A stretch of DNA of 64,000 bases from Burkholderia pseudomultivorans (lineage in GTDB: Bacteria; Pseudomonadota; Gammaproteobacteria; Burkholderiales; Burkholderiaceae), in assembly GCF_001718415.1 (NCBI RefSeq), contig NZ_CP013378.1, positions 806,001-870,000 of the forward strand. The letters run 5' to 3'. Below, one piece after another: positions 1 to 64,000 of this stretch. Both the position numbers and the translations under genes were made by a program. Under the pieces are notes generated by a model. The model did no database searches. It was not told the origin of the DNA and saw nothing but the letters and a program-made list of their open reading frames with translations. Within the stretch, counting starts at the first letter, position 1, and every line of letters begins with the position of its first letter.

Positions 1-1
1 C

Positions 2-733
2 AGCGAGAAACAGAAGCAGATCCATCGCGGCTCGCAGGCCGGCAGCGCGAATGCCCGCGTGCTGGCGGTCGAGGCGCCGACCGACGTCGCCATCGAGGGC
101 GTGCGCAGTTTGCGCACCGCACTGCAGTTTGCGCTGCTCAACGCGGAAAACAACATCGTGATGGTGACCGGGTCGCGTCCCGAGGTCGGCAAGACGTTCA
201 TCTCGTCGAATCTGTCGGCGGTACTGGCTGCGACCGGGAAGCGCGTCCTGCTGATCGATGCAGACATGCGGCGCGGTGACGTGCACACGTATTTCGGATT
301 GAAGCGGCGGGCAGGCTTGTCCGACGTGATCGGCGGAGCGGAATTCGACCGCATGGTGCTCCGCGACGTGGTGCCCGGACTCGACGTGCTGCCCAACGGC
401 ATGTCGCCTCCGAACCCGTCCGAACTGCTGATGAGCGAACAGTTCCGCGCGCTGCTCGACTACGGCTCGCGTCACTACGACATCGTGATCGTCGATACGC
501 CGCCGGTGCTCGCGGTTACGGACTGCGTGCTGATCGGCAAACACGCGGCGACGACGCTGCTGGTCGTGCGACACGGCTTCCACCCGCTGTCCGAGATCCG
601 GGAGAGCGTGAAGCGGCTCCGGAACGGCGGCGTGATCGTGAAGGGCGCGCTGTTCACCGACGTACCGCAGCGACGGGTCGGCTACGGCACCTACTACGCA
701 GGCTACTACGGATACGAGAGCAACGCAGGGTGA
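2..733 (+). CDS. Wzc/BceF-like tyrosine autokinase, C-terminal kinase domain (5' end outside window)
   Basis: The reading frame is open from the first bases of the window, so only the cytoplasmic kinase domain of a polysaccharide co-polymerase is visible. It carries a Walker A-like P-loop (GSRPEVGKT), a Walker A' (VLLIDADMRRGD) and a Walker B (DIVIVDTPP), the signature of bacterial tyrosine kinases. The tail GYGTYYAGYYGYE holds six tyrosines, the usual autophosphorylation cluster. In this family the kinase cycles between phosphorylated and dephosphorylated states to control chain length and export of Wzy-made polysaccharide at the inner membrane. The gene lies 50 bp upstream of gmd, which supports a role in the EPS cluster that follows. 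The Wzz-like periplasmic domain and transmembrane helices lie before the window. Confidence 0.93.
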   Translation, partial: SEKQKQIHRGSQAGSANARVLAVEAPTDVAIEGVRSLRTALQFALLNAENNIVMVTGSRPEVGKTFISSNLSAVLAATGKRVLLIDADMRRGDVHTYFGLKRRAGLSDVIGGAEFDRMVLRDVVPGLDVLPNGMSPPNPSELLMSEQFRALLDYGSRHYDIVIVDTPPVLAVTDCVLIGKHAATTLLVVRHGFHPLSEIRESVKRLRNGGVIVKGALFTDVPQRRVGYGTYYAGYYGYESNAG

Positions 734-783
734 GGCTTTCCGCTGTCAATCGAAACCATCACGAAACCCGGTAAGGAAACAAC

Positions 784-1902
784 ATGGACCGCAAAGTTGC
801 ATTGATCACAGGCGTAACCGGCCAGGACGGCTCGTATCTTGCCGAGCTGCTGCTGAACAAGGGCTACCACGTGCACGGCATCAAACGCCGCTCGTCGCTC
901 TTCAACACGGATCGCATCGACCACCTGTACCAGGACCCGCACGTGTCCGACGCTCGATTCGTACTGCATCACGGGGACCTGTCGGACTCGACCAGCCTCG
1001 TCAGGATCATCCAGCGCGTACAGCCCGACGAGATCTACAACCTCGCTGCGCAAAGCCATGTCGCCGTGTCTTTCGAGGAGCCCGAGTACACGGCGAACGC
1101 CGACGGCATCGGCGCGCTGCGCATTCTCGAGGCGATCCGCATCCTCGGGCTCGAGAACAAGACGCGGTTCTACCAGGCATCCACGTCGGAACTCTACGGC
1201 CTGGTCCAGGAGATCCCGCAGAAAGAGACGACGCCGTTCTATCCGCGCAGCCCGTACGCGGTGGCGAAGCTGTATGCGTACTGGATCACGGTCAACTATC
1301 GCGAGGCGTACGGCATCTACGCGTGCAACGGCATCCTGTTCAATCACGAGTCGCCGGTGCGGGGCGAGACCTTCGTGACGCGCAAGATCACGCGTGCGAT
1401 CGCCCGTATCGCCGTCGGCCTGCAGGATTGCCTGTACCTCGGCAATCTCTCGGCGCTGCGCGATTGGGGGCATGCGCGGGATTACGTCGAAATGCAATGG
1501 CTGATGCTGCAGCAGCAGCAGCCGGAGGATTTCGTGATCGCCACCGGCGTGCAGTACAGCGTGCGCGACTTCGTGCAGCGCGCAGCAGCCGAGCTCGGCA
1601 TCACGATCCGTTTCGAGGGACATGGCGTCGACGAGGTCGGCGTGGTCGAGGCGATTGACGGCCGGGACAGCAAGATCGCCGTCGGCGACGTGATCGTTCG
1701 CGTCGACCCGCGCTATTTCCGGCCGGCCGAGGTGGAAACGCTGCTGGGGGACCCGACGAAGGCGCATGAAAAGCTCGGCTGGAAGCCCGCGACACCGTTC
1801 GCGCAGCTCGTCAAGGAGATGGTCCAGTCCGATTACCAGGCCGCCAAGCGCGATGCACTGATCAAGCTGGCGGGTTTCAAGGCGTTCGAATACAACGAGT
1901 GA
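784..1902 (+). CDS. gmd: GDP-mannose 4,6-dehydratase
   Basis: This enzyme converts GDP-D-mannose to GDP-4-keto-6-deoxymannose, the precursor of GDP-fucose, GDP-rhamnose and related sugars. The 372-residue length is normal for the family. The N-terminus has the extended-SDR dinucleotide motif GVTGQDG (residues 10-16). The catalytic Tyr158-x3-Lys162 pair lies in SPYAVAK, and the family strings NLAAQSHV and STSELYG are present. A good ribosome binding site (taagga) precedes the ATG. The stop codon lies only 5 bp before the likely fcl ATG, so the two are co-translated and co-transcribed. Together they point to a 6-deoxyhexose in the exported polymer. Confidence 0.97.
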
Positions 1903-1907
1903 GCGCG

Positions 1908-2870
1908 ATGAATACCTCCAAACGAATCTTCGTTGCCGGCCACCGCGGCATGGTCGGCTCAGCGATCGTCCGGCGACTCGCGATGCAGGGGCAGGCGGAT
2001 ATCGTGACGCGGTCGCGGCATGAACTGGACCTGACGGATCAGCATGCGGTCGGCGCGTTCTTTGCCGAGAACGCGATCGACGAGGTCTATCTCGCCGCCG
2101 CGAAGGTCGGCGGGATCTACGCGAACAGCCATTATCCGGCCGACTTCATCTACGAGAACATGATGATGCAGGCCAACGTGATTCACCATGCGTACAAGGC
2201 CGGCGTGAAGCGCCTGCTGTTTCTGGGATCGTCCTGCATCTACCCGAAATTCGCCGAGCAGCCGATACGCGAGGACTACCTGATGACGGGCAAGCTCGAG
2301 CCGACGAACGAGCCTTACGCGATCGCCAAGATTTCGGGCATCAAGATGTGCGAGAGCTACAGCCGGCAGTACGGCGTCGACTATCGCAGCGTCATGCCGA
2401 CCAATCTGTATGGTCCGGGCGACAACTACCATCCTGACAACAGCCACGTGATTCCGGCGCTGTTGCGGCGCTTTCACGAAGCGAAGGTCGACCGGCTGCC
2501 GGCCGTGCGCGTCTGGGGATCCGGCAAGCCGCTCCGCGAATTCCTGTACGTGGACGATCTGGCTGCGGCGTCGGTGCTCGTGATGGACCTGCCTGCCGAC
2601 CAGTATCGGAGGATTACCGGTCCGATGGAGTCCCACATCAATGTCGGCACCGGCGAGGACGTCACGATTGCCGATCTGGCCGCGCTGGTCGCGGACGTCG
2701 TTGGATATTCGGGTGCACTCGAATTCGATGCGTCGAAACCCGACGGTACGCCGCGCAAGCTGCTGGACATTTCGAAGCTCAGGTCCATCGGCTATCGGCC
2801 GGAAATGGCGCTCGGCGACGGTCTGCGGCGCGCGTACGACGACTTCCTGCATTCGGCGCAGCGGAAGTGA
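1908..2870 (+). CDS. fcl: GDP-L-fucose synthase (GDP-4-keto-6-deoxymannose epimerase/reductase)
   Basis: Fcl carries out the 3,5-epimerisation and NADPH reduction that turn the gmd product into GDP-L-fucose. The protein begins [20 protein letters not shown], which aligns with the known N-terminus of the family and decides the ATG at 1908 over an in-frame GTG at 1899. It contains SSCIYPK and the catalytic YAIAK motif. The length of 320 residues is standard. It is followed after 1 bp by the flippase gene, so it sits inside the EPS operon. Close homologues making GDP-6-deoxytalose or GDP-rhamnose would look similar, so the exact sugar is inferred. Confidence 0.93.
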
Positions 2871-2871
2871 C

Positions 2872-4173
2872 ATGCTCGCCACCCTCAGGAACCAGCTCAG
2901 GAAGGGCACGTTGAGATCGTCGCCGATATTCTCCGGCGTCGTTGCGAACATCTTCAACCAGGGCATCACGGTCATCGTCCAGCTCGCCTCGCTGCCGATA
3001 TTCCTGCATTTCTGGGGGGCGACCCGCTACGGTCAGTGGATCGTCATTTCCGCGGTGCCCGCCTACTTCGCGATGTCGGATATCGGCATCGTATCGGTTG
3101 CAATCAACAAGATCGGCATGCTTCATGCACGCGGCGAGGTGGAGCGCGCGAATGTCACGCTGCAAAGCGCATTCGCGGGCGTGACGGGGCTGCTGCTGTT
3201 CGGAACGCTGATCGGCGCGGCGTTCGTGTTCCTATTCCGGTCGGGTTCGCATGACGAATCCTGGGCGCTGCTGCTGCTGGTCGCGACGGCCTTGCTGAAC
3301 CTGTATTCCGGTCTGTTCGACGCCGCATTCCGCGTGGTCGATCGTTATGCGGCCGGTGTGTTCCTGCTGTCTTTTGCCCGTCTCGGCGAATGGCTGGCGA
3401 CGGTCGCCTGCGTCGCAGCAGGCGGCGGCATCGTCGCGGCGGCCGCCGCCGCATGCGGCGCGCGCGCCGTCATTCAGCTCGCCATCCTGCTCGGCCTGCG
3501 GCGCTCGGACAGCGGTCTGCAGTGGGGGCTGTCAAAGAGTTCGCTTGCGGAGCTGAAATCGCTGGTTCCGCAAGGTGCTGCATTCCTCGGCTTCCCGCTC
3601 GGCAATGCGTTGAGCATTCAGGGCATGACGCTGGTCGTCGGGCATTTCATCGGCATGCGCGAGGTTGTCGTGTTCAACGCGTATCGCACGCTGTCGCGGT
3701 CGATCACGCAGCTCATCACGACGGTCAGCCGCGCGGTCTGGCCGCGTTTCTCGAGCCTGTACGCGCGCGGCCAGCATCGCGAAGCGACGGAGCTGCGCAG
3801 GAAGGCCGAGCGCACTGTCGCGTTCGCCGCGGTGGCGACGTTCGTGCTGCTGATCGCGGTCAGCCGTCCGCTGATCGACTTCTGGGGGCGCGGCAAGCTG
3901 CCGTACCAGCCGCTCGTGCTTGTCTGTCTGCTGTTCGTCGCCGTCGTGACGTCGCTGTATCAGGTGAAGCTGGTTGCGCTGATGTCGACGAACCGGCATA
4001 CGGGCGTGTCGGTTCAGTTCTGCGCCATTTCTGCCGTTGCAGTAGGCGTCGGCTGGGCGTTGTCCGCCATCGTCGGGATGACGGGGCCGGTCGCGGCCGT
4101 CGTGGTCGCGGAAATCGCCATTTTCGTGTCCGTCACGCGCGCGTTTCGCGGCATGACACCGGGAGGGATCTAG
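2872..4173 (+). CDS. Wzx-type oligosaccharide flippase (MOP/PST family)
   Basis: A 433-residue, highly hydrophobic protein with about 12 predicted membrane segments and the N-terminal pattern of polysaccharide translocases (SGVVANIFNQGITVIVQL, then FWGATRYGQWIV). Members flip undecaprenyl-diphosphate-linked repeat units from the cytoplasmic to the periplasmic face of the inner membrane. The ATG at 2872 is 1 bp after the fcl stop and removes a long spurious N-terminal extension that would overlap fcl. Position between nucleotide-sugar genes and the polymerase fits Wzx. Lipid III flippases and teichuronic exporters share the fold, but context argues against them. Confidence 0.88.
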   Translation: MLATLRNQLRKGTLRSSPIFSGVVANIFNQGITVIVQLASLPIFLHFWGATRYGQWIVISAVPAYFAMSDIGIVSVAINKIGMLHARGEVERANVTLQSAFAGVTGLLLFGTLIGAAFVFLFRSGSHDESWALLLLVATALLNLYSGLFDAAFRVVDRYAAGVFLLSFARLGEWLATVACVAAGGGIVAAAAAACGARAVIQLAILLGLRRSDSGLQWGLSKSSLAELKSLVPQGAAFLGFPLGNALSIQGMTLVVGHFIGMREVVVFNAYRTLSRSITQLITTVSRAVWPRFSSLYARGQHREATELRRKAERTVAFAAVATFVLLIAVSRPLIDFWGRGKLPYQPLVLVCLLFVAVVTSLYQVKLVALMSTNRHTGVSVQFCAISAVAVGVGWALSAIVGMTGPVAAVVVAEIAIFVSVTRAFRGMTPGGI

Positions 4174-4177
4174 CGCA

Positions 4178-4801
4178 ATGAAATATTTGTGGATCCATCG
4201 GGAGCGCCCGCGCCCCGGATCGCGCCGCTGGTGGGTGGTCTGGGTCAAGCGCGCGCTGATGTTGCGCAGACTGGTCCGGCTTGCGCTGATCCAGGCGCGC
4301 CTGCGCGCGAAAGGCGTCAAGATCGGCGAACTGTCGGTGTTGTACCGCTTCAGGATCCAAGGCTCGCCGGCCAGGATCAGCATCGGCTCGCACAGCTTCG
4401 TGTCCGAGGATGTGACGATGGCTGCGCACGACCGGATCACCATCGGATCCCGCGTGGTGATCAACGACGGGGTCAATATCCTCACGGCCTCGCATGCGCT
4501 CGGCGATCCGCACTGGCGCATGTATTCGCGCGAAGTCAGGATCGACGATTACGCATGGATCGCGACCAACGCAACGATTCTTCCCGGCGTCCATATCGGG
4601 ACCGGCGCGGTGGTCGGGGCGGGCGCCGTCGTGCGCTCGGACGTCGCGCCCTACGCGGTCGTCGTCGGTAATCCCGCGGCGCCGGTCGCCAGAACACGGG
4701 TTCGGACGCTGGCATACGACCCGGCGCTGTTCAGTGCGCCCTTCGAGGCGTGGGTAGGGGCCAACAATCAGACGAAGCTGGAAGGCGAGTATGGGAAATG
4801 A
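4178..4801 (+). CDS. Left-handed beta-helix (hexapeptide) acyltransferase
   Basis: A 207-residue protein whose central part repeats the hexapeptide pattern (for example RISIGSHSFVSED, ITIGSRVVINDG, IGTGAVVGAGAVV), which forms the left-handed beta helix of LpxA/WcaF-type acetyltransferases. Members use acetyl-CoA to O-acetylate sugars of repeat units on the cytoplasmic side. It starts 4 bp after wzx, and its 3' end overlaps the next gene by 11 bp, so it is translationally coupled in the EPS operon. The N-terminal 50 residues are basic and poorly conserved. The donor could be another acyl-CoA. Confidence 0.87.
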   Translation: MKYLWIHRERPRPGSRRWWVVWVKRALMLRRLVRLALIQARLRAKGVKIGELSVLYRFRIQGSPARISIGSHSFVSEDVTMAAHDRITIGSRVVINDGVNILTASHALGDPHWRMYSREVRIDDYAWIATNATILPGVHIGTGAVVGAGAVVRSDVAPYAVVVGNPAAPVARTRVRTLAYDPALFSAPFEAWVGANNQTKLEGEYGK

Positions 4802-5999
4802 GGTTCTGGTGGCCCATCCGTACAAGCATCACGCGTTCGAGCTGGGCGCGGCGATCGCGGAATCCGGTCGACCCGTGCAGTTCATCACGCCGTTCTACAG
4901 GAAGGGATTGACGGCGTGGCTGGCGCGGCTTCCGCTGAATGCCGGCCGTCGCGCGGCCGGCTACGCCCATCCGGGGCTGCCCGCGTCGAGCGTGCATTGC
5001 CCGCTCCCGGCGACGCTGCTGCGTGCCACGCTGGGCGCGACCCGGCCCGCCGCCTTTCGCGATGCATTCGACCGGATGACCGCGCGTTACGTTTCGGCGT
5101 CCGCCGGACGATTCTCGTGGCTGGTCACGCTGCAGGACTACATGCCGCGCACGGTCGACGCTGCGGTGCAGGCGGGCATCAGGATCTGGTCCGACCAGAT
5201 CCTGAACCAGACCGACGATGCAATGGCGCGCATCGCTGCCCACCACCGCACGCTCGGACTGCCGGTTCCCGAACACGACGAATCGAGGAACGACGCAATC
5301 CTGCGTCACGCGCAGGTGGTCACGGTGCCGTCGACGTACTACGAGCATTCGCTGCTGAAAGGCGGCATTACGTCCGCCGATATCTACAAGATTCCGTACG
5401 GCGCGTTCTTTGCGTCGCATACGACGGCTCGCGAGACTGTCGCTCGCGAGCGGCGCGAGTTCCGCATCGTCGCGCGCGCCAACACGATCCGCAAGGGCGG
5501 ACACCTGCTGCTGTCCGCGATCGAGTCCTGGGGCGATCGGTGGGTCGCGGCGCTCGGCGGCGAGACCTTGCGGGTCAGCGTGCTGGGTGAACTCGCGCCT
5601 GCCCTCGTCGCCCAGCTGGGCACGCTCGCCATCCCGCCAGACGTGACGATCACCCACGGCACGATTCCGCATGCGCGCGTCGGCGAACTCTACGGGAATG
5701 CGGATCTGTTCGTGATGCCGTCGCTGTCCGAGTCGCTGTCGCTCGCCTGTCTCGAGGCACTGAGCTTCGGCCTGCCGCTCGTCGTGACGCCCTATACGGG
5801 AATCGAGGACATTGCCGGCGTGTGCGGGTTCATGGTCGACGACAGCGTGGACAGTCTCGGTGCCGGCATTCTCGAGGCAATCGAGTCGCGTCCGCAGTTT
5901 GCCGCGATGCGGGCGCGCGGGCAGGAGCTCGTGCGGGACGTCTACAACTGGCAGCGCTACCGGCGGTTGATGAAAGACATGATCGAAGCGAGGCTGTGA
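4791..5999 (+). CDS. Glycosyltransferase, GT4/GT-B family
   Basis: A 402-residue GT-B glycosyltransferase. The C-terminal half carries the family EX7E pattern in SLSESLSLACLEALSFGLPLV and a typical donor-site Rossmann region (FRIVARANTIRKGGHLLL). The N-terminal half (VLVAHPYKHHAFELGAAI) is the acceptor domain and is more divergent. It probably adds one sugar to the lipid-linked repeat unit. The start overlaps the acetyltransferase end, and its TGA overlaps the ATG of the polymerase by one base, both signs of tight coupling. Donor and acceptor cannot be read from the sequence. Confidence 0.88.
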   Translation: MGNEVLVAHPYKHHAFELGAAIAESGRPVQFITPFYRKGLTAWLARLPLNAGRRAAGYAHPGLPASSVHCPLPATLLRATLGATRPAAFRDAFDRMTARYVSASAGRFSWLVTLQDYMPRTVDAAVQAGIRIWSDQILNQTDDAMARIAAHHRTLGLPVPEHDESRNDAILRHAQVVTVPSTYYEHSLLKGGITSADIYKIPYGAFFASHTTARETVARERREFRIVARANTIRKGGHLLLSAIESWGDRWVAALGGETLRVSVLGELAPALVAQLGTLAIPPDVTITHGTIPHARVGELYGNADLFVMPSLSESLSLACLEALSFGLPLVVTPYTGIEDIAGVCGFMVDDSVDSLGAGILEAIESRPQFAAMRARGQELVRDVYNWQRYRRLMKDMIEARL

Positions 6000-7360
6000 T
6001 GCGGCAGTCCCATTACTTTGCGTATATCGTCGCGGCGTTGTTCATCGTCGGGATGGCGCAGTATGCGCCGCTGGCGATCGATTCGATCGTGCGCGGCAAT
6101 GTTCAGCTATGGACGGTCGATTCCGGCGCGCTGGACGGCGCAGGCCCGACCCGCTATCTGAAGGACCTGTTCGTGTTCGGGTTCGGCGCCTATTGGCCGA
6201 TCGCAATCTTCCGGAGAAGGCAGACCGGCGAGATCTCCGAGATCTGCACGTTCTACTTCATCTGGATCGCCACGATCGTGTCGATCGGTCTGATTGCATT
6301 CGTCGCCGAGCTGAGCCCGGCGCTTTTCCTGCCGGCAGGCATTCGCTGGGTGATGCTGCTGCATTGTTCGTTCGGCCTGTTCCTGTTCTCGAAGGACTTT
6401 CCGCAGGCGCCGGCGGTGCAGCGCAGGCTGATCATCCTGCTGCTGGTATTCAGCGTGCTGAACGTCTATGTCGCCAACAAGCAGGCGTCGCTCGGCGCTT
6501 CGCTGTCCCACGTCGTGCTGGTGCAGGGGCGCGTCACGGGAGTGTTCAGCAACGCGGGAATTGCGGGGATGTTCGGTCTTGCGCTCGCGATCTTCAGCGT
6601 GCTGCTCGATCGCGCGCGCGGGTGGCAGCGTATTGCGCTGATCACGTCGGCGTTCATGACCGCGCTGCTGTCGGGTACGCGCTTTGCCGTGATCTCGATC
6701 GCGCTGCTGGCGGCGGTGCTGTGCTGGGAACTGATCGCGAACGGCGCCGAGCGTAGCCGCAAGATGCTTCTCACGGTGTTCATCATCCCGTTCGCGCTGG
6801 CGGCTGCCGCAGCCGGCTACGTGTCGCTGATGGCGGCGGCGGGGCGCGGCGACATCGTCGGCTCGCAGCTGGAGAAGGGCGGGCGAATCTCCAACGCGGT
6901 GACGACGCTGTCGGACCTGGAGAATGCGGACCTCGACGAGCTGTTCGTCGGACGCGGTCTGGGTGTCGGAACCAATACCGCGGTTGGCTATCTGCAGGCA
7001 AGCGGTGTCGATCCGAAGCAGTTCCGCTTCAACTGGCTGATCGACAACGCATTCATCACGCTGATCTTCCAGACCGGCATCGCAGGCTTGCTGGTGTTTG
7101 CGGGCGGCATGTTCGCCTTTCTGAGCAAGGTCAGACCACGCTGGAATCGCCACTTGAAGGCGCGATACTGGGCATTGCTCGTTATCACGCTGGTGACGTT
7201 CAACGGCGGGAATGTCCTCGAACACTATTTCCTGCTGACGTCGTTCTTCGTCGGTTTCGGCACGCTCTTCTGGCGGGATCGCCGCGAGGCGCGCACGGTG
7301 ACGGCCGTGTCGGCCCGTCGCATTCCTCGCACGTTGATGGCGGGCGAGGCGGGCCAGTGA
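5999..7360 (+). CDS. Wzy-like O-antigen/EPS polymerase
   Basis: A 453-residue integral membrane protein with about ten hydrophobic helices and a long periplasmic loop near the C-terminal third, between ISNAVTTLSDLENADLDELF and FRFNWLIDNAFIT, the layout of O-antigen ligase/polymerase (Wzy_C-like) proteins. The string VTGVFSNAGIAGMFGLALAI resembles the first conserved block of the family. Wzy joins repeat units at the reducing end in the periplasm. The start ATG overlaps the upstream stop (TGATG). Primary sequence is poorly conserved in this family, so the call rests on topology and neighbours: flippase, kinase and glycosyltransferases. Confidence 0.82.
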   Translation: MRQSHYFAYIVAALFIVGMAQYAPLAIDSIVRGNVQLWTVDSGALDGAGPTRYLKDLFVFGFGAYWPIAIFRRRQTGEISEICTFYFIWIATIVSIGLIAFVAELSPALFLPAGIRWVMLLHCSFGLFLFSKDFPQAPAVQRRLIILLLVFSVLNVYVANKQASLGASLSHVVLVQGRVTGVFSNAGIAGMFGLALAIFSVLLDRARGWQRIALITSAFMTALLSGTRFAVISIALLAAVLCWELIANGAERSRKMLLTVFIIPFALAAAAAGYVSLMAAAGRGDIVGSQLEKGGRISNAVTTLSDLENADLDELFVGRGLGVGTNTAVGYLQASGVDPKQFRFNWLIDNAFITLIFQTGIAGLLVFAGGMFAFLSKVRPRWNRHLKARYWALLVITLVTFNGGNVLEHYFLLTSFFVGFGTLFWRDRREARTVTAVSARRIPRTLMAGEAGQ

Positions 7361-7394
7361 CGAGCGTGACGTTCAATCGACGGAAACCGAAACC

Positions 7395-8549
7395 ATGATC
7401 GTATTCATCGCGGCCTACAGCCCGCCCGACCGGATCGCGCACACCAGTCTGGGGGCGGTCAGGAAGATCGAGTTCTTCCTCGGATTGCTGGCGCGCATGT
7501 CGCGCGACGTGCTGCTGGTCAATACCGCACACAACGAAAGCACCTGGCGGAAACGGCATGTGCGCGAATGGACGCTGGCCGGGTCGCGCATCCGCGAGTT
7601 GTCGCTGCGCACTTATCCGTCTCGACCGGTCGGAAAAATGCTCAATCTGCTGGAGGTGAATGCCGTCGCCCGCGAGATCGGCCAGCACGGCAAACCGTCG
7701 CTGATATGGATATACAACCCTTACGCGCTCGAGTCGCTGCTTGCACGGGCGCTGCGCACTCGATACGGGAAGGGCGTGGTGCTGGAATTCGAGGACTGGA
7801 TGCTCGCGAGGCGTGCGATGCATCCGAAATCGACGCTCGACTGGATGGCGTGGCGCTACGCGTTGCCGAAGCCGTCGCTGTGTCTTGCCGTCAACAAGAC
7901 GTTGCAGAACCGCGAAGCCGCGCGCAGCGGCTGTCCGACGATGCTGTGTCCGGGCGTGGTCTCAAGGAAATTGACGATCGCGTGCGCGCAGCGCGAGCCG
8001 TTTTCCGGCACGACGAGCGGGAAGACCGTCGTCGGCTATTTCGGCAGTCTCAACGCGGAGAAGGGCGCGGAGAAGGTACTGGCGCTGGCGGAACACGCCG
8101 ATCCCGCGTTCGAGATTCATGTGTGCGGAGCCGGCCCGCTGTCCGGCGCGTTCGAAGCAGCTGCACGGCGCTCGAACCTGCTGACCTTCCATGGCGTGCT
8201 CCCCGAGGAACGGTTGTTTGAACGGATCGCCGCATGCGATGTATTGCTGAATCTCCACAGTCCGATCGAGAAGATGGGCAGCGGCGTGTTTCCGTTCAAG
8301 GTCATCGAGTATGTGGCGTCGGGCCGGCTGGTGCTGTCGACGTCGCTGCCGGACATCGGTATCGGCGAGATTACGGGCGCACTGCAGGTTGTCGGACACG
8401 ATCTTGCGTCGATCCTCGAATTGCTGAAAGACGCGGCCGCGCGGTACCGCGACAACCGGGCCAGTATCGACCGGGCGCGAACCGTCGCCGAGACGATGTT
8501 CGGCGAACGCGGGATGGAAGACGCCGTCCGGCGCTTGCTGGACGCGTAG
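7395..8549 (+). CDS. Glycosyltransferase, GT4-like
   Basis: A 384-residue GT-B glycosyltransferase. The C-terminal donor domain has GYFGSLNAEKGAEKVLALAE, CGAGPLSGAFEAAAR and an EX7E-like region around IEKMGSGVFPFKVIEYVASG, which is the phosphate/ribose binding part of GT4 enzymes. The N-terminal domain contains LIWIYNPYALESLLA. It lies 34 bp after wzy on the same strand. It is expected to extend the repeat unit on the cytoplasmic face of the membrane. Sugar specificity is unknown. Confidence 0.86.
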   Translation: MIVFIAAYSPPDRIAHTSLGAVRKIEFFLGLLARMSRDVLLVNTAHNESTWRKRHVREWTLAGSRIRELSLRTYPSRPVGKMLNLLEVNAVAREIGQHGKPSLIWIYNPYALESLLARALRTRYGKGVVLEFEDWMLARRAMHPKSTLDWMAWRYALPKPSLCLAVNKTLQNREAARSGCPTMLCPGVVSRKLTIACAQREPFSGTTSGKTVVGYFGSLNAEKGAEKVLALAEHADPAFEIHVCGAGPLSGAFEAAARRSNLLTFHGVLPEERLFERIAACDVLLNLHSPIEKMGSGVFPFKVIEYVASGRLVLSTSLPDIGIGEITGALQVVGHDLASILELLKDAAARYRDNRASIDRARTVAETMFGERGMEDAVRRLLDA

Positions 8550-8575
8550 CGGCTGCCGTGGAACTCTGATACGCG

Positions 8576-9739
8576 ATGATGAATCGAGGTGAGCGATTGA
8601 GGCTTCTTCACGTTATTTCGTCGGTCGACGCGACCGGGGGCGGGCCGATCGAAGGCGTCACGCGCCTGGCCGCGCAACTGAAACTGCTGGGGCACAGCAT
8701 CGACATCGCCTGTCTGGACGACGATGAGCGGAATGCGCCGCGAAATGGTCCATTCGGTCGCGTGGTCCGACTGGGAAAGGGCAAGGGAAAATACGGCTTC
8801 AATCCGAAGCTGACCCGATGGCTCGAAGCGCATGCGTCGGAATACGACGCGGTCGTGGTAAACGGCCTGTGGCAGTTTCACGGCGCCGCGGTGCGGGCCG
8901 CGTTGCGTCACCGTCCGGTCCCGTATTTCGTCTATTCGCACGGCATGCTCGACCCGTGGTTCAACAAGGCCTATCCGGTCAAGTACCTGAAGAAGCTGCT
9001 GTATTGGCTCGTGATCGAGCGCCGCGTCGTGAACCACGCCAAGTCGATCGTCTTCACCAGCGAGACCGAGCGCATGCTCGCGCGTACGTCGTTTCCGCTA
9101 TACCGGGCAAACGAAGCGGTAACGGTCTATGGCACCGCGCCGCCACCGACGGCATCCGCCCAAGCCGCGCCCGAACCGGAACCGGCGGCGGACCCGCGCA
9201 AGATCATTCTGTTTCTGGGCCGCATCCACGAAAAGAAGGGCTGCGATCTGCTGATCGCCGCATTCGCGGCGCTGGGCGCGTTGCAACGCGAGTATCGGCT
9301 CGTGATCGCCGGGCCTGACGAAAGCGGCCTGGTGGAGCGGCTGCGCGGCGAAACCGTCCGTCTCGGAATCGAACAGGACGTCACGTGGGCGGGCATGGTC
9401 AAGGGCGACGACAAGTGGAACCTGATGCGCTCTGCCGACGTGTTCTGCCTGCCGTCGCATCAGGAGAACTTCGGCATTGCCGTGGCCGAGGCGCTGGGAT
9501 GCGGCGTGCCGGTATTGATTACGGACAAGGTCAATATCTGGCGCGAGATCGTCGAATACGGCGCAGGGTACGCGGCAAGCGATACGGTCGATGGCGTGAC
9601 GGAGGTGCTTCGCAACTGGTTGCACACGACGGCGGAAGCCAAGGAACGGATGCGGGAACGAGCGCTCGCATGCTTCAACGAGAAGTTCCATATCGAACAG
9701 GTCGCATTGAGCTATTTGCGGATTGTCGGCGGGCAATAG
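8576..9739 (+). CDS. Glycosyltransferase, GT4 family
   Basis: A 387-residue GT4 enzyme. The acceptor domain begins LRLLHVISSVDATGGGPIEGV, with the GGGP loop common to WcaC/WcaL-type transferases, and contains YFVYSHGMLDPWF. The donor domain has LFLGRIHEKKGCDLLI and the EX7E stretch ENFGIAVAEALGCGVPVL. It is 26 bp downstream of another glycosyltransferase and 13 bp upstream of the secreted protein gene, in the same transcription unit. The HGMLDPW string is frequent in fucosyl- and mannosyl-transferases of EPS clusters, but donor identity is inference only. Confidence 0.9.
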   Translation: MMNRGERLRLLHVISSVDATGGGPIEGVTRLAAQLKLLGHSIDIACLDDDERNAPRNGPFGRVVRLGKGKGKYGFNPKLTRWLEAHASEYDAVVVNGLWQFHGAAVRAALRHRPVPYFVYSHGMLDPWFNKAYPVKYLKKLLYWLVIERRVVNHAKSIVFTSETERMLARTSFPLYRANEAVTVYGTAPPPTASAQAAPEPEPAADPRKIILFLGRIHEKKGCDLLIAAFAALGALQREYRLVIAGPDESGLVERLRGETVRLGIEQDVTWAGMVKGDDKWNLMRSADVFCLPSHQENFGIAVAEALGCGVPVLITDKVNIWREIVEYGAGYAASDTVDGVTEVLRNWLHTTAEAKERMRERALACFNEKFHIEQVALSYLRIVGGQ

Positions 9740-9752
9740 GAGACGCGACGGA

Positions 9753-10259
9753 ATGGGTGCGATCAACATGCGAACGGATGTGGTTCGAATGTCGCTGTGC
9801 GCGGCATTGGCATTTTTGAGCGTGGCGGCGGGCGCGCAGCCGGGAAGCGTGTCCCGCATCGATTCGGCAAAGCGTATCGGCGCATCGACCGGCATCGCGT
9901 CGAAGGGACAGCACCTGCCGGAATCGAACGGGACTTCGGCGGCGGATCCGCTGCTGGGCGGACCGACCGCCTACGACGATGCCCAACTGGCGAACTTCGG
10001 GGCGCCGGCGGAAATACCGGCGCCGCGACCCTACGAAAAAATGACCGACATTCCGCCGACGCCCACCGAGCGGCTCGCGCTCGCGTCCGCGCGGGCGGGC
10101 ATCGACAGCCGTCCCGGCGCGGGGCTCGGTACGCGCAGCGCGCCACGTGCGGCGCCGGCGGCCAACGGGCTGGAGGCCGGGATGCCGGCGGTCTACCCGA
10201 CCAACGTCTATCCGCAGGGCAGCGCGGGCAAACTGGCGGTCTATCCGCTTCCCTGGTAG
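9753..10259 (+). CDS. Small secreted protein of unknown function, last gene of EPS operon
   Basis: I do not recognise the family. The 168-residue product starts at an ATG with a clear AGGAGA ribosome binding site 9 nt upstream. It has an N-terminal signal peptide (hydrophobic core MSLCAALAFLSVAAGA, probable cleavage after AGA) and no further membrane segment. The mature part is rich in Pro, Ala and Gly and carries short tyrosine/proline motifs (AVYPTNVYPQG and a terminal AVYPLPW). Being the last gene of the EPS operon suggests a periplasmic or extracellular role in export, assembly or retention of the polymer. That role is inferred from position alone. Confidence 0.72.
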   Translation: MGAINMRTDVVRMSLCAALAFLSVAAGAQPGSVSRIDSAKRIGASTGIASKGQHLPESNGTSAADPLLGGPTAYDDAQLANFGAPAEIPAPRPYEKMTDIPPTPTERLALASARAGIDSRPGAGLGTRSAPRAAPAANGLEAGMPAVYPTNVYPQGSAGKLAVYPLPW

Positions 10260-10265
10260 CGGGCG

Positions 10266-10279
10266 ACGCCGGCAGGCGT
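10266..10279. terminator. Possible short terminator hairpin between convergent genes
   Basis: A 5-bp GC-rich stem (acgcc/ggcgt) with a ggca loop, followed by tt, lies just after the stop codon of the secreted protein gene and before the end of the convergent acyltransferase gene. The T tract is very short, so this is a weak candidate. Confidence 0.3.
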
Positions 10280-10339
10280 TTCGCGATCATCGTATGCAGC
10301 GCCAGTCGCTGCTGCGACACGCGACACATGCCATTGCCT

Positions 10340-11473
10340 CTACCGGCCGCGCTCCAGCGAGCCCGAACCGACGATCGGCAACCGGACAGACAGCAGCAGC
10401 GCCTTGAAATACTTCGGCCGCTCGACGAACTTGGCGAGCATCCGCGCGAACGCGACAGCGATCACGAAGGCGGCAGCTCCACATGCGACCGACCGGAGCA
10501 GCGACGTGCCGATCCAGTGGAGCGACCAGGCAAGCCCGAGCGCCAGAATCGGGAAATGGACGAGATACAGCGTGTAGGAAAAGTCGCCGGTTCGAACCAG
10601 CCAGCGCGGATAGGTCCGATCGAGCACGCGCCACCCGAACAACAGATAGCCGTAAAGTCCGGCGAAAGCGGCGCCTGCGGTCAATTCGATCGAGTGCACC
10701 GCGAAGCCGGCGCCGATCATCCGCGGGTCGATCGCCGCGAGCGCCGCGATCACGAGTGCGCCGATGCTGCCGGCCGCAGCGAGCACGCCGCTGCGATACC
10801 GGCTGCGATAGTGCGTCATCAGGCAGATGGCCGCACCATACGACCAGATCGCGAAGAAGAAGCCGAAGTTCTCCTTTCCCGCCGACGCCGCAACGACCGC
10901 CGCAACCGCGACCGTCAGCGCCGCCGCACGAAAGCCGCGGTGACGCGTGAAGCCGCCAAGCGCGAAGAAGAACGCGATCACGTAGCTCCAGACTTCCAGA
11001 TACAGCGACCAGAACGGCGGATTCGCACGCGTCATGCCCTTGATCATCATCAGCGACTCGACGAACTCCCGCGCCGACAAGGTCATCGCGGGAACGGCAT
11101 AGGCGTCCGCCGGCAGGCCGAATCGCGTATCGGCGCCGGGAAGATGCATCGCATGCAGCGTAAGCCAGCAAAGCATGATCACCGCGAGGCTGGCGATGAA
11201 CGGCGGATAGATGCGTGCGATGCGCGCGGCGACGAATTCCCGGCTGCTGAAGCCGTCGGCCGACTCGCCGTTCTTCAGGATGCTCAGGGTAATCAGGTAG
11301 CCGCTCAGCAGGAAGAACACGATCACTGCATGCAACCCTAGCGTGCGCGACAGGAGCCACGCCGGATGCGTGTCGCCGATGAGCCTGACGAAGTAGATCT
11401 GGCAAATATGCGACAAGGCGACGACCAGCGCGGCGGCGCCGCGAAACGCATCGAATTTCTCGTGATTGTGCAT
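10340..11473 (-). CDS. Acyltransferase 3 family (OafA/NolL-type) membrane acyltransferase
   Basis: A 377-residue multi-pass protein with about ten membrane helices. The N-terminal motif FDAFRGAAALVVALSH matches the family signature R-G-x-A-x(n)-H, where the His is needed for acyl transfer across the membrane. Later blocks FFLLSGYLITL, FWSLYLEVWSYV and YTLYLVHFPIL are diagnostic. These enzymes O-acetylate or succinylate surface polysaccharides. It is on the strand opposite the EPS operon but directly after it, and is preceded by the large secreted protein gene on the same strand. It probably decorates the polymer made by the neighbouring genes. Confidence 0.93.
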   Translation of the reverse strand: MHNHEKFDAFRGAAALVVALSHICQIYFVRLIGDTHPAWLLSRTLGLHAVIVFFLLSGYLITLSILKNGESADGFSSREFVAARIARIYPPFIASLAVIMLCWLTLHAMHLPGADTRFGLPADAYAVPAMTLSAREFVESLMMIKGMTRANPPFWSLYLEVWSYVIAFFFALGGFTRHRGFRAAALTVAVAAVVAASAGKENFGFFFAIWSYGAAICLMTHYRSRYRSGVLAAAGSIGALVIAALAAIDPRMIGAGFAVHSIELTAGAAFAGLYGYLLFGWRVLDRTYPRWLVRTGDFSYTLYLVHFPILALGLAWSLHWIGTSLLRSVACGAAAFVIAVAFARMLAKFVERPKYFKALLLSVRLPIVGSGSLERGR

Positions 11474-11624
11474 TGCTGCTCCGGTCCGTCTGCTCGGCCT
11501 GGCCTGATGCGCACCCGTCGGGTCCGCGACTTGCCGGACAGTGTAGAGGCTGCCGGCGCGCGCGATCCGACAACATCTGGCCGATCGCGACAGGGCGTGC
11601 CCGGTGTCGAGCCGCGTGGCGACA

Positions 11625-14600
11625 TCAGCGACCGAAGTGAAACGTCCCCCACAGATTCGGCGTGAGTTCCGCCTCGCTCGGCACGTCGCTGACCAGCCCG
11701 GTCGCCTTGTTCGACCAATATGCGCGCTGTAGCGTCTCGATGCCGTTGCCTCGCAGCACGCCGATATCGCCTTTCAGGCTCGCACCGGCCGGCGCGGCGA
11801 GACGCAGGGTCCGCAGTGGAACGGACAACCGGTAGATGAACCGCTTTGTCCCGCCAGCGCCGTTCACGTCGGCATCCTGCGTCAGTTCCACCTGGTCGCT
11901 GACATCAATGACCTGATCGAACCGGATCGTCCGGAGCGGCGAGCTGAAGGTCGCCGAATCGGCGGTGCTTCCGGGCTCGACGGGGCGATACAGTATCGCG
12001 GTCGTTCTGCCTTGAACGCGTGCGACGAGCAGGCGTTCGTCTCCCTTGACCGCATGCGCGCGATCCGGCGCCGCAGTGGCGTCGGTGCCAAGCATCAGAT
12101 CGATGCCGCCGCCGGTCTTGAACAGGTTCTGCAGCGCATCGCCGCTGTTTTCCAGCAGCGCGGGATCGTCGGTTCTCACCGCGATCAGCAGGCGATCGCG
12201 CGCAATCGCGAGCGCCGCGTCCGTGTCGACCTGGCGGCGGGCCCAGCTGCCGACGAGGATGTTGCGCGTATCGATGTTGACCCACCGGGTCGCGTCGTCG
12301 GGCCAGTCCGGACCGTTTGTGCGAGCCGTGATGCGATCGTCGGTCACGCGCTCGACCTCGAGCACACCGGGGTGCAATGTCGTGGTTGCCGTCCGGGCGA
12401 GTTCGTCGAGCACGGCCTGGCGCTGGGCATCTGCCAGTTGCCGCGACGTGACCGTGATCGTGGCATCGGGCAAGCGTCGGATGCCGTCAAGGCCGTAGAG
12501 CCTGAACAGCGAGCCGGTATGTCCGGCCTGCAGGTACACCTTGCCGTCTGCGGTCTCGGTCAGGACCGGATGAAAGCACTCGGGCAGCAGGCTCGTCGAA
12601 GCGAAATCCGCGCCTCGAATGCCGCGCGGCGGCAACGGCTCGGGCTGGGTCCGGGCATCCCGGAACAACGTGGCGACGAACAGGCCATCGATCGTGAACA
12701 GGTAAATCTGCCCCTCGTTGCCGTTGATCGCCCATAACTGTCCGGCGTTCGACGGCGACGGCGCGTCGACCGGATTGCCGAGCACGCGCGTCGTACCGAT
12801 CAGCTCGCCCGGGAATTCGGGAAGCGGGGCAATGTGCGACGCATGAAGCCCGGGCCACAGGCTCGGATAGGACCACATCGGCACGCCGTTGCGTGCGCCG
12901 CCCACGCCTTGGGCAGCGAACGGGGCCGGGGGCGTGGTCAGTACGGTCCAGCCGTCGTTGCCGACCAGAACCTGGCCGCCACCCGAACTCGCCGGCGGCT
13001 GCACGTCCCGGGCCAGAATCTCGCCGCCCTGGATCGCATAGTCGGGTACGCCGTGCGCCGAGATGCGGGTCGGTGCAAGGCGCAGCGCCACGTTGCCGGC
13101 GTTCGCGATCGTGAAGGACAGGTCATTGCCGACGCCGACGCCACCTACGAGCAGCCCGCTCCTGCCAGTCGCCGCCGGCTTCAGGAACTGGACTTCGCCG
13201 GCATCGAGACGCCCGTCGCCGTTGTCGTCGGACCAGACGAACAGAAGCGGCTGCCGCTCCGGCGCGACGCCCGAGGGCATGCGCTGCCGCATAGCCGCCG
13301 ACGAAAAGGCGGGCAGCAGCTTCCCGGCTCCGTCGAGCGTGCTGCCCGCCGCCGCGACCGGATGCGCGATCCCTTTGTCGACACGCCAGAGTATTGCGCT
13401 GGGTGGGCCGCTGATCTCGGACGCATGCGCATTGGTCAGGTACAGCGAGCCGTTTCGATGAATCGGGTATTCCGGCATCGTGCCGGTTCCTTTGCCGGTC
13501 AAGCCGATGTCGCCGCTTTCCGTCCTGAAGTAGACCGCTTGCGGAACGCCCGCACCGCCGGACGGATCGATCCTGAGTTCCATGCCGCCGCCTTCGTCCG
13601 CATGGAACAGTCGGCCCGGGTCGACCGGATCGACGGCGCCGCCTCCACCGTAGCGGCTCGGTCCATAGAATGCGTTGACGAGGCGGCCGTCGGCGGCATT
13701 CCAGACGCTGATGCGTTTGGGCGTCTTGTCGTTCTCGGCGACCCACAGGCGTCCACGCTCGTCGAGTGTGATACCCGCCGGATGGTTCATGTGCAGCGGA
13801 TCATAAGGTCCGACTGCCGGCTTGCCGGGATGTCCTATCGCGCGCAGCAGCTTGCCGTCGGAGCTGAAGACCTTGACCTGGTGGCTTTGCCCCCAGTCGC
13901 TGACGTACAGCGTTCCGTCGGCATCGACGTACAGATACTGTGGATCTTCGAGGGCCGCCGCGACGATTACGTCCGGTGCACCGAGCCGGGCCGGCGCGGA
14001 AGCGGCGATCCGAAAGCGCAGGACGCCGTGCGTGGTCAGCACGAGCAGGCGACCGGCCGCATCGAACGACAAGCCGCGCGGATCGCGAACGGTGGCGGTT
14101 CCGAGTACCGTCTTTCGGGCGGCGTCGATGAACAGCAATTGATTGAGCCGGCCGAACGCGACGACGACTACACCGTCATGCGCGGCGAGTCCGGTGAGAT
14201 CGAAGCGCTGCGTGTAGCCGGTCACGTCCGGGGCGTCCGCATTTCCGCCCGTCCCCGGAATTCGGTAGGGCGGGTCGAGCACCGGCACGTCCTCGCCCGT
14301 ACCCAAGCGGCCGTCCTTCGGTTTCGCACCCGGATGTGAAAGGAGCGCGTTCAGGCGCAGTTCGCGGACATTGCCGTTGTATTTGTCGCCGTGCCATGAC
14401 GTCGCGGCGTAGGCATAGACGTCCGTCGACCGATGCGCGCCCGTATCTCGCGCCAGCTGCGTTGCGCCGGTCCAGCCGCCACCGATCCACATTTGCCCCC
14501 AGCGCTTGTGCCCGTCGAGGTCGAGCCATGCAAGGCCGCTGCCGCCCTCGGTGAAATAGCTGCCGACGATCACCTGGCCGCTGGTCCCAGACCTCACGCC

Positions 14601-15104
14601 GGAGGGGTCCGAAATCGCGCCGCCCGGGACGAACAGCACCGCGCTGGGCGCGGAATGATTGGCGAGCCACTCGCTGCTGCGATCCTTCGTCTGCCACGCA
14701 GGCGCGCCGTTGCTGTACGGCGTTCCTTCGTAAGCGATCCGGATCGCCGGGCGCACCAGTCCGCGAACGACATATCGCCCCGGCGCAACGATTTTTCCAG
14801 GAATGTGATACTGCCCATGCGTTGCGGCGTCGGTGTCGCGACCGACGTCGTCGAGGCCGTCCCACCACGCGATATGGTCTCCCGCCGGAAACGGGGTTTC
14901 GCTGATCAGGTTTCGGACGCGCCTGCCGTTCGGGTCGTCGATCACCAGCGTCACATATCCGGCGCGCGCGGTCGAAAAGCGTATCGGAATCGACAGTCGA
15001 GCGGATGCCGGCGATGGCGACGCCGCGATGGACGGCGCGCTTGTCAGCGCTGCAGCGACAGCCAGCACGATGCTGCGCCATCGGGATGCGAGCTTTGCGG
15101 GCAT
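11625..15104 (-). CDS. Very large secreted beta-propeller protein with FlgD-Ig-like N-terminus and CBM9-like C-terminus
   Basis: This 1159-residue protein has a signal peptide (MPAKLASRWRSIVLAVAAAL, cleavage near IAA-SP). The chosen ATG has an AAGGTGA ribosome binding site, and a longer in-frame extension lacks a signal. Residues about 35-125 look like an Ig-type FlgD domain (VTLVIDDPNGRRVRNLIS, GDHIAWWDGLDDVGRD, IVAPGRYVVRGL). The middle holds NHL/YncE-type propeller repeats (DPRGLSFDAAGRLLVLTTHG, EDPQYLYVDADGTLYVSDWG, HPAGITLDERGRLWVAEN) and a calcium-loop-like segment (DDNGDGRLDAGEVQF). The last about 200 residues resemble a CBM9/DOMON beta-sandwich (RLLIAVRTDDPALLENSGD, GGGIDLMLGTDA). It could be a glycan-binding or glycan-modifying partner of the EPS. 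No catalytic motif was recognised. Confidence 0.82.
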   Translation of the reverse strand: MPAKLASRWRSIVLAVAAALTSAPSIAASPSPASARLSIPIRFSTARAGYVTLVIDDPNGRRVRNLISETPFPAGDHIAWWDGLDDVGRDTDAATHGQYHIPGKIVAPGRYVVRGLVRPAIRIAYEGTPYSNGAPAWQTKDRSSEWLANHSAPSAVLFVPGGAISDPSGVRSGTSGQVIVGSYFTEGGSGLAWLDLDGHKRWGQMWIGGGWTGATQLARDTGAHRSTDVYAYAATSWHGDKYNGNVRELRLNALLSHPGAKPKDGRLGTGEDVPVLDPPYRIPGTGGNADAPDVTGYTQRFDLTGLAAHDGVVVVAFGRLNQLLFIDAARKTVLGTATVRDPRGLSFDAAGRLLVLTTHGVLRFRIAASAPARLGAPDVIVAAALEDPQYLYVDADGTLYVSDWGQSHQVKVFSSDGKLLRAIGHPGKPAVGPYDPLHMNHPAGITLDERGRLWVAENDKTPKRISVWNAADGRLVNAFYGPSRYGGGGAVDPVDPGRLFHADEGGGMELRIDPSGGAGVPQAVYFRTESGDIGLTGKGTGTMPEYPIHRNGSLYLTNAHASEISGPPSAILWRVDKGIAHPVAAAGSTLDGAGKLLPAFSSAAMRQRMPSGVAPERQPLLFVWSDDNGDGRLDAGEVQFLKPAATGRSGLLVGGVGVGNDLSFTIANAGNVALRLAPTRISAHGVPDYAIQGGEILARDVQPPASSGGGQVLVGNDGWTVLTTPPAPFAAQGVGGARNGVPMWSYPSLWPGLHASHIAPLPEFPGELIGTTRVLGNPVDAPSPSNAGQLWAINGNEGQIYLFTIDGLFVATLFRDARTQPEPLPPRGIRGADFASTSLLPECFHPVLTETADGKVYLQAGHTGSLFRLYGLDGIRRLPDATITVTSRQLADAQRQAVLDELARTATTTLHPGVLEVERVTDDRITARTNGPDWPDDATRWVNIDTRNILVGSWARRQVDTDAALAIARDRLLIAVRTDDPALLENSGDALQNLFKTGGGIDLMLGTDATAAPDRAHAVKGDERLLVARVQGRTTAILYRPVEPGSTADSATFSSPLRTIRFDQVIDVSDQVELTQDADVNGAGGTKRFIYRLSVPLRTLRLAAPAGASLKGDIGVLRGNGIETLQRAYWSNKATGLVSDVPSEAELTPNLWGTFHFGR

Positions 15105-15664
15105 GCGGATCACCTTGAACGTGGCGGCGCAGGGAGCAGCGGCGAGGCATCGAGGGCCTTGCTGCACACGACGAATGCGTCGACGACGGCGACACGCGGG
15201 GCGCCACGCCGCGTGCCGCAAGCGTAATCGAGATTGCCGAATTCCGCACGCACCGGATCGAGTCGGCTTCCGCCAAAACCTCGCCGATCAGTGTGCCGGT
15301 CGCGCGCCACGGTTCCTGTCGTGACGGCTGTTCGCAGGATCGATCGCGAACGGACTGCGCGGCTGTCAGTGCGAACCTCGATCCGGCAAGCGGCAGAAAC
15401 CCGGCACGCACCGCCCATGGCGAAAGCGGACAGGAATATGGCCGGCCCGAAAACAGGCCGATGATATCGTTCGCCATCGGGTCGACACGCGATTCATTGC
15501 GTGATCTCCCTCCGCTTCGACGCGCAGCCGAATGCGCGCATTTCGTATGCAGTCCCTCTTTGTGTGCGTCTTTCTGCACGCTCGGGCTACGCTGCAACGA
15601 TCACGCGACACGCGAGCGGAGCATATAGACAGGCCGACTACTGCGCGGTCCAGAACAGGCGACC
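15105..15664. other. Intergenic region between the secreted propeller gene and wcaF-like gene
   Basis: 560 bp between divergently transcribed genes, so it should hold both promoters. Short open frames here have no family signature or ribosome binding site and are treated as noise. I could not identify a convincing sigma-70 or sigma-54 promoter by eye. Confidence 0.5.
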
Positions 15665-16222
15665 ATGATCATCCAGGGCAACGATCCGACCGTCTCCCCG
15701 TCGTTCACACTGCGCAATCGCGTGATGCGCCAGTTATGGAGTTGGACGTGGCTGCTGCTGTTTCGGCCGAGTCCGAGGCCATGTCATGCATGGCGCGCCG
15801 CGTTGCTGCGTCTGTTCGGTGCGCGCATCGGCGAACATGTGCACGTGTACCCGGGCGTGCGCGTCTGGGCGCCATGGAATCTCGACATCGGCAATCGCGT
15901 GGGCGTCGCCGACGGCGTGACGATCTACAACATGGACAAGGTCGTCATCGGCGATTACTGCGTCGTCTCGCAAGGCGCTCATCTTTGCGGCGGCTCGCAC
16001 GACTACCAGTCGACCAATTTTCAACTGGTCGCTGCACCGATCGTCCTGCAGTCTCACACGTGGGTCTGCGCGGAAGCGTTTGTGGCACCGGGCGTGACGA
16101 TTCCCGCCGGCGCCGTGATCGGAGCCCGCTCGGTCGTGACTCGCAGCCTGCCGGACGCCTGGGCGGTTTATGCCGGAATGCCGGCGAGAAAAATTGGAAA
16201 ACGGACGAAGCATGACACCTAG
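15665..16222 (+). CDS. WcaF-like colanic-acid-type acetyltransferase
   Basis: A 185-residue hexapeptide acetyltransferase of the WcaF/NodL group. The N-terminal part FTLRNRVMRQLWSWTWLLLF and FRPSPRPCHAWRAALLRLFGARIG is typical of WcaF proteins. The beta-helix follows (HVHVYPGVRVWAPWNLDIG), with the catalytic His region GGSHDYQS. The C-terminal loop SLPDAWAVYAGMPARKIG is also characteristic. It would O-acetylate a sugar of the lipid-linked repeat. Its end overlaps the GT2 gene by 11 bp, so the two form a small transcription unit separate from the main EPS operon. Confidence 0.92.
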   Translation: MIIQGNDPTVSPSFTLRNRVMRQLWSWTWLLLFRPSPRPCHAWRAALLRLFGARIGEHVHVYPGVRVWAPWNLDIGNRVGVADGVTIYNMDKVVIGDYCVVSQGAHLCGGSHDYQSTNFQLVAAPIVLQSHTWVCAEAFVAPGVTIPAGAVIGARSVVTRSLPDAWAVYAGMPARKIGKRTKHDT

Positions 16223-17069
16223 CCAATCCGGTATCTCGGTCATCATTCTGACCAAGAACGAGGCGCGCGATTTGCCCGGCTGCCTCGAGAGCGTCGCGTG
16301 GTCAGACGACATCCACGTGTACGATTCGATGAGCACCGATGCGACGGTCGATATCGCGAAGGCGTTTGGCGCGACGGTCACGCAACGCCCGTTCGACAAC
16401 TGGGCGAGTCATCAGAACTGGGGGCTGGCCAATATCCGGTTCAAGCATCCTTGGGTGTTCTATATCGACGCCGACGAGCGGATGACGGAGGAACTGGTCC
16501 GCAGCGCGACGCAGGCCGTCGCATCGGCCGGCGACGTCGTGGCGTTCAGCATCCAGCGCAGGGATTTCTTCATGGGCACCTGGCTCAAGCATGTGCAGAC
16601 ATCGCCCTACTATCTGCGGCTATTCCGTCCCGAGAAGATGCGCTACGAGCGTCTCGTGAATCCGATCTCGATTCCGGATGGGCCGAGCGCGCGCATCACC
16701 GGCTATCTCGATCATTTTCCGTTCAGCAAGGGCCTCGATCACTGGGTGGCCAGGCATAACAGCTACAGCACGCTGGAAGCGATGCAGATCGTCGAGAACC
16801 GGCGAGGGCAGGCCGACTTCAGCTTGATCAAGGCGTTGACGAGCCGCGATTTCCACGAGCGGCGGTTCCATCAGAAGGAGATTTTCTATCGCATTCCGAT
16901 GCGGCCGCTGGTGAAATTCCTGCTGCTTTACGTCGGGAAACGCGGGTTCCTGGATGGCAAGGCGGGACTCACTTATGCGGCGCTGCAGTCGATCTACGAA
17001 TATCTGATCATCGTGAAAACGGACCAGATCAACAGGCAGGACACCGCCGGCACCGTGCCGGGGCGATAG
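16212..17069 (+). CDS. Glycosyltransferase family 2 (WaaE/KdtX-like)
   Basis: A 285-residue GT-A enzyme. The N-terminus ISVIILTKNEARDLPGCLESV, the nucleotide-binding aspartates in WSDDIHVYDSMSTDAT and the metal-binding DAD in FYIDADERM identify GT2. The remainder (FPFSKGLDHWVARHNSYST, then a C-terminal amphipathic segment) matches the WaaE-like branch acting on lipid-linked glycans. The ATG at 16212 was chosen because it begins the conserved domain. It overlaps the end of the acetyltransferase gene and is followed by a strong hairpin. Confidence 0.9.
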   Translation: MTPSQSGISVIILTKNEARDLPGCLESVAWSDDIHVYDSMSTDATVDIAKAFGATVTQRPFDNWASHQNWGLANIRFKHPWVFYIDADERMTEELVRSATQAVASAGDVVAFSIQRRDFFMGTWLKHVQTSPYYLRLFRPEKMRYERLVNPISIPDGPSARITGYLDHFPFSKGLDHWVARHNSYSTLEAMQIVENRRGQADFSLIKALTSRDFHERRFHQKEIFYRIPMRPLVKFLLLYVGKRGFLDGKAGLTYAALQSIYEYLIIVKTDQINRQDTAGTVPGR

Positions 17070-17075
17070 GCGAAG

Positions 17076-17102
17076 GCCGGAAAGGGCGTGTCCCTTTCCG
17101 GC
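17076..17102. terminator. Perfect 11-bp inverted repeat (terminator-like hairpin) between convergent genes
   Basis: gccggaaaggg and ccctttccggc pair perfectly around a 5-nt loop (cgtgt), 6 bp after the GT2 stop codon and about 117 bp before the end of the convergent ugd gene. There is no U tract on either strand, so it could act as a bidirectional, possibly Rho-assisted terminator or as an mRNA 3'-end stabiliser. Confidence 0.6.
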
Positions 17103-17218
17103 GACGATAACGGGCCATTGTAGAGCCATGCGTCGGTCGGCGGTACCGACCCATGGCTCAGATGCGCGAAGCGGTACGACGCCGCCATCAAGATTCGCGC
17201 GCGACCGGCAGGACGGAC

Positions 17219-18625
17219 CTAGCCGCGAGCCATTCTCAGCGTCTTTGCCGCCCGCTGGCCCGCCACATACGGCCGCCCAATACTGTAATACTCGACCCCC
17301 AGCTCCGCCATCGCCTCCGGCTCGTAGAGATTCCGCCCATCGAAAATCACCGGCTCGCTCAACAATTCGATCAGCGCCGCGAAATTCGGGCTCTTGAACA
17401 CCTTCCATTCGGTCGCGATCACCAGCGCGTCGGCGCCGGCGACCGCCTGTTCCGGCGATTCGACGAACGTCAGTCGCGAATGAGCGGCCGGATCGCCGCC
17501 CAGATCGAGCGCAAGCACGCGCCGCGCTTCGTCGACCGCAACCGGATCGTAGGCGCGCACGCTCGCGCCGCGCGTCAGCAGCCCGGCCACCAGCTCGCGG
17601 CTCGGCGCTTCGCGCATGTCGTCGGTATTCGGCTTGAACGCGAGCCCCCACAGACCGAACGCCAGGCCAGTCAGATCGTCGCCGAAACGCGCGGTGATCT
17701 TCTCGAGCAACACCTTCTTCTGCGCATCGTTGACCGCTTCCACGGCCTCAAGAATCCGCAGCGAACGGCCATATGCGGCCGCAGTCTGCACCAGCGCACG
17801 CACATCCTTCGGGAAACACGATCCACCGTAGCCGACGCCGGCATACAGGAAGTCGTACCCGATGCGCGGATCCGAACCGATACCGCGCCGCACGGCCTCG
17901 ATATCTGCGCCGACGCGGTCGGCCAGATTCGCGAGCTCGTTCATGAACGAGATCCGCGTGGCAAGCATCGCGTTCGCCGCATACTTGGTGAATTCCGCCG
18001 AGCGCACGTCCATGTAGCGCGTGCGCTCGTGATTGCGGTTGAACGGCGCGTACAGACGCTTCATCTGCTCACGGGCGCGCTCGCCGGCCTCGTCGTCGTC
18101 GGTGCCGATCACGATACGGTCCGGACGCATGAAATCGTCGACGGCCGCACCTTCCTTCAGGAACTCGGGGTTCGACACGACCGAGAATTCGTGGCGCAGG
18201 CCGCGCCGCGAGACCTCCGTGGCGATCGCGTCGTGGACATGCAGCGCGGTGCCGACCGGCACGGTCGACTTGTCGACGATCACCTTCGGGCCGTCCATGT
18301 AGCGGCCGATGTTGCGCGCGGCGGCAAGTACGTATTGCAGGTCCGCGGAGCCGTCCTCGTCGGGCGGCGTGCCCACCGCGATGAACTGGATCTCGCCGTG
18401 CGCGACGCTGGCCTCGATGTCGGTCGAGAACTGCAGCCGCCGGCTCGCGCGATTGCGATCGATCAGTTCCTTCAGGCCGGGTTCGTGAATCGGAACGCCG
18501 CCGCCGTTCAGGATGTCGATCTTGCGTTGATCGACGTCGACGCAAAACACGTCGTTGCCGATCTCGGCAAGGCATGCGCCCGTGACGAGGCCTACGTAGC
18601 CGGTACCGATGATGGTGATCTTCAT
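17219..18625 (-). CDS. ugd: UDP-glucose 6-dehydrogenase
   Basis: This enzyme oxidises UDP-glucose twice with NAD to give UDP-glucuronate, a common acidic EPS sugar and a precursor for Ara4N. The 468-residue protein begins with the Rossmann motif [20 protein letters not shown]. The catalytic cysteine is Cys270 in GGSCFPKDV. The central [20 protein letters not shown] and the C-terminal [18 protein letters not shown] are standard. It is the last gene of a minus-strand unit galU, PAP2, glycosyltransferase, ugd, separated from the upstream gene by 31 bp. galU makes its substrate, which supports one pathway. Confidence 0.96.
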
Positions 18626-18656
18626 GTTGCGGTATGGAGAGGGATCGATTGCGGTT

Positions 18657-19922
18657 TCAGAAATCCGGATGCTGTGCGCCGGACACGTTGGTGGTGGATC
18701 GCGTGGTACGCAGCGCCTGCAGCCGGGTGTCGAATTCGTTCAGCACTGCATCGCGCGACAGGACGGCCTCGGCGAACGTGCGTCCGGCCTGGCCGAGCCG
18801 CACCCGCTCCCCCCCATCCCCCGCCAGCGCATCGATCGCCGACGCAAGCGCATCGGGATTGCCCGGCGGCACCACCACGCCGCGCTGCGCCACCACATCA
18901 TGCAGCTCCGTCCCCGGGCTGGCCATCGCGATCACCGCGCGGCCGCTCGCGAACATCCCGGTCAGCTTCGACGGCATCACGAGATCGGCTGCATCGGCGC
19001 GTTGCGGAAGGACGTGGATGTCTGCGAGGTTCAGCAGCTCGTTGAGCCGGCTGACGGGCTGCAGCTCCATGAACCGGCAGTTGCCGAGCCCGCCGCAGCG
19101 CGCGATGAGGTCGTCGCGCGCGGGGCCGTTGCCGCAGAAGACGAACACCAGGTTGTCGCGCGACACGAGTCGCTGCGCCGCGCCGGCCAGAATCTCCAGT
19201 CCTTGCTTCGCCCCCATGTTGCCGGAATAGAGCACCACGACCGCGTTCGGCGAGATGGACAGCGTGGCCCGCAACTCGCTCGGCCGCTTCAGCGGATAAA
19301 TCGAGTGCGTATCCGCCCAGTTCGCGAAGTGCACGAGCCGGTGCGTATCGATGCCCTTGCGCGTCGCATGCTCGATCATCTTTCCCGAGATCGTCGACAC
19401 GGTATCGAAGCGTTTCAGCAACCCGCGCTCGAGGGCGAGCACCGCGCGCTTCAGCAGCGAGCCTTTCAGCATGCCGAGGTTGAACGCCGCATCGACCTCG
19501 TAGTCCTGGATGTGAATCCACGCGTGCGCACCGGTCAGCCGCGCGACGAGCCATCCCGCGGGCGCATTCAACAGGCTCGGCGCGATGCAGATGACGACGT
19601 CGGGCCGCCACAGCGCGTGCCGCAGCATCAGCGGCAGGCTGGATATCGCAAAGCTCGCGAGGTGCACGATGCGCCGCACGCCGCTCGGCCGCGACGGCAC
19701 CCACAGCGGTGCGCGCCACAGCGCGACGCCGCCGCGCTGTTCGGTCGAATAGCGCAGGGCCGGGTATCCGCTGGCGATGCGCCATTCCGGGTAGTACGGC
19801 GGCGCACATACGACTCGCACCGAATGGCCTTTTTCGGCGAGCGTTTCCGCCATCTCGGCGGTGTACTTGCCGATGCCGGTCAGCTCCGGGGCGTAGTTGA
19901 TGCCGTAGACGAGAATCTTCAT
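18657..19922 (-). CDS. WcaI-like glycosyltransferase (GT4)
   Basis: A 421-residue glycosyltransferase beginning [21 protein letters not shown], the N-terminus of WcaI-type (colanic acid fucosyltransferase-like) enzymes. An upstream in-frame extension is discarded because the conserved start is the ATG at 19922. It contains [50 protein letters not shown] and [20 protein letters not shown], the donor-binding loop of the family. It lies between PAP2 and ugd in the minus-strand unit. With gmd/fcl present, a fucosyl donor is attractive but unproven. Confidence 0.93.
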
Positions 19923-20065
19923 CGGCTTCCAGCGAGAGAAGGGAAAATGGTGCAGTGCATGACACGCGCATTGTCGGCAATGCCCATCGCGCAAGGCCGA
20001 CAGAATATTGATCCGTACCGCCAATCATCGGTCGCGAGTGCCGCACCGGAAGATGCGCATTTCGC

Positions 20066-20647
20066 TCAGAAATGACGCGCGCACAGAAACCACGAATACC
20101 TGTCGATCGCCGCCTGAATCGGCGCATGATGTCCGTACGCGATCCCGGATGCCACCAGCACGGAACAAGCCGCCAGCGGGCGCAGCCACGGCGGCAGAAT
20201 CGGCGCATCCTTCCACCGCTTCAGCAGCAGCATCGTGACGAGCACGCCGAGCATCCAGCCCGCGATCACTTCGGACGCGGTATGCGCATCGACGTGTACG
20301 CGCGCGACGCCGATCGTCGCGGCGAGCGCAAACCCGGGAAACAGCGCCGGACCGGTATGAACGTGCCATCCGTCGTGCAGCAACAGCAGGCACGCCATGG
20401 GCCACACGGTGGCGGCAAGCATCGTGTGGCCGCTGATCACGCGGAAATCGAGCGAGCGAATCTCCACTCCGCAGCCGGCATACAGAACCTTGGTGAGCCC
20501 GACCAGCAGCATCGCGGCGGCGCTCAGCATCAGCCACCACAGCGCGATGCGCCAGCCGTACAGCGAGCGCGTGAGCCACGCGAAACAGACGGCGGCGAGC
20601 GGCAACGTCAGCGCCGCGTCGCCGAGGTTGCCGATGGCGAGCCACAT
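20066..20647 (-). CDS. PAP2-superfamily lipid phosphatase-like membrane protein
   Basis: A 193-residue protein with four to six membrane helices. Two of the three PAP2 motifs are visible: SGHTM (PSGH-type) and ARVHVDAHTASEVIAGWMLG (SRxxxxxHxxxD-type, with the final acid being Glu). The first motif (KxxxxxxRP) is not clear. Family members dephosphorylate undecaprenyl diphosphate or other phospholipids in the membrane. In an operon with galU and ugd, a role in recycling undecaprenyl carrier or trimming a lipid-linked EPS precursor is plausible but unproven. Gaps of 95 and 143 bp separate it from its neighbours. Confidence 0.82.
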   Translation of the reverse strand: MWLAIGNLGDAALTLPLAAVCFAWLTRSLYGWRIALWWLMLSAAAMLLVGLTKVLYAGCGVEIRSLDFRVISGHTMLAATVWPMACLLLLHDGWHVHTGPALFPGFALAATIGVARVHVDAHTASEVIAGWMLGVLVTMLLLKRWKDAPILPPWLRPLAACSVLVASGIAYGHHAPIQAAIDRYSWFLCARHF

Positions 20648-20742
20648 CCCGGACCCCGTTGGTCGAAACCTTCACGTCAAATGCGCGCCGCGCGAACGCG
20701 GCTGCGCGGCGCTTCATGCAGCCCCGGGATGCGCGAGCGTCG

Positions 20743-21627
20743 TCACGCGACGAGCTGCTCCGCCATGCGCGCGACCAGGTACTGCTCGAAGTCCGCCGCG
20801 ACTTCCGGATGGCGCAGCGCGAATTCGACCGTCGCCTTCAGGTAGCCGAGCTTGCTGCCGCAATCGAAGCGCGTGCCGTCGTATCGGTATGCGAGCACCT
20901 GTTCGTCGGAGAGCAGCGACTGGATCGCGTCGGTCAGCTGCAATTCACCGCCGGCGCCGGGCTTCAGTCCGCGAAGATGCGTGAAGATCTTCGGCTTCAG
21001 CACATAGCGGCCGACGACACCGAAATTCGACGGCGCTTTCGCCGGCTCGGGCTTCTCGACGATGCCCGACAGCTTGAACAGATCGTCTTCCCAGCGCTTG
21101 CCGTCGATCACGCCATACGACCTCGAGTCTTCCGCGGCGATTTCCTCGACGCCGATGACCGACGCGTGATAGTGGTCGAATACGTTGATCATCTGGCGCA
21201 GCACCGGTGTCGGGCCGTCGAGCAGATCGTCGGCGAGGATCACCGCGAACGGATTGTCACCGACGAGTTTCTCGGCGCACATCACGGCATGGCCGAGGCC
21301 GAGCGCTTCGGCCTGGCGCACGTAGAAGCAATCGACATGGCTCGGCTTGATGCTGCGCACCAGCGAAAGCAGTTTCTCCTTGCCGCGCGCCTCGAGTTCG
21401 GCCTCGATCTCGTACGACTTGTCGAAGTGATCCTCGATCGCGCGCTTGCTGCGCCCGGTCACGAAGATCATCTCGGTAATGCCCGCCTCAATCGCTTCCT
21501 CGACCGCATACTGGATCAACGGTTTGTCCACGACCGGCAGCATCTCCTTCGGGCTCGCCTTGGTGGCTGGCAGGAAGCGTGTGCCCAGCCCGGCGACCGG
21601 AAATACGGCTTTCGTCACTTTCAACAT
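20743..21627 (-). CDS. galU: UTP-glucose-1-phosphate uridylyltransferase
   Basis: GalU makes UDP-glucose from UTP and glucose-1-phosphate. The 294-residue protein starts [20 protein letters not shown] with the nucleotidyl-transfer loop [19 protein letters not shown]. The family strings [29 protein letters not shown] and [13 protein letters not shown] follow. The ATG at 21627 is preferred over an upstream start because it begins the conserved domain. It is the first gene of the minus-strand precursor unit. UDP-glucose from it could feed ugd nearby and also the cellulose synthase encoded a few kilobases away. Confidence 0.96.
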
Positions 21628-21960
21628 AGCGGTGGTTCCATGGGTTCGAGATGAAGAACGGACAACATCGGGTTTCGCCGCACACCGAAGCGTTCGGCGC
21701 GACACGGAACGCCATTCGATGGCCGGCATGCGTGCAATTGGGGAAATCCTAGGATCAATCGCGCGTATGGCGGCGACTGAATCCTGGATGAATCCGACAG
21801 CCCGATGACAGGTAGCGCATGGCGGATTTCATCTTGCGTTTGTCGGCGACGACGTTATTGACAGGCATAGGGTGAGCTTCGGAACCCGGAAACCACGAGC
21901 GTGCCGACGACGCACCGGCGCGACGCATCGCGCTCGACGGCCGTTCAATCAGGAGGGGTC
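21628..21960. other. Divergent intergenic region between galU and the first mini-flhD gene
   Basis: 333 bp with no gene. It must hold the galU promoter and that of the mini-flhD gene. Its main visible feature is the 27-nt element at 21821-21847, shared with the second mini-flhD gene and annotated separately. Confidence 0.5.
21821..21847 (+). promoter_or_regulatory. 27-nt element shared by both mini-flhD upstream regions (copy 1)
   Basis: The sequence ggcggatttcatcttgcg plus the following nine bases matches 22 of 27 positions with 33876-33902. It ends 113 nt before the start codon of its gene; the other copy ends 114 nt before. The conservation and spacing suggest a common promoter, operator or 5' leader. 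No known site was recognised. Confidence 0.45.
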
Positions 21961-22194
21961 ATGGCGGAACAGGACGATATTTTCGGCGCGATCGAAGCGC
22001 TCAACCTCACATACCTCGGCCTCGTGCAACAGATGCTGCAGATCGACCGCGAGGTCGCTGCGCGCGAGCTGGGCATCTCGAACCGGATGGCGGCATGGAT
22101 CATCGCGCTGACACCGGATCAGATCGAGGAACTGGCGAGCCGCAGCGAGCCGCTGTGCGACCTGCGCGAGGAAGTCGTTCCGGCCCGCGCATAA
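21961..22194 (+). CDS. Truncated FlhD-like regulator (mini-FlhD 1)
   Basis: A 77-residue protein that aligns with the first about 75 residues of the flagellar master regulator FlhD (about 116 residues in enterobacteria). The matching pattern is I-x-x-LNLTYLGLVQQML, then LGISNRMAAWIIALTPDQIEELA, then a single Cys near CDLREE, as in FlhD. The C-terminal part of FlhD is absent, and no FlhC gene is adjacent. A strong ribosome binding site (aggagg) precedes the ATG. A paralogue beginning with the same MAEQDDI lies after bcsC, so the pair brackets the cellulose genes. It may act in regulation of EPS, cellulose or motility, but whether it binds DNA or a partner is unknown. Confidence 0.8.
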   Translation: MAEQDDIFGAIEALNLTYLGLVQQMLQIDREVAARELGISNRMAAWIIALTPDQIEELASRSEPLCDLREEVVPARA

Positions 22195-22250
22195 GCGCAA
22201 ACAAGGGCTGGCGGCCGCGTTCGCGTCGCATGTGCGCTTGTCATGCATGA

Positions 22251-22320
22251 AAGATGAATAAGCGTCCAACCAAATATTATTTACGATCGCAATGCAATTG
22301 CAAAAAAGAAGGTTGATAGT
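22251..22320 (+). promoter_or_regulatory. AT-rich segment ahead of the cellulose genes
   Basis: A short AT-rich stretch in otherwise GC-rich DNA, with the palindrome gcaattgc at 22294-22301 and a ttgcaa/tagtgt pair that could be part of a promoter. It lies between the first mini-flhD gene and the small W-rich gene, so it could be the control region for the bcs genes. No specific binding site is recognised. Confidence 0.3.
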
Positions 22321-22355
22321 GTCGCCTTTGAGACTTAATCCACACCGCCGACGCC

Positions 22356-22568
22356 ATGAAAACGACAATTTCCGAGCAGCAGCGCCCCCTCCGTGACGGA
22401 GCCTGGTTTCCTTGCACCGTCCCGCCCGCCGAACCGATGTGGTGCGAAGGCCGTTGGCCCGGCAATCCATGCGGATTCCCCGTGTATTGGGACGGCACGC
22501 GGTGGCGCAGCAAGATTTTCGGCGCCGACGGCGATTTCTGGCGCGCGGATGCGATGCGCGCGGCATAG
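22356..22568 (+). CDS. Small Trp/Pro/Cys-rich protein of unknown function
   Basis: I do not recognise the family. The 70-residue protein has no signal peptide or membrane segment. It is rich in Trp (7), Pro and Gly, with two Cys, and reads WFPCTVPPAEPMWCEGRWPG, then FPVYWDGTRWRSKIFG. The last 25 residues resemble a short beta-hairpin module. No good ribosome binding site is visible, and the upstream 160 bp are AT-rich, so expression is uncertain. It stands between the first mini-flhD gene and bcsD on the same strand. The ordered composition argues for a real gene. Confidence 0.5.
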   Translation: MKTTISEQQRPLRDGAWFPCTVPPAEPMWCEGRWPGNPCGFPVYWDGTRWRSKIFGADGDFWRADAMRAA

Positions 22569-22927
22569 CCGGACGCCGCGGTACGCGCGAACGCCGTTCG
22601 CACTTCATCTCGATGACGCGCCCGCTGCAGCGATCGCTTCGTGCGATGCTGGTGGCGCGCATCGGTCGGCGATGCAACTGCCCGCCATATCGGTCGATCC
22701 GCGACGATCGCCCGCCGACCCCGCCGAGCCGTTCGTTTGATCCATGTCAATCAGCTTGGCGTTTTTCGACTAGATGTCGGGTCACATTCGCCGACTTCGA
22801 TTCGATACGATTCCCGGAAACGCGATCAGGACGATACCCGCACAGGACGTGCGCGATGCGGGACGCCGGTTGCCGGTCAGCGCCGTTTGGGGGCGCGCCG
22901 TTCATTTCTCACCGGGGAGCACGTCCG
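22569..22927. other. Intergenic region upstream of bcsD
   Basis: 359 bp without a supportable gene. The frame of bcsD is open upstream through this region but shows no family signature there, so it is treated as non-coding. A GGGGAG ribosome binding site at 22914-22919 serves the bcsD TTG start. Confidence 0.45.
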
Positions 22928-23392
22928 TTGCAAGATGTTCTGGAGCATTTGCTCGAGCGCCAGGTGTCGCCTCAATGGCGCGGATTCCTCGAAGCATTGG
23001 CCGGCGAGTTTGTCGATCAGCTCGACCACGACGAGTTGCGTCAACTGATGGCGCGCGTCGGCGCGCGCTTCGCGGCCGCACATCCGCTCCCGTCATGCGA
23101 GTCGACGCGCGACCTGGCAATGGCGCTGAACGCGCGGTGGCGCGAAGCGCAGTGGGGCTACGCCGAACTTTCCGACGAACGCGATTTCCTTCGCATCACC
23201 CACTATGCGGCGCCGCTGCGTGCGCTTGGCAGCGGAAATCTGGCATGGTCGACGGCCTTTCTGCAGGGCGCCTACCAGTGCTGGTTCGACAGCGTCGGCG
23301 CGGTGGGCTTGCGCGTGGCGCAGGAGGCGTCCGTCGAAGACGACGCGAGGATCGAACTGCGTATCGCGCGAGCAACGAACCGACCGGCCTGA
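22928..23392 (+). CDS. bcsD: Cellulose synthase subunit D
   Basis: BcsD forms periplasmic cylinders in Komagataeibacter that help glucan chains crystallise. A TTG start at 22928 with GGGGAG 8 nt upstream gives 154 residues, almost the size of AcsD/BcsD (about 156). No ATG or GTG gives a better fit. Family features include PQWRGFLEALAGEFV at the N-terminus, ALNARWREAQWGYAEL in the centre and FLQGAYQCWFDSVGA near the C-terminus. It is the first gene of the bcs block, 36 bp before bcsP. Presence of bcsD marks a type I-like cellulose operon. Confidence 0.88.
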   Translation: MQDVLEHLLERQVSPQWRGFLEALAGEFVDQLDHDELRQLMARVGARFAAAHPLPSCESTRDLAMALNARWREAQWGYAELSDERDFLRITHYAAPLRALGSGNLAWSTAFLQGAYQCWFDSVGAVGLRVAQEASVEDDARIELRIARATNRPA

Positions 23393-23428
23393 CTCGCCGA
23401 CCTCTGCACGACAACGAACGAGCACGCC

Positions 23429-23842
23429 ATGCCGACCTCATCCGATATCGAATCGCTGTTCAAGCGTTTTGGCGGCGACGCCGAGCGCTATCAAGAGATC
23501 CGCGCGGAAGCGGACGCCGAGCGGGCGCGCACGCGCTGGCCGTTGCTCGGTCTCGTCGAACTGGCCGACGGCGCGCCGCCGGAACAGACGCGGCCTGCGT
23601 CGTCGGGCGGCGAGCGGACCCGGTTCGAAGCACGCGCGACCACGGAACACGTCCGTCGCTCCGGCAATACGGAACGGTCCTCCGGCCTGTTGAAAAAACT
23701 GGTCGGCAAGCCGGCAGCGCCGGACGCGACGCGCACACCGGACCCGTCGGAGCCGCTGCTTCGCGTGTTCGACCGGTTGCGCGCCGAAGCGCCTGAAGAG
23801 GGCGTGAGCGCCGAGCTCGCGGCGCGGACGATTCGTCCATGA
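23429..23842 (+). CDS. bcsP: BcsP/BcsR-like cellulose biosynthesis accessory protein
   Basis: A 137-residue protein with a short conserved N-terminus (SSDIESLFKRFGGDAERYQEI) like that of BcsP and, more distantly, enterobacterial BcsR, which assists assembly of the inner-membrane cellulose synthase. The central region is low in complexity and rich in Arg, Thr and Glu. A second conserved patch is EPLLRVFDRLRAEAPE near the C-terminus. Its stop overlaps the bcsQ start by 4 bases (ATGA), giving translational coupling. Assignment depends on the N-terminal motif and the position between bcsD and bcsQ. Confidence 0.75.
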   Translation: MPTSSDIESLFKRFGGDAERYQEIRAEADAERARTRWPLLGLVELADGAPPEQTRPASSGGERTRFEARATTEHVRRSGNTERSSGLLKKLVGKPAAPDATRTPDPSEPLLRVFDRLRAEAPEEGVSAELAARTIRP

Positions 23843-24618
23843 AGATCGTCGCCATTGTTTCGGCAAAGGGCGGCGTCGGAAAGACGATGCTGGCGGCCAA
23901 CCTCGCGTCCTCGATCGCGGCGACGGGGCGGCGGCAGGTCGCCGTCGTCGATCTCGATCCGCAGAACGCGCTGAAGCTGCATTTCGGCGTGCCGCCCGAC
24001 ATGCACGACGGTCTCGCGGACGCGGCGCTCGACGAGCGAAGCTGGCCGTCCGTCGTCGCAGACGGGATGAAGGTGCTGCCGTTCGGCGTCGTCGACGAAG
24101 CGGAGCAGCGTCGCTTCGAGCGCCTGCTCGACCGCGACCCGTCGTGGTTCGCGCACGCGCTCGCGTCGCTCGGCCTGGCCGACGACGACATCGTGATCGT
24201 CGACACGCCGCCCGGCACGTCGGTCTACATGCGCGCGGCGCTGACGGCCGCGCATTTCGTGCTCAACGTCGTGCTCGCCGACGCCGCGTCGTATGCGACG
24301 ATCCCGCAGATGCAGCGGATGATCGACACCTATGCGACGCCCCGCACGGATTTCGTCGGCGAAGGCTATGTCGTCAACCAGGTCGACCAGTCGCGCGAAC
24401 TGGCGCGCGACGTGCTTCGGGTGCTGTGCGACCGGCTGGGCAGGCAACGATTCGCCGGCGTGATTCACGCGGATCAGGGCGTCCCGGAATCGCTCGCGTG
24501 CCGCACGACCGTGCTGCGCTACGACCCGCGCTCGCAGGCCGCGGCCGACCTGAATGCGTGCGGCGCGTGGCTGGTCCGCGCGATCGACGTGCGCGGCGCG
24601 ACGCGGAGCGTCGCATGA
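23839..24618 (+). CDS. bcsQ: Cellulose biosynthesis ParA/MinD-like ATPase
   Basis: A 259-residue SIMIBI-class ATPase. The deviant Walker A KGGVGKT is at residues 10-16, the Walker A' VAVVDLDPQNALKL follows, and the Walker B is IVIVDTPPG. BcsQ (YhjQ) helps localise or assemble the cellulose synthase at the pole and membrane in enterobacteria. The C-terminal block FAGVIHADQGVPESLACRTT is typical of the YhjQ branch rather than chromosomal ParA. It overlaps bcsP and bcsA by 4 bases on each side, so the three genes are translationally linked. Confidence 0.94.
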   Translation: MKIVAIVSAKGGVGKTMLAANLASSIAATGRRQVAVVDLDPQNALKLHFGVPPDMHDGLADAALDERSWPSVVADGMKVLPFGVVDEAEQRRFERLLDRDPSWFAHALASLGLADDDIVIVDTPPGTSVYMRAALTAAHFVLNVVLADAASYATIPQMQRMIDTYATPRTDFVGEGYVVNQVDQSRELARDVLRVLCDRLGRQRFAGVIHADQGVPESLACRTTVLRYDPRSQAAADLNACGAWLVRAIDVRGATRSVA

Positions 24619-26813
24619 CCGCGCCTGCCGACACGCCGCGCGCGCCGACGCTCGACCGCTTCATCGACGCGCTGCCGGCGCCCGGCCGCGCGCTGATGCT
24701 GCCGCTCGGCGCGTTCGCGCTCGTCGCACTCTATTTCGTGTGCACCGTCCCGCTCGACGATATCGAGCAGCTCGCGTTCGCGACCTGCTGCATCGCATCT
24801 GCGCTGGTGTTCCGGCGCGTCGCCGGGCGTTACGCGATGCTCGTCATGATCGTGCTGTCGGTCGTGGCCACCGGCCGCTACATGGTCTGGAGACTCGGCA
24901 CCACGCTGGTGTGGTCGCATCCGCTCGACGCGGCGTGGGGCACGCTGCTCGTGACGGCCGAGGTATATGCGGCGGCGGTCCTGCTGCTCGGCTATTTCCA
25001 GACGGCATGGCCGCTCGGGCGCAAGCCGCTGCCGCTGCCCGTGTCGCGCAACGACTGGCCGACCGTCGACGTGTTCATTCCGACGTACAACGAGCCGCTC
25101 GCGGTCGTCAAGCCGACCGTTTACGCGGCGCTCGCACTCGACTATCCGGCCGACAAGCTGTCGATCCACGTGCTCGACGACGGACGGCGCGACGAATTCA
25201 GGGCGTTCTGCGAATCGGTCGGCGTGCACTGGACGACGCGCGACCACAATCGCGATGCGAAGGCCGGCAATCTCAACGAAGCGCTGAAGATCACGCACGG
25301 CGAATACTTCGCGATCTTCGACTGCGATCACGTGCCGACGCGCTCGTTCCTGCAGATCGGCCTCGGCTGGTTCCTGCGCGATCCGAAACTGTCGATGCTG
25401 CAGACGCCGCATCATTTCTTCTCGCCCGATCCGTTCGAGCGCAACCTCGGCATCTTCAGGGAGGTGCCGAACGAGGGCGAGCTGTTCTACGGCCTCGTGC
25501 AGGACGGCAACGACCTGTGGAATGCGACGTTCTTCTGCGGCTCGTGCGCGCTGCTGCGGCGCTCGATGGTCGAGGAGATCGGCGGCATCGCGACCGAGAC
25601 CGTGACCGAGGATGCGCATACCGCGCTCAAGCTGCATCGCCGCGGTCATACGACGGCCTATCTGTCGATTCCGCAGGCGGCCGGGCTCGCCACCGAGAAC
25701 CTGACGGGGCACATCGGCCAGCGCATCCGCTGGGCGCGCGGCATGACGCAGATCTTCCGGATCGACAACCCGCTGCTCGGGCGCGGCCTGACACTGGGCC
25801 AGCGGCTCTGCTACCTGAACGCGATGATGCATTTCTTCTACGGTGTTCCGCGACTCGTGTTCCTGACCGCGCCGCTGTCGTTCCTGTTCTTCAACGCCCA
25901 TGTGATCCACGCTTCCGCGACGACGCTGGCGCTCTATGCGCTGCCGCACGTGCTGCACGCGAACGTGACGAACTCGCGCATGCAGCGCTGGTTCAGGCAT
26001 TCGTTCTGGGCGGAAGTCTACGAGTCGGTGCTGGCGTCGTACATCGCGTTGCCGACGCTGCTCGCGCTGATCAATCCGCGGCTCGGCAAGTTCAACGTGA
26101 CGGCCAAGGGCGAACGCATCGACAAGGGCTACTTCGACTGGGCCATTTCCAAGCCATACCTGAGCCTGATGGTGCTGAACCTCGTCGGCGCGGCCGCGGG
26201 CATCGCGCATATCGCGCTCAGCCGGCACGGCGGCAGCGAAGCGCAGACGACGGCCTTCAACCTCGCATGGACGGCCTACAACATCCTGATCCTCGGCGTC
26301 GCCGTGTCGGCGGCGAACGAGCGTCGCCAGGTGCGCGTCGCGCATCGCGTCGAAGCGTCGATTCCGGTCATGCTGCGGTTTGCGAACGGCCGGACGCTCG
26401 CGTGCGAGACCCGCGACTATTCGGAAGGCGGCATCGGCGTGATCGTGCCCGACGACGTCGGCATTCCGCTCGGCGAAGCGGTGACCGTGTCGCTGTTCAC
26501 AGGCGTCGACGAGTACGCGTTTCCCGGCACGATCGAATATGTCGAGCGCGGGCGCGTCGGCATGCGGTTCGACAACCTGTCGCAGCGCCAGGAGTTCGAG
26601 CTCGTCAGCTCGACCTTCGCGCGCGCGGACGCATGGATCGACTGGGGCGCCGGCCGGCGTCCCGACTCGCCGCCGCGCGCGTTCCTGCATGTTCTGCAGG
26701 TCAGCCTGCGGGGATTCCGGCGATTCGTGTCGCGTCTGTACGCCGACCTGCGCGCATGGCGGCGCGTCCGCCGTCACGATGACGATACGGCCAACGCAAC
26801 AACAGAAAAATGA
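24615..26813 (+). CDS. bcsA: Cellulose synthase catalytic subunit (UDP-forming), PilZ-regulated
   Basis: BcsA polymerises UDP-glucose into beta-1,4-glucan and threads the chain through the inner membrane. The 732-residue protein has N-terminal membrane helices, then the GT2 catalytic domain: DDG in VLDDGRRDEF, D236-C-D238, T331-E-D333 and Q369-R-I-R-W373. More helices follow, then a PilZ domain with the c-di-GMP motifs R570-x3-R574 and D601-x-S-x-x-G606. All canonical residues are present, so the enzyme should be active and c-di-GMP dependent. The ATG at 24615 overlaps the bcsQ stop. Confidence 0.98.
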   Translation: MTAPADTPRAPTLDRFIDALPAPGRALMLPLGAFALVALYFVCTVPLDDIEQLAFATCCIASALVFRRVAGRYAMLVMIVLSVVATGRYMVWRLGTTLVWSHPLDAAWGTLLVTAEVYAAAVLLLGYFQTAWPLGRKPLPLPVSRNDWPTVDVFIPTYNEPLAVVKPTVYAALALDYPADKLSIHVLDDGRRDEFRAFCESVGVHWTTRDHNRDAKAGNLNEALKITHGEYFAIFDCDHVPTRSFLQIGLGWFLRDPKLSMLQTPHHFFSPDPFERNLGIFREVPNEGELFYGLVQDGNDLWNATFFCGSCALLRRSMVEEIGGIATETVTEDAHTALKLHRRGHTTAYLSIPQAAGLATENLTGHIGQRIRWARGMTQIFRIDNPLLGRGLTLGQRLCYLNAMMHFFYGVPRLVFLTAPLSFLFFNAHVIHASATTLALYALPHVLHANVTNSRMQRWFRHSFWAEVYESVLASYIALPTLLALINPRLGKFNVTAKGERIDKGYFDWAISKPYLSLMVLNLVGAAAGIAHIALSRHGGSEAQTTAFNLAWTAYNILILGVAVSAANERRQVRVAHRVEASIPVMLRFANGRTLACETRDYSEGGIGVIVPDDVGIPLGEAVTVSLFTGVDEYAFPGTIEYVERGRVGMRFDNLSQRQEFELVSSTFARADAWIDWGAGRRPDSPPRAFLHVLQVSLRGFRRFVSRLYADLRAWRRVRRHDDDTANATTEK

Positions 26814-26814
26814 C

Positions 26815-29340
26815 ATGATGGCCGACAACACAACGTGGAAGCCGCGACAACGCGGCATCGCGCGCGGGCACGCGTGCGCATCGCGGCATAACGCAGTCGT
26901 ACCTGCTGTCCGGCGCGCGCGCCGGCTGCTGCCGCTCGTGCTCTGGGCGGCGCTCGCGGGCGGCGTTGCGCACGGCGCACCGGCATCGGAACCGGCCGTG
27001 CATGCATTGGCGGACCGGCATGCAACGGATGTCGCGACCGCATCGGGCGACGTGCCGCCGCCGTCGCCGGCCATCCCGCTCGGCCCCGTCGCCGCGCAGC
27101 CGCCGCGGCTCGCGGAGAAAGTGCCGGCCGCCGACGAACGCCGCCCGTTCGCCCGCACGCCGACCACGGCCGAGCCCGGCGCGCTCGTGTCCGGCGGCCG
27201 ACGACAGGCGCTGACGTTCGCCGATCTCGGCGCGCGCGACCCGCTTCAGCTGCACGGCACCGACGCGCAGAACGGCGTCGCGTTCTCGGTCCGCAGCGAC
27301 GAAGTCGTCACGGGCGCCGTGCTGCATCTGGTCTACAGCTATTCGCCCGCGCTGCTGCCCGATCTGTCCCAGCTCAAGGTGCTCGTCAACGGCGAAGTGG
27401 CCGCGACGCTGCCGTTGCCGCAGGATCAGGCCGGGATGACCGTCGCGCGCGACGTGCCGATCGATCCGCGCTTCGTCACCGAATACAACCACCTGAACCT
27501 GCAGCTGATCGGCCATTACACGCGTCGCTGCGAGAATCCGGCGAGCTCGTCGCTGTGGGCGACCGTCAGCAACGCGAGCCGGCTCGACCTGCGCTACGCG
27601 TCGCTGCCCGTGCGGCCGGATCTCGGCGCGCTGCCCGCACCGTTCTTCGATCGTCGCGACGTGCGGCGTCTCGAACTGCCTTTCGTGTTCGCGTCGGGTC
27701 CGTCGCGCGACACGCTGGAGGCGGCCGGCATCGCCGCATCGTGGTTCGGCGCGCTGGCCGCGTATCGCGGCGCGCTGTTCCCGGCCCGGATCGGCAGCCT
27801 GCCGGGATCCGGCAACGCGGTGGTGTTTGCGACCGCCGACGAGCGCCCGGACGGATTGCCGCTGCCGGCGATCGACGGCCCGACGCTGGCCGTCGTCGCG
27901 CGGCAGGCCCCGGCGAACGGCCAAGTATTGCTCGTCCTCGGCCGCACGCCGGCCGAAGTGAAGACCGCCGCGATCGCGTTGGCATTGGGCAGCAGCACGC
28001 TCGCCGGCACGCGCGCGGTGGTGAGCGGGGCGCTGCGCGTCGCGCCGCGCGTGCCGTACGACGCGCCGAACTGGCTGTCGTCGACACGCGCGGTGAAGTT
28101 CGGCGAGCTGGCCGGCGAGCGCGCGCTCGCCGTGTCCGGATACGACGCGGGCGTCGTGCGGATCGACCTGCGCGTGCCGCCCGACCTGTTCATGTGGAAT
28201 ACGCGCGGCGCGCCGATCGACCTGCGCTATCGATACACGGTGCGCCCGCGCGCCGACCGCTCGTCGCTCAACGTGAGCGTCGGCGACACGTTCGTGGACG
28301 CATTGCCGATTCCTGCCCAGGCCTCCCCGGGCTGGCGCCTGAGCCGCTACCTGCCGGCCGCGCTGGCCAGCGAAGCCGGCGCCGGCAACGCGCGCGCGAC
28401 GCTTCACGTGCCGCCGCCGCTGCTCACGCCGCGCACGCAGCTGCGGCTGAATTTCTTCTACGAGATACCGGATTCCGGCGAGTGCACGGGGCGCCTGCTG
28501 CAGAACGTGCAAGGCGCGATCGATCAGGATTCGACCATCGACGTGTCGTCGTTTCCGCACTACATGGCGCTGCCGGACCTTGCCGCCTTCGCCAACAGCG
28601 GCTTCCCGTTTACACGCATGGCGGACCTGTCGGACACGGCGGTCGTGCTTCCCGCCGCGCCGACGCCCGACGTCTACAGCCTGTACCTGCTCGCGATGGG
28701 CCGCATGGGGGCGTCGACCGGCTACCCGGCGACCGGCGTGACGGTCACCGATGCGGCCGGCGTCGGCGAATTCGCCAACAAGGACCTGCTGATCCTCGGC
28801 GCCCCCGACACGCAGCCGCTGCTCGAGCGATGGGCCGCGCGGATGCCGTTTGCCGCGAATGGCAACGGCAACGGCGGCAGGTTCGATCTCGGCGACCTGG
28901 TGCTCAGGCTCGGCGACTGGTGGCGCGGCACGCCCGGCGTCGAGCGCGAGCGGGCGCGCGCGAGCCTGTCCGTCGTCACCGACGGCAGCGGCGCGCTGAT
29001 CGCCGGCTTCGAGTCGCCGCTGCGCCGCGCGCGCAGCGCGGTCGCGCTGATCGGCGCGTCGGGGCAGGCGGATACCGTGCTTGGCCGCGCGCTGCTCGAC
29101 GACGACATGCTCGCGTCGATCCAGGGCGGCATGGTGACGATTCGCGACCGTACGGTCACGGTGACGTCGGACGGCACGCCGTACTACGTCGGCGCGCTGC
29201 CGCCGATCGAGCGCCTGCGCTGGGTCCTGTCGGCCCATCCGCTGCTGCTCGCGCTGGGCGGCGTGCTCGCCGCGCTCGTCGTCGCGGCGATCTTCTATCG
29301 TTTGCTGCGCGCGCAGGCGACGCGCCGGTTGAAGGAGTGA
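26815..29340 (+). CDS. bcsB: Cellulose synthase regulatory/periplasmic subunit B
   Basis: BcsB is the periplasmic partner anchored next to BcsA that guides the nascent chain. From the ATG 1 bp after bcsA the product is 841 residues. It has a long basic N-region followed by a signal peptide core (LLPLVLWAALAGGVAHGA), Pro-rich residues to about 100, then repeated carbohydrate-binding and flavodoxin-like domains (FADLGARDPLQLHGTD, LNLQLIGHYTRRCENP, LRLNFFYEIPDSGECTG). A C-terminal membrane anchor (HPLLLALGGVLAALVVAAIF) and a basic tail close the protein. The signal peptide n-region of about 35 residues is unusually long. Confidence 0.96.
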   Translation: MMADNTTWKPRQRGIARGHACASRHNAVVPAVRRARRLLPLVLWAALAGGVAHGAPASEPAVHALADRHATDVATASGDVPPPSPAIPLGPVAAQPPRLAEKVPAADERRPFARTPTTAEPGALVSGGRRQALTFADLGARDPLQLHGTDAQNGVAFSVRSDEVVTGAVLHLVYSYSPALLPDLSQLKVLVNGEVAATLPLPQDQAGMTVARDVPIDPRFVTEYNHLNLQLIGHYTRRCENPASSSLWATVSNASRLDLRYASLPVRPDLGALPAPFFDRRDVRRLELPFVFASGPSRDTLEAAGIAASWFGALAAYRGALFPARIGSLPGSGNAVVFATADERPDGLPLPAIDGPTLAVVARQAPANGQVLLVLGRTPAEVKTAAIALALGSSTLAGTRAVVSGALRVAPRVPYDAPNWLSSTRAVKFGELAGERALAVSGYDAGVVRIDLRVPPDLFMWNTRGAPIDLRYRYTVRPRADRSSLNVSVGDTFVDALPIPAQASPGWRLSRYLPAALASEAGAGNARATLHVPPPLLTPRTQLRLNFFYEIPDSGECTGRLLQNVQGAIDQDSTIDVSSFPHYMALPDLAAFANSGFPFTRMADLSDTAVVLPAAPTPDVYSLYLLAMGRMGASTGYPATGVTVTDAAGVGEFANKDLLILGAPDTQPLLERWAARMPFAANGNGNGGRFDLGDLVLRLGDWWRGTPGVERERARASLSVVTDGSGALIAGFESPLRRARSAVALIGASGQADTVLGRALLDDDMLASIQGGMVTIRDRTVTVTSDGTPYYVGALPPIERLRWVLSAHPLLLALGGVLAALVVAAIFYRLLRAQATRRLKE

Positions 29341-29341
29341 C

Positions 29342-32300
29342 ATGCGAGTGCGACGAACAGGCAGGCTCGCCGCCACGCGCGCCGGCGGCATCGCCAGTCT
29401 CCTGCTGATGCTTGCGCTGCCTCATGCGGCGGCCGCCGCCACCGGCGATCCGCTCAAGGTACTCGTCGACCAGGGCAAGTACTGGCAGGCGCACGGTCGC
29501 GGCGACCTCGCGGCGCAGGCATGGAACAAGGTACTGGGCGTCGACCCGCATCAGCCCGACGCGCTGTTCGGAATGGGCATGGTGCTCGCCGATCGCAAGG
29601 ACACGACCGGCGCGCGGCGCTATCTGGAGCTGTTGCGTCGGACCGCGCCCGGTTTTCCGCGGATCGACGAACTGGGACAGCGCGTCGGCGAGTCGAGCGC
29701 ACGGGACGACGCGATCGACGACGCGCGGCGTCTGGCCCGCACGGGACAGAGCGCGCTGGCCGCGCAGCAGTATCAGCGCGCGCTGCAGGGCGCGCCGTCG
29801 TCGCCTTCGTTGCAGCTCGAGTACTACCAGGCGCTGGCGGCGACGCCCAGCGGATGGAACGAAGCGCGGCGCGGCCTCGAACAGCTCGCGCGGAACAATC
29901 CCGAGGATCCGCGCTATGCGCTCGCGTATGCGCAGCATCTGACCTATCGCGATGCGACGCGCCGCGACGGCATCGCGCGGCTCGAGCAGCTGTCCGGCGA
30001 CGCGAAAGTCGGCGAGCAGGCCCGGCAGGGCTGGCGGCAGGCGCTGCTGTGGCTCGCCGCGCGGCCGTCGGATCAGGCGCGCTATCTCGCGTATCTGAAA
30101 CAGGCGCCCGACGATGCGGCCGTCAAGGCGCGCTACGACGGCATGGTGCGGCAGGATCAGGCCGGCCGCGAGCACGATCGGCAGGATGCCGCAAACGAGG
30201 CGCGGGGCCGCGAGATCGCGGACGGCTTCGCCGCACTCGACCGCGGCGATCTCGACGCGGCGCGCGCGCGTTTCGACAGCGTGCTGGACAAGTCGCCGGA
30301 CGATGCGGACGCGCTGGGCGGCCGTGGCATCGTCGAACTGAAGCAGGAACGCTTCGCGCAAGCACGCAACGACCTGGAGCGCGCGTCCCGGCATGGCAAT
30401 GCCGCGCGCTGGCGCCCGGCGCTCGTCAGCGCGACCTACTGGGCCGACACCAGCGACGCGCTCGGCGCACAAAGCAACGGCGACTTCGCGAAAGCGAAGA
30501 CCTTGTTCGAGCGCGCGATCCTGACCGATCCGTCGAACGTCACCGCCCAGGTGCTGCTCGGCGATGCGCTGCTGGCGAACCGCGATCCGCGCGGCGCCGA
30601 GCAGGCGTACCGGATGGCGCTGCGCCGTCAGGCGGACAACCCGGACGCGGTGCGCGGGCTCGTCGGCGCGCTCGCCGCGCAGGGGCGCGGCGACGACGCA
30701 TTGCAGTTTGCGACGCAACTGACCGCCGAGCAGCAGCAGAGGGCCGGCGGCCTCGACCGCCTGCGCCGCACGGCCGAGGCCGCGCAGGCGAGGCAGGCGG
30801 AAGCGCGCGGCGACCTGGGCGCGGCGCGCAGCCTGTTCGAGGATGCGCTCGCCGGCAGTCCCGACGATCCGTGGTTGCGGCTGGACCTCGCGCGCGTCTA
30901 TGTCCGGCAAGGTGCGGTCGCGTCGGCGCGCAGCATGATGGACGGCCTGCTCGCGGAGCACCCGGACATGCCCGACGCGCTTTATGCGAGCGCGCTGCTG
31001 GCCGAGCAGACGCAGGACCGGACGACCGGGCTGCAGCGGCTCGATCGCATTCCGGCCGCACAGCGCACTGCCGCGATGACGGCGTTGCAGCACCGGCTGT
31101 GGGTCGGCCAGCAAGTCGCGCTTGCGACGCGGATGGCGCAGCAGGGCCGGCGCACCCAGGCGCTCGGCGTGTTGCGCGATGCCGAAGGGATCGGGCTCGA
31201 GACGCCGTCGCTCGCGAGCTTGCTGTCGGCGGGCTATCTGGCGGCCGGCGACGCGTCGCGCGCGCGCTGGCTCGTGCAGCGTGCGCTTGCACGCGAACCG
31301 GACAACGCCGGCCTGCTGCTGCAATACGCGCGCATCCTGCTCGCCGCGCGCCAGGATGCGCTGCTCGGCGACGCGATGCGGCGGCTCGCGGCGATGTCGT
31401 TGTCTGCCGACCAGCGCAGCGATTTCGACCGGCTGAACGTCGAGATCGTCGTACGCCAGGCCGACGCGGTGCGACAGAGCGGCGATCTGGCCGGCGGCTA
31501 CACCGTGATCGCGCCGTGGCTGGCCGCGCTGCCCGACAGTCCGGACCTGCAGGCCGCGCTCGCGCGCCTGTATACGTCGGCCGGCGACGCCGCGAACGCG
31601 CTGAAGTGCTATCGGGTCGCGCTGGCCCGCCGGCCGGACGATGCGGGCCTGCTGATCGCCGCGATCTACGCGGCGAGCGGCGCAAAGGCATGGCGCGACG
31701 GCGACGCGTTCGCGGCGAGCGCGCTGCGCCTCGCCCCCGACGATCCGGCGCTGCTGGCCGCGATCGGCCGCCTGTATCGCGCGGAAGGCAAGCTGACGCT
31801 GGCGTCGCAGTATCTTCAACGCGCGTTGCTGGCGGCCAATGCGCCGCCGGTGCGCAGCGGCCGCGCGCAAACGAACGTTCCGCGCAGCTGGGACGATGCG
31901 ATGCGGCGAATCGGCGCGAATCCGTTGCCCGGCACCAATCCGTTCGAAGGCAAGACCGCCGTCGACGTTGCGCGCGCGCCGGCCGATCCGGGCGCCGCGA
32001 CGCCGTCGCCGGGCGGCCTTTCGTGGTCCACCCCGTCATCTTCCGTTCCGACCGTGCCCTATACGATGCCGCCCGCGCTGCCCGCGACTTATTCGACACC
32101 CGCCGTTGCACCGGAATCGCGCACGATCCCGCCTGACATGCCGTCGCTGGCGGCGGCGCGCGATACCGGCGGTTACGGGCAGGAAGCCGTCGCCGGAACG
32201 GGGGCGGGGCGCGCATCGCCGGTGCGCTCGTATCGGGCTTATTCGGCGAGTGCGTCCGACCGGGCCCCGGCGCCGCAAGCGATGCCTGCCGCCGGATACG

Positions 32301-33847
32301 ACGCATCGATCGCCGATGCCGACGACGGCGCGACCGGCTACGTCGCGACGCCGTGGCCGATGTCGCCCGCCGCGCTGGCCGCGCAATCGCGGCAGGAAGC
32401 GGGGCCGCGCGCCTCGTCCGCCGGCCCGACCCGGCCTGCGCGTCGCGGCGCGAACCCGGCGCGCACACGAACAGCCGCCCGCGCGTCCGGATACGGGCAG
32501 GCGATCGACGCAGCACCGCCGGATCCGGCGTACCCGTCCCGCGCGCTGCCCGCGTATCTCCCGCAACCGCCGGCCGGCTATGCGCAAAACGCGGCAGTGG
32601 GCGCACCGGCGCCGCGCGCCGCGATGGCGAACGCCGACGTGCAGATGCTCGACGTCGCATCCGAGCTTGCGCAGGTGAATCGCGAGCAGGCGAGCACCGT
32701 CAGCGGCGGGCTCGTGTTTCGCAATCGAGCCGGTGAAGCGGGGCTGTCCGGGCTGACCGACATCGAGGCGCCGCTCGAAGGGCGCATCAAGGCGGGCAAC
32801 GGCCACGTCGTCGTGACCGCGACGCCCGTCATGCTCGACGAAGGCGACGCGAGTACGGACGTGGCGACGCTCGCGCGCTTCGGCGGCGGCCTTGCACGCT
32901 CGGCCGCCGGCGGTTCGCCGGGCTCGCAGACGGCGAGCGGCGTGGGCTTGTCGGTCGGCTACGAAGGCAAGCAGCTGAAAGCCGACATCGGCGCGACGCC
33001 GGTCGGTTTTCCGTATCAGGACGTGGTCGGCGGCGTGCGCTACAGCGGCGCGATGACGGACCGCGCCGCCTATTCGCTGGCCGTCACGCGCCGCGCGGTG
33101 ACCGACAGCCTGCTGTCGTTCGCGGGTGCACGCGATGCGGGCGCCGGGCTCAAGTGGGGCGGCGTGACGCGCAGCGGCGTGCGCGGCGCGCTGAGCTGGG
33201 ACGACGGCACGAGCGGCGCCTATGTGCAGGGCGCATTCGACTACTACGACGGGCACCATGTCGAACGCAACTTCGCCGGCAAGGGCAGCGGCGGCGCGTA
33301 TACGCGGCTGTTCCGCGATGCCGACCAGACCTTCACGCTCGGCATCAATGCGACATGGATGCGTTTCAGCCGGAACCAGTCGTATTTCACGTACGGGCAG
33401 GGCGGCTATTTCAGCCCGCAGCAATATGTGATCCTGAACGTGCCGATCGAGTATGCGGGCCGCTCGGGACCGTTTACATACGACGTCAACGGCTCGGTCG
33501 GCGTCCAGCATTACCGGCAGAACGCGGTGCCGTATTTCCCGCTCGATCCGGCCATGCAGGCGCAGGCCGCGGCGAATGCCGCCGGCAGCCAGACGCCGGG
33601 GCTCGACCCGGGCGCCGTGTATCCCGCGCGCAGCAAGACGGGGATTGCCTATTCGCTGGCCGCGCGCGGCGAGTATCAGGTCGCGCCGCAGCTCGCGGTC
33701 GGCGCGACCGCCTCGTTCGGCAACGCGTACCAGTATCGCGAGTGGGTCGCGGCGGTTTATCTGCGTTACAGCTTCACGCCGCAAGCCGGCATGCAGCCGT
33801 TCCCGCCGCGCACGTTCGGGTCGCCGTACCTGGTCGATGCGAACTGA
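29342..33847 (+). CDS. bcsC: Cellulose export protein: TPR scaffold plus outer-membrane barrel
   Basis: BcsC carries cellulose across the periplasm (TPR superhelix) and outer membrane (16-strand barrel). This one is 1501 residues, longer than most homologues (about 1150-1330). It has a signal peptide (LLLMLALPHAAAAATG) and many TPR units from about 35 to 830. Residues about 835-1100 form a Pro/Ala/Ser/Tyr-rich linker of low complexity (for example PAYPSRALPAYLPQPPAGYA). The barrel domain follows, from about NREQASTVSGGLVFRNRAGE to the terminal FGSPYLVDAN. The extra length is in the linker. The start lies 1 bp after the bcsB stop. Confidence 0.95.
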   Translation: MRVRRTGRLAATRAGGIASLLLMLALPHAAAAATGDPLKVLVDQGKYWQAHGRGDLAAQAWNKVLGVDPHQPDALFGMGMVLADRKDTTGARRYLELLRRTAPGFPRIDELGQRVGESSARDDAIDDARRLARTGQSALAAQQYQRALQGAPSSPSLQLEYYQALAATPSGWNEARRGLEQLARNNPEDPRYALAYAQHLTYRDATRRDGIARLEQLSGDAKVGEQARQGWRQALLWLAARPSDQARYLAYLKQAPDDAAVKARYDGMVRQDQAGREHDRQDAANEARGREIADGFAALDRGDLDAARARFDSVLDKSPDDADALGGRGIVELKQERFAQARNDLERASRHGNAARWRPALVSATYWADTSDALGAQSNGDFAKAKTLFERAILTDPSNVTAQVLLGDALLANRDPRGAEQAYRMALRRQADNPDAVRGLVGALAAQGRGDDALQFATQLTAEQQQRAGGLDRLRRTAEAAQARQAEARGDLGAARSLFEDALAGSPDDPWLRLDLARVYVRQGAVASARSMMDGLLAEHPDMPDALYASALLAEQTQDRTTGLQRLDRIPAAQRTAAMTALQHRLWVGQQVALATRMAQQGRRTQALGVLRDAEGIGLETPSLASLLSAGYLAAGDASRARWLVQRALAREPDNAGLLLQYARILLAARQDALLGDAMRRLAAMSLSADQRSDFDRLNVEIVVRQADAVRQSGDLAGGYTVIAPWLAALPDSPDLQAALARLYTSAGDAANALKCYRVALARRPDDAGLLIAAIYAASGAKAWRDGDAFAASALRLAPDDPALLAAIGRLYRAEGKLTLASQYLQRALLAANAPPVRSGRAQTNVPRSWDDAMRRIGANPLPGTNPFEGKTAVDVARAPADPGAATPSPGGLSWSTPSSSVPTVPYTMPPALPATYSTPAVAPESRTIPPDMPSLAAARDTGGYGQEAVAGTGAGRASPVRSYRAYSASASDRAPAPQAMPAAGYDASIADADDGATGYVATPWPMSPAALAAQSRQEAGPRASSAGPTRPARRGANPARTRTAARASGYGQAIDAAPPDPAYPSRALPAYLPQPPAGYAQNAAVGAPAPRAAMANADVQMLDVASELAQVNREQASTVSGGLVFRNRAGEAGLSGLTDIEAPLEGRIKAGNGHVVVTATPVMLDEGDASTDVATLARFGGGLARSAAGGSPGSQTASGVGLSVGYEGKQLKADIGATPVGFPYQDVVGGVRYSGAMTDRAAYSLAVTRRAVTDSLLSFAGARDAGAGLKWGGVTRSGVRGALSWDDGTSGAYVQGAFDYYDGHHVERNFAGKGSGGAYTRLFRDADQTFTLGINATWMRFSRNQSYFTYGQGGYFSPQQYVILNVPIEYAGRSGPFTYDVNGSVGVQHYRQNAVPYFPLDPAMQAQAAANAAGSQTPGLDPGAVYPARSKTGIAYSLAARGEYQVAPQLAVGATASFGNAYQYREWVAAVYLRYSFTPQAGMQPFPPRTFGSPYLVDAN

Positions 33848-33875
33848 ACGGCGGCGCTCCGTGCGACGCCGGCCT

Positions 33876-33902
33876 GGCGGATTTCTTCTAGGCTTTGTCC
33901 GC
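33876..33902 (+). promoter_or_regulatory. 27-nt element shared by both mini-flhD upstream regions (copy 2)
   Basis: Matches the copy at 21821-21847 at 22 of 27 positions and ends 114 nt before the second mini-flhD start, against 113 nt for copy 1. In this copy the ends form a short inverted repeat (gcgga...tccgc). It lies 28 bp after the bcsC stop. Confidence 0.45.
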
Positions 33903-34016
33903 CGGTCAGCGGGCGCGGGACGTAGAGTCGTGTCATCGAAAACCCGGGGGCGCTGCAAGATCGCCGCCGCGCAAAACGGGCGGCTCGCATGCGGCGCGGC
34001 CCGAACAGACACGATC

Positions 34017-34250
34017 ATGGCCGAACAGGACGATATCTCCGATGCGATCGCGGAATTCAACCGCTCGTATCTCATGCTGGCGAAGTGGATGATCCTGACC
34101 AACCGGGACGAAGCGATGCGGCAGCTCGGCATCACGGAAAAAACCGCATCCGCGATCGCCGCGCTCACGCTGGCGCAAATCGACGAACTCGCCGATCGCG
34201 GCGAACTGTTTTGCGAGTTTCGCGCCGGCGCCGCGCCGGGGCGCGCCTGA
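34017..34250 (+). CDS. Truncated FlhD-like regulator (mini-FlhD 2)
   Basis: A 77-residue paralogue of the protein encoded at 21961. Both begin MAEQDDI and share the order IAEFNRSYLMLAKWMI, LGITEKTASAIAALTLAQIDELA and CEFRA. As in the first copy, only the part equal to the first about 75 residues of FlhD is present, including the heptad-like helix and the single Cys. It follows bcsC by 169 bp and precedes a phosphomannomutase gene. The two copies have diverged considerably outside the FlhD core positions, so the duplication is not recent. Confidence 0.8.
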   Translation: MAEQDDISDAIAEFNRSYLMLAKWMILTNRDEAMRQLGITEKTASAIAALTLAQIDELADRGELFCEFRAGAAPGRA

Positions 34251-34386
34251 AGGTCTGACACGGCCGGCTCGGGGCGCGGGCAAGCGTGCCCGCGTAGCGG
34301 CCGACCGTTCGCGCGCTGCGCCGCTTTCGCCGTCCACGATTACCTGTGCTGCGGGCATTTTCCCGGCACGAACCGAGAGAGAATCG

Positions 34387-35781
34387 ATGATCTCCCAATC
34401 CATCTTCAAGGCATATGACATTCGCGGCGTGGTCGGCAAGACGCTCGACGCCGACACGGCGCGCAGCATCGGCCGGGCGTTCGGCAGCGAAGTGCGTGCG
34501 CAGGGCGGCGACGCGGTCGTCGTCGGGCGCGACGGCCGCCTGTCCGGGCCGGAACTCGTCGGCGCGCTCGCCGACGGGCTGCGGGCGGCGGGCGTCGACG
34601 TCGTCGACGTCGGCATGGTGCCCACGCCGGTCGGCTATTTCGCGGCGAGCGTGCCGCTCGCGCTGAAAGGCGGCGAGCGCCGCGTCGATTCGTGCATCGT
34701 CGTCACCGGCAGCCACAACCCGCCCGACTACAACGGCTTCAAGATGGTGCTGCGCGGCGCAGCGATCTACGGCGAGCAGATCCAGGCGCTGTACCGCCGC
34801 ATCGTCGACGAGCGCTTCGAGAGCGGCAGCGGCACGTACGAAGAGTACGACGTGGCCGATGCGTACATCGACCGCATCGTCGGCGACATCAAGCTCGCGC
34901 GGCCGCTGAAGCTCGTGGTCGACGCCGGCAACGGCGTCGCGGGCCCGCTCGCGACGCGCCTGTTCAAGGCCCTCGGCTGTACGCTCGTCGAGCGCTTCAC
35001 CGACATCGACGGCACGTTCCCGAACCATCACCCCGATCCGGCCCACCCGGAAAACCTGCAGGACGTGATCCAGGCGCTGAAGGACACGGACGCCGAACTC
35101 GGCTTCGCGTTCGACGGCGACGGCGATCGTCTGGGCGTCGTCACGAAGGACGGCCAGATCATCTATCCGGACCGCCAGCTAATGCTGTTCGCCGAGGAAG
35201 TGCTGTCGCGCAACCCGGGCGCGCAGATCATCTACGACGTGAAGTGCACGCGGCACCTCGCGCAATGGGTGAAGTCGAAGGGCGGCGAGCCGCTGATGTG
35301 GAAGACGGGCCACTCGCTGGTGAAGGCGAAGCTGCGCGAGACGGGTGCGCCGCTCGCGGGCGAGATGAGCGGCCACGTGTTCTTCAAGGATCGCTGGTAC
35401 GGCTTCGACGATGGCCTCTACACGGGCGCACGCCTGCTCGAGATCCTCGCGAAGACGGCCGATCCGAGCGCGGTGCTGAACGCGCTGCCCGATGCGATGA
35501 GCACGCCGGAACTGCAGCTGAAGCTCGAGGAAGGCGAGAACTTCCGCCTGATCGAGAAGCTGCAGAAGGAAGCGAAGTTCGACGGCGCGGACGAAGTCGT
35601 GACGATCGACGGTCTGCGTGTCGAGTATCCGGACGGCTTCGGTCTCGCGCGTTCGTCGAACACGACGCCGGTCGTCGTGCTGCGCTTCGAGGCGGAGACG
35701 CAGGACGGGCTCAAGCGCATCCAGGACGACTTCCGCCGCGTGCTGACGGCCGCGAAGCCGGACGTGACGCTGCCGTTCTGA
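34387..35781 (+). CDS. Phosphomannomutase/phosphoglucomutase (AlgC/ManB-type)
   Basis: A 464-residue member of the alpha-D-phosphohexomutase family. It begins SIFKAYDIRGVVGKTLD, has the phosphoserine loop TGSHNPPDYNGFKM, the Mg-binding FAFDGDGDRLGVV, the sugar-binding GEMSGHVFFKD and a C-terminal phosphate loop RSSNTTPVVVLRFE. Family members interconvert mannose-6-P/mannose-1-P and glucose-6-P/glucose-1-P. It would therefore supply GDP-mannose for gmd/fcl and glucose-1-P for GalU and so cellulose. A ribosome binding site (gagaga) lies before the ATG. Location after the cellulose genes fits this dual supply. Confidence 0.95.
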   Translation: MISQSIFKAYDIRGVVGKTLDADTARSIGRAFGSEVRAQGGDAVVVGRDGRLSGPELVGALADGLRAAGVDVVDVGMVPTPVGYFAASVPLALKGGERRVDSCIVVTGSHNPPDYNGFKMVLRGAAIYGEQIQALYRRIVDERFESGSGTYEEYDVADAYIDRIVGDIKLARPLKLVVDAGNGVAGPLATRLFKALGCTLVERFTDIDGTFPNHHPDPAHPENLQDVIQALKDTDAELGFAFDGDGDRLGVVTKDGQIIYPDRQLMLFAEEVLSRNPGAQIIYDVKCTRHLAQWVKSKGGEPLMWKTGHSLVKAKLRETGAPLAGEMSGHVFFKDRWYGFDDGLYTGARLLEILAKTADPSAVLNALPDAMSTPELQLKLEEGENFRLIEKLQKEAKFDGADEVVTIDGLRVEYPDGFGLARSSNTTPVVVLRFEAETQDGLKRIQDDFRRVLTAAKPDVTLPF

Positions 35782-35808
35782 ATGCGGGCGGCGATGCGCC
35801 GCATCCGC

Positions 35809-36762
35809 TCACGCGCCATGCGTGTGCGTCCACGCCAGCAGCATCGACAGCGTGACCAGCGAGCCGAGCGTCGACAGCAGGATCGTGCGCGACGTGACGG
35901 CCGCCTCGCGCCGATAGAACTCCGCGAGCATGAACGGGCCGGTGCCGGTTGGCAGCGCGGCGAGCAGCACGGCGATGTCGGCGAGCGGCGTCGCGAGTGC
36001 AAACACGCGCACCGCCAGCCACCAGGTCAGCGCGGGCTGGATCACGAGCTTCAGGCCGACGAGCGCGAGCGCCGTGCGGTTCGCGCGGCCGGCCGTTCCT
36101 GACGGTCGCGACTCGGCGAGAAACAGGCCGAGGCTCACGAGCGCGCACGGGCTGGCTGCGCCGCCCAGCAGTTTCAGGAAGGTTTCGCCGCTGGCCGGCA
36201 GCACCACGCCCGCCGCCGACACCGCGACGCCCGCGAGCGGCGCGACGATCAGCGGATTCTTCGCGAGCGAGACCAGCACCTTCACGCCCAGCCGATGCGG
36301 CGCGCGCTCCGTCTGCAGTCCGGTCTCCATCAGCACGATCGCGAGTGCGAACAGCACGCAGGCAACCAGGATCGTCGCGATCGTCGTCGGCGTCTGGCTC
36401 GCCGCGCCGAACGTGAGCATGCCGAGCGGGAAACCGATATAGCCGGTGTTCGGATAGGCGGCCGCGATCGCATCGACGCTTGCGTCGGCGAGATGGCGGC
36501 CGCGTGCGAGCTGGACCAGCAGCACCGGCACGAACACGGCGAGGCACGCGATCGAGAACGTCGCGATGAACGTCGACTGATCGAGTTGCTGCCACGTCGA
36601 ATGCGCCATGACGTCGAACAGCAGTGCGGGCAGCGCGAGCCAGACCACGAACTTGTTGAGCTCGGACGCGGCGGTCGGCCCGAGCACGCCGAAGCGGCGA
36701 CATGCGAAACCGGCGAGGATCAGCGCGAACACGGGAAACAGGATGCCGAACGTCGAGACCAT
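35809..36762 (-). CDS. AEC-family transporter (auxin efflux carrier fold)
   Basis: A 317-residue membrane protein with about ten helices, beginning VSTFGILFPVFALILAGFAC. The family hallmarks are the discontinuous helix region YPNTGYIGFPLGMLTFG and the C-terminal repeat LPTGTGPFMLAEFY. Bacterial AEC proteins export or import organic acids, malonate, malate or amino acids; the substrate here is unknown. It is transcribed divergently from a LysR gene 99 bp away, so that regulator probably controls it. The ATG at 36762 starts the first membrane helix. Confidence 0.93.
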   Translation of the reverse strand: MVSTFGILFPVFALILAGFACRRFGVLGPTAASELNKFVVWLALPALLFDVMAHSTWQQLDQSTFIATFSIACLAVFVPVLLVQLARGRHLADASVDAIAAAYPNTGYIGFPLGMLTFGAASQTPTTIATILVACVLFALAIVLMETGLQTERAPHRLGVKVLVSLAKNPLIVAPLAGVAVSAAGVVLPASGETFLKLLGGAASPCALVSLGLFLAESRPSGTAGRANRTALALVGLKLVIQPALTWWLAVRVFALATPLADIAVLLAALPTGTGPFMLAEFYRREAAVTSRTILLSTLGSLVTLSMLLAWTHTHGA

Positions 36763-36818
36763 CGGAGCAATAGCGGGGCGGATACGATGGCGAGAGCGTA
36801 AGGGTTTCTGGCGATACA

Positions 36819-36836
36819 ATCCAATGCCGATTGGAT
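36819..36836. promoter_or_regulatory. Inverted repeat in divergent AEC/LysR promoter region
   Basis: atccaat and attggat are perfect 7-bp arms around gccg, 25 bp before the LysR start codon and 56 bp from the AEC start. Dyads in such divergent gaps are usual LysR binding sites; this one has an even spacer, unlike a strict T-N11-A box. Confidence 0.5.
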
Positions 36837-36861
36837 ACGTCAACGATACCTTTTCTGCATC

Positions 36862-37770
36862 ATGATCGACGTCAAGCCGCTTCGTTACTTCGTCGCGCTC
36901 GCCGAAACGCGACATTTCGGCCGCGCCGCCGCGCGGCTCAACCTGACGCAGCCGCCGCTCAGCCGGCAGCTCGCGACGCTCGAAGCGTCGCTCGGCGTGA
37001 CGCTGGTCGAGCGCACGCCGCGCAATGTGGTGCTGACCGCCGCGGGCGAGCGCTTCTACGAGGATGCGAAAGCGATTCTCGCGGCCGTGCGGCAGGCCGA
37101 ACGCAATGCGCGCGCGGCGGCGGCCGGCAATGCCGGGCAACTGACGATCGGCTTCACGATGTGCTCTGCCTACAGCGTGCTGCCGGCCTATGCGCGCGCC
37201 TACGGCGCCGCGTTTCCGGAGGTCGCGCTGAGCCTGCGCGAGACCGTGTCGAACGATCTCGCGCCGCTGGTGCTCGGCATGGAGGTCGATGCGGCGATCG
37301 TACTGGCCGGCACGCCGCATCCGCAGCTCGACTCGCGCACGGTGTTCGAGGAACCGCTCTGCATTGCGCTGCCGGCCGGCCATCCGCTGGCGCGGGCGCG
37401 GCGGCTCGGCATCGAGCGGCTTGCCGGCGAGCCGTTCGTGATGGCGGCCGAGGCGGTGGCGCCGGGGCTGCGGGCGGCGATCGTCGAAACCTGCCGGCTG
37501 CACGGCTTCGTGCCCGACGTGCGGTTCGAGGTGCAGTTGCAGCAGACGGTGCTGAGCCTCGTCGACGAAGGGGCGGGGGTCGCGCTCGTGCCGAAGTCGA
37601 TGGGCAAGGCTACGCTGCCGGGCGTGGTGTTCCGGCCGTTGAAGGATGCGCCGATGATCGCGCAGCAGTTGATCTGGTCGACAGAGAACCGGAATCCTTG
37701 TCTGCCGGGGTGGCTTGATATCGTGGGGGATTCGGGGTGGTCTGTCCAACCGACTTCGACCTGCTATTGA
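36862..37770 (+). CDS. LysR-family transcriptional regulator (CbnR/CatR-like branch)
   Basis: A 302-residue LysR protein. The N-terminal winged helix-turn-helix reads LRYFVALAETRHFGRAAARL, then LTQPPLSRQLATLEASLG, as in regulators of aromatic catabolism such as CbnR and CatR. The effector domain begins QLTIGFTMCSAYSVLP. It lies divergent to the AEC transporter gene across a 99-bp gap containing a dyad, the normal arrangement for a regulator and its target. The ligand cannot be read from sequence. Confidence 0.95.
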   Translation: MIDVKPLRYFVALAETRHFGRAAARLNLTQPPLSRQLATLEASLGVTLVERTPRNVVLTAAGERFYEDAKAILAAVRQAERNARAAAAGNAGQLTIGFTMCSAYSVLPAYARAYGAAFPEVALSLRETVSNDLAPLVLGMEVDAAIVLAGTPHPQLDSRTVFEEPLCIALPAGHPLARARRLGIERLAGEPFVMAAEAVAPGLRAAIVETCRLHGFVPDVRFEVQLQQTVLSLVDEGAGVALVPKSMGKATLPGVVFRPLKDAPMIAQQLIWSTENRNPCLPGWLDIVGDSGWSVQPTSTCY

Positions 37771-38081
37771 ACCCGCTTCATCCGGATTTTGGACCGAGCG
37801 TGAAAGTGGTCAGCAAAGAGCCTTTCAAGCTCGATCCTCGGTTATTCGGATAGTTGACACAGCGGCGCGATCGGGATCGATAGGGGCCGCGAGGCGAACG
37901 ATATTTGCGGCAGCGGTTCGATCGGCGATTACGTGATGCCGGCAGGCACCACATCGCATTGACCGGTCGCGGTGCCCGAACGGGCACCACGACCGCCGGG
38001 TGCTGACATCGTCGCCCGGATCGCCGACAATCTGCCGAAGCGCCGCGCCCGCGTGTGCCCCGCCGCCCGAGAGAGTTCCCC
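37771..38081. other. Intergenic region before the GNAT gene
   Basis: 311 bp without a gene. A perfect -35 box TTGACA at 37854-37859 followed at 17 bp by TCGATA (37877-37882) is a possible but weak sigma-70 promoter for the acetyltransferase gene about 200 bp downstream. Confidence 0.35.
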
Positions 38082-38612
38082 ATGTCCGGAATATCCGTCA
38101 GACCCGCCACGCTCGACGATGCGCAGGCGATCGCCGATTTTCACGTCAAAGTCTGGCGGCATACCTATCGCGATCTCGCGCCGAGGCAAGCGCATGACGT
38201 CCTCGACGAGCACTATCGCGGCAGGAAGTGGCGGGAGAAGCTGGCGTCGGGCGAGCGCGACCAGATGGTGCTGGTGGCGGAAACCGATGGGCGAATCGTC
38301 GGCATCGGAGCGGCCGGTGCGCCATCGGAGCCGATCTTCGGCGGCCGTGGCGAAATCAAGTTTCTTTATGTCGATCCCGAATTCGCGCGCCGTGGTATCG
38401 GCCGCCAGTTGCTGGCACGACTCGCCACGCACCTGGACGCATCGCGGTATCCCGGCGCCGCATTGAGCGTGGTCAAGGGAAACATGGCCGCAATCGCGTT
38501 TTATCAGGCGATGAAGGGCAGGTTCGCGGGCGAGTATGTCGATGCAGGGCCGATCTGGCGATCACCGAACATCGTAATGGTATGGGACGACTTCGCCAGC
38601 CTCGTTTCGTGA
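38082..38612 (+). CDS. GNAT-family N-acetyltransferase
   Basis: A 176-residue protein of the GNAT fold beginning ISVRPATLDDAQAIADFHVK, the usual RimI-like start. The acetyl-CoA pyrophosphate loop is in FLYVDPEFARRGIGRQLLARL (motif A, R/Q-x-x-G-x-G/A). The C-terminal part AALSVVKGNMAAIAFYQAMKG is motif B. The start at 38082 leaves out an upstream extension without homology. It stands alone between two LysR genes; the substrate is unknown. Confidence 0.93.
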   Translation: MSGISVRPATLDDAQAIADFHVKVWRHTYRDLAPRQAHDVLDEHYRGRKWREKLASGERDQMVLVAETDGRIVGIGAAGAPSEPIFGGRGEIKFLYVDPEFARRGIGRQLLARLATHLDASRYPGAALSVVKGNMAAIAFYQAMKGRFAGEYVDAGPIWRSPNIVMVWDDFASLVS

Positions 38613-38641
38613 CGTCCCGGCCGGCCGCAAGCGAGCCCGCG

Positions 38642-39520
38642 TCAAGCAAGGCGTGCGCGCAGCCACGACGTGAACGCGGTCACGAGCGGCGTGTCGCTCA
38701 GTTCGTGCCGCGTGACGAGGTAGTACGCATGACGTGACGGCACCGTTGCGCCGAACGGCCGCACGAGCGTGCCGTCGATCAGGTCGTCGCGCACCGACAG
38801 GCTGTCGCCGAGCGCGACGCCTTGCCCGTGCACCGCGGCTTCGACGCCGATGTGCGCGTTGCCGATTTCCAGGATGCGGATGCCCGGCAGCTTGTCGGCG
38901 TTCGCCTCCGCCAGCCAGCGCATCCACGAGCCCGCATGCTCGCAGAACAGCGTGCGTCCCGCGAGATCCTGCACCTTGCGGATCGCCTCGGGCCCGTTCA
39001 TCAACGCGGGGCTCACGACCGGGAACAGCGCCGGATGCGCGAGCAGCTCGACGCGCTGGTTGCGCCAGTTGCCTTCGCCGTAGCGGATGCAGACGTCGAC
39101 GTCGGGCGAGTAAACCTCGCGGTCGTCGTTCGACGGAATCACCTTCAGGTGGATGCCCGGATAGCGCTCGAGAAAATCGCCGATGTGGCGGGCGAGCCAG
39201 CGCGACGTCAGCGACAGCGGCGTCGACACGACGAGATCGCCTACGGCGGCCGGTGAATCCAGCTTGACGGTCGCATTCGCGATCATGTCGAACGCGGTGC
39301 CGACCGGCTCCAGCAGCGCCTCGCCTTCGGGCGTGAGCTTCACGCGCGCCTTTGATCGGACGAAAAGCTCGACGCCGAGCGTGCTTTCGAGAATGCGGAT
39401 CTGGTGACTGACCGCGCTCGCGGTCACGTGCAGTTCATCGGCGGCGGCCGACACGCTGCCGCGGCGGGCGGCGGCTTCGAAAGCGCGAAGCGGGTTCAGC
39501 GGAGGCAGGCGGTTGCGCAT
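38642..39520 (-). CDS. LysR-family transcriptional regulator (GcvA-like), divergent to the C-N lyase operon
   Basis: A LysR regulator of the GcvA branch: RLPPLNPLRAFEAAARRGSV starts the helix-turn-helix, followed by LHVTASAVSHQIRILESTLG. The ATG at 39520 is chosen because it matches the family N-terminus; an upstream ATG at 39562 would add 14 residues. The effector domain has DLVVSTPLSLTSRWLARHIG and a C-terminal RHAYYLVTRHE. It is divergent from the argH-like operon with about 126 bp between, so it is the probable regulator of that operon. Confidence 0.93.
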   Translation of the reverse strand: MRNRLPPLNPLRAFEAAARRGSVSAAADELHVTASAVSHQIRILESTLGVELFVRSKARVKLTPEGEALLEPVGTAFDMIANATVKLDSPAAVGDLVVSTPLSLTSRWLARHIGDFLERYPGIHLKVIPSNDDREVYSPDVDVCIRYGEGNWRNQRVELLAHPALFPVVSPALMNGPEAIRKVQDLAGRTLFCEHAGSWMRWLAEANADKLPGIRILEIGNAHIGVEAAVHGQGVALGDSLSVRDDLIDGTLVRPFGATVPSRHAYYLVTRHELSDTPLVTAFTSWLRARLA

Positions 39521-39646
39521 CGGCAGGCGCGTCGAAGGCGACGGTGCTGAGAAAAATTTCATTTAAGCGGATTCAATTTCTCGCTACAACAAAAAAAATT
39601 GGATGCCTACAGTGGGGGCAATCCAACCGAGTCGAGGTCGACCGCA

Positions 39647-41080
39647 ATGAGCCTTACCGAACCGATCGAGCGCCTGTGGGGCGGCCGCTTCCAGTCGCAG
39701 CCGTCCGATGCGCTGCAGAACCTGTCCCGCTCCGATCCGAGTTTCTACCGCCTCGTGCCGTACGACCTGGCCGGCTCCCGGGCGCATGCGCGCGAACTGA
39801 ACCGCGCCGGCATCGTGACCGACGACGAGCTCGCGCAGCTGCTGGCCGCGATGGACGGCATGGCGCGCGACTATGCGGCAGGCGCGATCGCACCGTCGCT
39901 TGCCGACGAGGACGTGCACACCTTCCTCGAGCGCGTGCTCACGCAGCGGCTGCCGGCGCTCGGCGGCAAGCTGCGTGCCGGACGTTCGCGCAACGATCAG
40001 GCCGCGAACGACCTGCGCCTGTACCTGCGCGACAACGCGCGCCGGCTGGTGCGCGGCGTGCTCGACCTGCAGGACGCGCTGGTCGGCCAGGCGAACCGGC
40101 ATGCCGACACCGTGACCGCCGGCTTCACGCATCTGCAGCCCGCGCAGCCGATCGTGTTCGGCCATCAGCTGCTGGCGCATGCGCAGTCGCTGTATCGCGA
40201 CACCGACCGCCTGATCGACTGGGACCGCCGCACCGCGCGTTCGCCGCTCGGCGCGGCCGCGCTTGCGGGTTCGGCCATCTGCGTGCGGCCCGAGCTGTCC
40301 GCGCAGGAGCTCGGCTACGATGCGCCGTGCGAGAACTCGATCGACGCGGTCGCCGCGCGCGATCACGTCGCCGAGTTCGTGTTCGTCACGAGCATGCTGG
40401 CCGTGAACCTGTCGCGCCTGTCGGAAGAGGTGATTCTGTGGGCCTCCCGGCAATTCCGCTGGGTGGACCTCGACGACGGTTACGCGACGGGCAGCTCGAT
40501 CATGCCGCAGAAGAAGAACCCGGACATCGCGGAGCTGACGCGCGGCAAGGCCGGCCGCCTGATCGGCAACCTGACGGGCCTGCTCGCGACGCTGAAGTCG
40601 CTGCCCCTCGCGTACAACCGTGATCTTGCGGAAGACAAGCGCGCCGCGTTCGACTCGATCGACACGCTCGAACTCGTGCTGCCGGCAATGGCGGGGATGA
40701 TCCGCACGATGCGCGTGAACGTCGACGAGATGCGTCGCCAGGCGCCGCTCGGCTTCACGCTCGCGACCGAGGTCGCGGACTGGCTGGCCCTGACGGGCGT
40801 GCCGTTCAGCGAAGCGCACGAGATCACCGGCGCGCTCGTGCGCGCGTGCGAGCGCGACGGCATCGAGCTGGCCGACGCGAGCACGGAGCAGCTGCAGGCC
40901 GTCGATGCGCGCCTCGCGCCGGCGGTGCGCGCGCATCTGACGCTCGACGCGGCGGTCGCCGCGCGCACCGGTGCGGGCGGCACGTCGCCCGCGCGCGTGC
41001 GCGAACAGATCGCCCGCCTGAGCAGCGTGCTCGAACGCCAGGCCGCCTGGGCGGCCGACTACCGGGGGCCATCATGCTGA
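39647..41080 (+). CDS. Argininosuccinate lyase-like C-N lyase (operon member, probably not housekeeping ArgH)
   Basis: A 477-residue member of the fumarase/aspartase superfamily. It carries the ASL blocks [51 protein letters not shown] and the catalytic-Ser signature [15 protein letters not shown] and its relatives (EDDS lyase, iminodisuccinate lyase) split N-substituted aspartates to fumarate and an amine. Its overlap with an amino acid ABC importer, two deacetylase-fold genes and an MmgE/PrpD gene suggests a catabolic rather than arginine-biosynthetic role. A housekeeping argH would normally be elsewhere. Confidence 0.85.
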
Positions 41081-41949
41081 GTGCATCCGATTCGAGCCGT
41101 CTCGACGGCGCCGCGGTCGACGAGATCGCCGGCCTCGTGCGCGTGCGCCGGCGCTACTGGGGCCGCTATGCCGCATCGATCGCGATCATCGTCGCGCTCG
41201 CCTACGTAGCTGTCGCATTCGCGCGCGGACAGATCGAGTGGCGCGTCGTCGGCCAGTTCCTGAGCGCACGCGCGATTCTGACCGGGCTCGGCAACACGAT
41301 CGTGATGACCGTGCTCGCGATGACGCTCGGTATCGTGCTCGGGGTTGTCACCGCGGTGATGCGACTGTCGTCGAACCCGGTGCTCGGCGCGATCGCGCAG
41401 GGTTATATCTGGCTGTTCCGCGGCACGCCGGTCATCCTGCAGCTGCTGTTGTGGTTCAACCTCGCCCTGGTATTCCCGACGCTCGGCATCCCCGGCATCG
41501 CCGAATTCCGGACCGTCGACGTGATGACGCCGTTCCTCGCGGCCTTGCTCGGACTCGGCATCAACCAGGGCGCGTATACGTCGGAAGTCGTGCGCGCCGG
41601 GCTGCTGTCGGTCGACACCGGCCAGTACGAGGCCGCGAAATCGATCGGCATGCCGCGTCTGCAGGCGCTGCGCCGCATCATCCTGCCGCAGGCGATGCGC
41701 GTGATCGTGCCGCCGATCGGCAACGAGCTGATCGGCATGGTCAAGCTGACGTCGCTCGCGAGCGTCGTGCAGTATGCGGAGATGCTGCACAACGCGCAGA
41801 ACATCTACTACGCGAACGCGCGTGTGATCGAGCTGCTGATCGTCGCCGGCATCTGGTATCTCGCCGTCGTCACCGTACTGTCGCTCGCGCAGGCGCGTGT
41901 CGAACGACGCTTCGCGCGCGGCGCGGGCCGCTCGGCGGGCAGCAAATGA
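41074..41949 (+). CDS. Polar amino acid ABC transporter permease (HisM/GlnP-like)
   Basis: A 291-residue inner-membrane permease. The N-terminal about 50 residues form a cytoplasmic extension and a first helix; the transport domain begins [20 protein letters not shown]. The EAA loop [20 protein letters not shown] is canonical for the polar amino acid uptake family, with [16 protein letters not shown] before it. The start overlaps the lyase stop (ATGCTGA), and its own stop overlaps the ATPase start. Only one permease gene is present, so it probably works as a homodimer. Confidence 0.95.
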
Positions 41950-42749
41950 ACGGCACGACCCTCAAGCATCGGGAGAATCTCATGACGAACGCGGTGGTTC
42001 GCGCGGTAGACGTGCGCAAGTCGTACGGCGACTTCCAGGCGCTGCATGGCATCACGCTCGACGTCGCGCAGGGCGAAGTGCTGTGCATCATCGGGCCGTC
42101 GGGCTCGGGCAAGAGCACGTTCCTGCGCTGCATCAACCAGCTCGAGACGATCAGCGCGGGCGCACTGTGGGTCAACGGCGAACTCGCCGGCTACCGGCGT
42201 GACGGCAACCGGCTGTACGAGCTATCGGAGCGTCAGGTCGCACGCCAGCGGCTAGCAACGAGCATGGTGTTCCAGCGCTTCAACCTGTTCCCGCACAAGA
42301 CCGCGCTCGAGAACGTGATCGAAGGCCCGGTGCAGGTGCTCAAGCGCCGCCGCGCGCAGGCGCAGGAGGAAGCACGCGCGCTGCTCGCGCGCGTCGGACT
42401 CGCGCACAAGTGCGACGCGTTTCCGGTCGAGCTGTCGGGCGGCCAGCAGCAGCGCGTCGCGATCGCGCGGGCGCTCGCAATGCATCCGCAACTGATCCTG
42501 TTCGACGAACCGACCTCGGCGCTCGATCCCGAACTCGTCGGCGAAGTGTTGGCCGTGATGCGCGACCTCGCAAAGAGCGGGATGACGATGATCGTCGTCA
42601 CGCACGAGCTCGGCTTCGCGCGCGAGGTGGCCGATCGCGTCGTGTTCATGGACGGCGGTCGGATCGTCGAGAGCGGCCCGCCCGACCAGGTGCTGTCCGC
42701 ACCGTCGCACCCGCGCACGCGGGACTTCATCTCGGCGGTGATTGCGTGA
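41946..42749 (+). CDS. Amino acid ABC transporter ATP-binding protein (GlnQ/HisP-like)
   Basis: A 267-residue ABC ATPase with Walker [11 protein letters not shown]-loop FQRFNLFPH, signature [15 protein letters not shown], Walker [15 protein letters not shown] and H-loop VVTHELGFA. The sequence belongs to the PAAT family that drives uptake of amino acids and opines. An alternative ATG at 41982, preceded by gggaga, would give a protein 12 residues shorter that starts at the conserved domain; either is possible. It overlaps the permease gene by 4 bases. Confidence 0.95.
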
Positions 42750-42831
42750 ACGGGCAGGGCGCCCCGCGCAGCAGCGCCCGAACGATTCCTCCGTCAACGA
42801 ACCAAGCCCACCACGACAAGGCCACGCTCCC

Positions 42832-43671
42832 ATGAAAGCAACCTTCCTGATCCGCATCCTGAGTGCTGCCGTGTTCGGCGCCGCCGCACTGCACGCCTCG
42901 TTCTCGATTGCGCAATCCGCGCCGGCCGCCGCGAAGCGCACGCTGAATGTCGCGATCGTGCCGAACTACCCGCCGTTCGAATACAAGGACCCGGCGACCG
43001 ACAAGCTGGCGGGTTTCGACGTCGATCTCGGCGAAGCGCTCGCCGCGAAGATGGGCGCGAAGCTGAACTGGGTCGAGACGAGCTTCGACCAGATGATGAG
43101 CGCGGTTGCAACGCAACGCGTCGACATGATCCTGTCGGGCATGACCGACCTGCCGACACGCCGCGACGCGGTGACGTTCGTCGACTACATCGAGACGGGC
43201 CCGCAGTTCTACACGCTGAAGACGCGCGCCGCCGAGTTCCCGCAGATGAACGCGCTGTGCGGCAAGCGGGTCGGGTCGAGCCGACGCACGTCGTTCCCGG
43301 ACAACACGACCGCGTGGAGCGCGGAGAACTGCGTGAAGGACGGCAAGCCGGCGATCGTCGTGATCGGCACCGACGGCTCCGCCGACGCGCGCATGCAGCT
43401 GCGCCAGAACCGCATCGATGCGGCCGTGCAGGGCGGCGAGACGCTGCCATACCAGAACAGCCTCGAGCAGAACGCGTATGCGCCGGTCGGCAAGCCGTTC
43501 CTGGCGCAGTACACGGGCATCGGCGTGGCGAAAAACAACACCGCGCTGAGCAGCGCGCTGACCACGGCGCTCAACCAGCTGATCGCGGACGGCTCGTATC
43601 ACAAGCTGCTCGCGAAGTGGGGGCTGCAGGAGCACGCAGTGGCGAAGGCGATGATCAACGGCACGCACTGA
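42832..43671 (+). CDS. Amino acid ABC transporter substrate-binding protein
   Basis: A 279-residue periplasmic binding protein (SBP family 3). A signal peptide (ILSAAVFGAAALHASFSIAQ) precedes LNVAIVPNYPPFEYKDP, then GFDVDLGEALAAKMGAKLNW and QMMSAVATQRVDMILSGMT, the ligand-binding lobes. An R near CGKRVGSSRRTSFP would hold the carboxylate of the ligand. The ATG at 42832 gives a proper signal peptide. Together with the two previous genes it completes an importer for a carboxylated amine compound, consistent with the adjacent lyase. Confidence 0.95.
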   Translation: MKATFLIRILSAAVFGAAALHASFSIAQSAPAAAKRTLNVAIVPNYPPFEYKDPATDKLAGFDVDLGEALAAKMGAKLNWVETSFDQMMSAVATQRVDMILSGMTDLPTRRDAVTFVDYIETGPQFYTLKTRAAEFPQMNALCGKRVGSSRRTSFPDNTTAWSAENCVKDGKPAIVVIGTDGSADARMQLRQNRIDAAVQGGETLPYQNSLEQNAYAPVGKPFLAQYTGIGVAKNNTALSSALTTALNQLIADGSYHKLLAKWGLQEHAVAKAMINGTH

Positions 43672-43678
43672 GCGCGCG

Positions 43679-44551
43679 ATGGCCGAGCTCGCTCCCCGCT
43701 GGCCGGACGCGCAGCGCGCATGTGTCGCACTCGCGTTCGATCTCGACGGCCCGACCGGCGACGCGATGCTGAACGGGTCGATCTGGCGCAAGCCCGCGTA
43801 TTTCACGCTCGGCAGCTATGGGCCGTGGCGCGCGCTCGGGCGACTGCTCGACATGCTCGCGACTTTCGATGTGCCCGCAACGTTCTTCGTGCCGGCGTGG
43901 GTCGCGCAGACGTGGCCCGCGCAATGCGCGGCGATCGTCGAGCGCGGCCACGAGATCGGCTATCACGGCTACCGTCACGAAGCGTTTTGGACGCTCGAGC
44001 CTGCGCGGCAGCGCGAGATCATGGCGCAGTCGGCCGAGATCCTCGCGCGCACGCTCGGCGTGCGGCCGGTCGGGTTCCGCACGCCGTCCGGCGACTGGAG
44101 CGCGGCGACCGTGGACGTGCTGCGCGAAGCCGGCGTGCGCTATTCGAGCTCGATGCGCGGAGACGACCGGCCGTACCTGCTGCACAGCGAGAACGGTGAA
44201 CCGCCGCTGGTCGAGATTCCCGGCCGCTGGGAGACCGACGATTACGCATCGCTCGCGTACCACCGCAATCCCGACTATCCGGCCGGGCTCGACCGGATCG
44301 CGGGTTATGCCGCAACGCTCGACAACTGGACGCGCGAGTTCGACGGCGTGTACCGCGAAGGACTGTGCCTGACGACGCTACTGCATCCGAAAGTGTGCGG
44401 CAAGCCGGGCCGCATCGCGCTGCTCGAAGCATGGCTCGGCCACATGCGTGCGCAGGACGGCGTCTGGTTCGCGCGCTGCCATCAAGTAGCCGACTGGTGG
44501 CTCGCGCAGCACGCGCGAGACGCACAACCCATACCACGGAGCGATCGGTGA
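43679..44551 (+). CDS. Polysaccharide deacetylase-fold (NodB) amidohydrolase with intact metal ligands
   Basis: A 290-residue protein of the NodB/PgdA/PuuE carbohydrate esterase 4-like fold. The metal and base residues are visible: D21-L-D23 in ALAFDLDG and H96-x3-H100 in GYHGYRHE. The block RPVGFRTPSGDWS is the third motif. Members remove acyl or ureido groups from N-acyl substrates; PuuE, for example, hydrolyses allantoin. Being 7 bp after the binding-protein gene, it may deacylate the imported compound. It is partner to the degenerate homologue that follows, whose GTG start overlaps its stop. Confidence 0.88.
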   Translation: MAELAPRWPDAQRACVALAFDLDGPTGDAMLNGSIWRKPAYFTLGSYGPWRALGRLLDMLATFDVPATFFVPAWVAQTWPAQCAAIVERGHEIGYHGYRHEAFWTLEPARQREIMAQSAEILARTLGVRPVGFRTPSGDWSAATVDVLREAGVRYSSSMRGDDRPYLLHSENGEPPLVEIPGRWETDDYASLAYHRNPDYPAGLDRIAGYAATLDNWTREFDGVYREGLCLTTLLHPKVCGKPGRIALLEAWLGHMRAQDGVWFARCHQVADWWLAQHARDAQPIPRSDR

Positions 44552-45462
44552 CGACACAGCCTCCATGGCCGCGCGGCGCGCGATGCGCGGTCGCGATCAC
44601 GGTCGACTTCAACGACGTGCACGGCATCCAGACGCGCGAGCCGCGCATTGTCGGCCGCGAGAAGTCGCTGTCGGTATGGCGTTACGGCGCGACGCGCGGC
44701 GTCGACCGGCTGCTCGATGCATTCGAGGCATTCGGCGTGCCGGCGAGCTGGTTCGTGCCGGGCGTCGTCGCCGAAACGCACACGCCAGTCGTGCGTGAGA
44801 TCGCCGCGGCAGGCCATGAGCTTGGTGTGAGCGGCTACCGCTGCGAGGATTTCGACACGCTGCCGCTGGCCGCGCAGGTCGAGGCATGCCGCGCCGGGCA
44901 CGCTGCGCTCGCGAACGCGCTTGGCTGCGACGTGGAGGGCTTTCGGTCGTTCACCGGCAACTGGGCCGACGGCTTCGCGGATTTTCTGGTTGCGGAAGGC
45001 TTCACGTGGTCGTCGTCGTGGCGCGGCGACGATCTGCCATACGTTCATCCGCGTGGCAACTGTGACGGCGGCGCGGACCGAGTGTGTCTCGTCGAACTGC
45101 CGCTGCACTACGAACTTGAGGACGAACCGTACTTCGAGTTCAATCTGTCGCCGCCCGTGCCGACCGGCCAGCCGCGCATCGCAGCGTACCGCGACGTGCT
45201 CGACAACTGGCGGCGCGACGTCGACGGGTTCCGACGTTTCGGGCTGTGCTGCGTGATGCGCCTGCATCCCGAGATCATCGGCACGGCCGGGCGAATTGAT
45301 CTGCTGCGCGAGTTGCTTGCGCATTTGCGCGATACGGGCGACGTCTGGTTTGCGACCGGGCGCGAGATCGCGCGCTGGTGGCGTGCCCGGATGCCGGTCA
45401 ATCCGCCGGGCCATCCGGTCGACGTGTTCGCGCAGTGCGTAGCGGAGGCGTGCGGTCGATGA
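44548..45462 (+). CDS. Polysaccharide deacetylase-fold paralogue lacking the metal-binding His pair
   Basis: A 304-residue paralogue of the preceding protein with the same fold pattern (CAVAITVDFNDVHG, PASWFVPGVVAETHTP, HELGVSGYRCE, EGFRSFTGNWADGF). At the positions of the metal-binding His96 and His100 of the first protein it has Ser95 and Cys99, while Asp20 and Asp23 remain. It therefore probably does not bind zinc in the usual way. It could be a pseudoenzyme, a regulatory partner in a heterodimer, or use another chemistry. A GTG start overlaps the upstream stop, so the two are co-translated. Confidence 0.85.
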   Translation: MTTQPPWPRGARCAVAITVDFNDVHGIQTREPRIVGREKSLSVWRYGATRGVDRLLDAFEAFGVPASWFVPGVVAETHTPVVREIAAAGHELGVSGYRCEDFDTLPLAAQVEACRAGHAALANALGCDVEGFRSFTGNWADGFADFLVAEGFTWSSSWRGDDLPYVHPRGNCDGGADRVCLVELPLHYELEDEPYFEFNLSPPVPTGQPRIAAYRDVLDNWRRDVDGFRRFGLCCVMRLHPEIIGTAGRIDLLRELLAHLRDTGDVWFATGREIARWWRARMPVNPPGHPVDVFAQCVAEACGR

Positions 45463-46844
45463 ACGCGGTGACGGAAACGCGCGCCACGCGCCTTGCGACG
45501 TTCGTCGCGCAGATGGACGCGGACGCATTGCCGGACGAAGTCGTCGCGAAGGCGAAGCGTCATGTGCTCGACACGTTCGGCGCGGCGCTGGCGGGTACGT
45601 CGGCCGTCGAGACGCACAGCATGCGCGCGTTGACCGCCCCCGTCGGGCAGGGTGGGGCGACGCTATGGGGTACGCGCCGGACTGCGGGCGCGCGCGATGC
45701 GGCATTCGTCAACGGGATCGCCGCGCACGCGCTCGAACTCGACGATTCCGGCGGCTGCGATCATTCGGGCGCCGTCGTGCTGCCGGCCGTGCTTGCCGCG
45801 CTGTCGTGCGCGGGCCGCCCCGTGTCCGGCCGGGAATGCGTAACGGCGATCGTGCTCGGCTACGAAGTCGGACGACGTGTGCTCGAAGCGTCCGGCGGCT
45901 ACTCAGCCCATAACGGGGCGGGCTGGCATTCGACGCTCAGTTGCGGCGTGTTCGGCGCAGCAGCGGCGAGTGCACGGGTGCTCGGCCTCGGCGCCGCGCG
46001 CACGCGCGACGCGCTCGGCCATGCGGCAAGTTTCTCCAGCGGCTTGTGGGCTTTCATCCACGACGGATCGCAGACGAAGCGGCTGCATGCCGGCCGGGCT
46101 GCGGAAGGGGGCGTGCTCGCGGCGCTGCTGGCGCGCGAAGGCGTGAGCGGCCCTGCCAGGGTGTTCGACGACGTGTGGGGTGGTTTCTTCAACGCGTTCG
46201 CCGCGCAATCGCAGGCGCCCGACGCATTGATCGACGACCTGGGCGCGCACTGGAAACTGATGCGCTGCTCGATCAAGCCGCATGCGTCGTGCCGCAGCGC
46301 GCACGCGGCAGTCGACGCGGCACTGCAGCTTGCGGACGGTTGCACGTTCGAGGCCGGCGAGATCGAACGGGTGGTCGTGCGGACGAGCGCGTTCGTTGCC
46401 CGGATGTGCGGCGGCTGCGACCTGTCGACGCTGTCGTCGGCGCAGATGAGCCTGCCGTACGCGGTTGCGGCGGCCCTTGCGTTCGGCGACACGGGGATTG
46501 GTGCTTATCGCGATGACAGGCGTACGGATTCGCGCGTCACTGCGCTGCTTGAGCGCATTACGATCGAGATCGATCCGGCGCTCGGCGATCTCGACGAGCC
46601 GACCGTGATTCTGTATCGCGCGGATGGTCGGCGCGAATCGCGTCACGTGCCGATCGCACTCGGCGATCCGCGGAATCCGCTGTCGGATGCGGCGTTGTTG
46701 ACGAAGTATCGTGCGCTGGCAGGCATGGCGCTCGGTCGTGCGCAGATCGATATGTTGAGCGAGACGTGCCTGTCGCTGGAGCGGCAAGCGGATGCGCGGG
46801 TGTTGAACGAGCTGGTTGCCGGGGACGCGGAGAGTCGATCTTGA
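45459..46844 (+). CDS. MmgE/PrpD-family protein (iminodisuccinate epimerase-like or dehydratase)
   Basis: A 461-residue member of the MmgE/PrpD family. It has KRHVLDTFGAALAGTSAVET, HALELDDSGGCDHSGAVVLP, GYEVGRRVLEASGG, HASCRSAHAAVDAALQLADG and a normal-length C-terminal domain. Characterised members are 2-methylcitrate dehydratase, cis-aconitate decarboxylase and iminodisuccinate epimerase, a structurally defined founder of the fold. In an operon with an ASL-type lyase and an amino acid importer, an epimerase acting before the lyase is attractive. It overlaps the upstream deacetylase-like gene by 4 bases and is the last gene of the operon. Confidence 0.88.
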   Translation: MNAVTETRATRLATFVAQMDADALPDEVVAKAKRHVLDTFGAALAGTSAVETHSMRALTAPVGQGGATLWGTRRTAGARDAAFVNGIAAHALELDDSGGCDHSGAVVLPAVLAALSCAGRPVSGRECVTAIVLGYEVGRRVLEASGGYSAHNGAGWHSTLSCGVFGAAAASARVLGLGAARTRDALGHAASFSSGLWAFIHDGSQTKRLHAGRAAEGGVLAALLAREGVSGPARVFDDVWGGFFNAFAAQSQAPDALIDDLGAHWKLMRCSIKPHASCRSAHAAVDAALQLADGCTFEAGEIERVVVRTSAFVARMCGGCDLSTLSSAQMSLPYAVAAALAFGDTGIGAYRDDRRTDSRVTALLERITIEIDPALGDLDEPTVILYRADGRRESRHVPIALGDPRNPLSDAALLTKYRALAGMALGRAQIDMLSETCLSLERQADARVLNELVAGDAESRS

Positions 46845-46983
46845 ATGCTTGCCGTGACTAGTTCACGTCCGTTCATGGTGGGCTCCCGGGGATGCCAGCA
46901 CGTAGCATGGCACGGGCTCAGGAGCCGGGATCAGACATTTCTAACGAGCTCAAACCGGACATTACTTATATGGTCGCCTCCCA

Positions 46984-47216
46984 TTTGCAAGGCAATTTTG
47001 ATCGTGGCGAGGAGGGTGGTTGCGGACTTATATCCGGACTCGATCGCAGGACGTGCCTGCCGGCCCCGATGGATTTCGCCGCAAGGTTCCTAATCTAAAT
47101 AGCGGACTCGAGGTCCGAGAAATGTCTCAGGCTTGCCCTTGCGCGGTCCAACCTGTCTTGCCATCTTTCAGCATCACCTGTGCAACCGTGGATGGGATAA
47201 AGGGATTGAAGCTTGA
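46984..47216 (-). ncRNA. Candidate guide (bridge/seeker) RNA region of the IS110-family element
   Basis: In IS1111-group elements a structured RNA that guides the transposase is encoded in the non-coding end beyond the transposase gene. Here that end is a 233-nt segment with no supportable ORF between the transposase stop and the inverted repeat. I have not folded it or found the guide loops, so this is a positional prediction only. Confidence 0.4.
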
Positions 47217-48227
47217 CTACTGCGACGGTGCTGCCTCATACGTTCGGCCATGCGCCAGCAGCGCCCAGATTGTTCGCGCCATCTTGTTTGCGAGTGCAAC
47301 AGCAACGACGTTCGTTGGTCGTCGGGACAGCATCTGGCGCAAACGCTCCGGCAAGTGCTTTGAGCTCGAGATGACCGATCGCGCGCCGTGGATCAGCAGC
47401 GTCCGCAGATAAACGTCACCGCGTTTGCTGATCCCACCGAGCTTGATCTTGCCTCCCGAACCGTTCTGCCGCGGCACGAGACCGAGATAGGCGGCAAACT
47501 CCCGCCCCGAGCGAAACGTTCTTGCCTGTCCAATGACCGAAACCGCGGCAGTTGCCGTGAGTACGCCCACGCCCGGAATCTCCGAGATGCGCAGGCATGC
47601 ATCATCGTTGCGCCGCCAACTGAGAATGCGTTGCTCGATCCGAGCAATCTGCTCATCGAGCGCACAGAGTCGCGAAAGCTGATCCTGCAGGCTGTCTAGC
47701 AGCATGGCCGGCAACTCGTCGGCCAGTGACGCCAGCGCGGCTTTGGCGGCTTCGATCGATGCACGACGGCCTTGAGGCAACACGACGCCGAACTCGTAGA
47801 GCAATCCGCGAAGTTGGTTGACCTGCATGACGCGAATCCGGACCAATTGCTGGCGTATCCGGTGCATCGCCAGCATGGCCTGCTGGTCTTCGGTCTTAAC
47901 GGCCACGAACCGCATGCCGGGACGCTGGGCAGCTTCCCAGATCGCCGCGGCGTCAGCCGCATCATTCTTGTTAGACTTCACGAACGGCCGCACGAACTGA
48001 GCTGCGATGAGCCGCACGTCGTGGCCAAGCCGTGCCAGTACCCGGGCCCAATGATGAGCGCTGCCACAGGCCTCCATAACGACGCGGCTCGCCGGCCGGT
48101 TGGCGAAGAACGGCGCGAGCTGGGCACGTTTGAGTACCTTGCTGTGAATCGCGCCGGTTTCAGGCTCGACATAATGAATCTGGAAAACGCGCTTGGCCAG
48201 ATCGATGGCAATGGTCGTGGGTTCCAT
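47217..48227 (-). CDS. IS110-family DEDD transposase
   Basis: A 336-residue transposase. The RuvC-like DEDD residues are recognised in TIAIDLAKRVFQIH, ASRVVMEACGSAHHW and KSNKNDAADAAAIWEA. The C-terminal Tnp_20 domain carries ISEIPGVGVLTATAAVSVIG and GGISKRGDVYLRTLLIHGAR, which includes the nucleophile-type serine region. The ATG at 48227 has a strong aaggag ribosome binding site on its strand; an upstream extension is discarded. No frameshift or stop is seen, so the element may be active. Confidence 0.95.
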   Translation of the reverse strand: MEPTTIAIDLAKRVFQIHYVEPETGAIHSKVLKRAQLAPFFANRPASRVVMEACGSAHHWARVLARLGHDVRLIAAQFVRPFVKSNKNDAADAAAIWEAAQRPGMRFVAVKTEDQQAMLAMHRIRQQLVRIRVMQVNQLRGLLYEFGVVLPQGRRASIEAAKAALASLADELPAMLLDSLQDQLSRLCALDEQIARIEQRILSWRRNDDACLRISEIPGVGVLTATAAVSVIGQARTFRSGREFAAYLGLVPRQNGSGGKIKLGGISKRGDVYLRTLLIHGARSVISSSKHLPERLRQMLSRRPTNVVAVALANKMARTIWALLAHGRTYEAAPSQ

Positions 48228-48383
48228 TTGGTTCTCCTTGGCGGCTGGGCTGCCGAACCAGCAATGTCGCATGCTCTGGACGCGAGATTGCGGCGCCGGA
48301 CGGCCCGTTAAGGCGGGAGGCGACCATTCCATCTAAAAAGCTCTAACATCCAATCCGACGATAACTATGATTATGTAAACTAA

Positions 48384-48584
48384 AGTATACGGCTCTTAAC
48401 CCTTGAGGCCGTCACGACCTATAGCTATTCGTTTAACGACAATTCGCCGGCGCTGCAGATGTGGCCGCCGGCATACCCATCGTATGATGGCGGGCGCGAG
48501 GTCTCGTGCGAACAGATCGCGCAACGGTGGTGTCATGTCATCACATGCCGCACCGCCCGACTCGCAATAACGCAGCAGCTTTAG
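48384..48584 (+). other. Possible coding remnant between the IS110 element and ivy
   Basis: An open stretch of 66 codons without a credible start that reads TTYSYSFNDNSPALQMWPPA and then YPSYDGGREVSCEQIAQRW before a stop. Its composition is protein-like and unlike its GC-driven surroundings, but I do not recognise the family. It could be the 3' end of a gene cut by the insertion events here. Confidence 0.25.
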
Positions 48585-48594
48585 GGCAACTCCA

Positions 48595-49059
48595 TCACTT
48601 AAAATTGAACGCGTCGGGGTGGTTGGCGACGCTGCCCGTCAGGGCCGCATACAAGATTGCCCGCCCGTCGATAGATTCGCCGCCATCGCGAAGATTCATC
48701 CACGTCAGGCGTTCGGTATCTCTTCGTTTCGGATCGACAACCAGCAACAGGCCATACATCACGTTCCTTTGCGGATCGTACAGGATAGCGAAGCGTTCAG
48801 AACCACATTCATGCGGCTTGCATGCCGTCATGACGATCATTTGTCGTCCATCGAACGAGACAGAATTCCCCCGCGTTTCGGTACCGCCACGCTCGACCCA
48901 CGACGGCAACGCATGATCCTTTTTCATCGCCTCAAATGCCTTGCTTGCGACTGGATCGCGCTTGACCGTACTCAGCGTCAGCGGAAGATTTTCAGCCAAT
49001 GACAACGACGCGACGGATACCGCCACGATGGCAATCGCCAGCGAAGTCTTGATTTGCAT
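48595..49059 (-). CDS. ivy: Ivy-type lysozyme inhibitor
   Basis: A 154-residue secreted protein. After a signal peptide (AIAIVAVSVASLSLAENL) it carries the family's inhibitory loop CKPHEC (CKPHDC in E. coli Ivy), in which the His enters the lysozyme active site and the two Cys form a disulphide. The flanks MIVMTACKPHECGSERFAIL and NVMYGLLLV are also Ivy-like. It protects peptidoglycan from C-type lysozymes in the periplasm. It has a good ribosome binding site (aaggggg). It sits between two insertion sequences and truncated genes, so it may belong to an exchanged segment. Confidence 0.92.
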   Translation of the reverse strand: MQIKTSLAIAIVAVSVASLSLAENLPLTLSTVKRDPVASKAFEAMKKDHALPSWVERGGTETRGNSVSFDGRQMIVMTACKPHECGSERFAILYDPQRNVMYGLLLVVDPKRRDTERLTWMNLRDGGESIDGRAILYAALTGSVANHPDAFNFK

Positions 49060-49380
49060 GTCCGCCCCCTTCGCTCAACTGGAAAGTAGAGTCTGTATTG
49101 TGCAGCGAACCAGCTGCGTAGACAGCGTTCCTTGATATTTAAATTCGATCCACAATCCGCGCGGACAAGCTACCGCTGAAGCGTCTCCGTCTCGTTGGCC
49201 CCGCCGCCCGTCAAATCCTGGCTGCAATACTGGTTGTCGAGTACGCCGTACGGGACACAGCGACGAACACCGATGTGCCTCGCCGGCACCAGCGGATTCT
49301 ACGTCGGTGGATTGCCCGAGCCCCTCACCTTTCGGAAGGTCGGCAGTACGTTTCGTTACGTCCTCGAACCCGATCCTTGA
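49060..49380. other. Region with an unassigned short reading frame
   Basis: 321 bp without an annotatable gene. A plus-strand open frame ends at 49380 with MCLAGTSGFYVGGLPEPLTF and then RKVGSTFRYVLEPDP, which looks protein-like, but there is no convincing start or ribosome binding site. It may be a gene remnant. Nothing else is seen. Confidence 0.3.
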
Positions 49381-49917
49381 TTAATGTGGCTTGCTGCCGT
49401 TACCAGCGATCTCCTTCCGTCCATCAGAATCGTGGTTGGAGCCACCGATCAGGTTGATGAACACCTTCAACCAAAAACGATCGTATGCATTACGCATACA
49501 CAGCCTCTCTAGCGCGGCAACGGATTGAACCTTCTCAGCAGGAATATCAGCCAAGGCGATCTTCGGACACGGTGGAAGATCCTCTTCCATCGCCGGCTTG
49601 AGCAGTGGGTTACTATGCAGCATCGCCACGGAAGATTGGCTTAGCTGGCTTGCGGCTTCATCAGAAAAGCTCACAGGCGAATATTTATTGATCAGTTCTG
49701 CCGCCCACTTCCTGGCCGCAACATCGTCAGGCTTTCGTGGCTCGCGCAGGATTTGAGCCGCCATCTGAACATAGTCGCGTTTGATACCGGATTCCGCGAC
49801 GGACTGCTGCGCTAACCAACCGACTACAGCAACCGCGATTGGACCGGTCACAAATGCGAAAATCTGTGCATATTTGACCCATCGATCGAGTCGGGTTTCT
49901 TTCTGTGTGGAGCAGCC
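49381..49917 (-). pseudogene. Hypothetical membrane-anchored protein truncated by the IS3 element
   Basis: The frame runs from the left end of the IS3-family element (N-terminus missing) to a stop at 49381, about 178 residues. It opens TRLDRWVKYAQIFAFVTGPI, a single membrane helix, then VAESGIKRDYVQMAAQILRE, then WAAELINKYSPVSFSDEAAS, a pattern I associate with small proteins of phage or genomic islands. There is no credible start codon left. It is most likely a gene whose 5' end was removed by the IS event. Function is unknown. Confidence 0.6.
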
Positions 49918-50001
49918 CCCTGAAACGCCGGACACAGTCACCCACTTACAATAACGGGTAGGCATAAGACTGTGTTTTTGACTAACACCAGGCAGGAAGT
50001 G

Positions 50002-50367
50002 ATGGAAGTGTTGACGGGCCCGGAGCGCCGGCGGCGCTGGACGGCGGAGCAAAAGCTGGCGATGGTTCGCGAGAGTTTCGAACCAGGGAAGTCGGTTTCG
50101 ATGGTCGCGCGGCAGCACGGCGTGAACCCGAACCAGCTGTTCCACTGGCGCAAGCTGTACCAGGATGGGAGCCTGTCAGCGGTCAAGGCTGGCGAGGAAG
50201 TGGTTCCGGCCTCAGAGCTGGCCGACGCGCTCAAGCAGATTCGCGAGCTGCAACGGATGCTCGGCAAGAAGACCATGGAGAACGAGATTCTCCGCGAAGC
50301 AGTCGAGTATGGCCGAGCAAAAAAATGGATAGCGCACTCGCCCTCGCTGCCGGAGGACGACCAGTGA
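50002..50367 (+). CDS. IS3-family transposase OrfA
   Basis: The 121-residue DNA-binding subunit. It has the helix-turn-helix ([40 protein letters not shown]) and a C-terminal leucine-rich coiled coil ([20 protein letters not shown]). The ATG at 50002 starts at the conserved domain; a GTG 30 bases earlier is possible. At 50319-50325 an A AAA AAA heptamer is placed in its frame so that a -1 shift enters orfB and yields the OrfAB transposase. Confidence 0.92.
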
Positions 50368-51212
50368 AACTGGTTTGTGAAGTTCTCGGCGTGTCGCGCT
50401 CGAACGTATCGGCACGACTGTCGCGTCCGGCGACGTGGCGCGATGGCCGTCAATCGCGGCAGACGGACGATGCGAGCGTGGTCGAGGAAATCCGCCGAGT
50501 CGTCGGCGATTTGCCCAGCTATGGCTATCGCCGGGTGTGGGGCTCGCTGCGCAATGAACGCATTGCTGCCGGACAGGTGCCGTTCAATGCGAAGCGCATC
50601 TATCGCATCATGCGCACTCACGGTCTGCTGATGCAACGGCGTCCAGCACCGCCTCGGCCGCAACGTCGGCACGATGGCAAGGTGGCCGTAGCCCGCAGCA
50701 ATCAGCGATGGTGCTCGGACGGCTTCGAGTTCCGCTGCGACAACGGCGAGCCGCTTCGAGTGACATTCGCGCTTGACTGCTGCGACCGCGAAGCGATGAG
50801 CTGGGCGGCTACGACGGCAGGTCACAGCGGCGACATCGTGCGCGACGTCATGCTGGCCGCAGTGGAAAATCGGTTTGGCAACGAGCTGCATACCCCGTCC
50901 GAAATCGAGTGGCTGAGTGACAACGGTTCGGGCTACACGGCCGACGACACGCGCCGGTTCGCAGTGGCCATCGGCCTGAAGCCATTGACCACACCGGTGT
51001 GCAGCCCACAAAGTAATGGGATGGCAGAGAGCTTCGTGAAGACGATGAAACGCGACTACGTCGCCTTCATGCCGAAGCCGGACGCAGCGACTGCCGCACG
51101 CAACTTGGCCATCGCGTTCGAGCATTACAACGAGAAGCATCCCCATAGCGCGCTGAAATACCGCTCGCCTCGCGAGTTCCGGCGCTCGATGGATTCAGCA
51201 ACCTTAGTGTGA
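50325..51212 (+). CDS. IS3-family transposase OrfB (integrase core)
   Basis: A 295-residue DDE transposase. The integrase core shows [20 protein letters not shown] (first D), [19 protein letters not shown] (second D) and [20 protein letters not shown] (E). An N-terminal HTH_21-like part ([20 protein letters not shown]) is also present. The frame overlaps orfA by 43 bases in the -1 frame, with the A7 slippery run just before its ATG. All catalytic residues are intact, so the element may be functional. Confidence 0.93.
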
Positions 51213-51236
51213 TGCCGTGTCCGGGATTACAGGGTC

Positions 51237-51386
51237 AACTCCAACAACGGCAGCCCCGGCATCAGGCGACAGCCCTTCTATTGCGCGTTCTTGATCGATC
51301 TCGACGGGAACAACGTCGAAGCCGGTTGCTACCTTCACGAGGACGATGCGACCTCGCCGCGTCCCGTGCGAACTCAAAACCTGTGA
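51237..51386 (+). pseudogene. 3' fragment of a VOC-family (glyoxalase-fold) protein gene
   Basis: Immediately after the IS3 element an open frame encodes SPGIRRQPFYCAFLIDLDGN, then NVEAGCYLHEDD, and stops at 51386. The motif YCAFLIDLDGNNVEA is the C-terminal metal-binding Glu region of glyoxalase/bleomycin-resistance-type proteins. About the last 49 codons remain; the 5' two thirds are gone and no start remains. The 3' end overlaps the convergent porin gene by 13 bp. Confidence 0.7.
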
Positions 51387-52498
51387 CGTATACCTATACG
51401 CAACGCCGTCTGATTGGGTGAACTGGACGCCGCGAGCACCGGCCCGAGATTCGCCACGGCGCCGCGTACCGCATGCATGTACGTCGCGCTCGCATAGACG
51501 TCGGTACGGACGGAAAGCAGGTAATCGACGCTTGCGTCGCCTTCGTGATAGCCCGGTGCGTAGCCAGTCTGCGACACGCTCCCCGCCGTGTAGCTGTACG
51601 CGACACCCAACTGCAGGCTCGGCGTGAGCCTGTAAACACCGACGATCTCGCCAATATCGAACGTGGCGTGACCGCCGATCTTCGCACCGAGCTTCGGATC
51701 GAGATCGCCGAATCGCGTATGCGTCCAGTCCGCGCTGATCGTCGCCCGCCCGAACGTGTAGGTCGCACCGACGCCCATTACCTTATAGCTGGCCGCCGCG
51801 AGGCCATAGTTGCCGTCGACCGTGTTGGACGCAGTCCAGAGACCTTCAGGGACGGCCTGGGCCGGATGGTCGATCGAGGTGTAGACGCCAACCAGCCGGA
51901 GCCCTCCGTAGGCGTACTGCAGGGCAAACGACTTCGCACTTGTGCGGCCAAAATCGCCCGCGACGCCCCCGAAGCTGTACATCGCCATGCCCGTCAGTCC
52001 GGCAATGGTCGGCGTCGTGTACTTGACGGCGTTGTTCAGACGGAAGTCAATGCCGTTGTTATCGAGATCGCCGGGATGCGGAAACAGAATGCCGCCCGGC
52101 AGCATGCCGTTCGCCGAAAGTGTGCCGATGTAATCGCCAACGGCTTCGCCTTGTCGCCCCATGGTCACCGTACCGTAACGCGAATTTCCGAGACCTACGT
52201 ATGCCTGCCGGCCGAACAATCGCCCGCCTTGGCTTAGCGCTCCGGTGTTGACGTTGAAACCGTTCTCCAGCCTGAACACCGCGGACCAGCCGCCTCCCAG
52301 GTCTTCCACTCCTTTCAGGCCCCAACGGTTGCCTTGCGAAATGCTCCCCTGCATCTGCCAGGCGCTGTGGCCGCCCTGGTTGCTCGACCAGGTCAGACCG
52401 TCGTCGATGATGCCGTACAAGGTCACGCTGCTTTGGGCACGTGCGAAATGCGATATCGACAGTATTCCTAATAATAATGCCGGAAGCCATTTTCTCAC
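51374..52498 (-). CDS. Gram-negative general porin (Burkholderia OmpC-like)
   Basis: A 374-residue outer-membrane porin of the betaproteobacterial type. After a signal peptide (LPALLLGILSISHFARAQ) it begins SSVTLYGIIDDGLTWSSNQG, contains NRWGLKGVEDLGGGWSAVFR, GRQAYVGLGNSRYGTVTMGR and ends LRIGIRHRF with the terminal Phe needed for BAM assembly. The start is GTG (52498), with an AAAGGAGAT ribosome binding site upstream. It lies 184 bp downstream of a catabolic operon on the same strand and may admit its substrate. Confidence 0.96.
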   Translation of the reverse strand: MRKWLPALLLGILSISHFARAQSSVTLYGIIDDGLTWSSNQGGHSAWQMQGSISQGNRWGLKGVEDLGGGWSAVFRLENGFNVNTGALSQGGRLFGRQAYVGLGNSRYGTVTMGRQGEAVGDYIGTLSANGMLPGGILFPHPGDLDNNGIDFRLNNAVKYTTPTIAGLTGMAMYSFGGVAGDFGRTSAKSFALQYAYGGLRLVGVYTSIDHPAQAVPEGLWTASNTVDGNYGLAAASYKVMGVGATYTFGRATISADWTHTRFGDLDPKLGAKIGGHATFDIGEIVGVYRLTPSLQLGVAYSYTAGSVSQTGYAPGYHEGDASVDYLLSVRTDVYASATYMHAVRGAVANLGPVLAASSSPNQTALRIGIRHRF

Positions 52499-52682
52499 GA
52501 CGATCTCCTTTATCTATAGCGACGCTACTTCTTAAAAATCTGCTGCGCGGGAAAATGGCCGCAATGCAAGGGCGACGCTGCAGCGATCGTCGCCTGCTTC
52601 GGGCGTTACAGCGGTTCCGTCTCCGACTTGTGCGTTCAGAGGGACCGGGCGAGGCGCCCTGCCGGCCAAGGGCGCCGCCGCG

Positions 52683-53921
52683 TTAGATGGGCTTGCCTTC
52701 GCTCGACGCCCAATTGCGCATCAGTTCATTGCTCGGCAGTGTCTCGTCGAACATCTTCTTCGCGGTGGCGATGCCCGCGATCGGCAGCCCTGCCGGATCG
52801 AGCACACCGAGCTGAACCAGAACGGAAGCCTGGTCCCAGTAGATGTGCTCGTTGTACAGCTTGTCGCCGCGAAAGCAGACGACGGCCAGCATCGGTATCT
52901 CGAAGTACCGCCCGGTTGGCGGCAAGCCGGGCACCAGCCAGTCGATTGCGCAGGTGTGCGTCGCGCAGAAGATGAATTCGTCGACGATGCGATCGGCCCC
53001 GATCGTGCGCGACACAGGAATCAGGCGCGTGTCCTCCGGATTGGCGTCCACGAAGTGATAGCGGTAGAAGCGCTTGAGTTGATCGTGCCCGACACCGCCG
53101 GTCATGGTCGGCACGTGGTTCACGTACGGCTGCGCGACCATCGTGGGCATGATTGCATCCACGTCGCGCGTGGCAAACTCGTAGTAACAGTGGCGTTCCC
53201 ACAGGCTGTTCAGGTCGTGGACGGGCCCGAGCACCTTGCGAAGCAGCGCTAGCGTGCGCGAATACGCCATCATCGCGGCCGGCTTGTCGAATGACGCGCG
53301 CTCGGGCGTCGCGAACGCATGGTCGCAACCCGGATACACGTATTGCTCGATCGACGTGTTCGCGGACAGCGCGGCCTGGATCCTTTCCCGCGTCGCGGGC
53401 GGGCAAAGCGCATCATCGCCCGCGAAATGAAAGACCATCGGGCAGGCGATCGCCGGAACGCGGTCGAGGTAGGCATCCAGCCCGACGCCGTAGTAGCTCA
53501 CGGCGCAATCGAGCCCGGTCTTCGCAGCGGCCAGCATCGCCAGCTTGCCGCCGAGGCAGTAACCGACCGCGCCCACCGTCCCGGCGTGCTGCGGCACCGC
53601 GCGAAGCGCGTCGAGCGTCGCCGCGATGTCCGCTACGGCGAGGTCGAGATCGAGCTGCTCGTTGTATGCCAGCGCGGTGGCCAGATCGTCGCCGTCATAC
53701 GCGAGCACGACGCCCGGCTTGATCCGCCAGAACAGATCGGGAACCAGCACGACATAGCCTTCTTCGGCGAAGCGATCGGCCATCGATTTCATGTAGCCGT
53801 TGACGCCGAATATTTCCTGCAGAAGCACGAGCCCCGGCCCGGATCCTTGCGGCGGGACCGCAAGATAGGCCGAGAAGCTGCGTCCGTCGGTGGATTTCAC
53901 GTCGATATAGTTGCCGCTCAC
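52683..53921 (-). CDS. Dienelactone hydrolase fused to a SnoaL-like domain
   Basis: A 412-residue two-domain protein. Residues 1-235 are a dienelactone hydrolase: GLVLLQEIFGVNGYMKSMAD, nucleophile Cys122 in VGYCLGGK, Asp170 in HFAGDDALCP and His201 in GCDHAFATPE complete the triad. From about 245 a SnoaL/NTF2-type cone domain follows (ERHCYYEFATRDVDAIMPTM, LKRFYRYHFVDANPEDTRLI, YNEHIYWDQASVLVQLGVLD). Such fusions occur but each domain is usually separate. It is the last gene of the catabolic operon and may open a lactone ring of the substrate. Confidence 0.9.
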   Translation of the reverse strand: MSGNYIDVKSTDGRSFSAYLAVPPQGSGPGLVLLQEIFGVNGYMKSMADRFAEEGYVVLVPDLFWRIKPGVVLAYDGDDLATALAYNEQLDLDLAVADIAATLDALRAVPQHAGTVGAVGYCLGGKLAMLAAAKTGLDCAVSYYGVGLDAYLDRVPAIACPMVFHFAGDDALCPPATRERIQAALSANTSIEQYVYPGCDHAFATPERASFDKPAAMMAYSRTLALLRKVLGPVHDLNSLWERHCYYEFATRDVDAIMPTMVAQPYVNHVPTMTGGVGHDQLKRFYRYHFVDANPEDTRLIPVSRTIGADRIVDEFIFCATHTCAIDWLVPGLPPTGRYFEIPMLAVVCFRGDKLYNEHIYWDQASVLVQLGVLDPAGLPIAGIATAKKMFDETLPSNELMRNWASSEGKPI

Positions 53922-53960
53922 GATCTGCTCCGTTGGTTCGAAATAAATGCGCCGGTCGCG

Positions 53961-54674
53961 TCAGGCCGACGCAACACGTCGTTGCACCGCGATGCGATCG
54001 CTCGCGAGTTCCGCAGCGATCGCCTTTGCCATGTCTCCCACATACAGTTCGTCGATACCGGCCGCGAGCGCGTCGAGCGTCGCGCTCACGACGTCAGGCG
54101 CCGGAATCTTCGGCCCTGGAAAATCGCGGCTCATGTCGGTGTCGATCGCACCGGGCATGATCGCGAGCACGCTCACGCCGTCTTTCGCAAGTTCCGCGCG
54201 CACGCTTTCGGTCATCCGCAACGCGGCAGCCTTCGACGCGCAGAGCGAGCCCATCGACGGCAACGCGATCCGCGCGAGGATCGACAGCATATTGACGATC
54301 GCGCCGCCGTTCTCGCGCAACGCGGGTGCAAACGCGCGGATCATGTTCAGCGTGCCGAAGTAGTTGACCTCCATCTCGCGTGTCGCGGCGTCGGGATCGA
54401 CGGTCGACAGGCATGATGCCATCCGGTTGACGCCTGCGTTGTTGACCAGCAGCGTCACGTCCGGCGCGTTCGCCGCGGCACGCCGGATCTGCTGCGCGTT
54501 CGTGACGTCCAGCTCGACCGGCACGACACGCGAATCGCGTCGCACGATTGCATCCGGATCGCGCGAGGCCGCATAGATTTTCCTGGCGCCGGCGGCAAGC
54601 AGGCCTTCCACAAAGGCCGCGCCGACCCCGCGATTCGCGCCGGTCACGATCGCAATGCATCCGTCAATGTTCAT
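53961..54674 (-). CDS. Short-chain dehydrogenase/reductase lacking the catalytic tyrosine
   Basis: A 237-residue classical SDR. The coenzyme motif is CIAIVTGANRGVGAAF; LLVNNAGVNR and Ser131 (VNMLSIL) follow. The YxxxK site reads L144-C-A-S-K148: the catalytic Tyr is replaced by Leu (codon ctc on the coding strand). The Lys and Ser are kept. The protein therefore may lack normal oxidoreductase activity or use another residue. The ATG at 54674 overlaps the preceding OB-protein gene by 11 bases; the upstream extension is not part of the fold. Confidence 0.88.
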   Translation of the reverse strand: MNIDGCIAIVTGANRGVGAAFVEGLLAAGARKIYAASRDPDAIVRRDSRVVPVELDVTNAQQIRRAAANAPDVTLLVNNAGVNRMASCLSTVDPDAATREMEVNYFGTLNMIRAFAPALRENGGAIVNMLSILARIALPSMGSLCASKAAALRMTESVRAELAKDGVSVLAIMPGAIDTDMSRDFPGPKIPAPDVVSATLDALAAGIDELYVGDMAKAIAAELASDRIAVQRRVASA

Positions 54675-54990
54675 CGGAATCCCCCGTCTCGTCCGCCCAT
54701 GCCGTAATCCGCGCGTTCTCGTCGATGGCCAGCGACACGGCGTCGCCGTCCGCCGGCGCGTACGGCATCGCGGCAATGACCACCGGCCCTCGATCGGTTC
54801 TGATGCTGGCGATGTTCACGGCCACATCCTCGCTGCCCGCCACGCGATGCCGCAATACGGTCGACTCGCAGACCGTCCCGCGCTCGACCTCGACGTTCTC
54901 CCACGTCGCGCCCCCGCACGTCGGGCAGAAATAGCGCGCCGGAAACCACGTCTGCCCGCATTGCGCACACCGAAACACCGCGAGTTTCAT
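54664..54990 (-). CDS. Zn-ribbon/OB-fold (DUF35) protein, thiolase partner
   Basis: A 108-residue protein with a zinc ribbon, CAQCGQTWFPARYFCPTCGG (four Cys), followed by an OB-fold (TVLRHRVAGSEDVAVNIASI). DUF35 proteins bind acyl-CoA and pair with thiolase-like or hydratase subunits, for example in steroid side-chain degradation. The gene overlaps the thiolase gene by 4 bases and the SDR gene by 11, so all three are translationally coupled. The tail TGDSDEH is acidic. Confidence 0.9.
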   Translation of the reverse strand: MKLAVFRCAQCGQTWFPARYFCPTCGGATWENVEVERGTVCESTVLRHRVAGSEDVAVNIASIRTDRGPVVIAAMPYAPADGDAVSLAIDENARITAWADETGDSDEH

Positions 54991-56168
54991 CGCCGCCCTC
55001 CCTGCTCGCTGCGCTCCAGCACGACGGCGTTCGCGCACATTCCGTAGCGGTATTGCACCATGCCGTAGCCGCTGACCACGGCCAGCCGCGCGTCCGGCAC
55101 CTGCCGCTCCCCCGCATCGCCGCGCAACTGCACGATCGCCTCGACCAGCCCGTGCATGCCGCCCGCGGCACCCGCCTGCCCGACCGACAATTGCCCGCCC
55201 GACGTGTTGACCCGCAGCTCGCGCGCGCCGATACGCCCGATCAGCGCGCGCAGGTCGCCGTCCGGCGCGAAGCCGAGGTCCGCCAGCTGCGCCAGCACCA
55301 TGACCGGGTAATCGTCGTACACCGACACCACGTCCATCTCGCGAGGCAGCGCCCCCGCCTGCTTCCACAGATCAGCCGCGATGACGGCCAGCGAGGTCCG
55401 CCATCCGTCTGCCTGCTGATGGTCGAAGTTGTAAAGGCTTTGCAGCGCGCGCACCTTGACGTTCACCGGCGCCCGCACGAGGTCCGCGCGCGCGAGGATC
55501 AGCGCATTGGCGCCGCTCACGACCGGCACGCAGTCGAAGCGGCCGAGCGGGTCGGCCACAAGCGGCGCCGCCAGATAATCGTCGATCTGCATCGGCGCGC
55601 GATACACGGCGCCCGGGTTCTGCGCGGCCCATGCGCGTTGCGCGACGCAGATCGCGCCGTAGTCGGCCCGCTCGAGCCCGTGATGCGCGGCGTGGCGTTG
55701 GGTCAGCATCGCGAACAGGCTGTTCGGGCCGCCGCTGGGCAACGGTCGCAGGTACGTGGCGGTCGTGCGGTTGTAGTTGTCGACGAGTCGCCGAAAATCC
55801 TCGGGCGCAAACCGGTCGCCGGACACCAGCACGATGAGGTTCGCGTCGCCGCCCTGGATCGCGCGCACCGCATGCTGCAGCAGGTTGATTCCGCTCGCGC
55901 CGCCGTGGCAGTCGTCCATGCACCAGCGCGGGCTGATGCCGAGGCGCCAGGCGAGATCGATCGCGTGATCGGGCGCCAGCGTGAACGACGCGACGCCGAG
56001 CCCGTCGACATCCTTGGTCGAGAAGCCGGCGTTCCGGATCACATCCCCGAAAGCCTGCGCGAGCAGGTCGCTCGTCGTCAGCTCGCCCGGCGCGCGGCGG
56101 TAGGCAACCTCCACGGCGCCTGCGATCAGCACGTCGTCGAAATTCGGCCAGTTCATTGAGTCGCTCAT
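54987..56168 (-). CDS. Thiolase-like (lipid-transfer-protein type) acyl-CoA acyltransferase
   Basis: A 393-residue thiolase-superfamily protein. It contains ISPRWCMDDCHGGASGINLL (the nucleophile-Cys region), YDDYPVMVLAQLADLGFAPD and a C-terminal GGQLSVGQAGAAGGMHGLVE in place of the usual GHPxGATG. This variant is seen in SCP-x/lipid-transfer thiolases that work with DUF35 partners. Together with the OB protein it may catalyse a retro-Claisen or retro-aldol step on a CoA thioester. It lies 13 bp after the MFS gene. Confidence 0.9.
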   Translation of the reverse strand: MSDSMNWPNFDDVLIAGAVEVAYRRAPGELTTSDLLAQAFGDVIRNAGFSTKDVDGLGVASFTLAPDHAIDLAWRLGISPRWCMDDCHGGASGINLLQHAVRAIQGGDANLIVLVSGDRFAPEDFRRLVDNYNRTTATYLRPLPSGGPNSLFAMLTQRHAAHHGLERADYGAICVAQRAWAAQNPGAVYRAPMQIDDYLAAPLVADPLGRFDCVPVVSGANALILARADLVRAPVNVKVRALQSLYNFDHQQADGWRTSLAVIAADLWKQAGALPREMDVVSVYDDYPVMVLAQLADLGFAPDGDLRALIGRIGARELRVNTSGGQLSVGQAGAAGGMHGLVEAIVQLRGDAGERQVPDARLAVVSGYGMVQYRYGMCANAVVLERSEQGGRR

Positions 56169-56181
56169 GGTCGGGCGGCGA

Positions 56182-57528
56182 TCACCGCGTTTTGCGGACG
56201 GCGGTTTCGCGCGTGAACAGCAGCGTGATCACCGTGACCAGCGACAGACCGACGAGCAGCAGCGCGACCGGCCATGCGGCGCGGTAGTGCGCGAGCAGCG
56301 CCGTGGCGATCATCGGCGACAGGCCGCCGGCGAACACCGACGCGATCTCGTGGCCGAGCGCCATCCCCGAATACCGCACCTCGGTACTGAAGAGCTCGCC
56401 CATCAGGCTCGGCTGCGTGCCGATCATCGCGCCGTGGCAGATCGCGTTGCCGAGCAGGAACGCGATCCAGATCAGCGCCGGCACCTTGCTGTCGAGCAGC
56501 CAGAAGAACGGAAACGCGATGACGACGAACCCGAGCGCGCCGATCATATAGACCGGCTTCCTGCCGATGCGATCGGACAACCGCCCCCAGAGCATCATCG
56601 TGAACAGCTCGGCGGTCATGGACACCATCACGCCCGCCAGCATGACCTGCGCCGGCACGCCGATGAACTTGCCGTACGCGAGCGAGAAGGCCAGCACGAT
56701 ATAGGAGCCGCCGTTCTCCGCGACACGCAGCCCCATCGCGATCAGCACTTCCCTCGGATGCTTGCGGACCACCTCGACGACCGGCATGCCGGATTTCCTG
56801 CCGGCGGCCTCGGCACGCGCGTATTCGGCACTCTCCGGCAGGTGCGAGCGGATGTACACGCCAATGCCGAAGATGATGATGGAAAGCAGGAACGGAACGC
56901 GCCATCCCCAGCCGATGAACGCGTCCCTCGGCAGCATCTGGACCGCATAGAACACCGCGGCCGACAGGACGAAGCCGCCGCCGACGCCGATCTGGCTCAG
57001 CGATGCGTAGTAGCCGCGCCGGTCGGCCGGCGCCGATTCGCTGATCATCAGCACGCCGCCGCCCCATTCGCCCCCGGCCGCGATGCCCTGCAGCACGCGC
57101 AGGGCCAGCAGCAACGCAGGCGCCCACAGGCCGACGGAAGCGTAGGTCGGAAGCAGCCCGATCAGGAACGTCGACGCGCCCATGATGGTGAGCGTCCAGA
57201 CCAGCGCGCCCTTTCTGCCGAAGCGGTCGCCGATGTGGCCGAAAATCACGCCGCCGAGCGGGCGGGCGGCGAAGCCCACCGCGAAGCCGGCGAACGCGGC
57301 GATCGTGCCGACGAGCGGGTCGGTTCCCTTTGGAAAGAACAGTTCGCCGAACACCAGCGCGGCCGCGGTGCTGTACAGGAAGAAGTCGTACCATTCGAGC
57401 GCGTTGCCGGCCACGGACGCCAGCACGATTCGCCGCAGCGACGACCTGCCGCTACTCGTCTCCCTCGTAATATCGATCTCCGGCGGATGCGGACTGCTCG
57501 CGGAGGCTGGTTGCATGCTACGTCCCAT
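56182..57528 (-). CDS. MFS transporter, metabolite:H+ symporter family (ShiA/ProP-like)
   Basis: A 448-residue protein with 12 membrane helices. Diagnostic strings are LASVAGNALEWYDFFLYSTA at the first helix, motif A GHIGDRFGRKGALVWT, and QGIAAGGEWGGGVLMISES. This subgroup imports organic acids, for example shikimate, citrate, alpha-ketoglutarate or aromatic acids. In this operon it probably takes up the compound that the acyl-CoA ligase activates. The start at 57528 follows the acyl-CoA ligase gene by 135 bp. Confidence 0.94.
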   Translation of the reverse strand: MGRSMQPASASSPHPPEIDITRETSSGRSSLRRIVLASVAGNALEWYDFFLYSTAAALVFGELFFPKGTDPLVGTIAAFAGFAVGFAARPLGGVIFGHIGDRFGRKGALVWTLTIMGASTFLIGLLPTYASVGLWAPALLLALRVLQGIAAGGEWGGGVLMISESAPADRRGYYASLSQIGVGGGFVLSAAVFYAVQMLPRDAFIGWGWRVPFLLSIIIFGIGVYIRSHLPESAEYARAEAAGRKSGMPVVEVVRKHPREVLIAMGLRVAENGGSYIVLAFSLAYGKFIGVPAQVMLAGVMVSMTAELFTMMLWGRLSDRIGRKPVYMIGALGFVVIAFPFFWLLDSKVPALIWIAFLLGNAICHGAMIGTQPSLMGELFSTEVRYSGMALGHEIASVFAGGLSPMIATALLAHYRAAWPVALLLVGLSLVTVITLLFTRETAVRKTR

Positions 57529-57663
57529 GTCGTACTCCGTATCGTGATGCCAATGGCAATTGATGTATCGCGGATGTATCGCGAAAAGGCACGGGCGATT
57601 TCCGTCCTTCGACCATCCCCGTCCCGCGGCGATGCGGGCGCCCCCATCGTCGGGGGCGCCGGG

Positions 57664-59277
57664 CTATGCGCGCTTCAACCGGTAGCCCGAACGCTCGAGG
57701 TCCCACGTCGTCGGCGTCACGCCCTGCTCCCTGAGCTGGTACTTCTTGATCTTCCCGTTCTCCGTCTTCGGCAGGTCCGTTGCGAAATCGATGAAGCGCG
57801 GCACGGCGAAATACGGCAGACGAGGCTCGCAGTACTTCACCAGATCCAGCGGATCCAGCGCCTCGCCTTCGCGCAGCACCAGCGCGGCCATCACTTCGTC
57901 CTCCGCGAGGTTCGACTGCACCGCGAACACGGCCGCCAACTCGATTGCCGGATGGGCGAGCAGCACCTGCTCGACTTCGAACGACGAGATGTTTTCGCCG
58001 CGGCGCCGGATCGCATCCTTCAGGCGGTCGACGAACCGGAAATAGCCGTCGGGGCTGCGGACCACACGATCGCCGGTGTGGAACCACAGGTTGCGCCATG
58101 CTTCGACCGTCTTTTCCGGCATCGCGAAGTAGCCGCTCGCAAATGCATACGGTTCGCTTGCGCGCAGCACAAGCTCGCCCGCCTGTCCGTCCGGCACCGC
58201 GTTGTCGTCGGCATCGACGACCCGCGCATCGAACCCCTCCGCCAGCTTGCCCATGTAGCCGACGCGCTTCGTGCCGAGCTTGCCGCCGATCACCGAGTTG
58301 GTTTCCGTCGAGCCGTAGCCGTCGATCAGGCCGATGCCCGTGCGCCGCGTGAACTCCTCCTGGAACTGCGCAGGCACGCCGGGCGCCAGCGCAACGCGAA
58401 CGCCGTGTTCGCGCTCCCGGGCCGTCTCGGCACGCGACAGCAGAATCGGCACCATCGCGCCGAGCAGGAAGGTGACCGTCGCGCGCGTTTCGATCAGCGA
58501 CTCGAAAAAGCGGCTCGCCGAGAAGCGGCGTTCGACGACCAGCTGTGCATCGTGCATGAGCGCCTGGAAGAAGCTGTTCAGCGCATTCGTATGAAACAGC
58601 GGCAGGCACGTGTAGAGCACGTCGCCCGGCCCCACTTCGAGGTCACCACCCGTGTGCACGCCCCACCAGTAGAACTGCGCATGCGGGCAGATCACGCCCT
58701 TCGACAGGCCGGAGGTCCCGGACGTATAGAGAATGGCGAAGGGATCGCCGTTCGCCAGTTCCGCGGGCGCCAGCGCGTCGCCGCGCGCGGGACACGGCCG
58801 GACTTCGAAGTGCGCCGCGTGCCGCGCCGGCGCGTCGTCGTCGATGACCCACGCGGCTTCCAGCGGCAGGTCGGCATCGTCGAGGCAGTAGACGGCCTCG
58901 AGCAGCGCGGCCTCTGCGACGATCAGGCGCGCGCCCGAATTGCGCAGGATGTGCTGCAGCTGCATGCCGCGCGAGGCGGTGTTGATCGGCACCGCGACCG
59001 CGCCGAGCCATGCGCAGCCGAGCAGTGTCTCGATGAACTCGATCCGGTTCGAGCACAGCAGCGCGACGCGGTCGCCTCGCTTGATGCCGTGCGCGGCAAG
59101 CGCGCCCGCCCGGCCGGCGGCGGCCGCCATCGCATCGACCGCGGTCCACTGCGTGGCGCGATCGGAAAAAAGCGGCGCCGTTCCGTTGCGTGCAACGCGC
59201 GCCATCAGCATCGCCGGCAGCGTGCGGTTCGCGTGTCGATCGGATGAAGTGTCGATCTGTTCAGCCATCGTGTGCAT
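57664..59277 (-). CDS. AMP-dependent acyl-CoA synthetase (CaiC-like ligase)
   Basis: A 537-residue member of the ANL superfamily. The P-loop is FAILYTSGTSGLSKGVICPH, the adenine motif IDGYGSTETN, the hinge GYFRFVDRLKDAIRRRGENI and the catalytic Lys motif KTENGKIKKYQL. The family activates carboxylic acids as CoA thioesters with ATP; crotonobetaine, fatty and aromatic acids are known substrates. It is the first gene of the minus-strand operon and is divergent from a LysR gene across 395 bp. An alternative ATG 9 bases downstream (59268) is possible. Confidence 0.95.
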   Translation of the reverse strand: MHTMAEQIDTSSDRHANRTLPAMLMARVARNGTAPLFSDRATQWTAVDAMAAAAGRAGALAAHGIKRGDRVALLCSNRIEFIETLLGCAWLGAVAVPINTASRGMQLQHILRNSGARLIVAEAALLEAVYCLDDADLPLEAAWVIDDDAPARHAAHFEVRPCPARGDALAPAELANGDPFAILYTSGTSGLSKGVICPHAQFYWWGVHTGGDLEVGPGDVLYTCLPLFHTNALNSFFQALMHDAQLVVERRFSASRFFESLIETRATVTFLLGAMVPILLSRAETAREREHGVRVALAPGVPAQFQEEFTRRTGIGLIDGYGSTETNSVIGGKLGTKRVGYMGKLAEGFDARVVDADDNAVPDGQAGELVLRASEPYAFASGYFAMPEKTVEAWRNLWFHTGDRVVRSPDGYFRFVDRLKDAIRRRGENISSFEVEQVLLAHPAIELAAVFAVQSNLAEDEVMAALVLREGEALDPLDLVKYCEPRLPYFAVPRFIDFATDLPKTENGKIKKYQLREQGVTPTTWDLERSGYRLKRA

Positions 59278-59672
59278 GGGACCGTTTCAAGCAGGGTTGT
59301 CGTGTGGAACCCAGTCTAGGAGTCGCTCAGATATCGGTCCAATTCATCATTAATATGGCCATCATCCAAATTTTGGATGCAGTCGCGCGCAGGGATCGGG
59401 ACGCCCGGAGGCCCGCGCGCCGACACGCCAGCCGGCCGGCGCATTGCGCCCGATCGGCGTGCGCACCGGCGCGATCTCGCGGCGTGCATCGACCGTCCCG
59501 ATGCGCGCGACGCTACGGGTTTATCCGGACGCGTGAATACGAATGAAGGGCGGCAGCGAACCGCAACAGGCGCCGGCAGCGCGCCGGGATCATCGCGGCG
59601 GGCGCGCTCCGTCGGGCGAAGGTCTCGGCTACCATATCGACCGAATGCATCGACCTCGTCGTCTACATCGAC
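59278..59672. promoter_or_regulatory. Divergent control region of the catabolic operon and its LysR gene
   Basis: 395 bp between the acyl-CoA ligase and a LysR gene. At 59363-59379 there is a perfect inverted repeat catccaaa-t-tttggatg which contains a T-N11-A motif (T59365 to A59377), the classical LysR box. It lies 86 bp from the ligase start and 294 bp from the LysR start. No gene is supported in this interval. Confidence 0.65.
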
Positions 59673-60608
59673 ATGACTGATTTCAACAACGCCGACCTGA
59701 ATCTGTTGCGCGTGTTCCAGACGATTCTCGAGGAACGCGGTCTCACGCGGGCCGGCAGCCGGCTCGGGCTGTCGCAGCCCGCGGTCAGCTACGCGCTGGG
59801 GCGGCTGCGCGCGCTATTCAATGACCCGCTGTTCGTGCGCACGCCGGAAGGCATGCTGCCCACGCCGGCGGCGCAACGGCTCGCGCCGCTGATCGGCCGC
59901 GCGCTCGTCGCGGTGAGGGAGGCGCTGGAGGACGGCGAGCAGTTCGATCCGGCCACCAGCACGCGCGAATTCCGGATTTCCATGTCGGACATCGGCGAGC
60001 AGGCATTTCTTCCGCTGCTCTGCGAGAAACTCCAGGCCATTGCGCCGTCGATCCAGATCTCGGCGGACCAGGTGCCGCTCAGCCACATCGAGGAGCGAAT
60101 GCGGCTGGGCCAGCTCGATTTCGCGATCGGCAACCTGCCGGCGCTCAAGCCCGTCACGCGATTCGCGCTGCTGTTCAACGAGGAGTACGCGTGCATGACG
60201 CGCAAGCGTCCGGGACTGCCGTCGCGCAAGCTTTCGGCCGCGCAGTTCGTCGAGATGAAGCATGTCGCGGTGATGTCGAGCGACAACAGCCACGTTGTCA
60301 TCGACGATGCCATGCGCGCCGGCGGCCTGCATCGCAGCATCGCGTTGCGCGTACCGCATTTCACCGTAATCCCGCTGATCCTGCAGCGCACGGACTGGAT
60401 GGTCACGTTGCCGCGCGGCGTGGCCCAGGCACTGAACGAGTATGGTCAATTCGCGATCTTTCCGACGCCCGTGCCCATCGCCCACTTCGAGTCCACGCTG
60501 CATTGGCACGACGCCTACGACGCGGAACAGGGCAACCGCTGGTTCCGGGCGCTCGTCATCGACACATTGACGCAATACCGGCGCGATCTCGATCGACGAA
60601 CCCGCTGA
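59673..60608 (+). CDS. LysR-family transcriptional regulator of the catabolic operon
   Basis: A 311-residue LysR protein of the NodD/PcpR-like branch. The helix-turn-helix reads NLLRVFQTILEERGLTRAGS, then LGLSQPAVSYALGRLRALFN, and FVRTPEGMLPTPAAQRLAPL follows. The effector part starts EFRISMSDIGEQAFLPLLCE. It is divergent from the acyl-CoA ligase operon with a LysR-type palindrome between them, so it probably controls that operon. Effector unknown. Confidence 0.95.
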   Translation: MTDFNNADLNLLRVFQTILEERGLTRAGSRLGLSQPAVSYALGRLRALFNDPLFVRTPEGMLPTPAAQRLAPLIGRALVAVREALEDGEQFDPATSTREFRISMSDIGEQAFLPLLCEKLQAIAPSIQISADQVPLSHIEERMRLGQLDFAIGNLPALKPVTRFALLFNEEYACMTRKRPGLPSRKLSAAQFVEMKHVAVMSSDNSHVVIDDAMRAGGLHRSIALRVPHFTVIPLILQRTDWMVTLPRGVAQALNEYGQFAIFPTPVPIAHFESTLHWHDAYDAEQGNRWFRALVIDTLTQYRRDLDRRTR

Positions 60609-61060
60609 CCTCGATATGCCCGGTCCATAGCCGCGCGCAAATCCGTGTGGGGATCGGCGAATCGGTTTCGATAGGTCATCGGCGCGCGCGAGGCCCGGAT
60701 GACCCGGCACGGCGCGATCGTCCATTCCGTACGGGCCAGATCCCCGCGCGGCAAAGCGTTTCAATCCTGAAACGCATTCGATGGATCAGGCCATCGTCAC
60801 TACCTGTTTCGCCCCGTCGATCCCCGCAAAGCAATGAATGGCCAAGGCCGGAACGCTACTTGCTTGACGAGTAGCGCTGTCGACGACGCGCGCCCGAACG
60901 TATCCGCCCGGTAGAACGTGTTTCTCCCGCAGCTGCGTTTTCCGCGACGCAACAACATGCATTCGGACTCGCGTGTCCGTCAGAACCAGCAGCGCGTGCG
61001 AGCGGGCCGCGCGACAGAAAAGTGGCAAGTGCAATCGGTCGGCGTCGGGGAAGCGCAATC
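60609..61060. other. Intergenic region between LysR and the Na/Pi transporter gene
   Basis: 452 bp without a supported gene. A perfect 8-bp stem (gcgtttca/tgaaacgc, loop atcc) is at 60756-60775 and is annotated separately. A ribosome binding site (ggggaag) precedes the ATG at 61061. Confidence 0.45.
60756..60775. terminator. Stem-loop after the LysR gene
   Basis: A perfect 8-bp stem gcgtttca/tgaaacgc with loop atcc, 148 bp after the LysR stop. No T tract follows, so it may be a Rho-assisted terminator or an operator rather than a classical terminator. Confidence 0.35.
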
Positions 61061-63133
61061 ATGACATTCACGTTCACACTGATCGATCTCGCCGGCTCTA
61101 TTGCCCTGGTGCTGCTTGGCACGCAGATGCTTCAGACCGGCATGCAGCGTGCCTTCGGCGCAGGCCTGCGGTCGTTGCTGGAACGGGCGCTCGATGGGCG
61201 ACTTCCCGCCTTCTTCGGCGGCATGGGTGTGACGGCGGTGCTGCAAGGCAGCTCGACGACCGCCGTCATGACGGAGGAATTCACCGCGCAGGGACGCATC
61301 GGCCTGGTCCCGGCGCTGGCCATGATGCTCGGCGCGAACGTCGGGACGACGTTGATCGTGCAGGCGCTGTCGTTCGAAGTCGAGACCGTGTCGCCCGCGC
61401 TGATACTCGTGGGTATGCTGATGTTTCGCAAGGTATCGAACACGCGCGCACATGAACTGGGGCGCATGTTCATCGGCCTGGGCCTGTTGCTGCTCGCCCT
61501 GCATCATCTGCAGGAGCTGATGACGGACTACGAGGATGCGCCGAGCCTTCGGATGTTGCTGGGCGACGTCTCGACGGTGCCGCTGATCGACGTCGTGCTG
61601 GCAGCCGGTCTGACCTGGGCCGCCGATTCGAACGTCGCTATCGTTCTGCTGATCATGACGCTCTGCGCGCAAAACGTCATCCCGCCCGATACCGCTTTTG
61701 CACTCGTGATGGGGGCAAACCTGGGTGCGGCCATCCACCCCGTGCTGGAGGGGACGGTAACGCACGATGCGGCTTCCAGGCGCGTGTCGATCGGCAATCT
61801 GCTCATTCTGTCGATCGGCGTGGTGCTTGCGCTTGCAGCACTCACGCCGATCGGCTGCCTCATGGTCAGGATCGAACCGGACAACGGACGCGTGGTGGCC
61901 GACTTCCATACGCTGTTCAACCTGGTGCTCGCCTGTCTGTTCCTGCCGCTGCTCGCGCCGTACGCAGACCTGTTGACTCGACTGCTTCCTGCGCTCGTGA
62001 AAGTCTCGGACGCGCCGCAACAGCCGTACGTCGATCCGCTCGCGGCTCAGGTGGCCGAGATCACGCCCGGCCTGGCGGCCGGCAATGTGCTTTCCGTCGC
62101 CGATACGCCGTCCGGAATGCTTTCGCAGGCCCGCGCCGCCTCGATCGGCCGTGCCGGCATGCTCGTCACGGCAGTCCGCAGCCACGACGACGTTCTGGAT
62201 GACGTCAGGATGGCGCCCAGGACATCCACGGCATTTCCCGACGCCGCGCAACTCGCCCACTACGAGGGACGCGGCCTGCATGAAAGCGACGACCGGCTGC
62301 ACGCGCGCACGCGAAATCGTATCGAGATCAGGGAATGCGCCGGTCATACGCTCGAGTGCATCGGCGCCGATGGCAACGTGCAGACGTACTACCCGGTGAA
62401 GTCGCTGTGGCTCACGCTGCAGGACATCCAGGTCGTCACGCGGCTGGAGCCTGCGGGCGGCGCAGCCTGTTCGACGCTGTCGACTTATGTGCAGGGAACC
62501 GCGAGTCTGGACGATTGCCGGCTGTCGATCATTGGCGAGGCGCACAACAGCACGCGCACGGTCCACATCACCTTCGCGGCCCGCGAGATTGGCGCGACTG
62601 AACGACGAGGTCTTCGCGCGTTGCAGGACGAACTCGGTATCGCCCTGTCCGACGACCCGCTCGGCACGGCAAGGCTCGGCTACAACGAGTCCGACGATGA
62701 GATGCAGGAGCCGGCTCAGTGGTGGGCGTTGTGCGACGTGCCGGCCAGCAGCATGCAGGCGCTTGCCGACGGCGTCGAAGCGGGACGGGTGACCGCTGTC
62801 AAGGCCGGGTTGTGCCTGCGGGGCGTCTACACGTCGGCCCCGTCTGGCGCCCCGCAGGCCGGCGGGCTGCGCGTGTTCCTGCGCCCCGGCCAGGACGGCA
62901 GTCCGGTGGAAACGCCGCCATCAGCCAGCGGATATGTCGTCTATCTCGCCATCGATCTGCCGAAAGTCAACCTGCCCGGAGACGGCCAGCCCGCGCAGGT
63001 GGCGGTGCGCGCGGGCGACGGGAATGCCATCGGCGCATTGACGGAAAGGCTCGACAAGGTGTTCGCCGGCTTGAAGTGGCTCGCTGCGCTGGTCGCGATC
63101 CTCGTTGTTGTTCTGCTGATCAAGGGGCGGTAA
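61061..63133 (+). CDS. Na+/phosphate cotransporter-like domain fused to an unrecognised C-terminal half
   Basis: A 690-residue protein. Residues 1-345 form the PF02690-type Na/Pi symporter fold with two inverted halves: VLQGSSTTAVMTEEFTAQGR, MLGANVGTTLIVQALSF, then WAADSNVAIVLLIMTLCAQN and VMGANLGAAIHPVLEG. A PhoU-like helical tail is expected next, but only a short trace (SIGRAGMLVTAVRSHDDVLD) is seen. From about 405 a soluble region follows (RNRIEIRECAGHTLECIGAD, YYPVKSLWLTLQDIQVVTRL) with no family I recognise. It ends with a transmembrane helix (WLAALVAILVVVLLIKGR). The C-terminal half may be a sensor or a fused unrelated gene. Confidence 0.8.
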   Translation: MTFTFTLIDLAGSIALVLLGTQMLQTGMQRAFGAGLRSLLERALDGRLPAFFGGMGVTAVLQGSSTTAVMTEEFTAQGRIGLVPALAMMLGANVGTTLIVQALSFEVETVSPALILVGMLMFRKVSNTRAHELGRMFIGLGLLLLALHHLQELMTDYEDAPSLRMLLGDVSTVPLIDVVLAAGLTWAADSNVAIVLLIMTLCAQNVIPPDTAFALVMGANLGAAIHPVLEGTVTHDAASRRVSIGNLLILSIGVVLALAALTPIGCLMVRIEPDNGRVVADFHTLFNLVLACLFLPLLAPYADLLTRLLPALVKVSDAPQQPYVDPLAAQVAEITPGLAAGNVLSVADTPSGMLSQARAASIGRAGMLVTAVRSHDDVLDDVRMAPRTSTAFPDAAQLAHYEGRGLHESDDRLHARTRNRIEIRECAGHTLECIGADGNVQTYYPVKSLWLTLQDIQVVTRLEPAGGAACSTLSTYVQGTASLDDCRLSIIGEAHNSTRTVHITFAAREIGATERRGLRALQDELGIALSDDPLGTARLGYNESDDEMQEPAQWWALCDVPASSMQALADGVEAGRVTAVKAGLCLRGVYTSAPSGAPQAGGLRVFLRPGQDGSPVETPPSASGYVVYLAIDLPKVNLPGDGQPAQVAVRAGDGNAIGALTERLDKVFAGLKWLAALVAILVVVLLIKGR

Positions 63134-63667
63134 CAACGCTGACGCCCGGGCATGAGAATCGACGACCTTGCGCGCTTCGTCGCCCGCGCGCCCGGGATGA
63201 ATGATGCCCTTCGAGATTCCCGCCAGCAGACGCTGGTCGGATGCGGCGGGTTGGCGTCACGCGATCACGTTGCGCCACGCGTCGGTAAAGAACTTCTCGA
63301 CCGGGCCGCTTATGTATCAACACTGAAACGTCCTTTCGGCCTCTCGCGCAGCCGTTCGGGCGCGGCACGCTCGGCAGGGACGATCCCCGCATGATCGGTT
63401 CGATGTACCACCGCTGAAACACTTTCACCGTCTCAACGCAGCTTTTCGTGCCGTCTCGGCTCCGAGACCCGATGAGCATGCAAAGCAACTCGATGGGACG
63501 CCCCTTGCACCGGCATCCGTCGGCCGTAGCGCTCGTTCCGCGCGCAAATCACTTCCGCGCGTTCCACTTCGAGGCCGACTTCGACTCGATGCCTCGCCGG
63601 CTTGGCCTGTCCTGAAGGCGTTCGACCGGCCTGTTCCGCGTACGCTCCTCCAGGCCGGCCGCCCCCC
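63134..63667. other. Intergenic region before the xylH end
   Basis: 534 bp without a supportable gene on either strand. A stem-loop lies at 63624-63660, gaccggcctg pairing with caggccggcc in 9 of 10 positions around a 17-nt loop. It is 8 bp past the end of the sugar permease gene and could terminate that minus-strand operon, but it lacks a U tract. Confidence 0.4.
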
Positions 63668-64000
63668 TCACCGCCGATTCGACCGCGACACCACGTCGAT
63701 CCACACCGCCAGCACCAGCACCGCGCCCTTGACGATCATCTGCCAGTACGCGTCGACGTCCAGCATCGACATGCCGTTGTCGAGACTCGCCATCACGAGT
63801 GCGCCGATCAGCGCGCCATAGACGGTGCCCGAGCCGCCGCGCATCGACGTGCCGCCGATGAAGCACGCGGCGATCGCGTCGAGTTCGCCCATCGTGCCCG
63901 CCGACGGCGAGCCCGCCGCAAGCCGCGCGGTGTTCACGATGCCCGCGAACGCGCACATCAGCCCCATCAGCGCGAAGATCGCGAGCTTCACGCGATCGGT
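63668..64000 (-). CDS. xylH: Sugar ABC transporter permease, XylH-like (C-terminal part; 5' end outside window)
   Basis: The last 110 residues of a BPD_transp_2 permease run off the window edge. The sequence [20 protein letters not shown], then [40 protein letters not shown] and [20 protein letters not shown] closely follows xylose permease XylH, as opposed to ribose permease RbsC. Such permeases import pentoses with a periplasmic binding protein and an ATPase, which should lie beyond 64,000. It ends with a short cytoplasmic tail (SRSNRR). Confidence 0.9.

Follow-up and report, generated by a model that had tools for sequence, protein, structure and literature searches.

The closest known system to the operon considered here is the yxe/S-(2-succino) lyase locus, which was compared by its description in the accessible part of PMC9706529. 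In the yxe loci of Dickeya and Enterococcus the S-(2-succino) lyase prefers the N-acetylated substrate, and YxeQ appears in that part of the paper as a protein of 'unknown function' (PMC9706529). Both the yxe loci and the operon group a lyase of the argininosuccinate lyase (ASL) superfamily with deacetylase and amino-acid ABC importer genes and with one more protein, in the yxe loci YxeQ. We take YxeQ to be an MmgE/PrpD protein. The operon differs in that YxeP is replaced by two NodB-fold proteins, in that no acetyltransferase was found beside it in most loci, and in that expression is linked to nitrogen rather than sulphur (S. meliloti; accessible part of PMC2912261). By Pfam, neither a monooxygenase nor an M20 deacetylase occurs in the operon of the window (the whole 64,000-nucleotide stretch of Burkholderia pseudomultivorans DNA analysed), where the ABC importer and MmgE protein are present. 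The sequence-only reading knew of no described operon with this exact set; the yxe loci are a described relative in layout, with their S-(2-succino) lyase (accessible part of PMC9706529). No description uniting argininosuccinate lyase, polysaccharide deacetylase and PrpD was found in the literature searched.

The operon also resembles the iminodisuccinate system, in which an epimerase (2hp0) precedes a C-N lyase, in its MmgE/PrpD fold, common residues and epimerase-then-lyase logic. The iminodisuccinate pathway of Agrobacterium BY6 reportedly consists of this epimerase plus the C-N lyase and is not known to include NodB-fold enzymes or a guanidino hydrolase. Operons of the occ/noc type, for the catabolism of opines and arginine, combine a HisJ-type importer, a LysR regulator and an opine oxidase. 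The importer type and LysR regulator recur here, and arginase/ornithine cyclodeaminase genes lie beside two relatives; in place of the opine oxidase there are a predicted fumarate-forming lyase and an MmgE protein.

Organization and conservation of the operon

All of the genes named in the sequence-only reading are present by Pfam or NCBIfam matches (Table 1), and its picture of an overlapping or nearly overlapping gene set divergent from a LysR gene was borne out, with seven genes rather than the six counted. The lyase, permease, ATPase, binding protein, NodB-1, NodB-2 and MmgE/PrpD genes share one strand, opposite to that of the LysR gene, and neighbours overlap by 7, 4, 4 and 4 bases or are separated by gaps of 82 and 7 bases. 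Start codons were refined to ATG for the lyase (39647) and permease (41074) and GTG for NodB-2 (44548). A single promoter may serve the operon; a simple scan of the window's operon returned no sigma-70-type promoter.

Table 1. Features of the operon and its divergent regulator, in window coordinates
Feature	Position	Strand	Basis or remark
LysR-family regulator (GcvA-like)	38642-39562	-	Pfam LysR_substrate, HTH_1
Divergent control region	39563-39646	.	inverted repeat inside
ASL-superfamily lyase, ArgH paralogue	39647-41080	+	TIGR00838, 527 bits
Polar amino acid ABC transporter permease	41074-41949	+	BPD_transp_1, TIGR01726; position kept in relatives
ABC transporter ATPase, polar amino acid type	41946-42749	+	ABC_tran
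Periplasmic binding protein	42832-43671	+	SBP_bac_3
NodB-1, PuuE/HpPgdA-type NodB-fold hydrolase (predicted)	43679-44551	+	Polysacc_deac_1
NodB-2, NodB-1 paralogue, metal-ligand histidine gone	44548-45462	+	alignment, AF2 model
MmgE/PrpD-fold protein, probable epimerase	45459-46844	+	MmgE_PrpD_N and _C

The observation of a conserved seven-gene operon is confirmed. Among 200 genomes of the family, its own included, the lyase, MmgE and NodB-2 were found in an identical set of 16; in the remaining 184 nothing passed the thresholds used, apart from a 33% NodB match in one genome (G037). Eighty related named loci were picked by their NodB-2, from related, non-independent genomes that are partly the same as other genomes counted; the full set in the window's gene order is present in 60. 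Beside the NodB-2 by which these loci were chosen, NodB-1 adjoins in 80/80, and the binding protein is found in 78/80, MmgE (at least 250 bits) in 74/80 and the lyase (at least 400 bits) in 73/80. Five of the seven loci lacking the lyase end at a contig edge, L079 has it on another contig, and the seventh is L086. The grouping of the genes exceeds chance, and the operon is conserved as a unit in relatives. It also occurs in Pseudomonas, Enterobacterales and Variovorax, and is plasmid-borne in rhizobia. In a class-level survey with a cut-off of E<=1e-25 the MmgE profile had matches in 19/229 genomes, the best score outside the own genome being at most 268 bits vs 859 for the window's protein.

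The ArgH-like lyase

The operon lyase, labelled argH in database records, shares catalytic motifs and fumarate-side residues with ArgH and scores 527.1 bits against TIGR00838, above the cut-off of 279.5 of this curated ArgH equivalog model. Judged by phylogeny and gene counts it is distinct from the housekeeping enzyme, since 19 main-type operon lyases form one group (support 100/100) on a long branch apart from 14 ArgH (housekeeping rows from the same genomes, which do not themselves make one group in that tree), and both paralogues are present in all 15 operon genomes searched. The lyase thus falls apart from the housekeeping rows of its genomes, which have a second ArgH-like gene besides it; its neighbours are of the import/catabolic type.

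All 76 rows (75 distinct) keep the residues of catalysis and of the fumarate side (R-x-N, T-H, S-S loop, K, N, Y, K), whose roles are in part presumed here. At position 34 of the window's lyase, Asp in 14/14 ArgH is Phe or Tyr in 76/76 operon lyases, and at position 329 Gln, likewise found in 14/14 ArgH, is replaced by Ala, Ser or Ile in 76/76. We take these two positions to be human D31 and Q326, arginine-side contacts of ArgH. The ASL residues holding the arginine part are not stated in the accessible parts of PMC7601404 and PMC2779060. Retention of the fumarate-side residues together with replacement of two ArgH-invariant ones suggests that the lyase probably acts, with release of fumarate, on a succino adduct (N, or less likely S, bonded to C2 of succinate) other than argininosuccinate. 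Six main-type alphaproteobacterial lyases carry the same replacements at both positions; the alternative lyases of the Ensifer, Rhizobium and Ochrobactrum loci retain Asp and Gln, and different lineages may therefore use different substrates.

The MmgE/PrpD, NodB-fold and importer proteins

The kinship expected between the MmgE/PrpD protein and iminodisuccinate (IDS) epimerase was recovered: 2hp0 is its best solved relative and first match (E 3e-40, profile E 1.6e-52), at a distant 142 bits. Residues D95, H102, H157, K207, K273 and C278 are conserved in 75/75 of the family, and conserved residues are common to the window's protein and IDS-epimerase in the alignment; the protein is a probable epimerase.

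NodB-1 has D21, D23, H96 and H100 in 81/81 sequences, giving a full D-H-H metal-site pattern. NodB-2, 40% identical to NodB-1, has S (43), A (28), I (4), C (4) or N (2) at the H96 position and C (45), H (30) or F (6) at the H100 position (n=81 for each). With a metal-ligand histidine lost in 81/81, NodB-2 is probably not the second independent deacylase that the sequence-only reading had envisaged, and a partner subunit of NodB-1 is its probable role. The AF2 models of both match PuuE allantoinase and HpPgdA along their entire length (query-normalised TM 0.71-0.82), NodB-1 with 0.82 to 3rxz and 0.78 to PuuE (3cl6), NodB-2 with 0.77 and 0.76. Query-normalised TM values are mostly 0.46-0.57 to CE4 proteins, for which target-normalised TM reaches 0.81 because CE4 domains are shorter, and 0.59-0.61 to ArnD. 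Both differ from PuuE in sequence, their TIGR03212 scores of 97.4 and 73.8 bits falling far under the cut-off of 424.6, and the D-H-H site is complete in NodB-1 but not in NodB-2.

The ATPase is TcyN/GlnQ-like, scoring under both cut-offs. In the binding protein R110, G201 and R151 are conserved in 79/79 and R152 in 78/79. Aligned with E. coli HisJ and ArgT, it keeps the carboxylate Arg, and Gly replaces the amino-binding Asp in 79/79; the corresponding HisJ residues, R77 and D161, are presumably the carboxylate-group and amino-group binders, respectively.

Regulation and neighbouring genes

The best NCBIfam match of the LysR protein is PRK11139 GcvA (289 bits vs cut-off 288). A close homologue stands at the matching place in many related loci, and other LysR types take its place in rhizobia, in Pseudomonas/Enterobacterales and in some of the Caballeronia/Paraburkholderia loci. 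The control region, near-identical across 10 aligned Burkholderia rows, contains at 39571-39604 the inverted repeat ATTCAATTT-N16-AAATTGGAT, which probably serves as a LysR operator; in the other nine rows the right arm is AAATTGAAT, and the left arm is one base off in L054. A sigma-54 promoter upstream of the lyase was considered and discarded, the window's best match having 6/11 consensus bases; across 13 scanned stretches, good matches occurred in L096 (9), L099 (10) and L103 (11), all on the LysR-pointing strand. The operon lyase of S. meliloti appears to be argH2. A tolC mutant of this species shows a 10-21-fold drop for argH2 (SMb21094) and its transporter genes, along with a fall of the NtrC regulon and of ntrC, glnK and nitrate genes, which supports a nitrogen link, while argH1, most other arginine genes and cysN rise (accessible part of PMC2912261).

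Neighbouring genes in some relatives, outside the window's genus, hint at a guanidino leaving group. A ureohydrolase gene lies 30-32 bases after the deacetylase gene in Agrobacterium and Neorhizobium, the Agrobacterium protein matching best, among solved structures, 3-guanidinopropionase (286 bits) and guanidinobutyrase (258), ahead of agmatinases (193-202). The stretches retrieved for L094, L096, L104, L109 and Microvirga contain ureohydrolases too, and the Paracoccus and Microvirga loci have genes for both arginase and ornithine cyclodeaminase. This link was noticed post hoc: a ureohydrolase of one of the three types searched is present at only 4/80 named loci, five of ten plasmid loci have none (L193, L195, L199, L202, L203), and ureohydrolases of this type are common in rhizobia outside the operon (211 plasmid records). 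The window holds no PF00491 ureohydrolase, all five matches of its own genome lying outside it. Across whole genomes, a Variovorax-type ureohydrolase is present in 16/16 operon genomes vs 57/184 without the operon; this was set aside as uninformative because it is confounded by genus, all 23 genus genomes having one.

Proposed pathway and alternatives

We tentatively propose, at a probability of about 0.45, that the operon serves nitrogen-scavenging uptake and breakdown of a succino adduct, preferably of the guanidino-succinate class, a scheme in which we infer every reaction and the substrate, whereas the gene set, its conservation, the separateness of the lyases and their retained and altered residues are observed. 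The ABC importer would bring in a polycarboxylate with a blocked alpha-amino group or none at all, and the MmgE/PrpD protein would epimerise the succino carbon and so make both stereoisomers usable. The ArgH-like lyase would then yield fumarate and a free nucleophile by beta-elimination, and the NodB-1/NodB-2 pair would hydrolyse an amide, by lactam or anhydride opening or N-acyl removal, before or after the lyase. The released part would enter nitrogen metabolism; were the substrate, as preferred, a relative of argininosuccinate or of its cyclic anhydride, a guanidino-acid hydrolase or arginase could split the guanidino product. The full version, a novel guanidino-succinate catabolic pathway for cyclic argininosuccinate anhydrides or a deaminated or N-blocked analogue, with import, epimerisation, hetero-oligomeric NodB ring opening, a re-tooled ArgH and urea release, is doubtful. 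The anhydride of argininosuccinate has been measured (m/z 273, next to 291; accessible part of PMC11016166), and no link from it to these bacteria was found. Acceptance of the lyase by the curated ArgH model and the absence of MmgE from five Pseudomonas operons both count against the preferred reading.

An N-succino amino acid, that is, a secondary amine such as iminodisuccinate, EDDS or aspergillomarasmine or its lactam, with MmgE as IDS-epimerase, C-N cleavage by the lyase and lactam opening by NodB, is essentially the substrate first proposed. It would suit the best solved relative of MmgE, a binding protein with no amino-binding Asp and with extra conserved Arg residues, as fits a polycarboxylate, and an altered lyase pocket that would accommodate a short leaving group. 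The MmgE kinship is distant, however, the lyase scores 208.9 bits to EDDS lyase 6g3d vs 504.8 to argininosuccinate lyase 6iem, and this reading leaves the arginase and guanidino hydrolases near some loci unexplained, so that we consider this substrate unlikely. The original interpretation is thus partly supported. Neither of the conditions named as refuting it holds, the lyase standing apart from ArgH and the operon being conserved, and the IDS-epimerase kinship is borne out. EDDS kinship and a second independent deacylase find no support, and the guanidino-type neighbours in some other taxa hint at a guanidino compound in place of iminodisuccinate or N-acyl aspartate. A modified yxe pathway acting on S-(2-succino)cysteine, with acetylation, lyase cleavage and deacetylation by NodB instead of YxeP, is quite unlikely: the described loci do pair an ABC importer, acetyltransferase, deacetylase and YxeQ with an ASL-type S-(2-succino) lyase (accessible part of PMC9706529), and a GNAT gene adjoins the deacetylase gene in Chelatococcus and Microvirga and, in all but one of the 13 Burkholderia loci L053-L065, stands next to the LysR gene, but the window's GNAT has no homologue in L064 or the other 67/80 named loci (E 1e-8), no sulphur gene is among the annotated neighbours, and in the S. 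meliloti tolC mutant argH2 goes down together with nitrogen genes, cysN going up (accessible part of PMC2912261).

A reading of the lyase as one more ordinary argininosuccinate lyase, used for argininosuccinate salvage, would agree with its TIGR00838 score, its argH label and the ArgH residues kept by the alternative Ensifer, Rhizobium and Ochrobactrum lyases. It is very unlikely in view of the two replaced invariant residues, the separate long-branched group and the opposite responses of argH2 and of argH1 with most arginine genes in the tolC mutant (accessible part of PMC2912261). Chance co-location of a transporter-lyase unit and a NodB-MmgE unit, with no single pathway, might explain why the two stand apart, each with its own LysR gene, in six named loci (L070, L071, L073, L075, L077, L082) and in G047, there on separate contigs, why G009 has an additional transporter-lyase unit, and why a Paracoccus plasmid carries a NodB-MmgE-transporter set with no lyase on that plasmid. 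We regard it as highly improbable, as the single operon in the window's order prevails in 60/80 named loci and lyase, MmgE and NodB-2 keep to the same 16/200 genomes even where the units are separated, as in G047, which supports one pathway.

Significance

The operon is spread over soil and plant bacteria, hidden under the argH label, and because the curated ArgH model accepts its lyase, reconstructions of the arginine pathway can miscount. In it a probable epimerase is naturally paired with a lyase predicted to release fumarate, and of its two NodB-fold proteins one is without the metal site that it once had. Its apparent presence in the model organism S. meliloti, as argH2, would make the substrate directly testable.

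Operon organization and conservation

The operon is real, conserved and mislabelled, and its function is most likely catabolic. Every gene listed in the sequence-only reading, which proposed catabolism of an N-substituted amino-dicarboxylate by six structural and transport genes, is found in the window (part of a 7.96-Mb genome in three contigs); the gene set stands, and the gene number is seven rather than six. The LysR-lyase intergenic region is near-identical across 10 aligned Burkholderia rows, and the right arm of its inverted repeat is AAATTGAAT in the remaining nine, with one change in the left arm in locus L054. A GNAT acetyltransferase gene adjoins the operon in 12 of 13 Burkholderia loci (L053-L065, the exception being L064) and was found beside it in none of the rest of the 80 named loci. 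Two transposase-like ORFs lie just 3′ of the operon; judged by eye, they look like an IS110-type element and an IS3/IS2-type OrfA.

Features of the operon region (nucleotide positions in the window)
Feature	Position	Strand	Remark
GNAT acetyltransferase gene	38055-38612	+	convergent with LysR gene
GcvA-like LysR gene	38642-39562		divergent from operon
Inverted repeat	39571-39604		ATTCAATTT-N16-AAATTGGAT; between LysR and lyase
Lyase	39647-41080		start checked
Permease	41074-41949		start checked
ATPase	41946-42749		start checked
Binding protein	42832-43671		start checked
NodB-1	43679-44551		start checked
NodB-2	44548-45462		start checked
MmgE/PrpD	45459-46844		start checked
Transposase-like ORF	47217-48332	-
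Transposase-like ORF	49972-50367	+

Within the family, profile searches detected the lyase (E≤1e-170) in 16 of 200 genomes and MmgE (E≤1e-150) in the same 16; NodB-2 (E≤1e-30) was detected in 17, one of which, G037, holds only a 33% match. The core genes lie together in 14 of 15 further operon genomes with fetched neighbourhoods; in genome G047 (L048) the set is spread over two contigs, the first with LysR, NodB-1, NodB-2 and MmgE and the second with a LysR-lyase-permease-ATPase-binding protein unit. When named genomes were scanned, 80 of 172 confirmed loci were retained, from Burkholderia, Trinickia, Caballeronia, Paraburkholderia, Variovorax, Rouxiella, Acerihabitans, Serratia, Pantoea, Winslowiella, Pseudomonas, MAGs labelled Rhodoferax or Rhodospirillales, and two records named only Enterobacterales and Gammaproteobacteria. 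By our count the whole set keeps the window's order in 60 of the 80, which bears out conservation as a unit. Several named loci come from genomes that also occur among the other loci analysed (L051 and L092, for example, yield the same lyase). Elsewhere the operon is divided into two neighbouring units (6/80), the lyase is relocated (L076, L078) or not beside the operon (L079, L086), contig ends intervene (5/80), or MmgE is missing (five Pseudomonas loci: L110, L115, L120, L124, L132).

Several neighbouring arrangements were also observed. Genome G009 carries, besides a full operon, a second LysR-lyase-permease-ATPase-binding protein unit (L217) without NodB or MmgE genes, and G202, the genome of L068, has two operon-type lyases (81% and 79% identity). 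A glycerol-dehydrogenase-like Fe-ADH gene is near the operon in seven of eight named Enterobacterales loci (L097, L099-L102, L104, L109), and a class II aldolase-family gene near five non-Enterobacterales loci (L082, L091, L096, L103, L105).

Rhizobial forms were obtained from searches of plasmid records and from fetched stretches. Sinorhizobium meliloti pSymB has LysR / lyase-permease-ATPase-binding protein-MmgE-one deacetylase, the ATPase being located by tblastn; two Agrobacterium plasmids and Neorhizobium share this layout with a 'speB' gene added 30-32 bases 3′ of the deacetylase gene. Chelatococcus has deacetylase-GNAT with a racemase next door, and in Microvirga arginase, ornithine cyclodeaminase, GNAT and ureohydrolase flank the set. 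The Paracoccus order is permease-ATPase-binding protein-NodB-1-NodB-2-MmgE-LysR, adjoining arginase and ornithine cyclodeaminase, and a search of that plasmid at E≤1e-30 detected no lyase. A different ('alternative') lyase (39-41% identical) lies at the opposite end of the operon in Ensifer, Rhizobium 11515TR and Ochrobactrum.

The lyase and ArgH

The argH label in the records arises because the curated ArgH equivalog model, TIGR00838, accepts the operon lyase (527 bits, cut-off 279.5), so that a non-housekeeping enzyme is taken in far above the threshold. The source genome has six PF00206 matches, and the lyase is not the sole ArgH-like gene: all 15 operon genomes searched encode both an operon lyase, which shares 64-100% identity with that of the window, and a separate ArgH (39-45%). 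In a 39-row tree the 19 main-type (window-like) operon lyases form one group (support 100/100) outside the housekeeping ArgH rows, and three alternative lyases form another (100/100); the 14 ArgH rows are themselves not one group, and the program issued a long-branch warning for three distant paralogues and for the alternative lyases.

The 76 aligned operon lyases (75 distinct) comprise that of the window, 73 from the named loci and two from further loci; positions 90, 114-117, 162, 163, 284, 285, 290, 292, 324 and 332 are invariant among them. At position 34 (human ASL D31) 40 rows have F and 36 have Y, and at position 329 (human Q326) 40 have A, 30 have S and 6 have I, whereas D and Q occupy these positions in 14/14 ArgH; both residues presumably touch the arginine moiety of argininosuccinate. 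At position 30 (human S27) 53 rows have S and 23 have C. The six main-type lyases from alphaproteobacteria carry Y34 and A or S at 329, while the three alternative lyases retain D and Q, with F in place of Y324.

MmgE, NodB and binding proteins

As first supposed, MmgE resembles iminodisuccinate (IDS) epimerase: 2hp0 is its closest solved relative (142 bits; profile 182 bits), followed by cis-aconitate decarboxylases. D95, H102, H157, K207, K273 and C278 are kept in 75/75 rows and in 17/17 of a second alignment. The five Pseudomonas genomes lacking MmgE from the operon contain distant relatives (three) or none (two) at E≤1e-15, so the predicted epimerase is dispensable. In these loci an MFS transporter gene is directly 3′ of NodB-2; in other Pseudomonas loci the same gene follows MmgE.

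NodB-1 and NodB-2 best match the PuuE/HpPgdA group. Their AF2 models, built from alignments of 14 and 12 rows and reaching a mean pLDDT of 79 and 81, gave query-normalised TM scores of 0.82 and 0.77 to 3rxz and 0.78 and 0.76 to PuuE, against mostly 0.46-0.57 to classical CE4 enzymes, partly owing to the shorter CE4 proteins. NodB-1 keeps D21, D23, H96 and H100 in 81/81, and in NodB-2 the first histidine position is non-His in 81/81 and the second C, H or F. Alternative-type NodB-2 has His at the first position (4/4) and T, F, F and I at the second; main-type rhizobial operons encode a single NodB protein, and the three that were aligned have both histidines. We infer that NodB-1 and NodB-2 assemble into a hetero-oligomer whose active sites are all of one type.

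In the binding protein, Arg110 (HisJ R77), Arg151 and Gly201 are conserved in 79/79 and Arg152 in 78/79, Gly201 aligning with the Asp of QDE in HisJ and ArgT. HisJ R77 and D161 are presumably ligand contacts, and our reading of the alignment is of a putative ligand with carboxylates and no free alpha-amino group. Four alternative-type rows retain the Gly and Arg151 and have Ser for Arg152; the two types may bind related yet different ligands.

Substrate and regulation

For the MmgE step the nearest known system is the IDS epimerase-lyase pair. In logic the nearest are yxe loci that encode an S-(2-succino) lyase (2SL), compared here by description rather than sequence; they comprise an importer, acetyltransferase, ASL-type lyase, deacetylase and YxeQ, of unknown function, with 2SL acting on an N-acetylated succino adduct (PMC9706529). 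A dedicated operon for a succino adduct, in which a nitrogen or, less probably, a sulphur is attached to C2 of succinate, is the general frame that we favour, at a probability of roughly 0.8.

A guanidino substrate class within this frame is a tentative proposal, placed somewhat short of even odds. The in-operon 'speB' of Agrobacterium matches 3-guanidinopropionase best, at 286 bits, and guanidinobutyrase next, at 258, ahead of agmatinases at 193-202, and a search for three ureohydrolase types found one in four of the 80 named loci (L094, L096, L104, L109), that of L094 matching the Agrobacterium protein at 64%. With Agrobacterium/Neorhizobium, Microvirga and Paracoccus (arginase), these make six lineages. 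Confidence is tempered because the link was noticed post hoc, is missing from the other five plasmid loci and from the window (the source genome's five ureohydrolase matches all lie outside it), and drew no support from a family-wide co-occurrence test; the ureohydrolase type is also common in rhizobia regardless of the operon.

In a study of an S. meliloti 1021 tolC mutant, argH2 (SMb21094) fell 20.7-fold by microarray and 4.5-fold by PCR, and SMb21095, SMb21096 and SMb21097 fell 10.3-, 10.7- and 17.5-fold, alongside ntrC, glnK, nitrate and hut genes; its authors describe the transporter function as unknown and point to lower NtrC (PMC2912261). SMb21094-21097 probably correspond to the operon, because pSymB (compared in strain R14, the expression data being from 1021) has a single lyase match and the gene order agrees. 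The operon's substrate is thus testable in S. meliloti.
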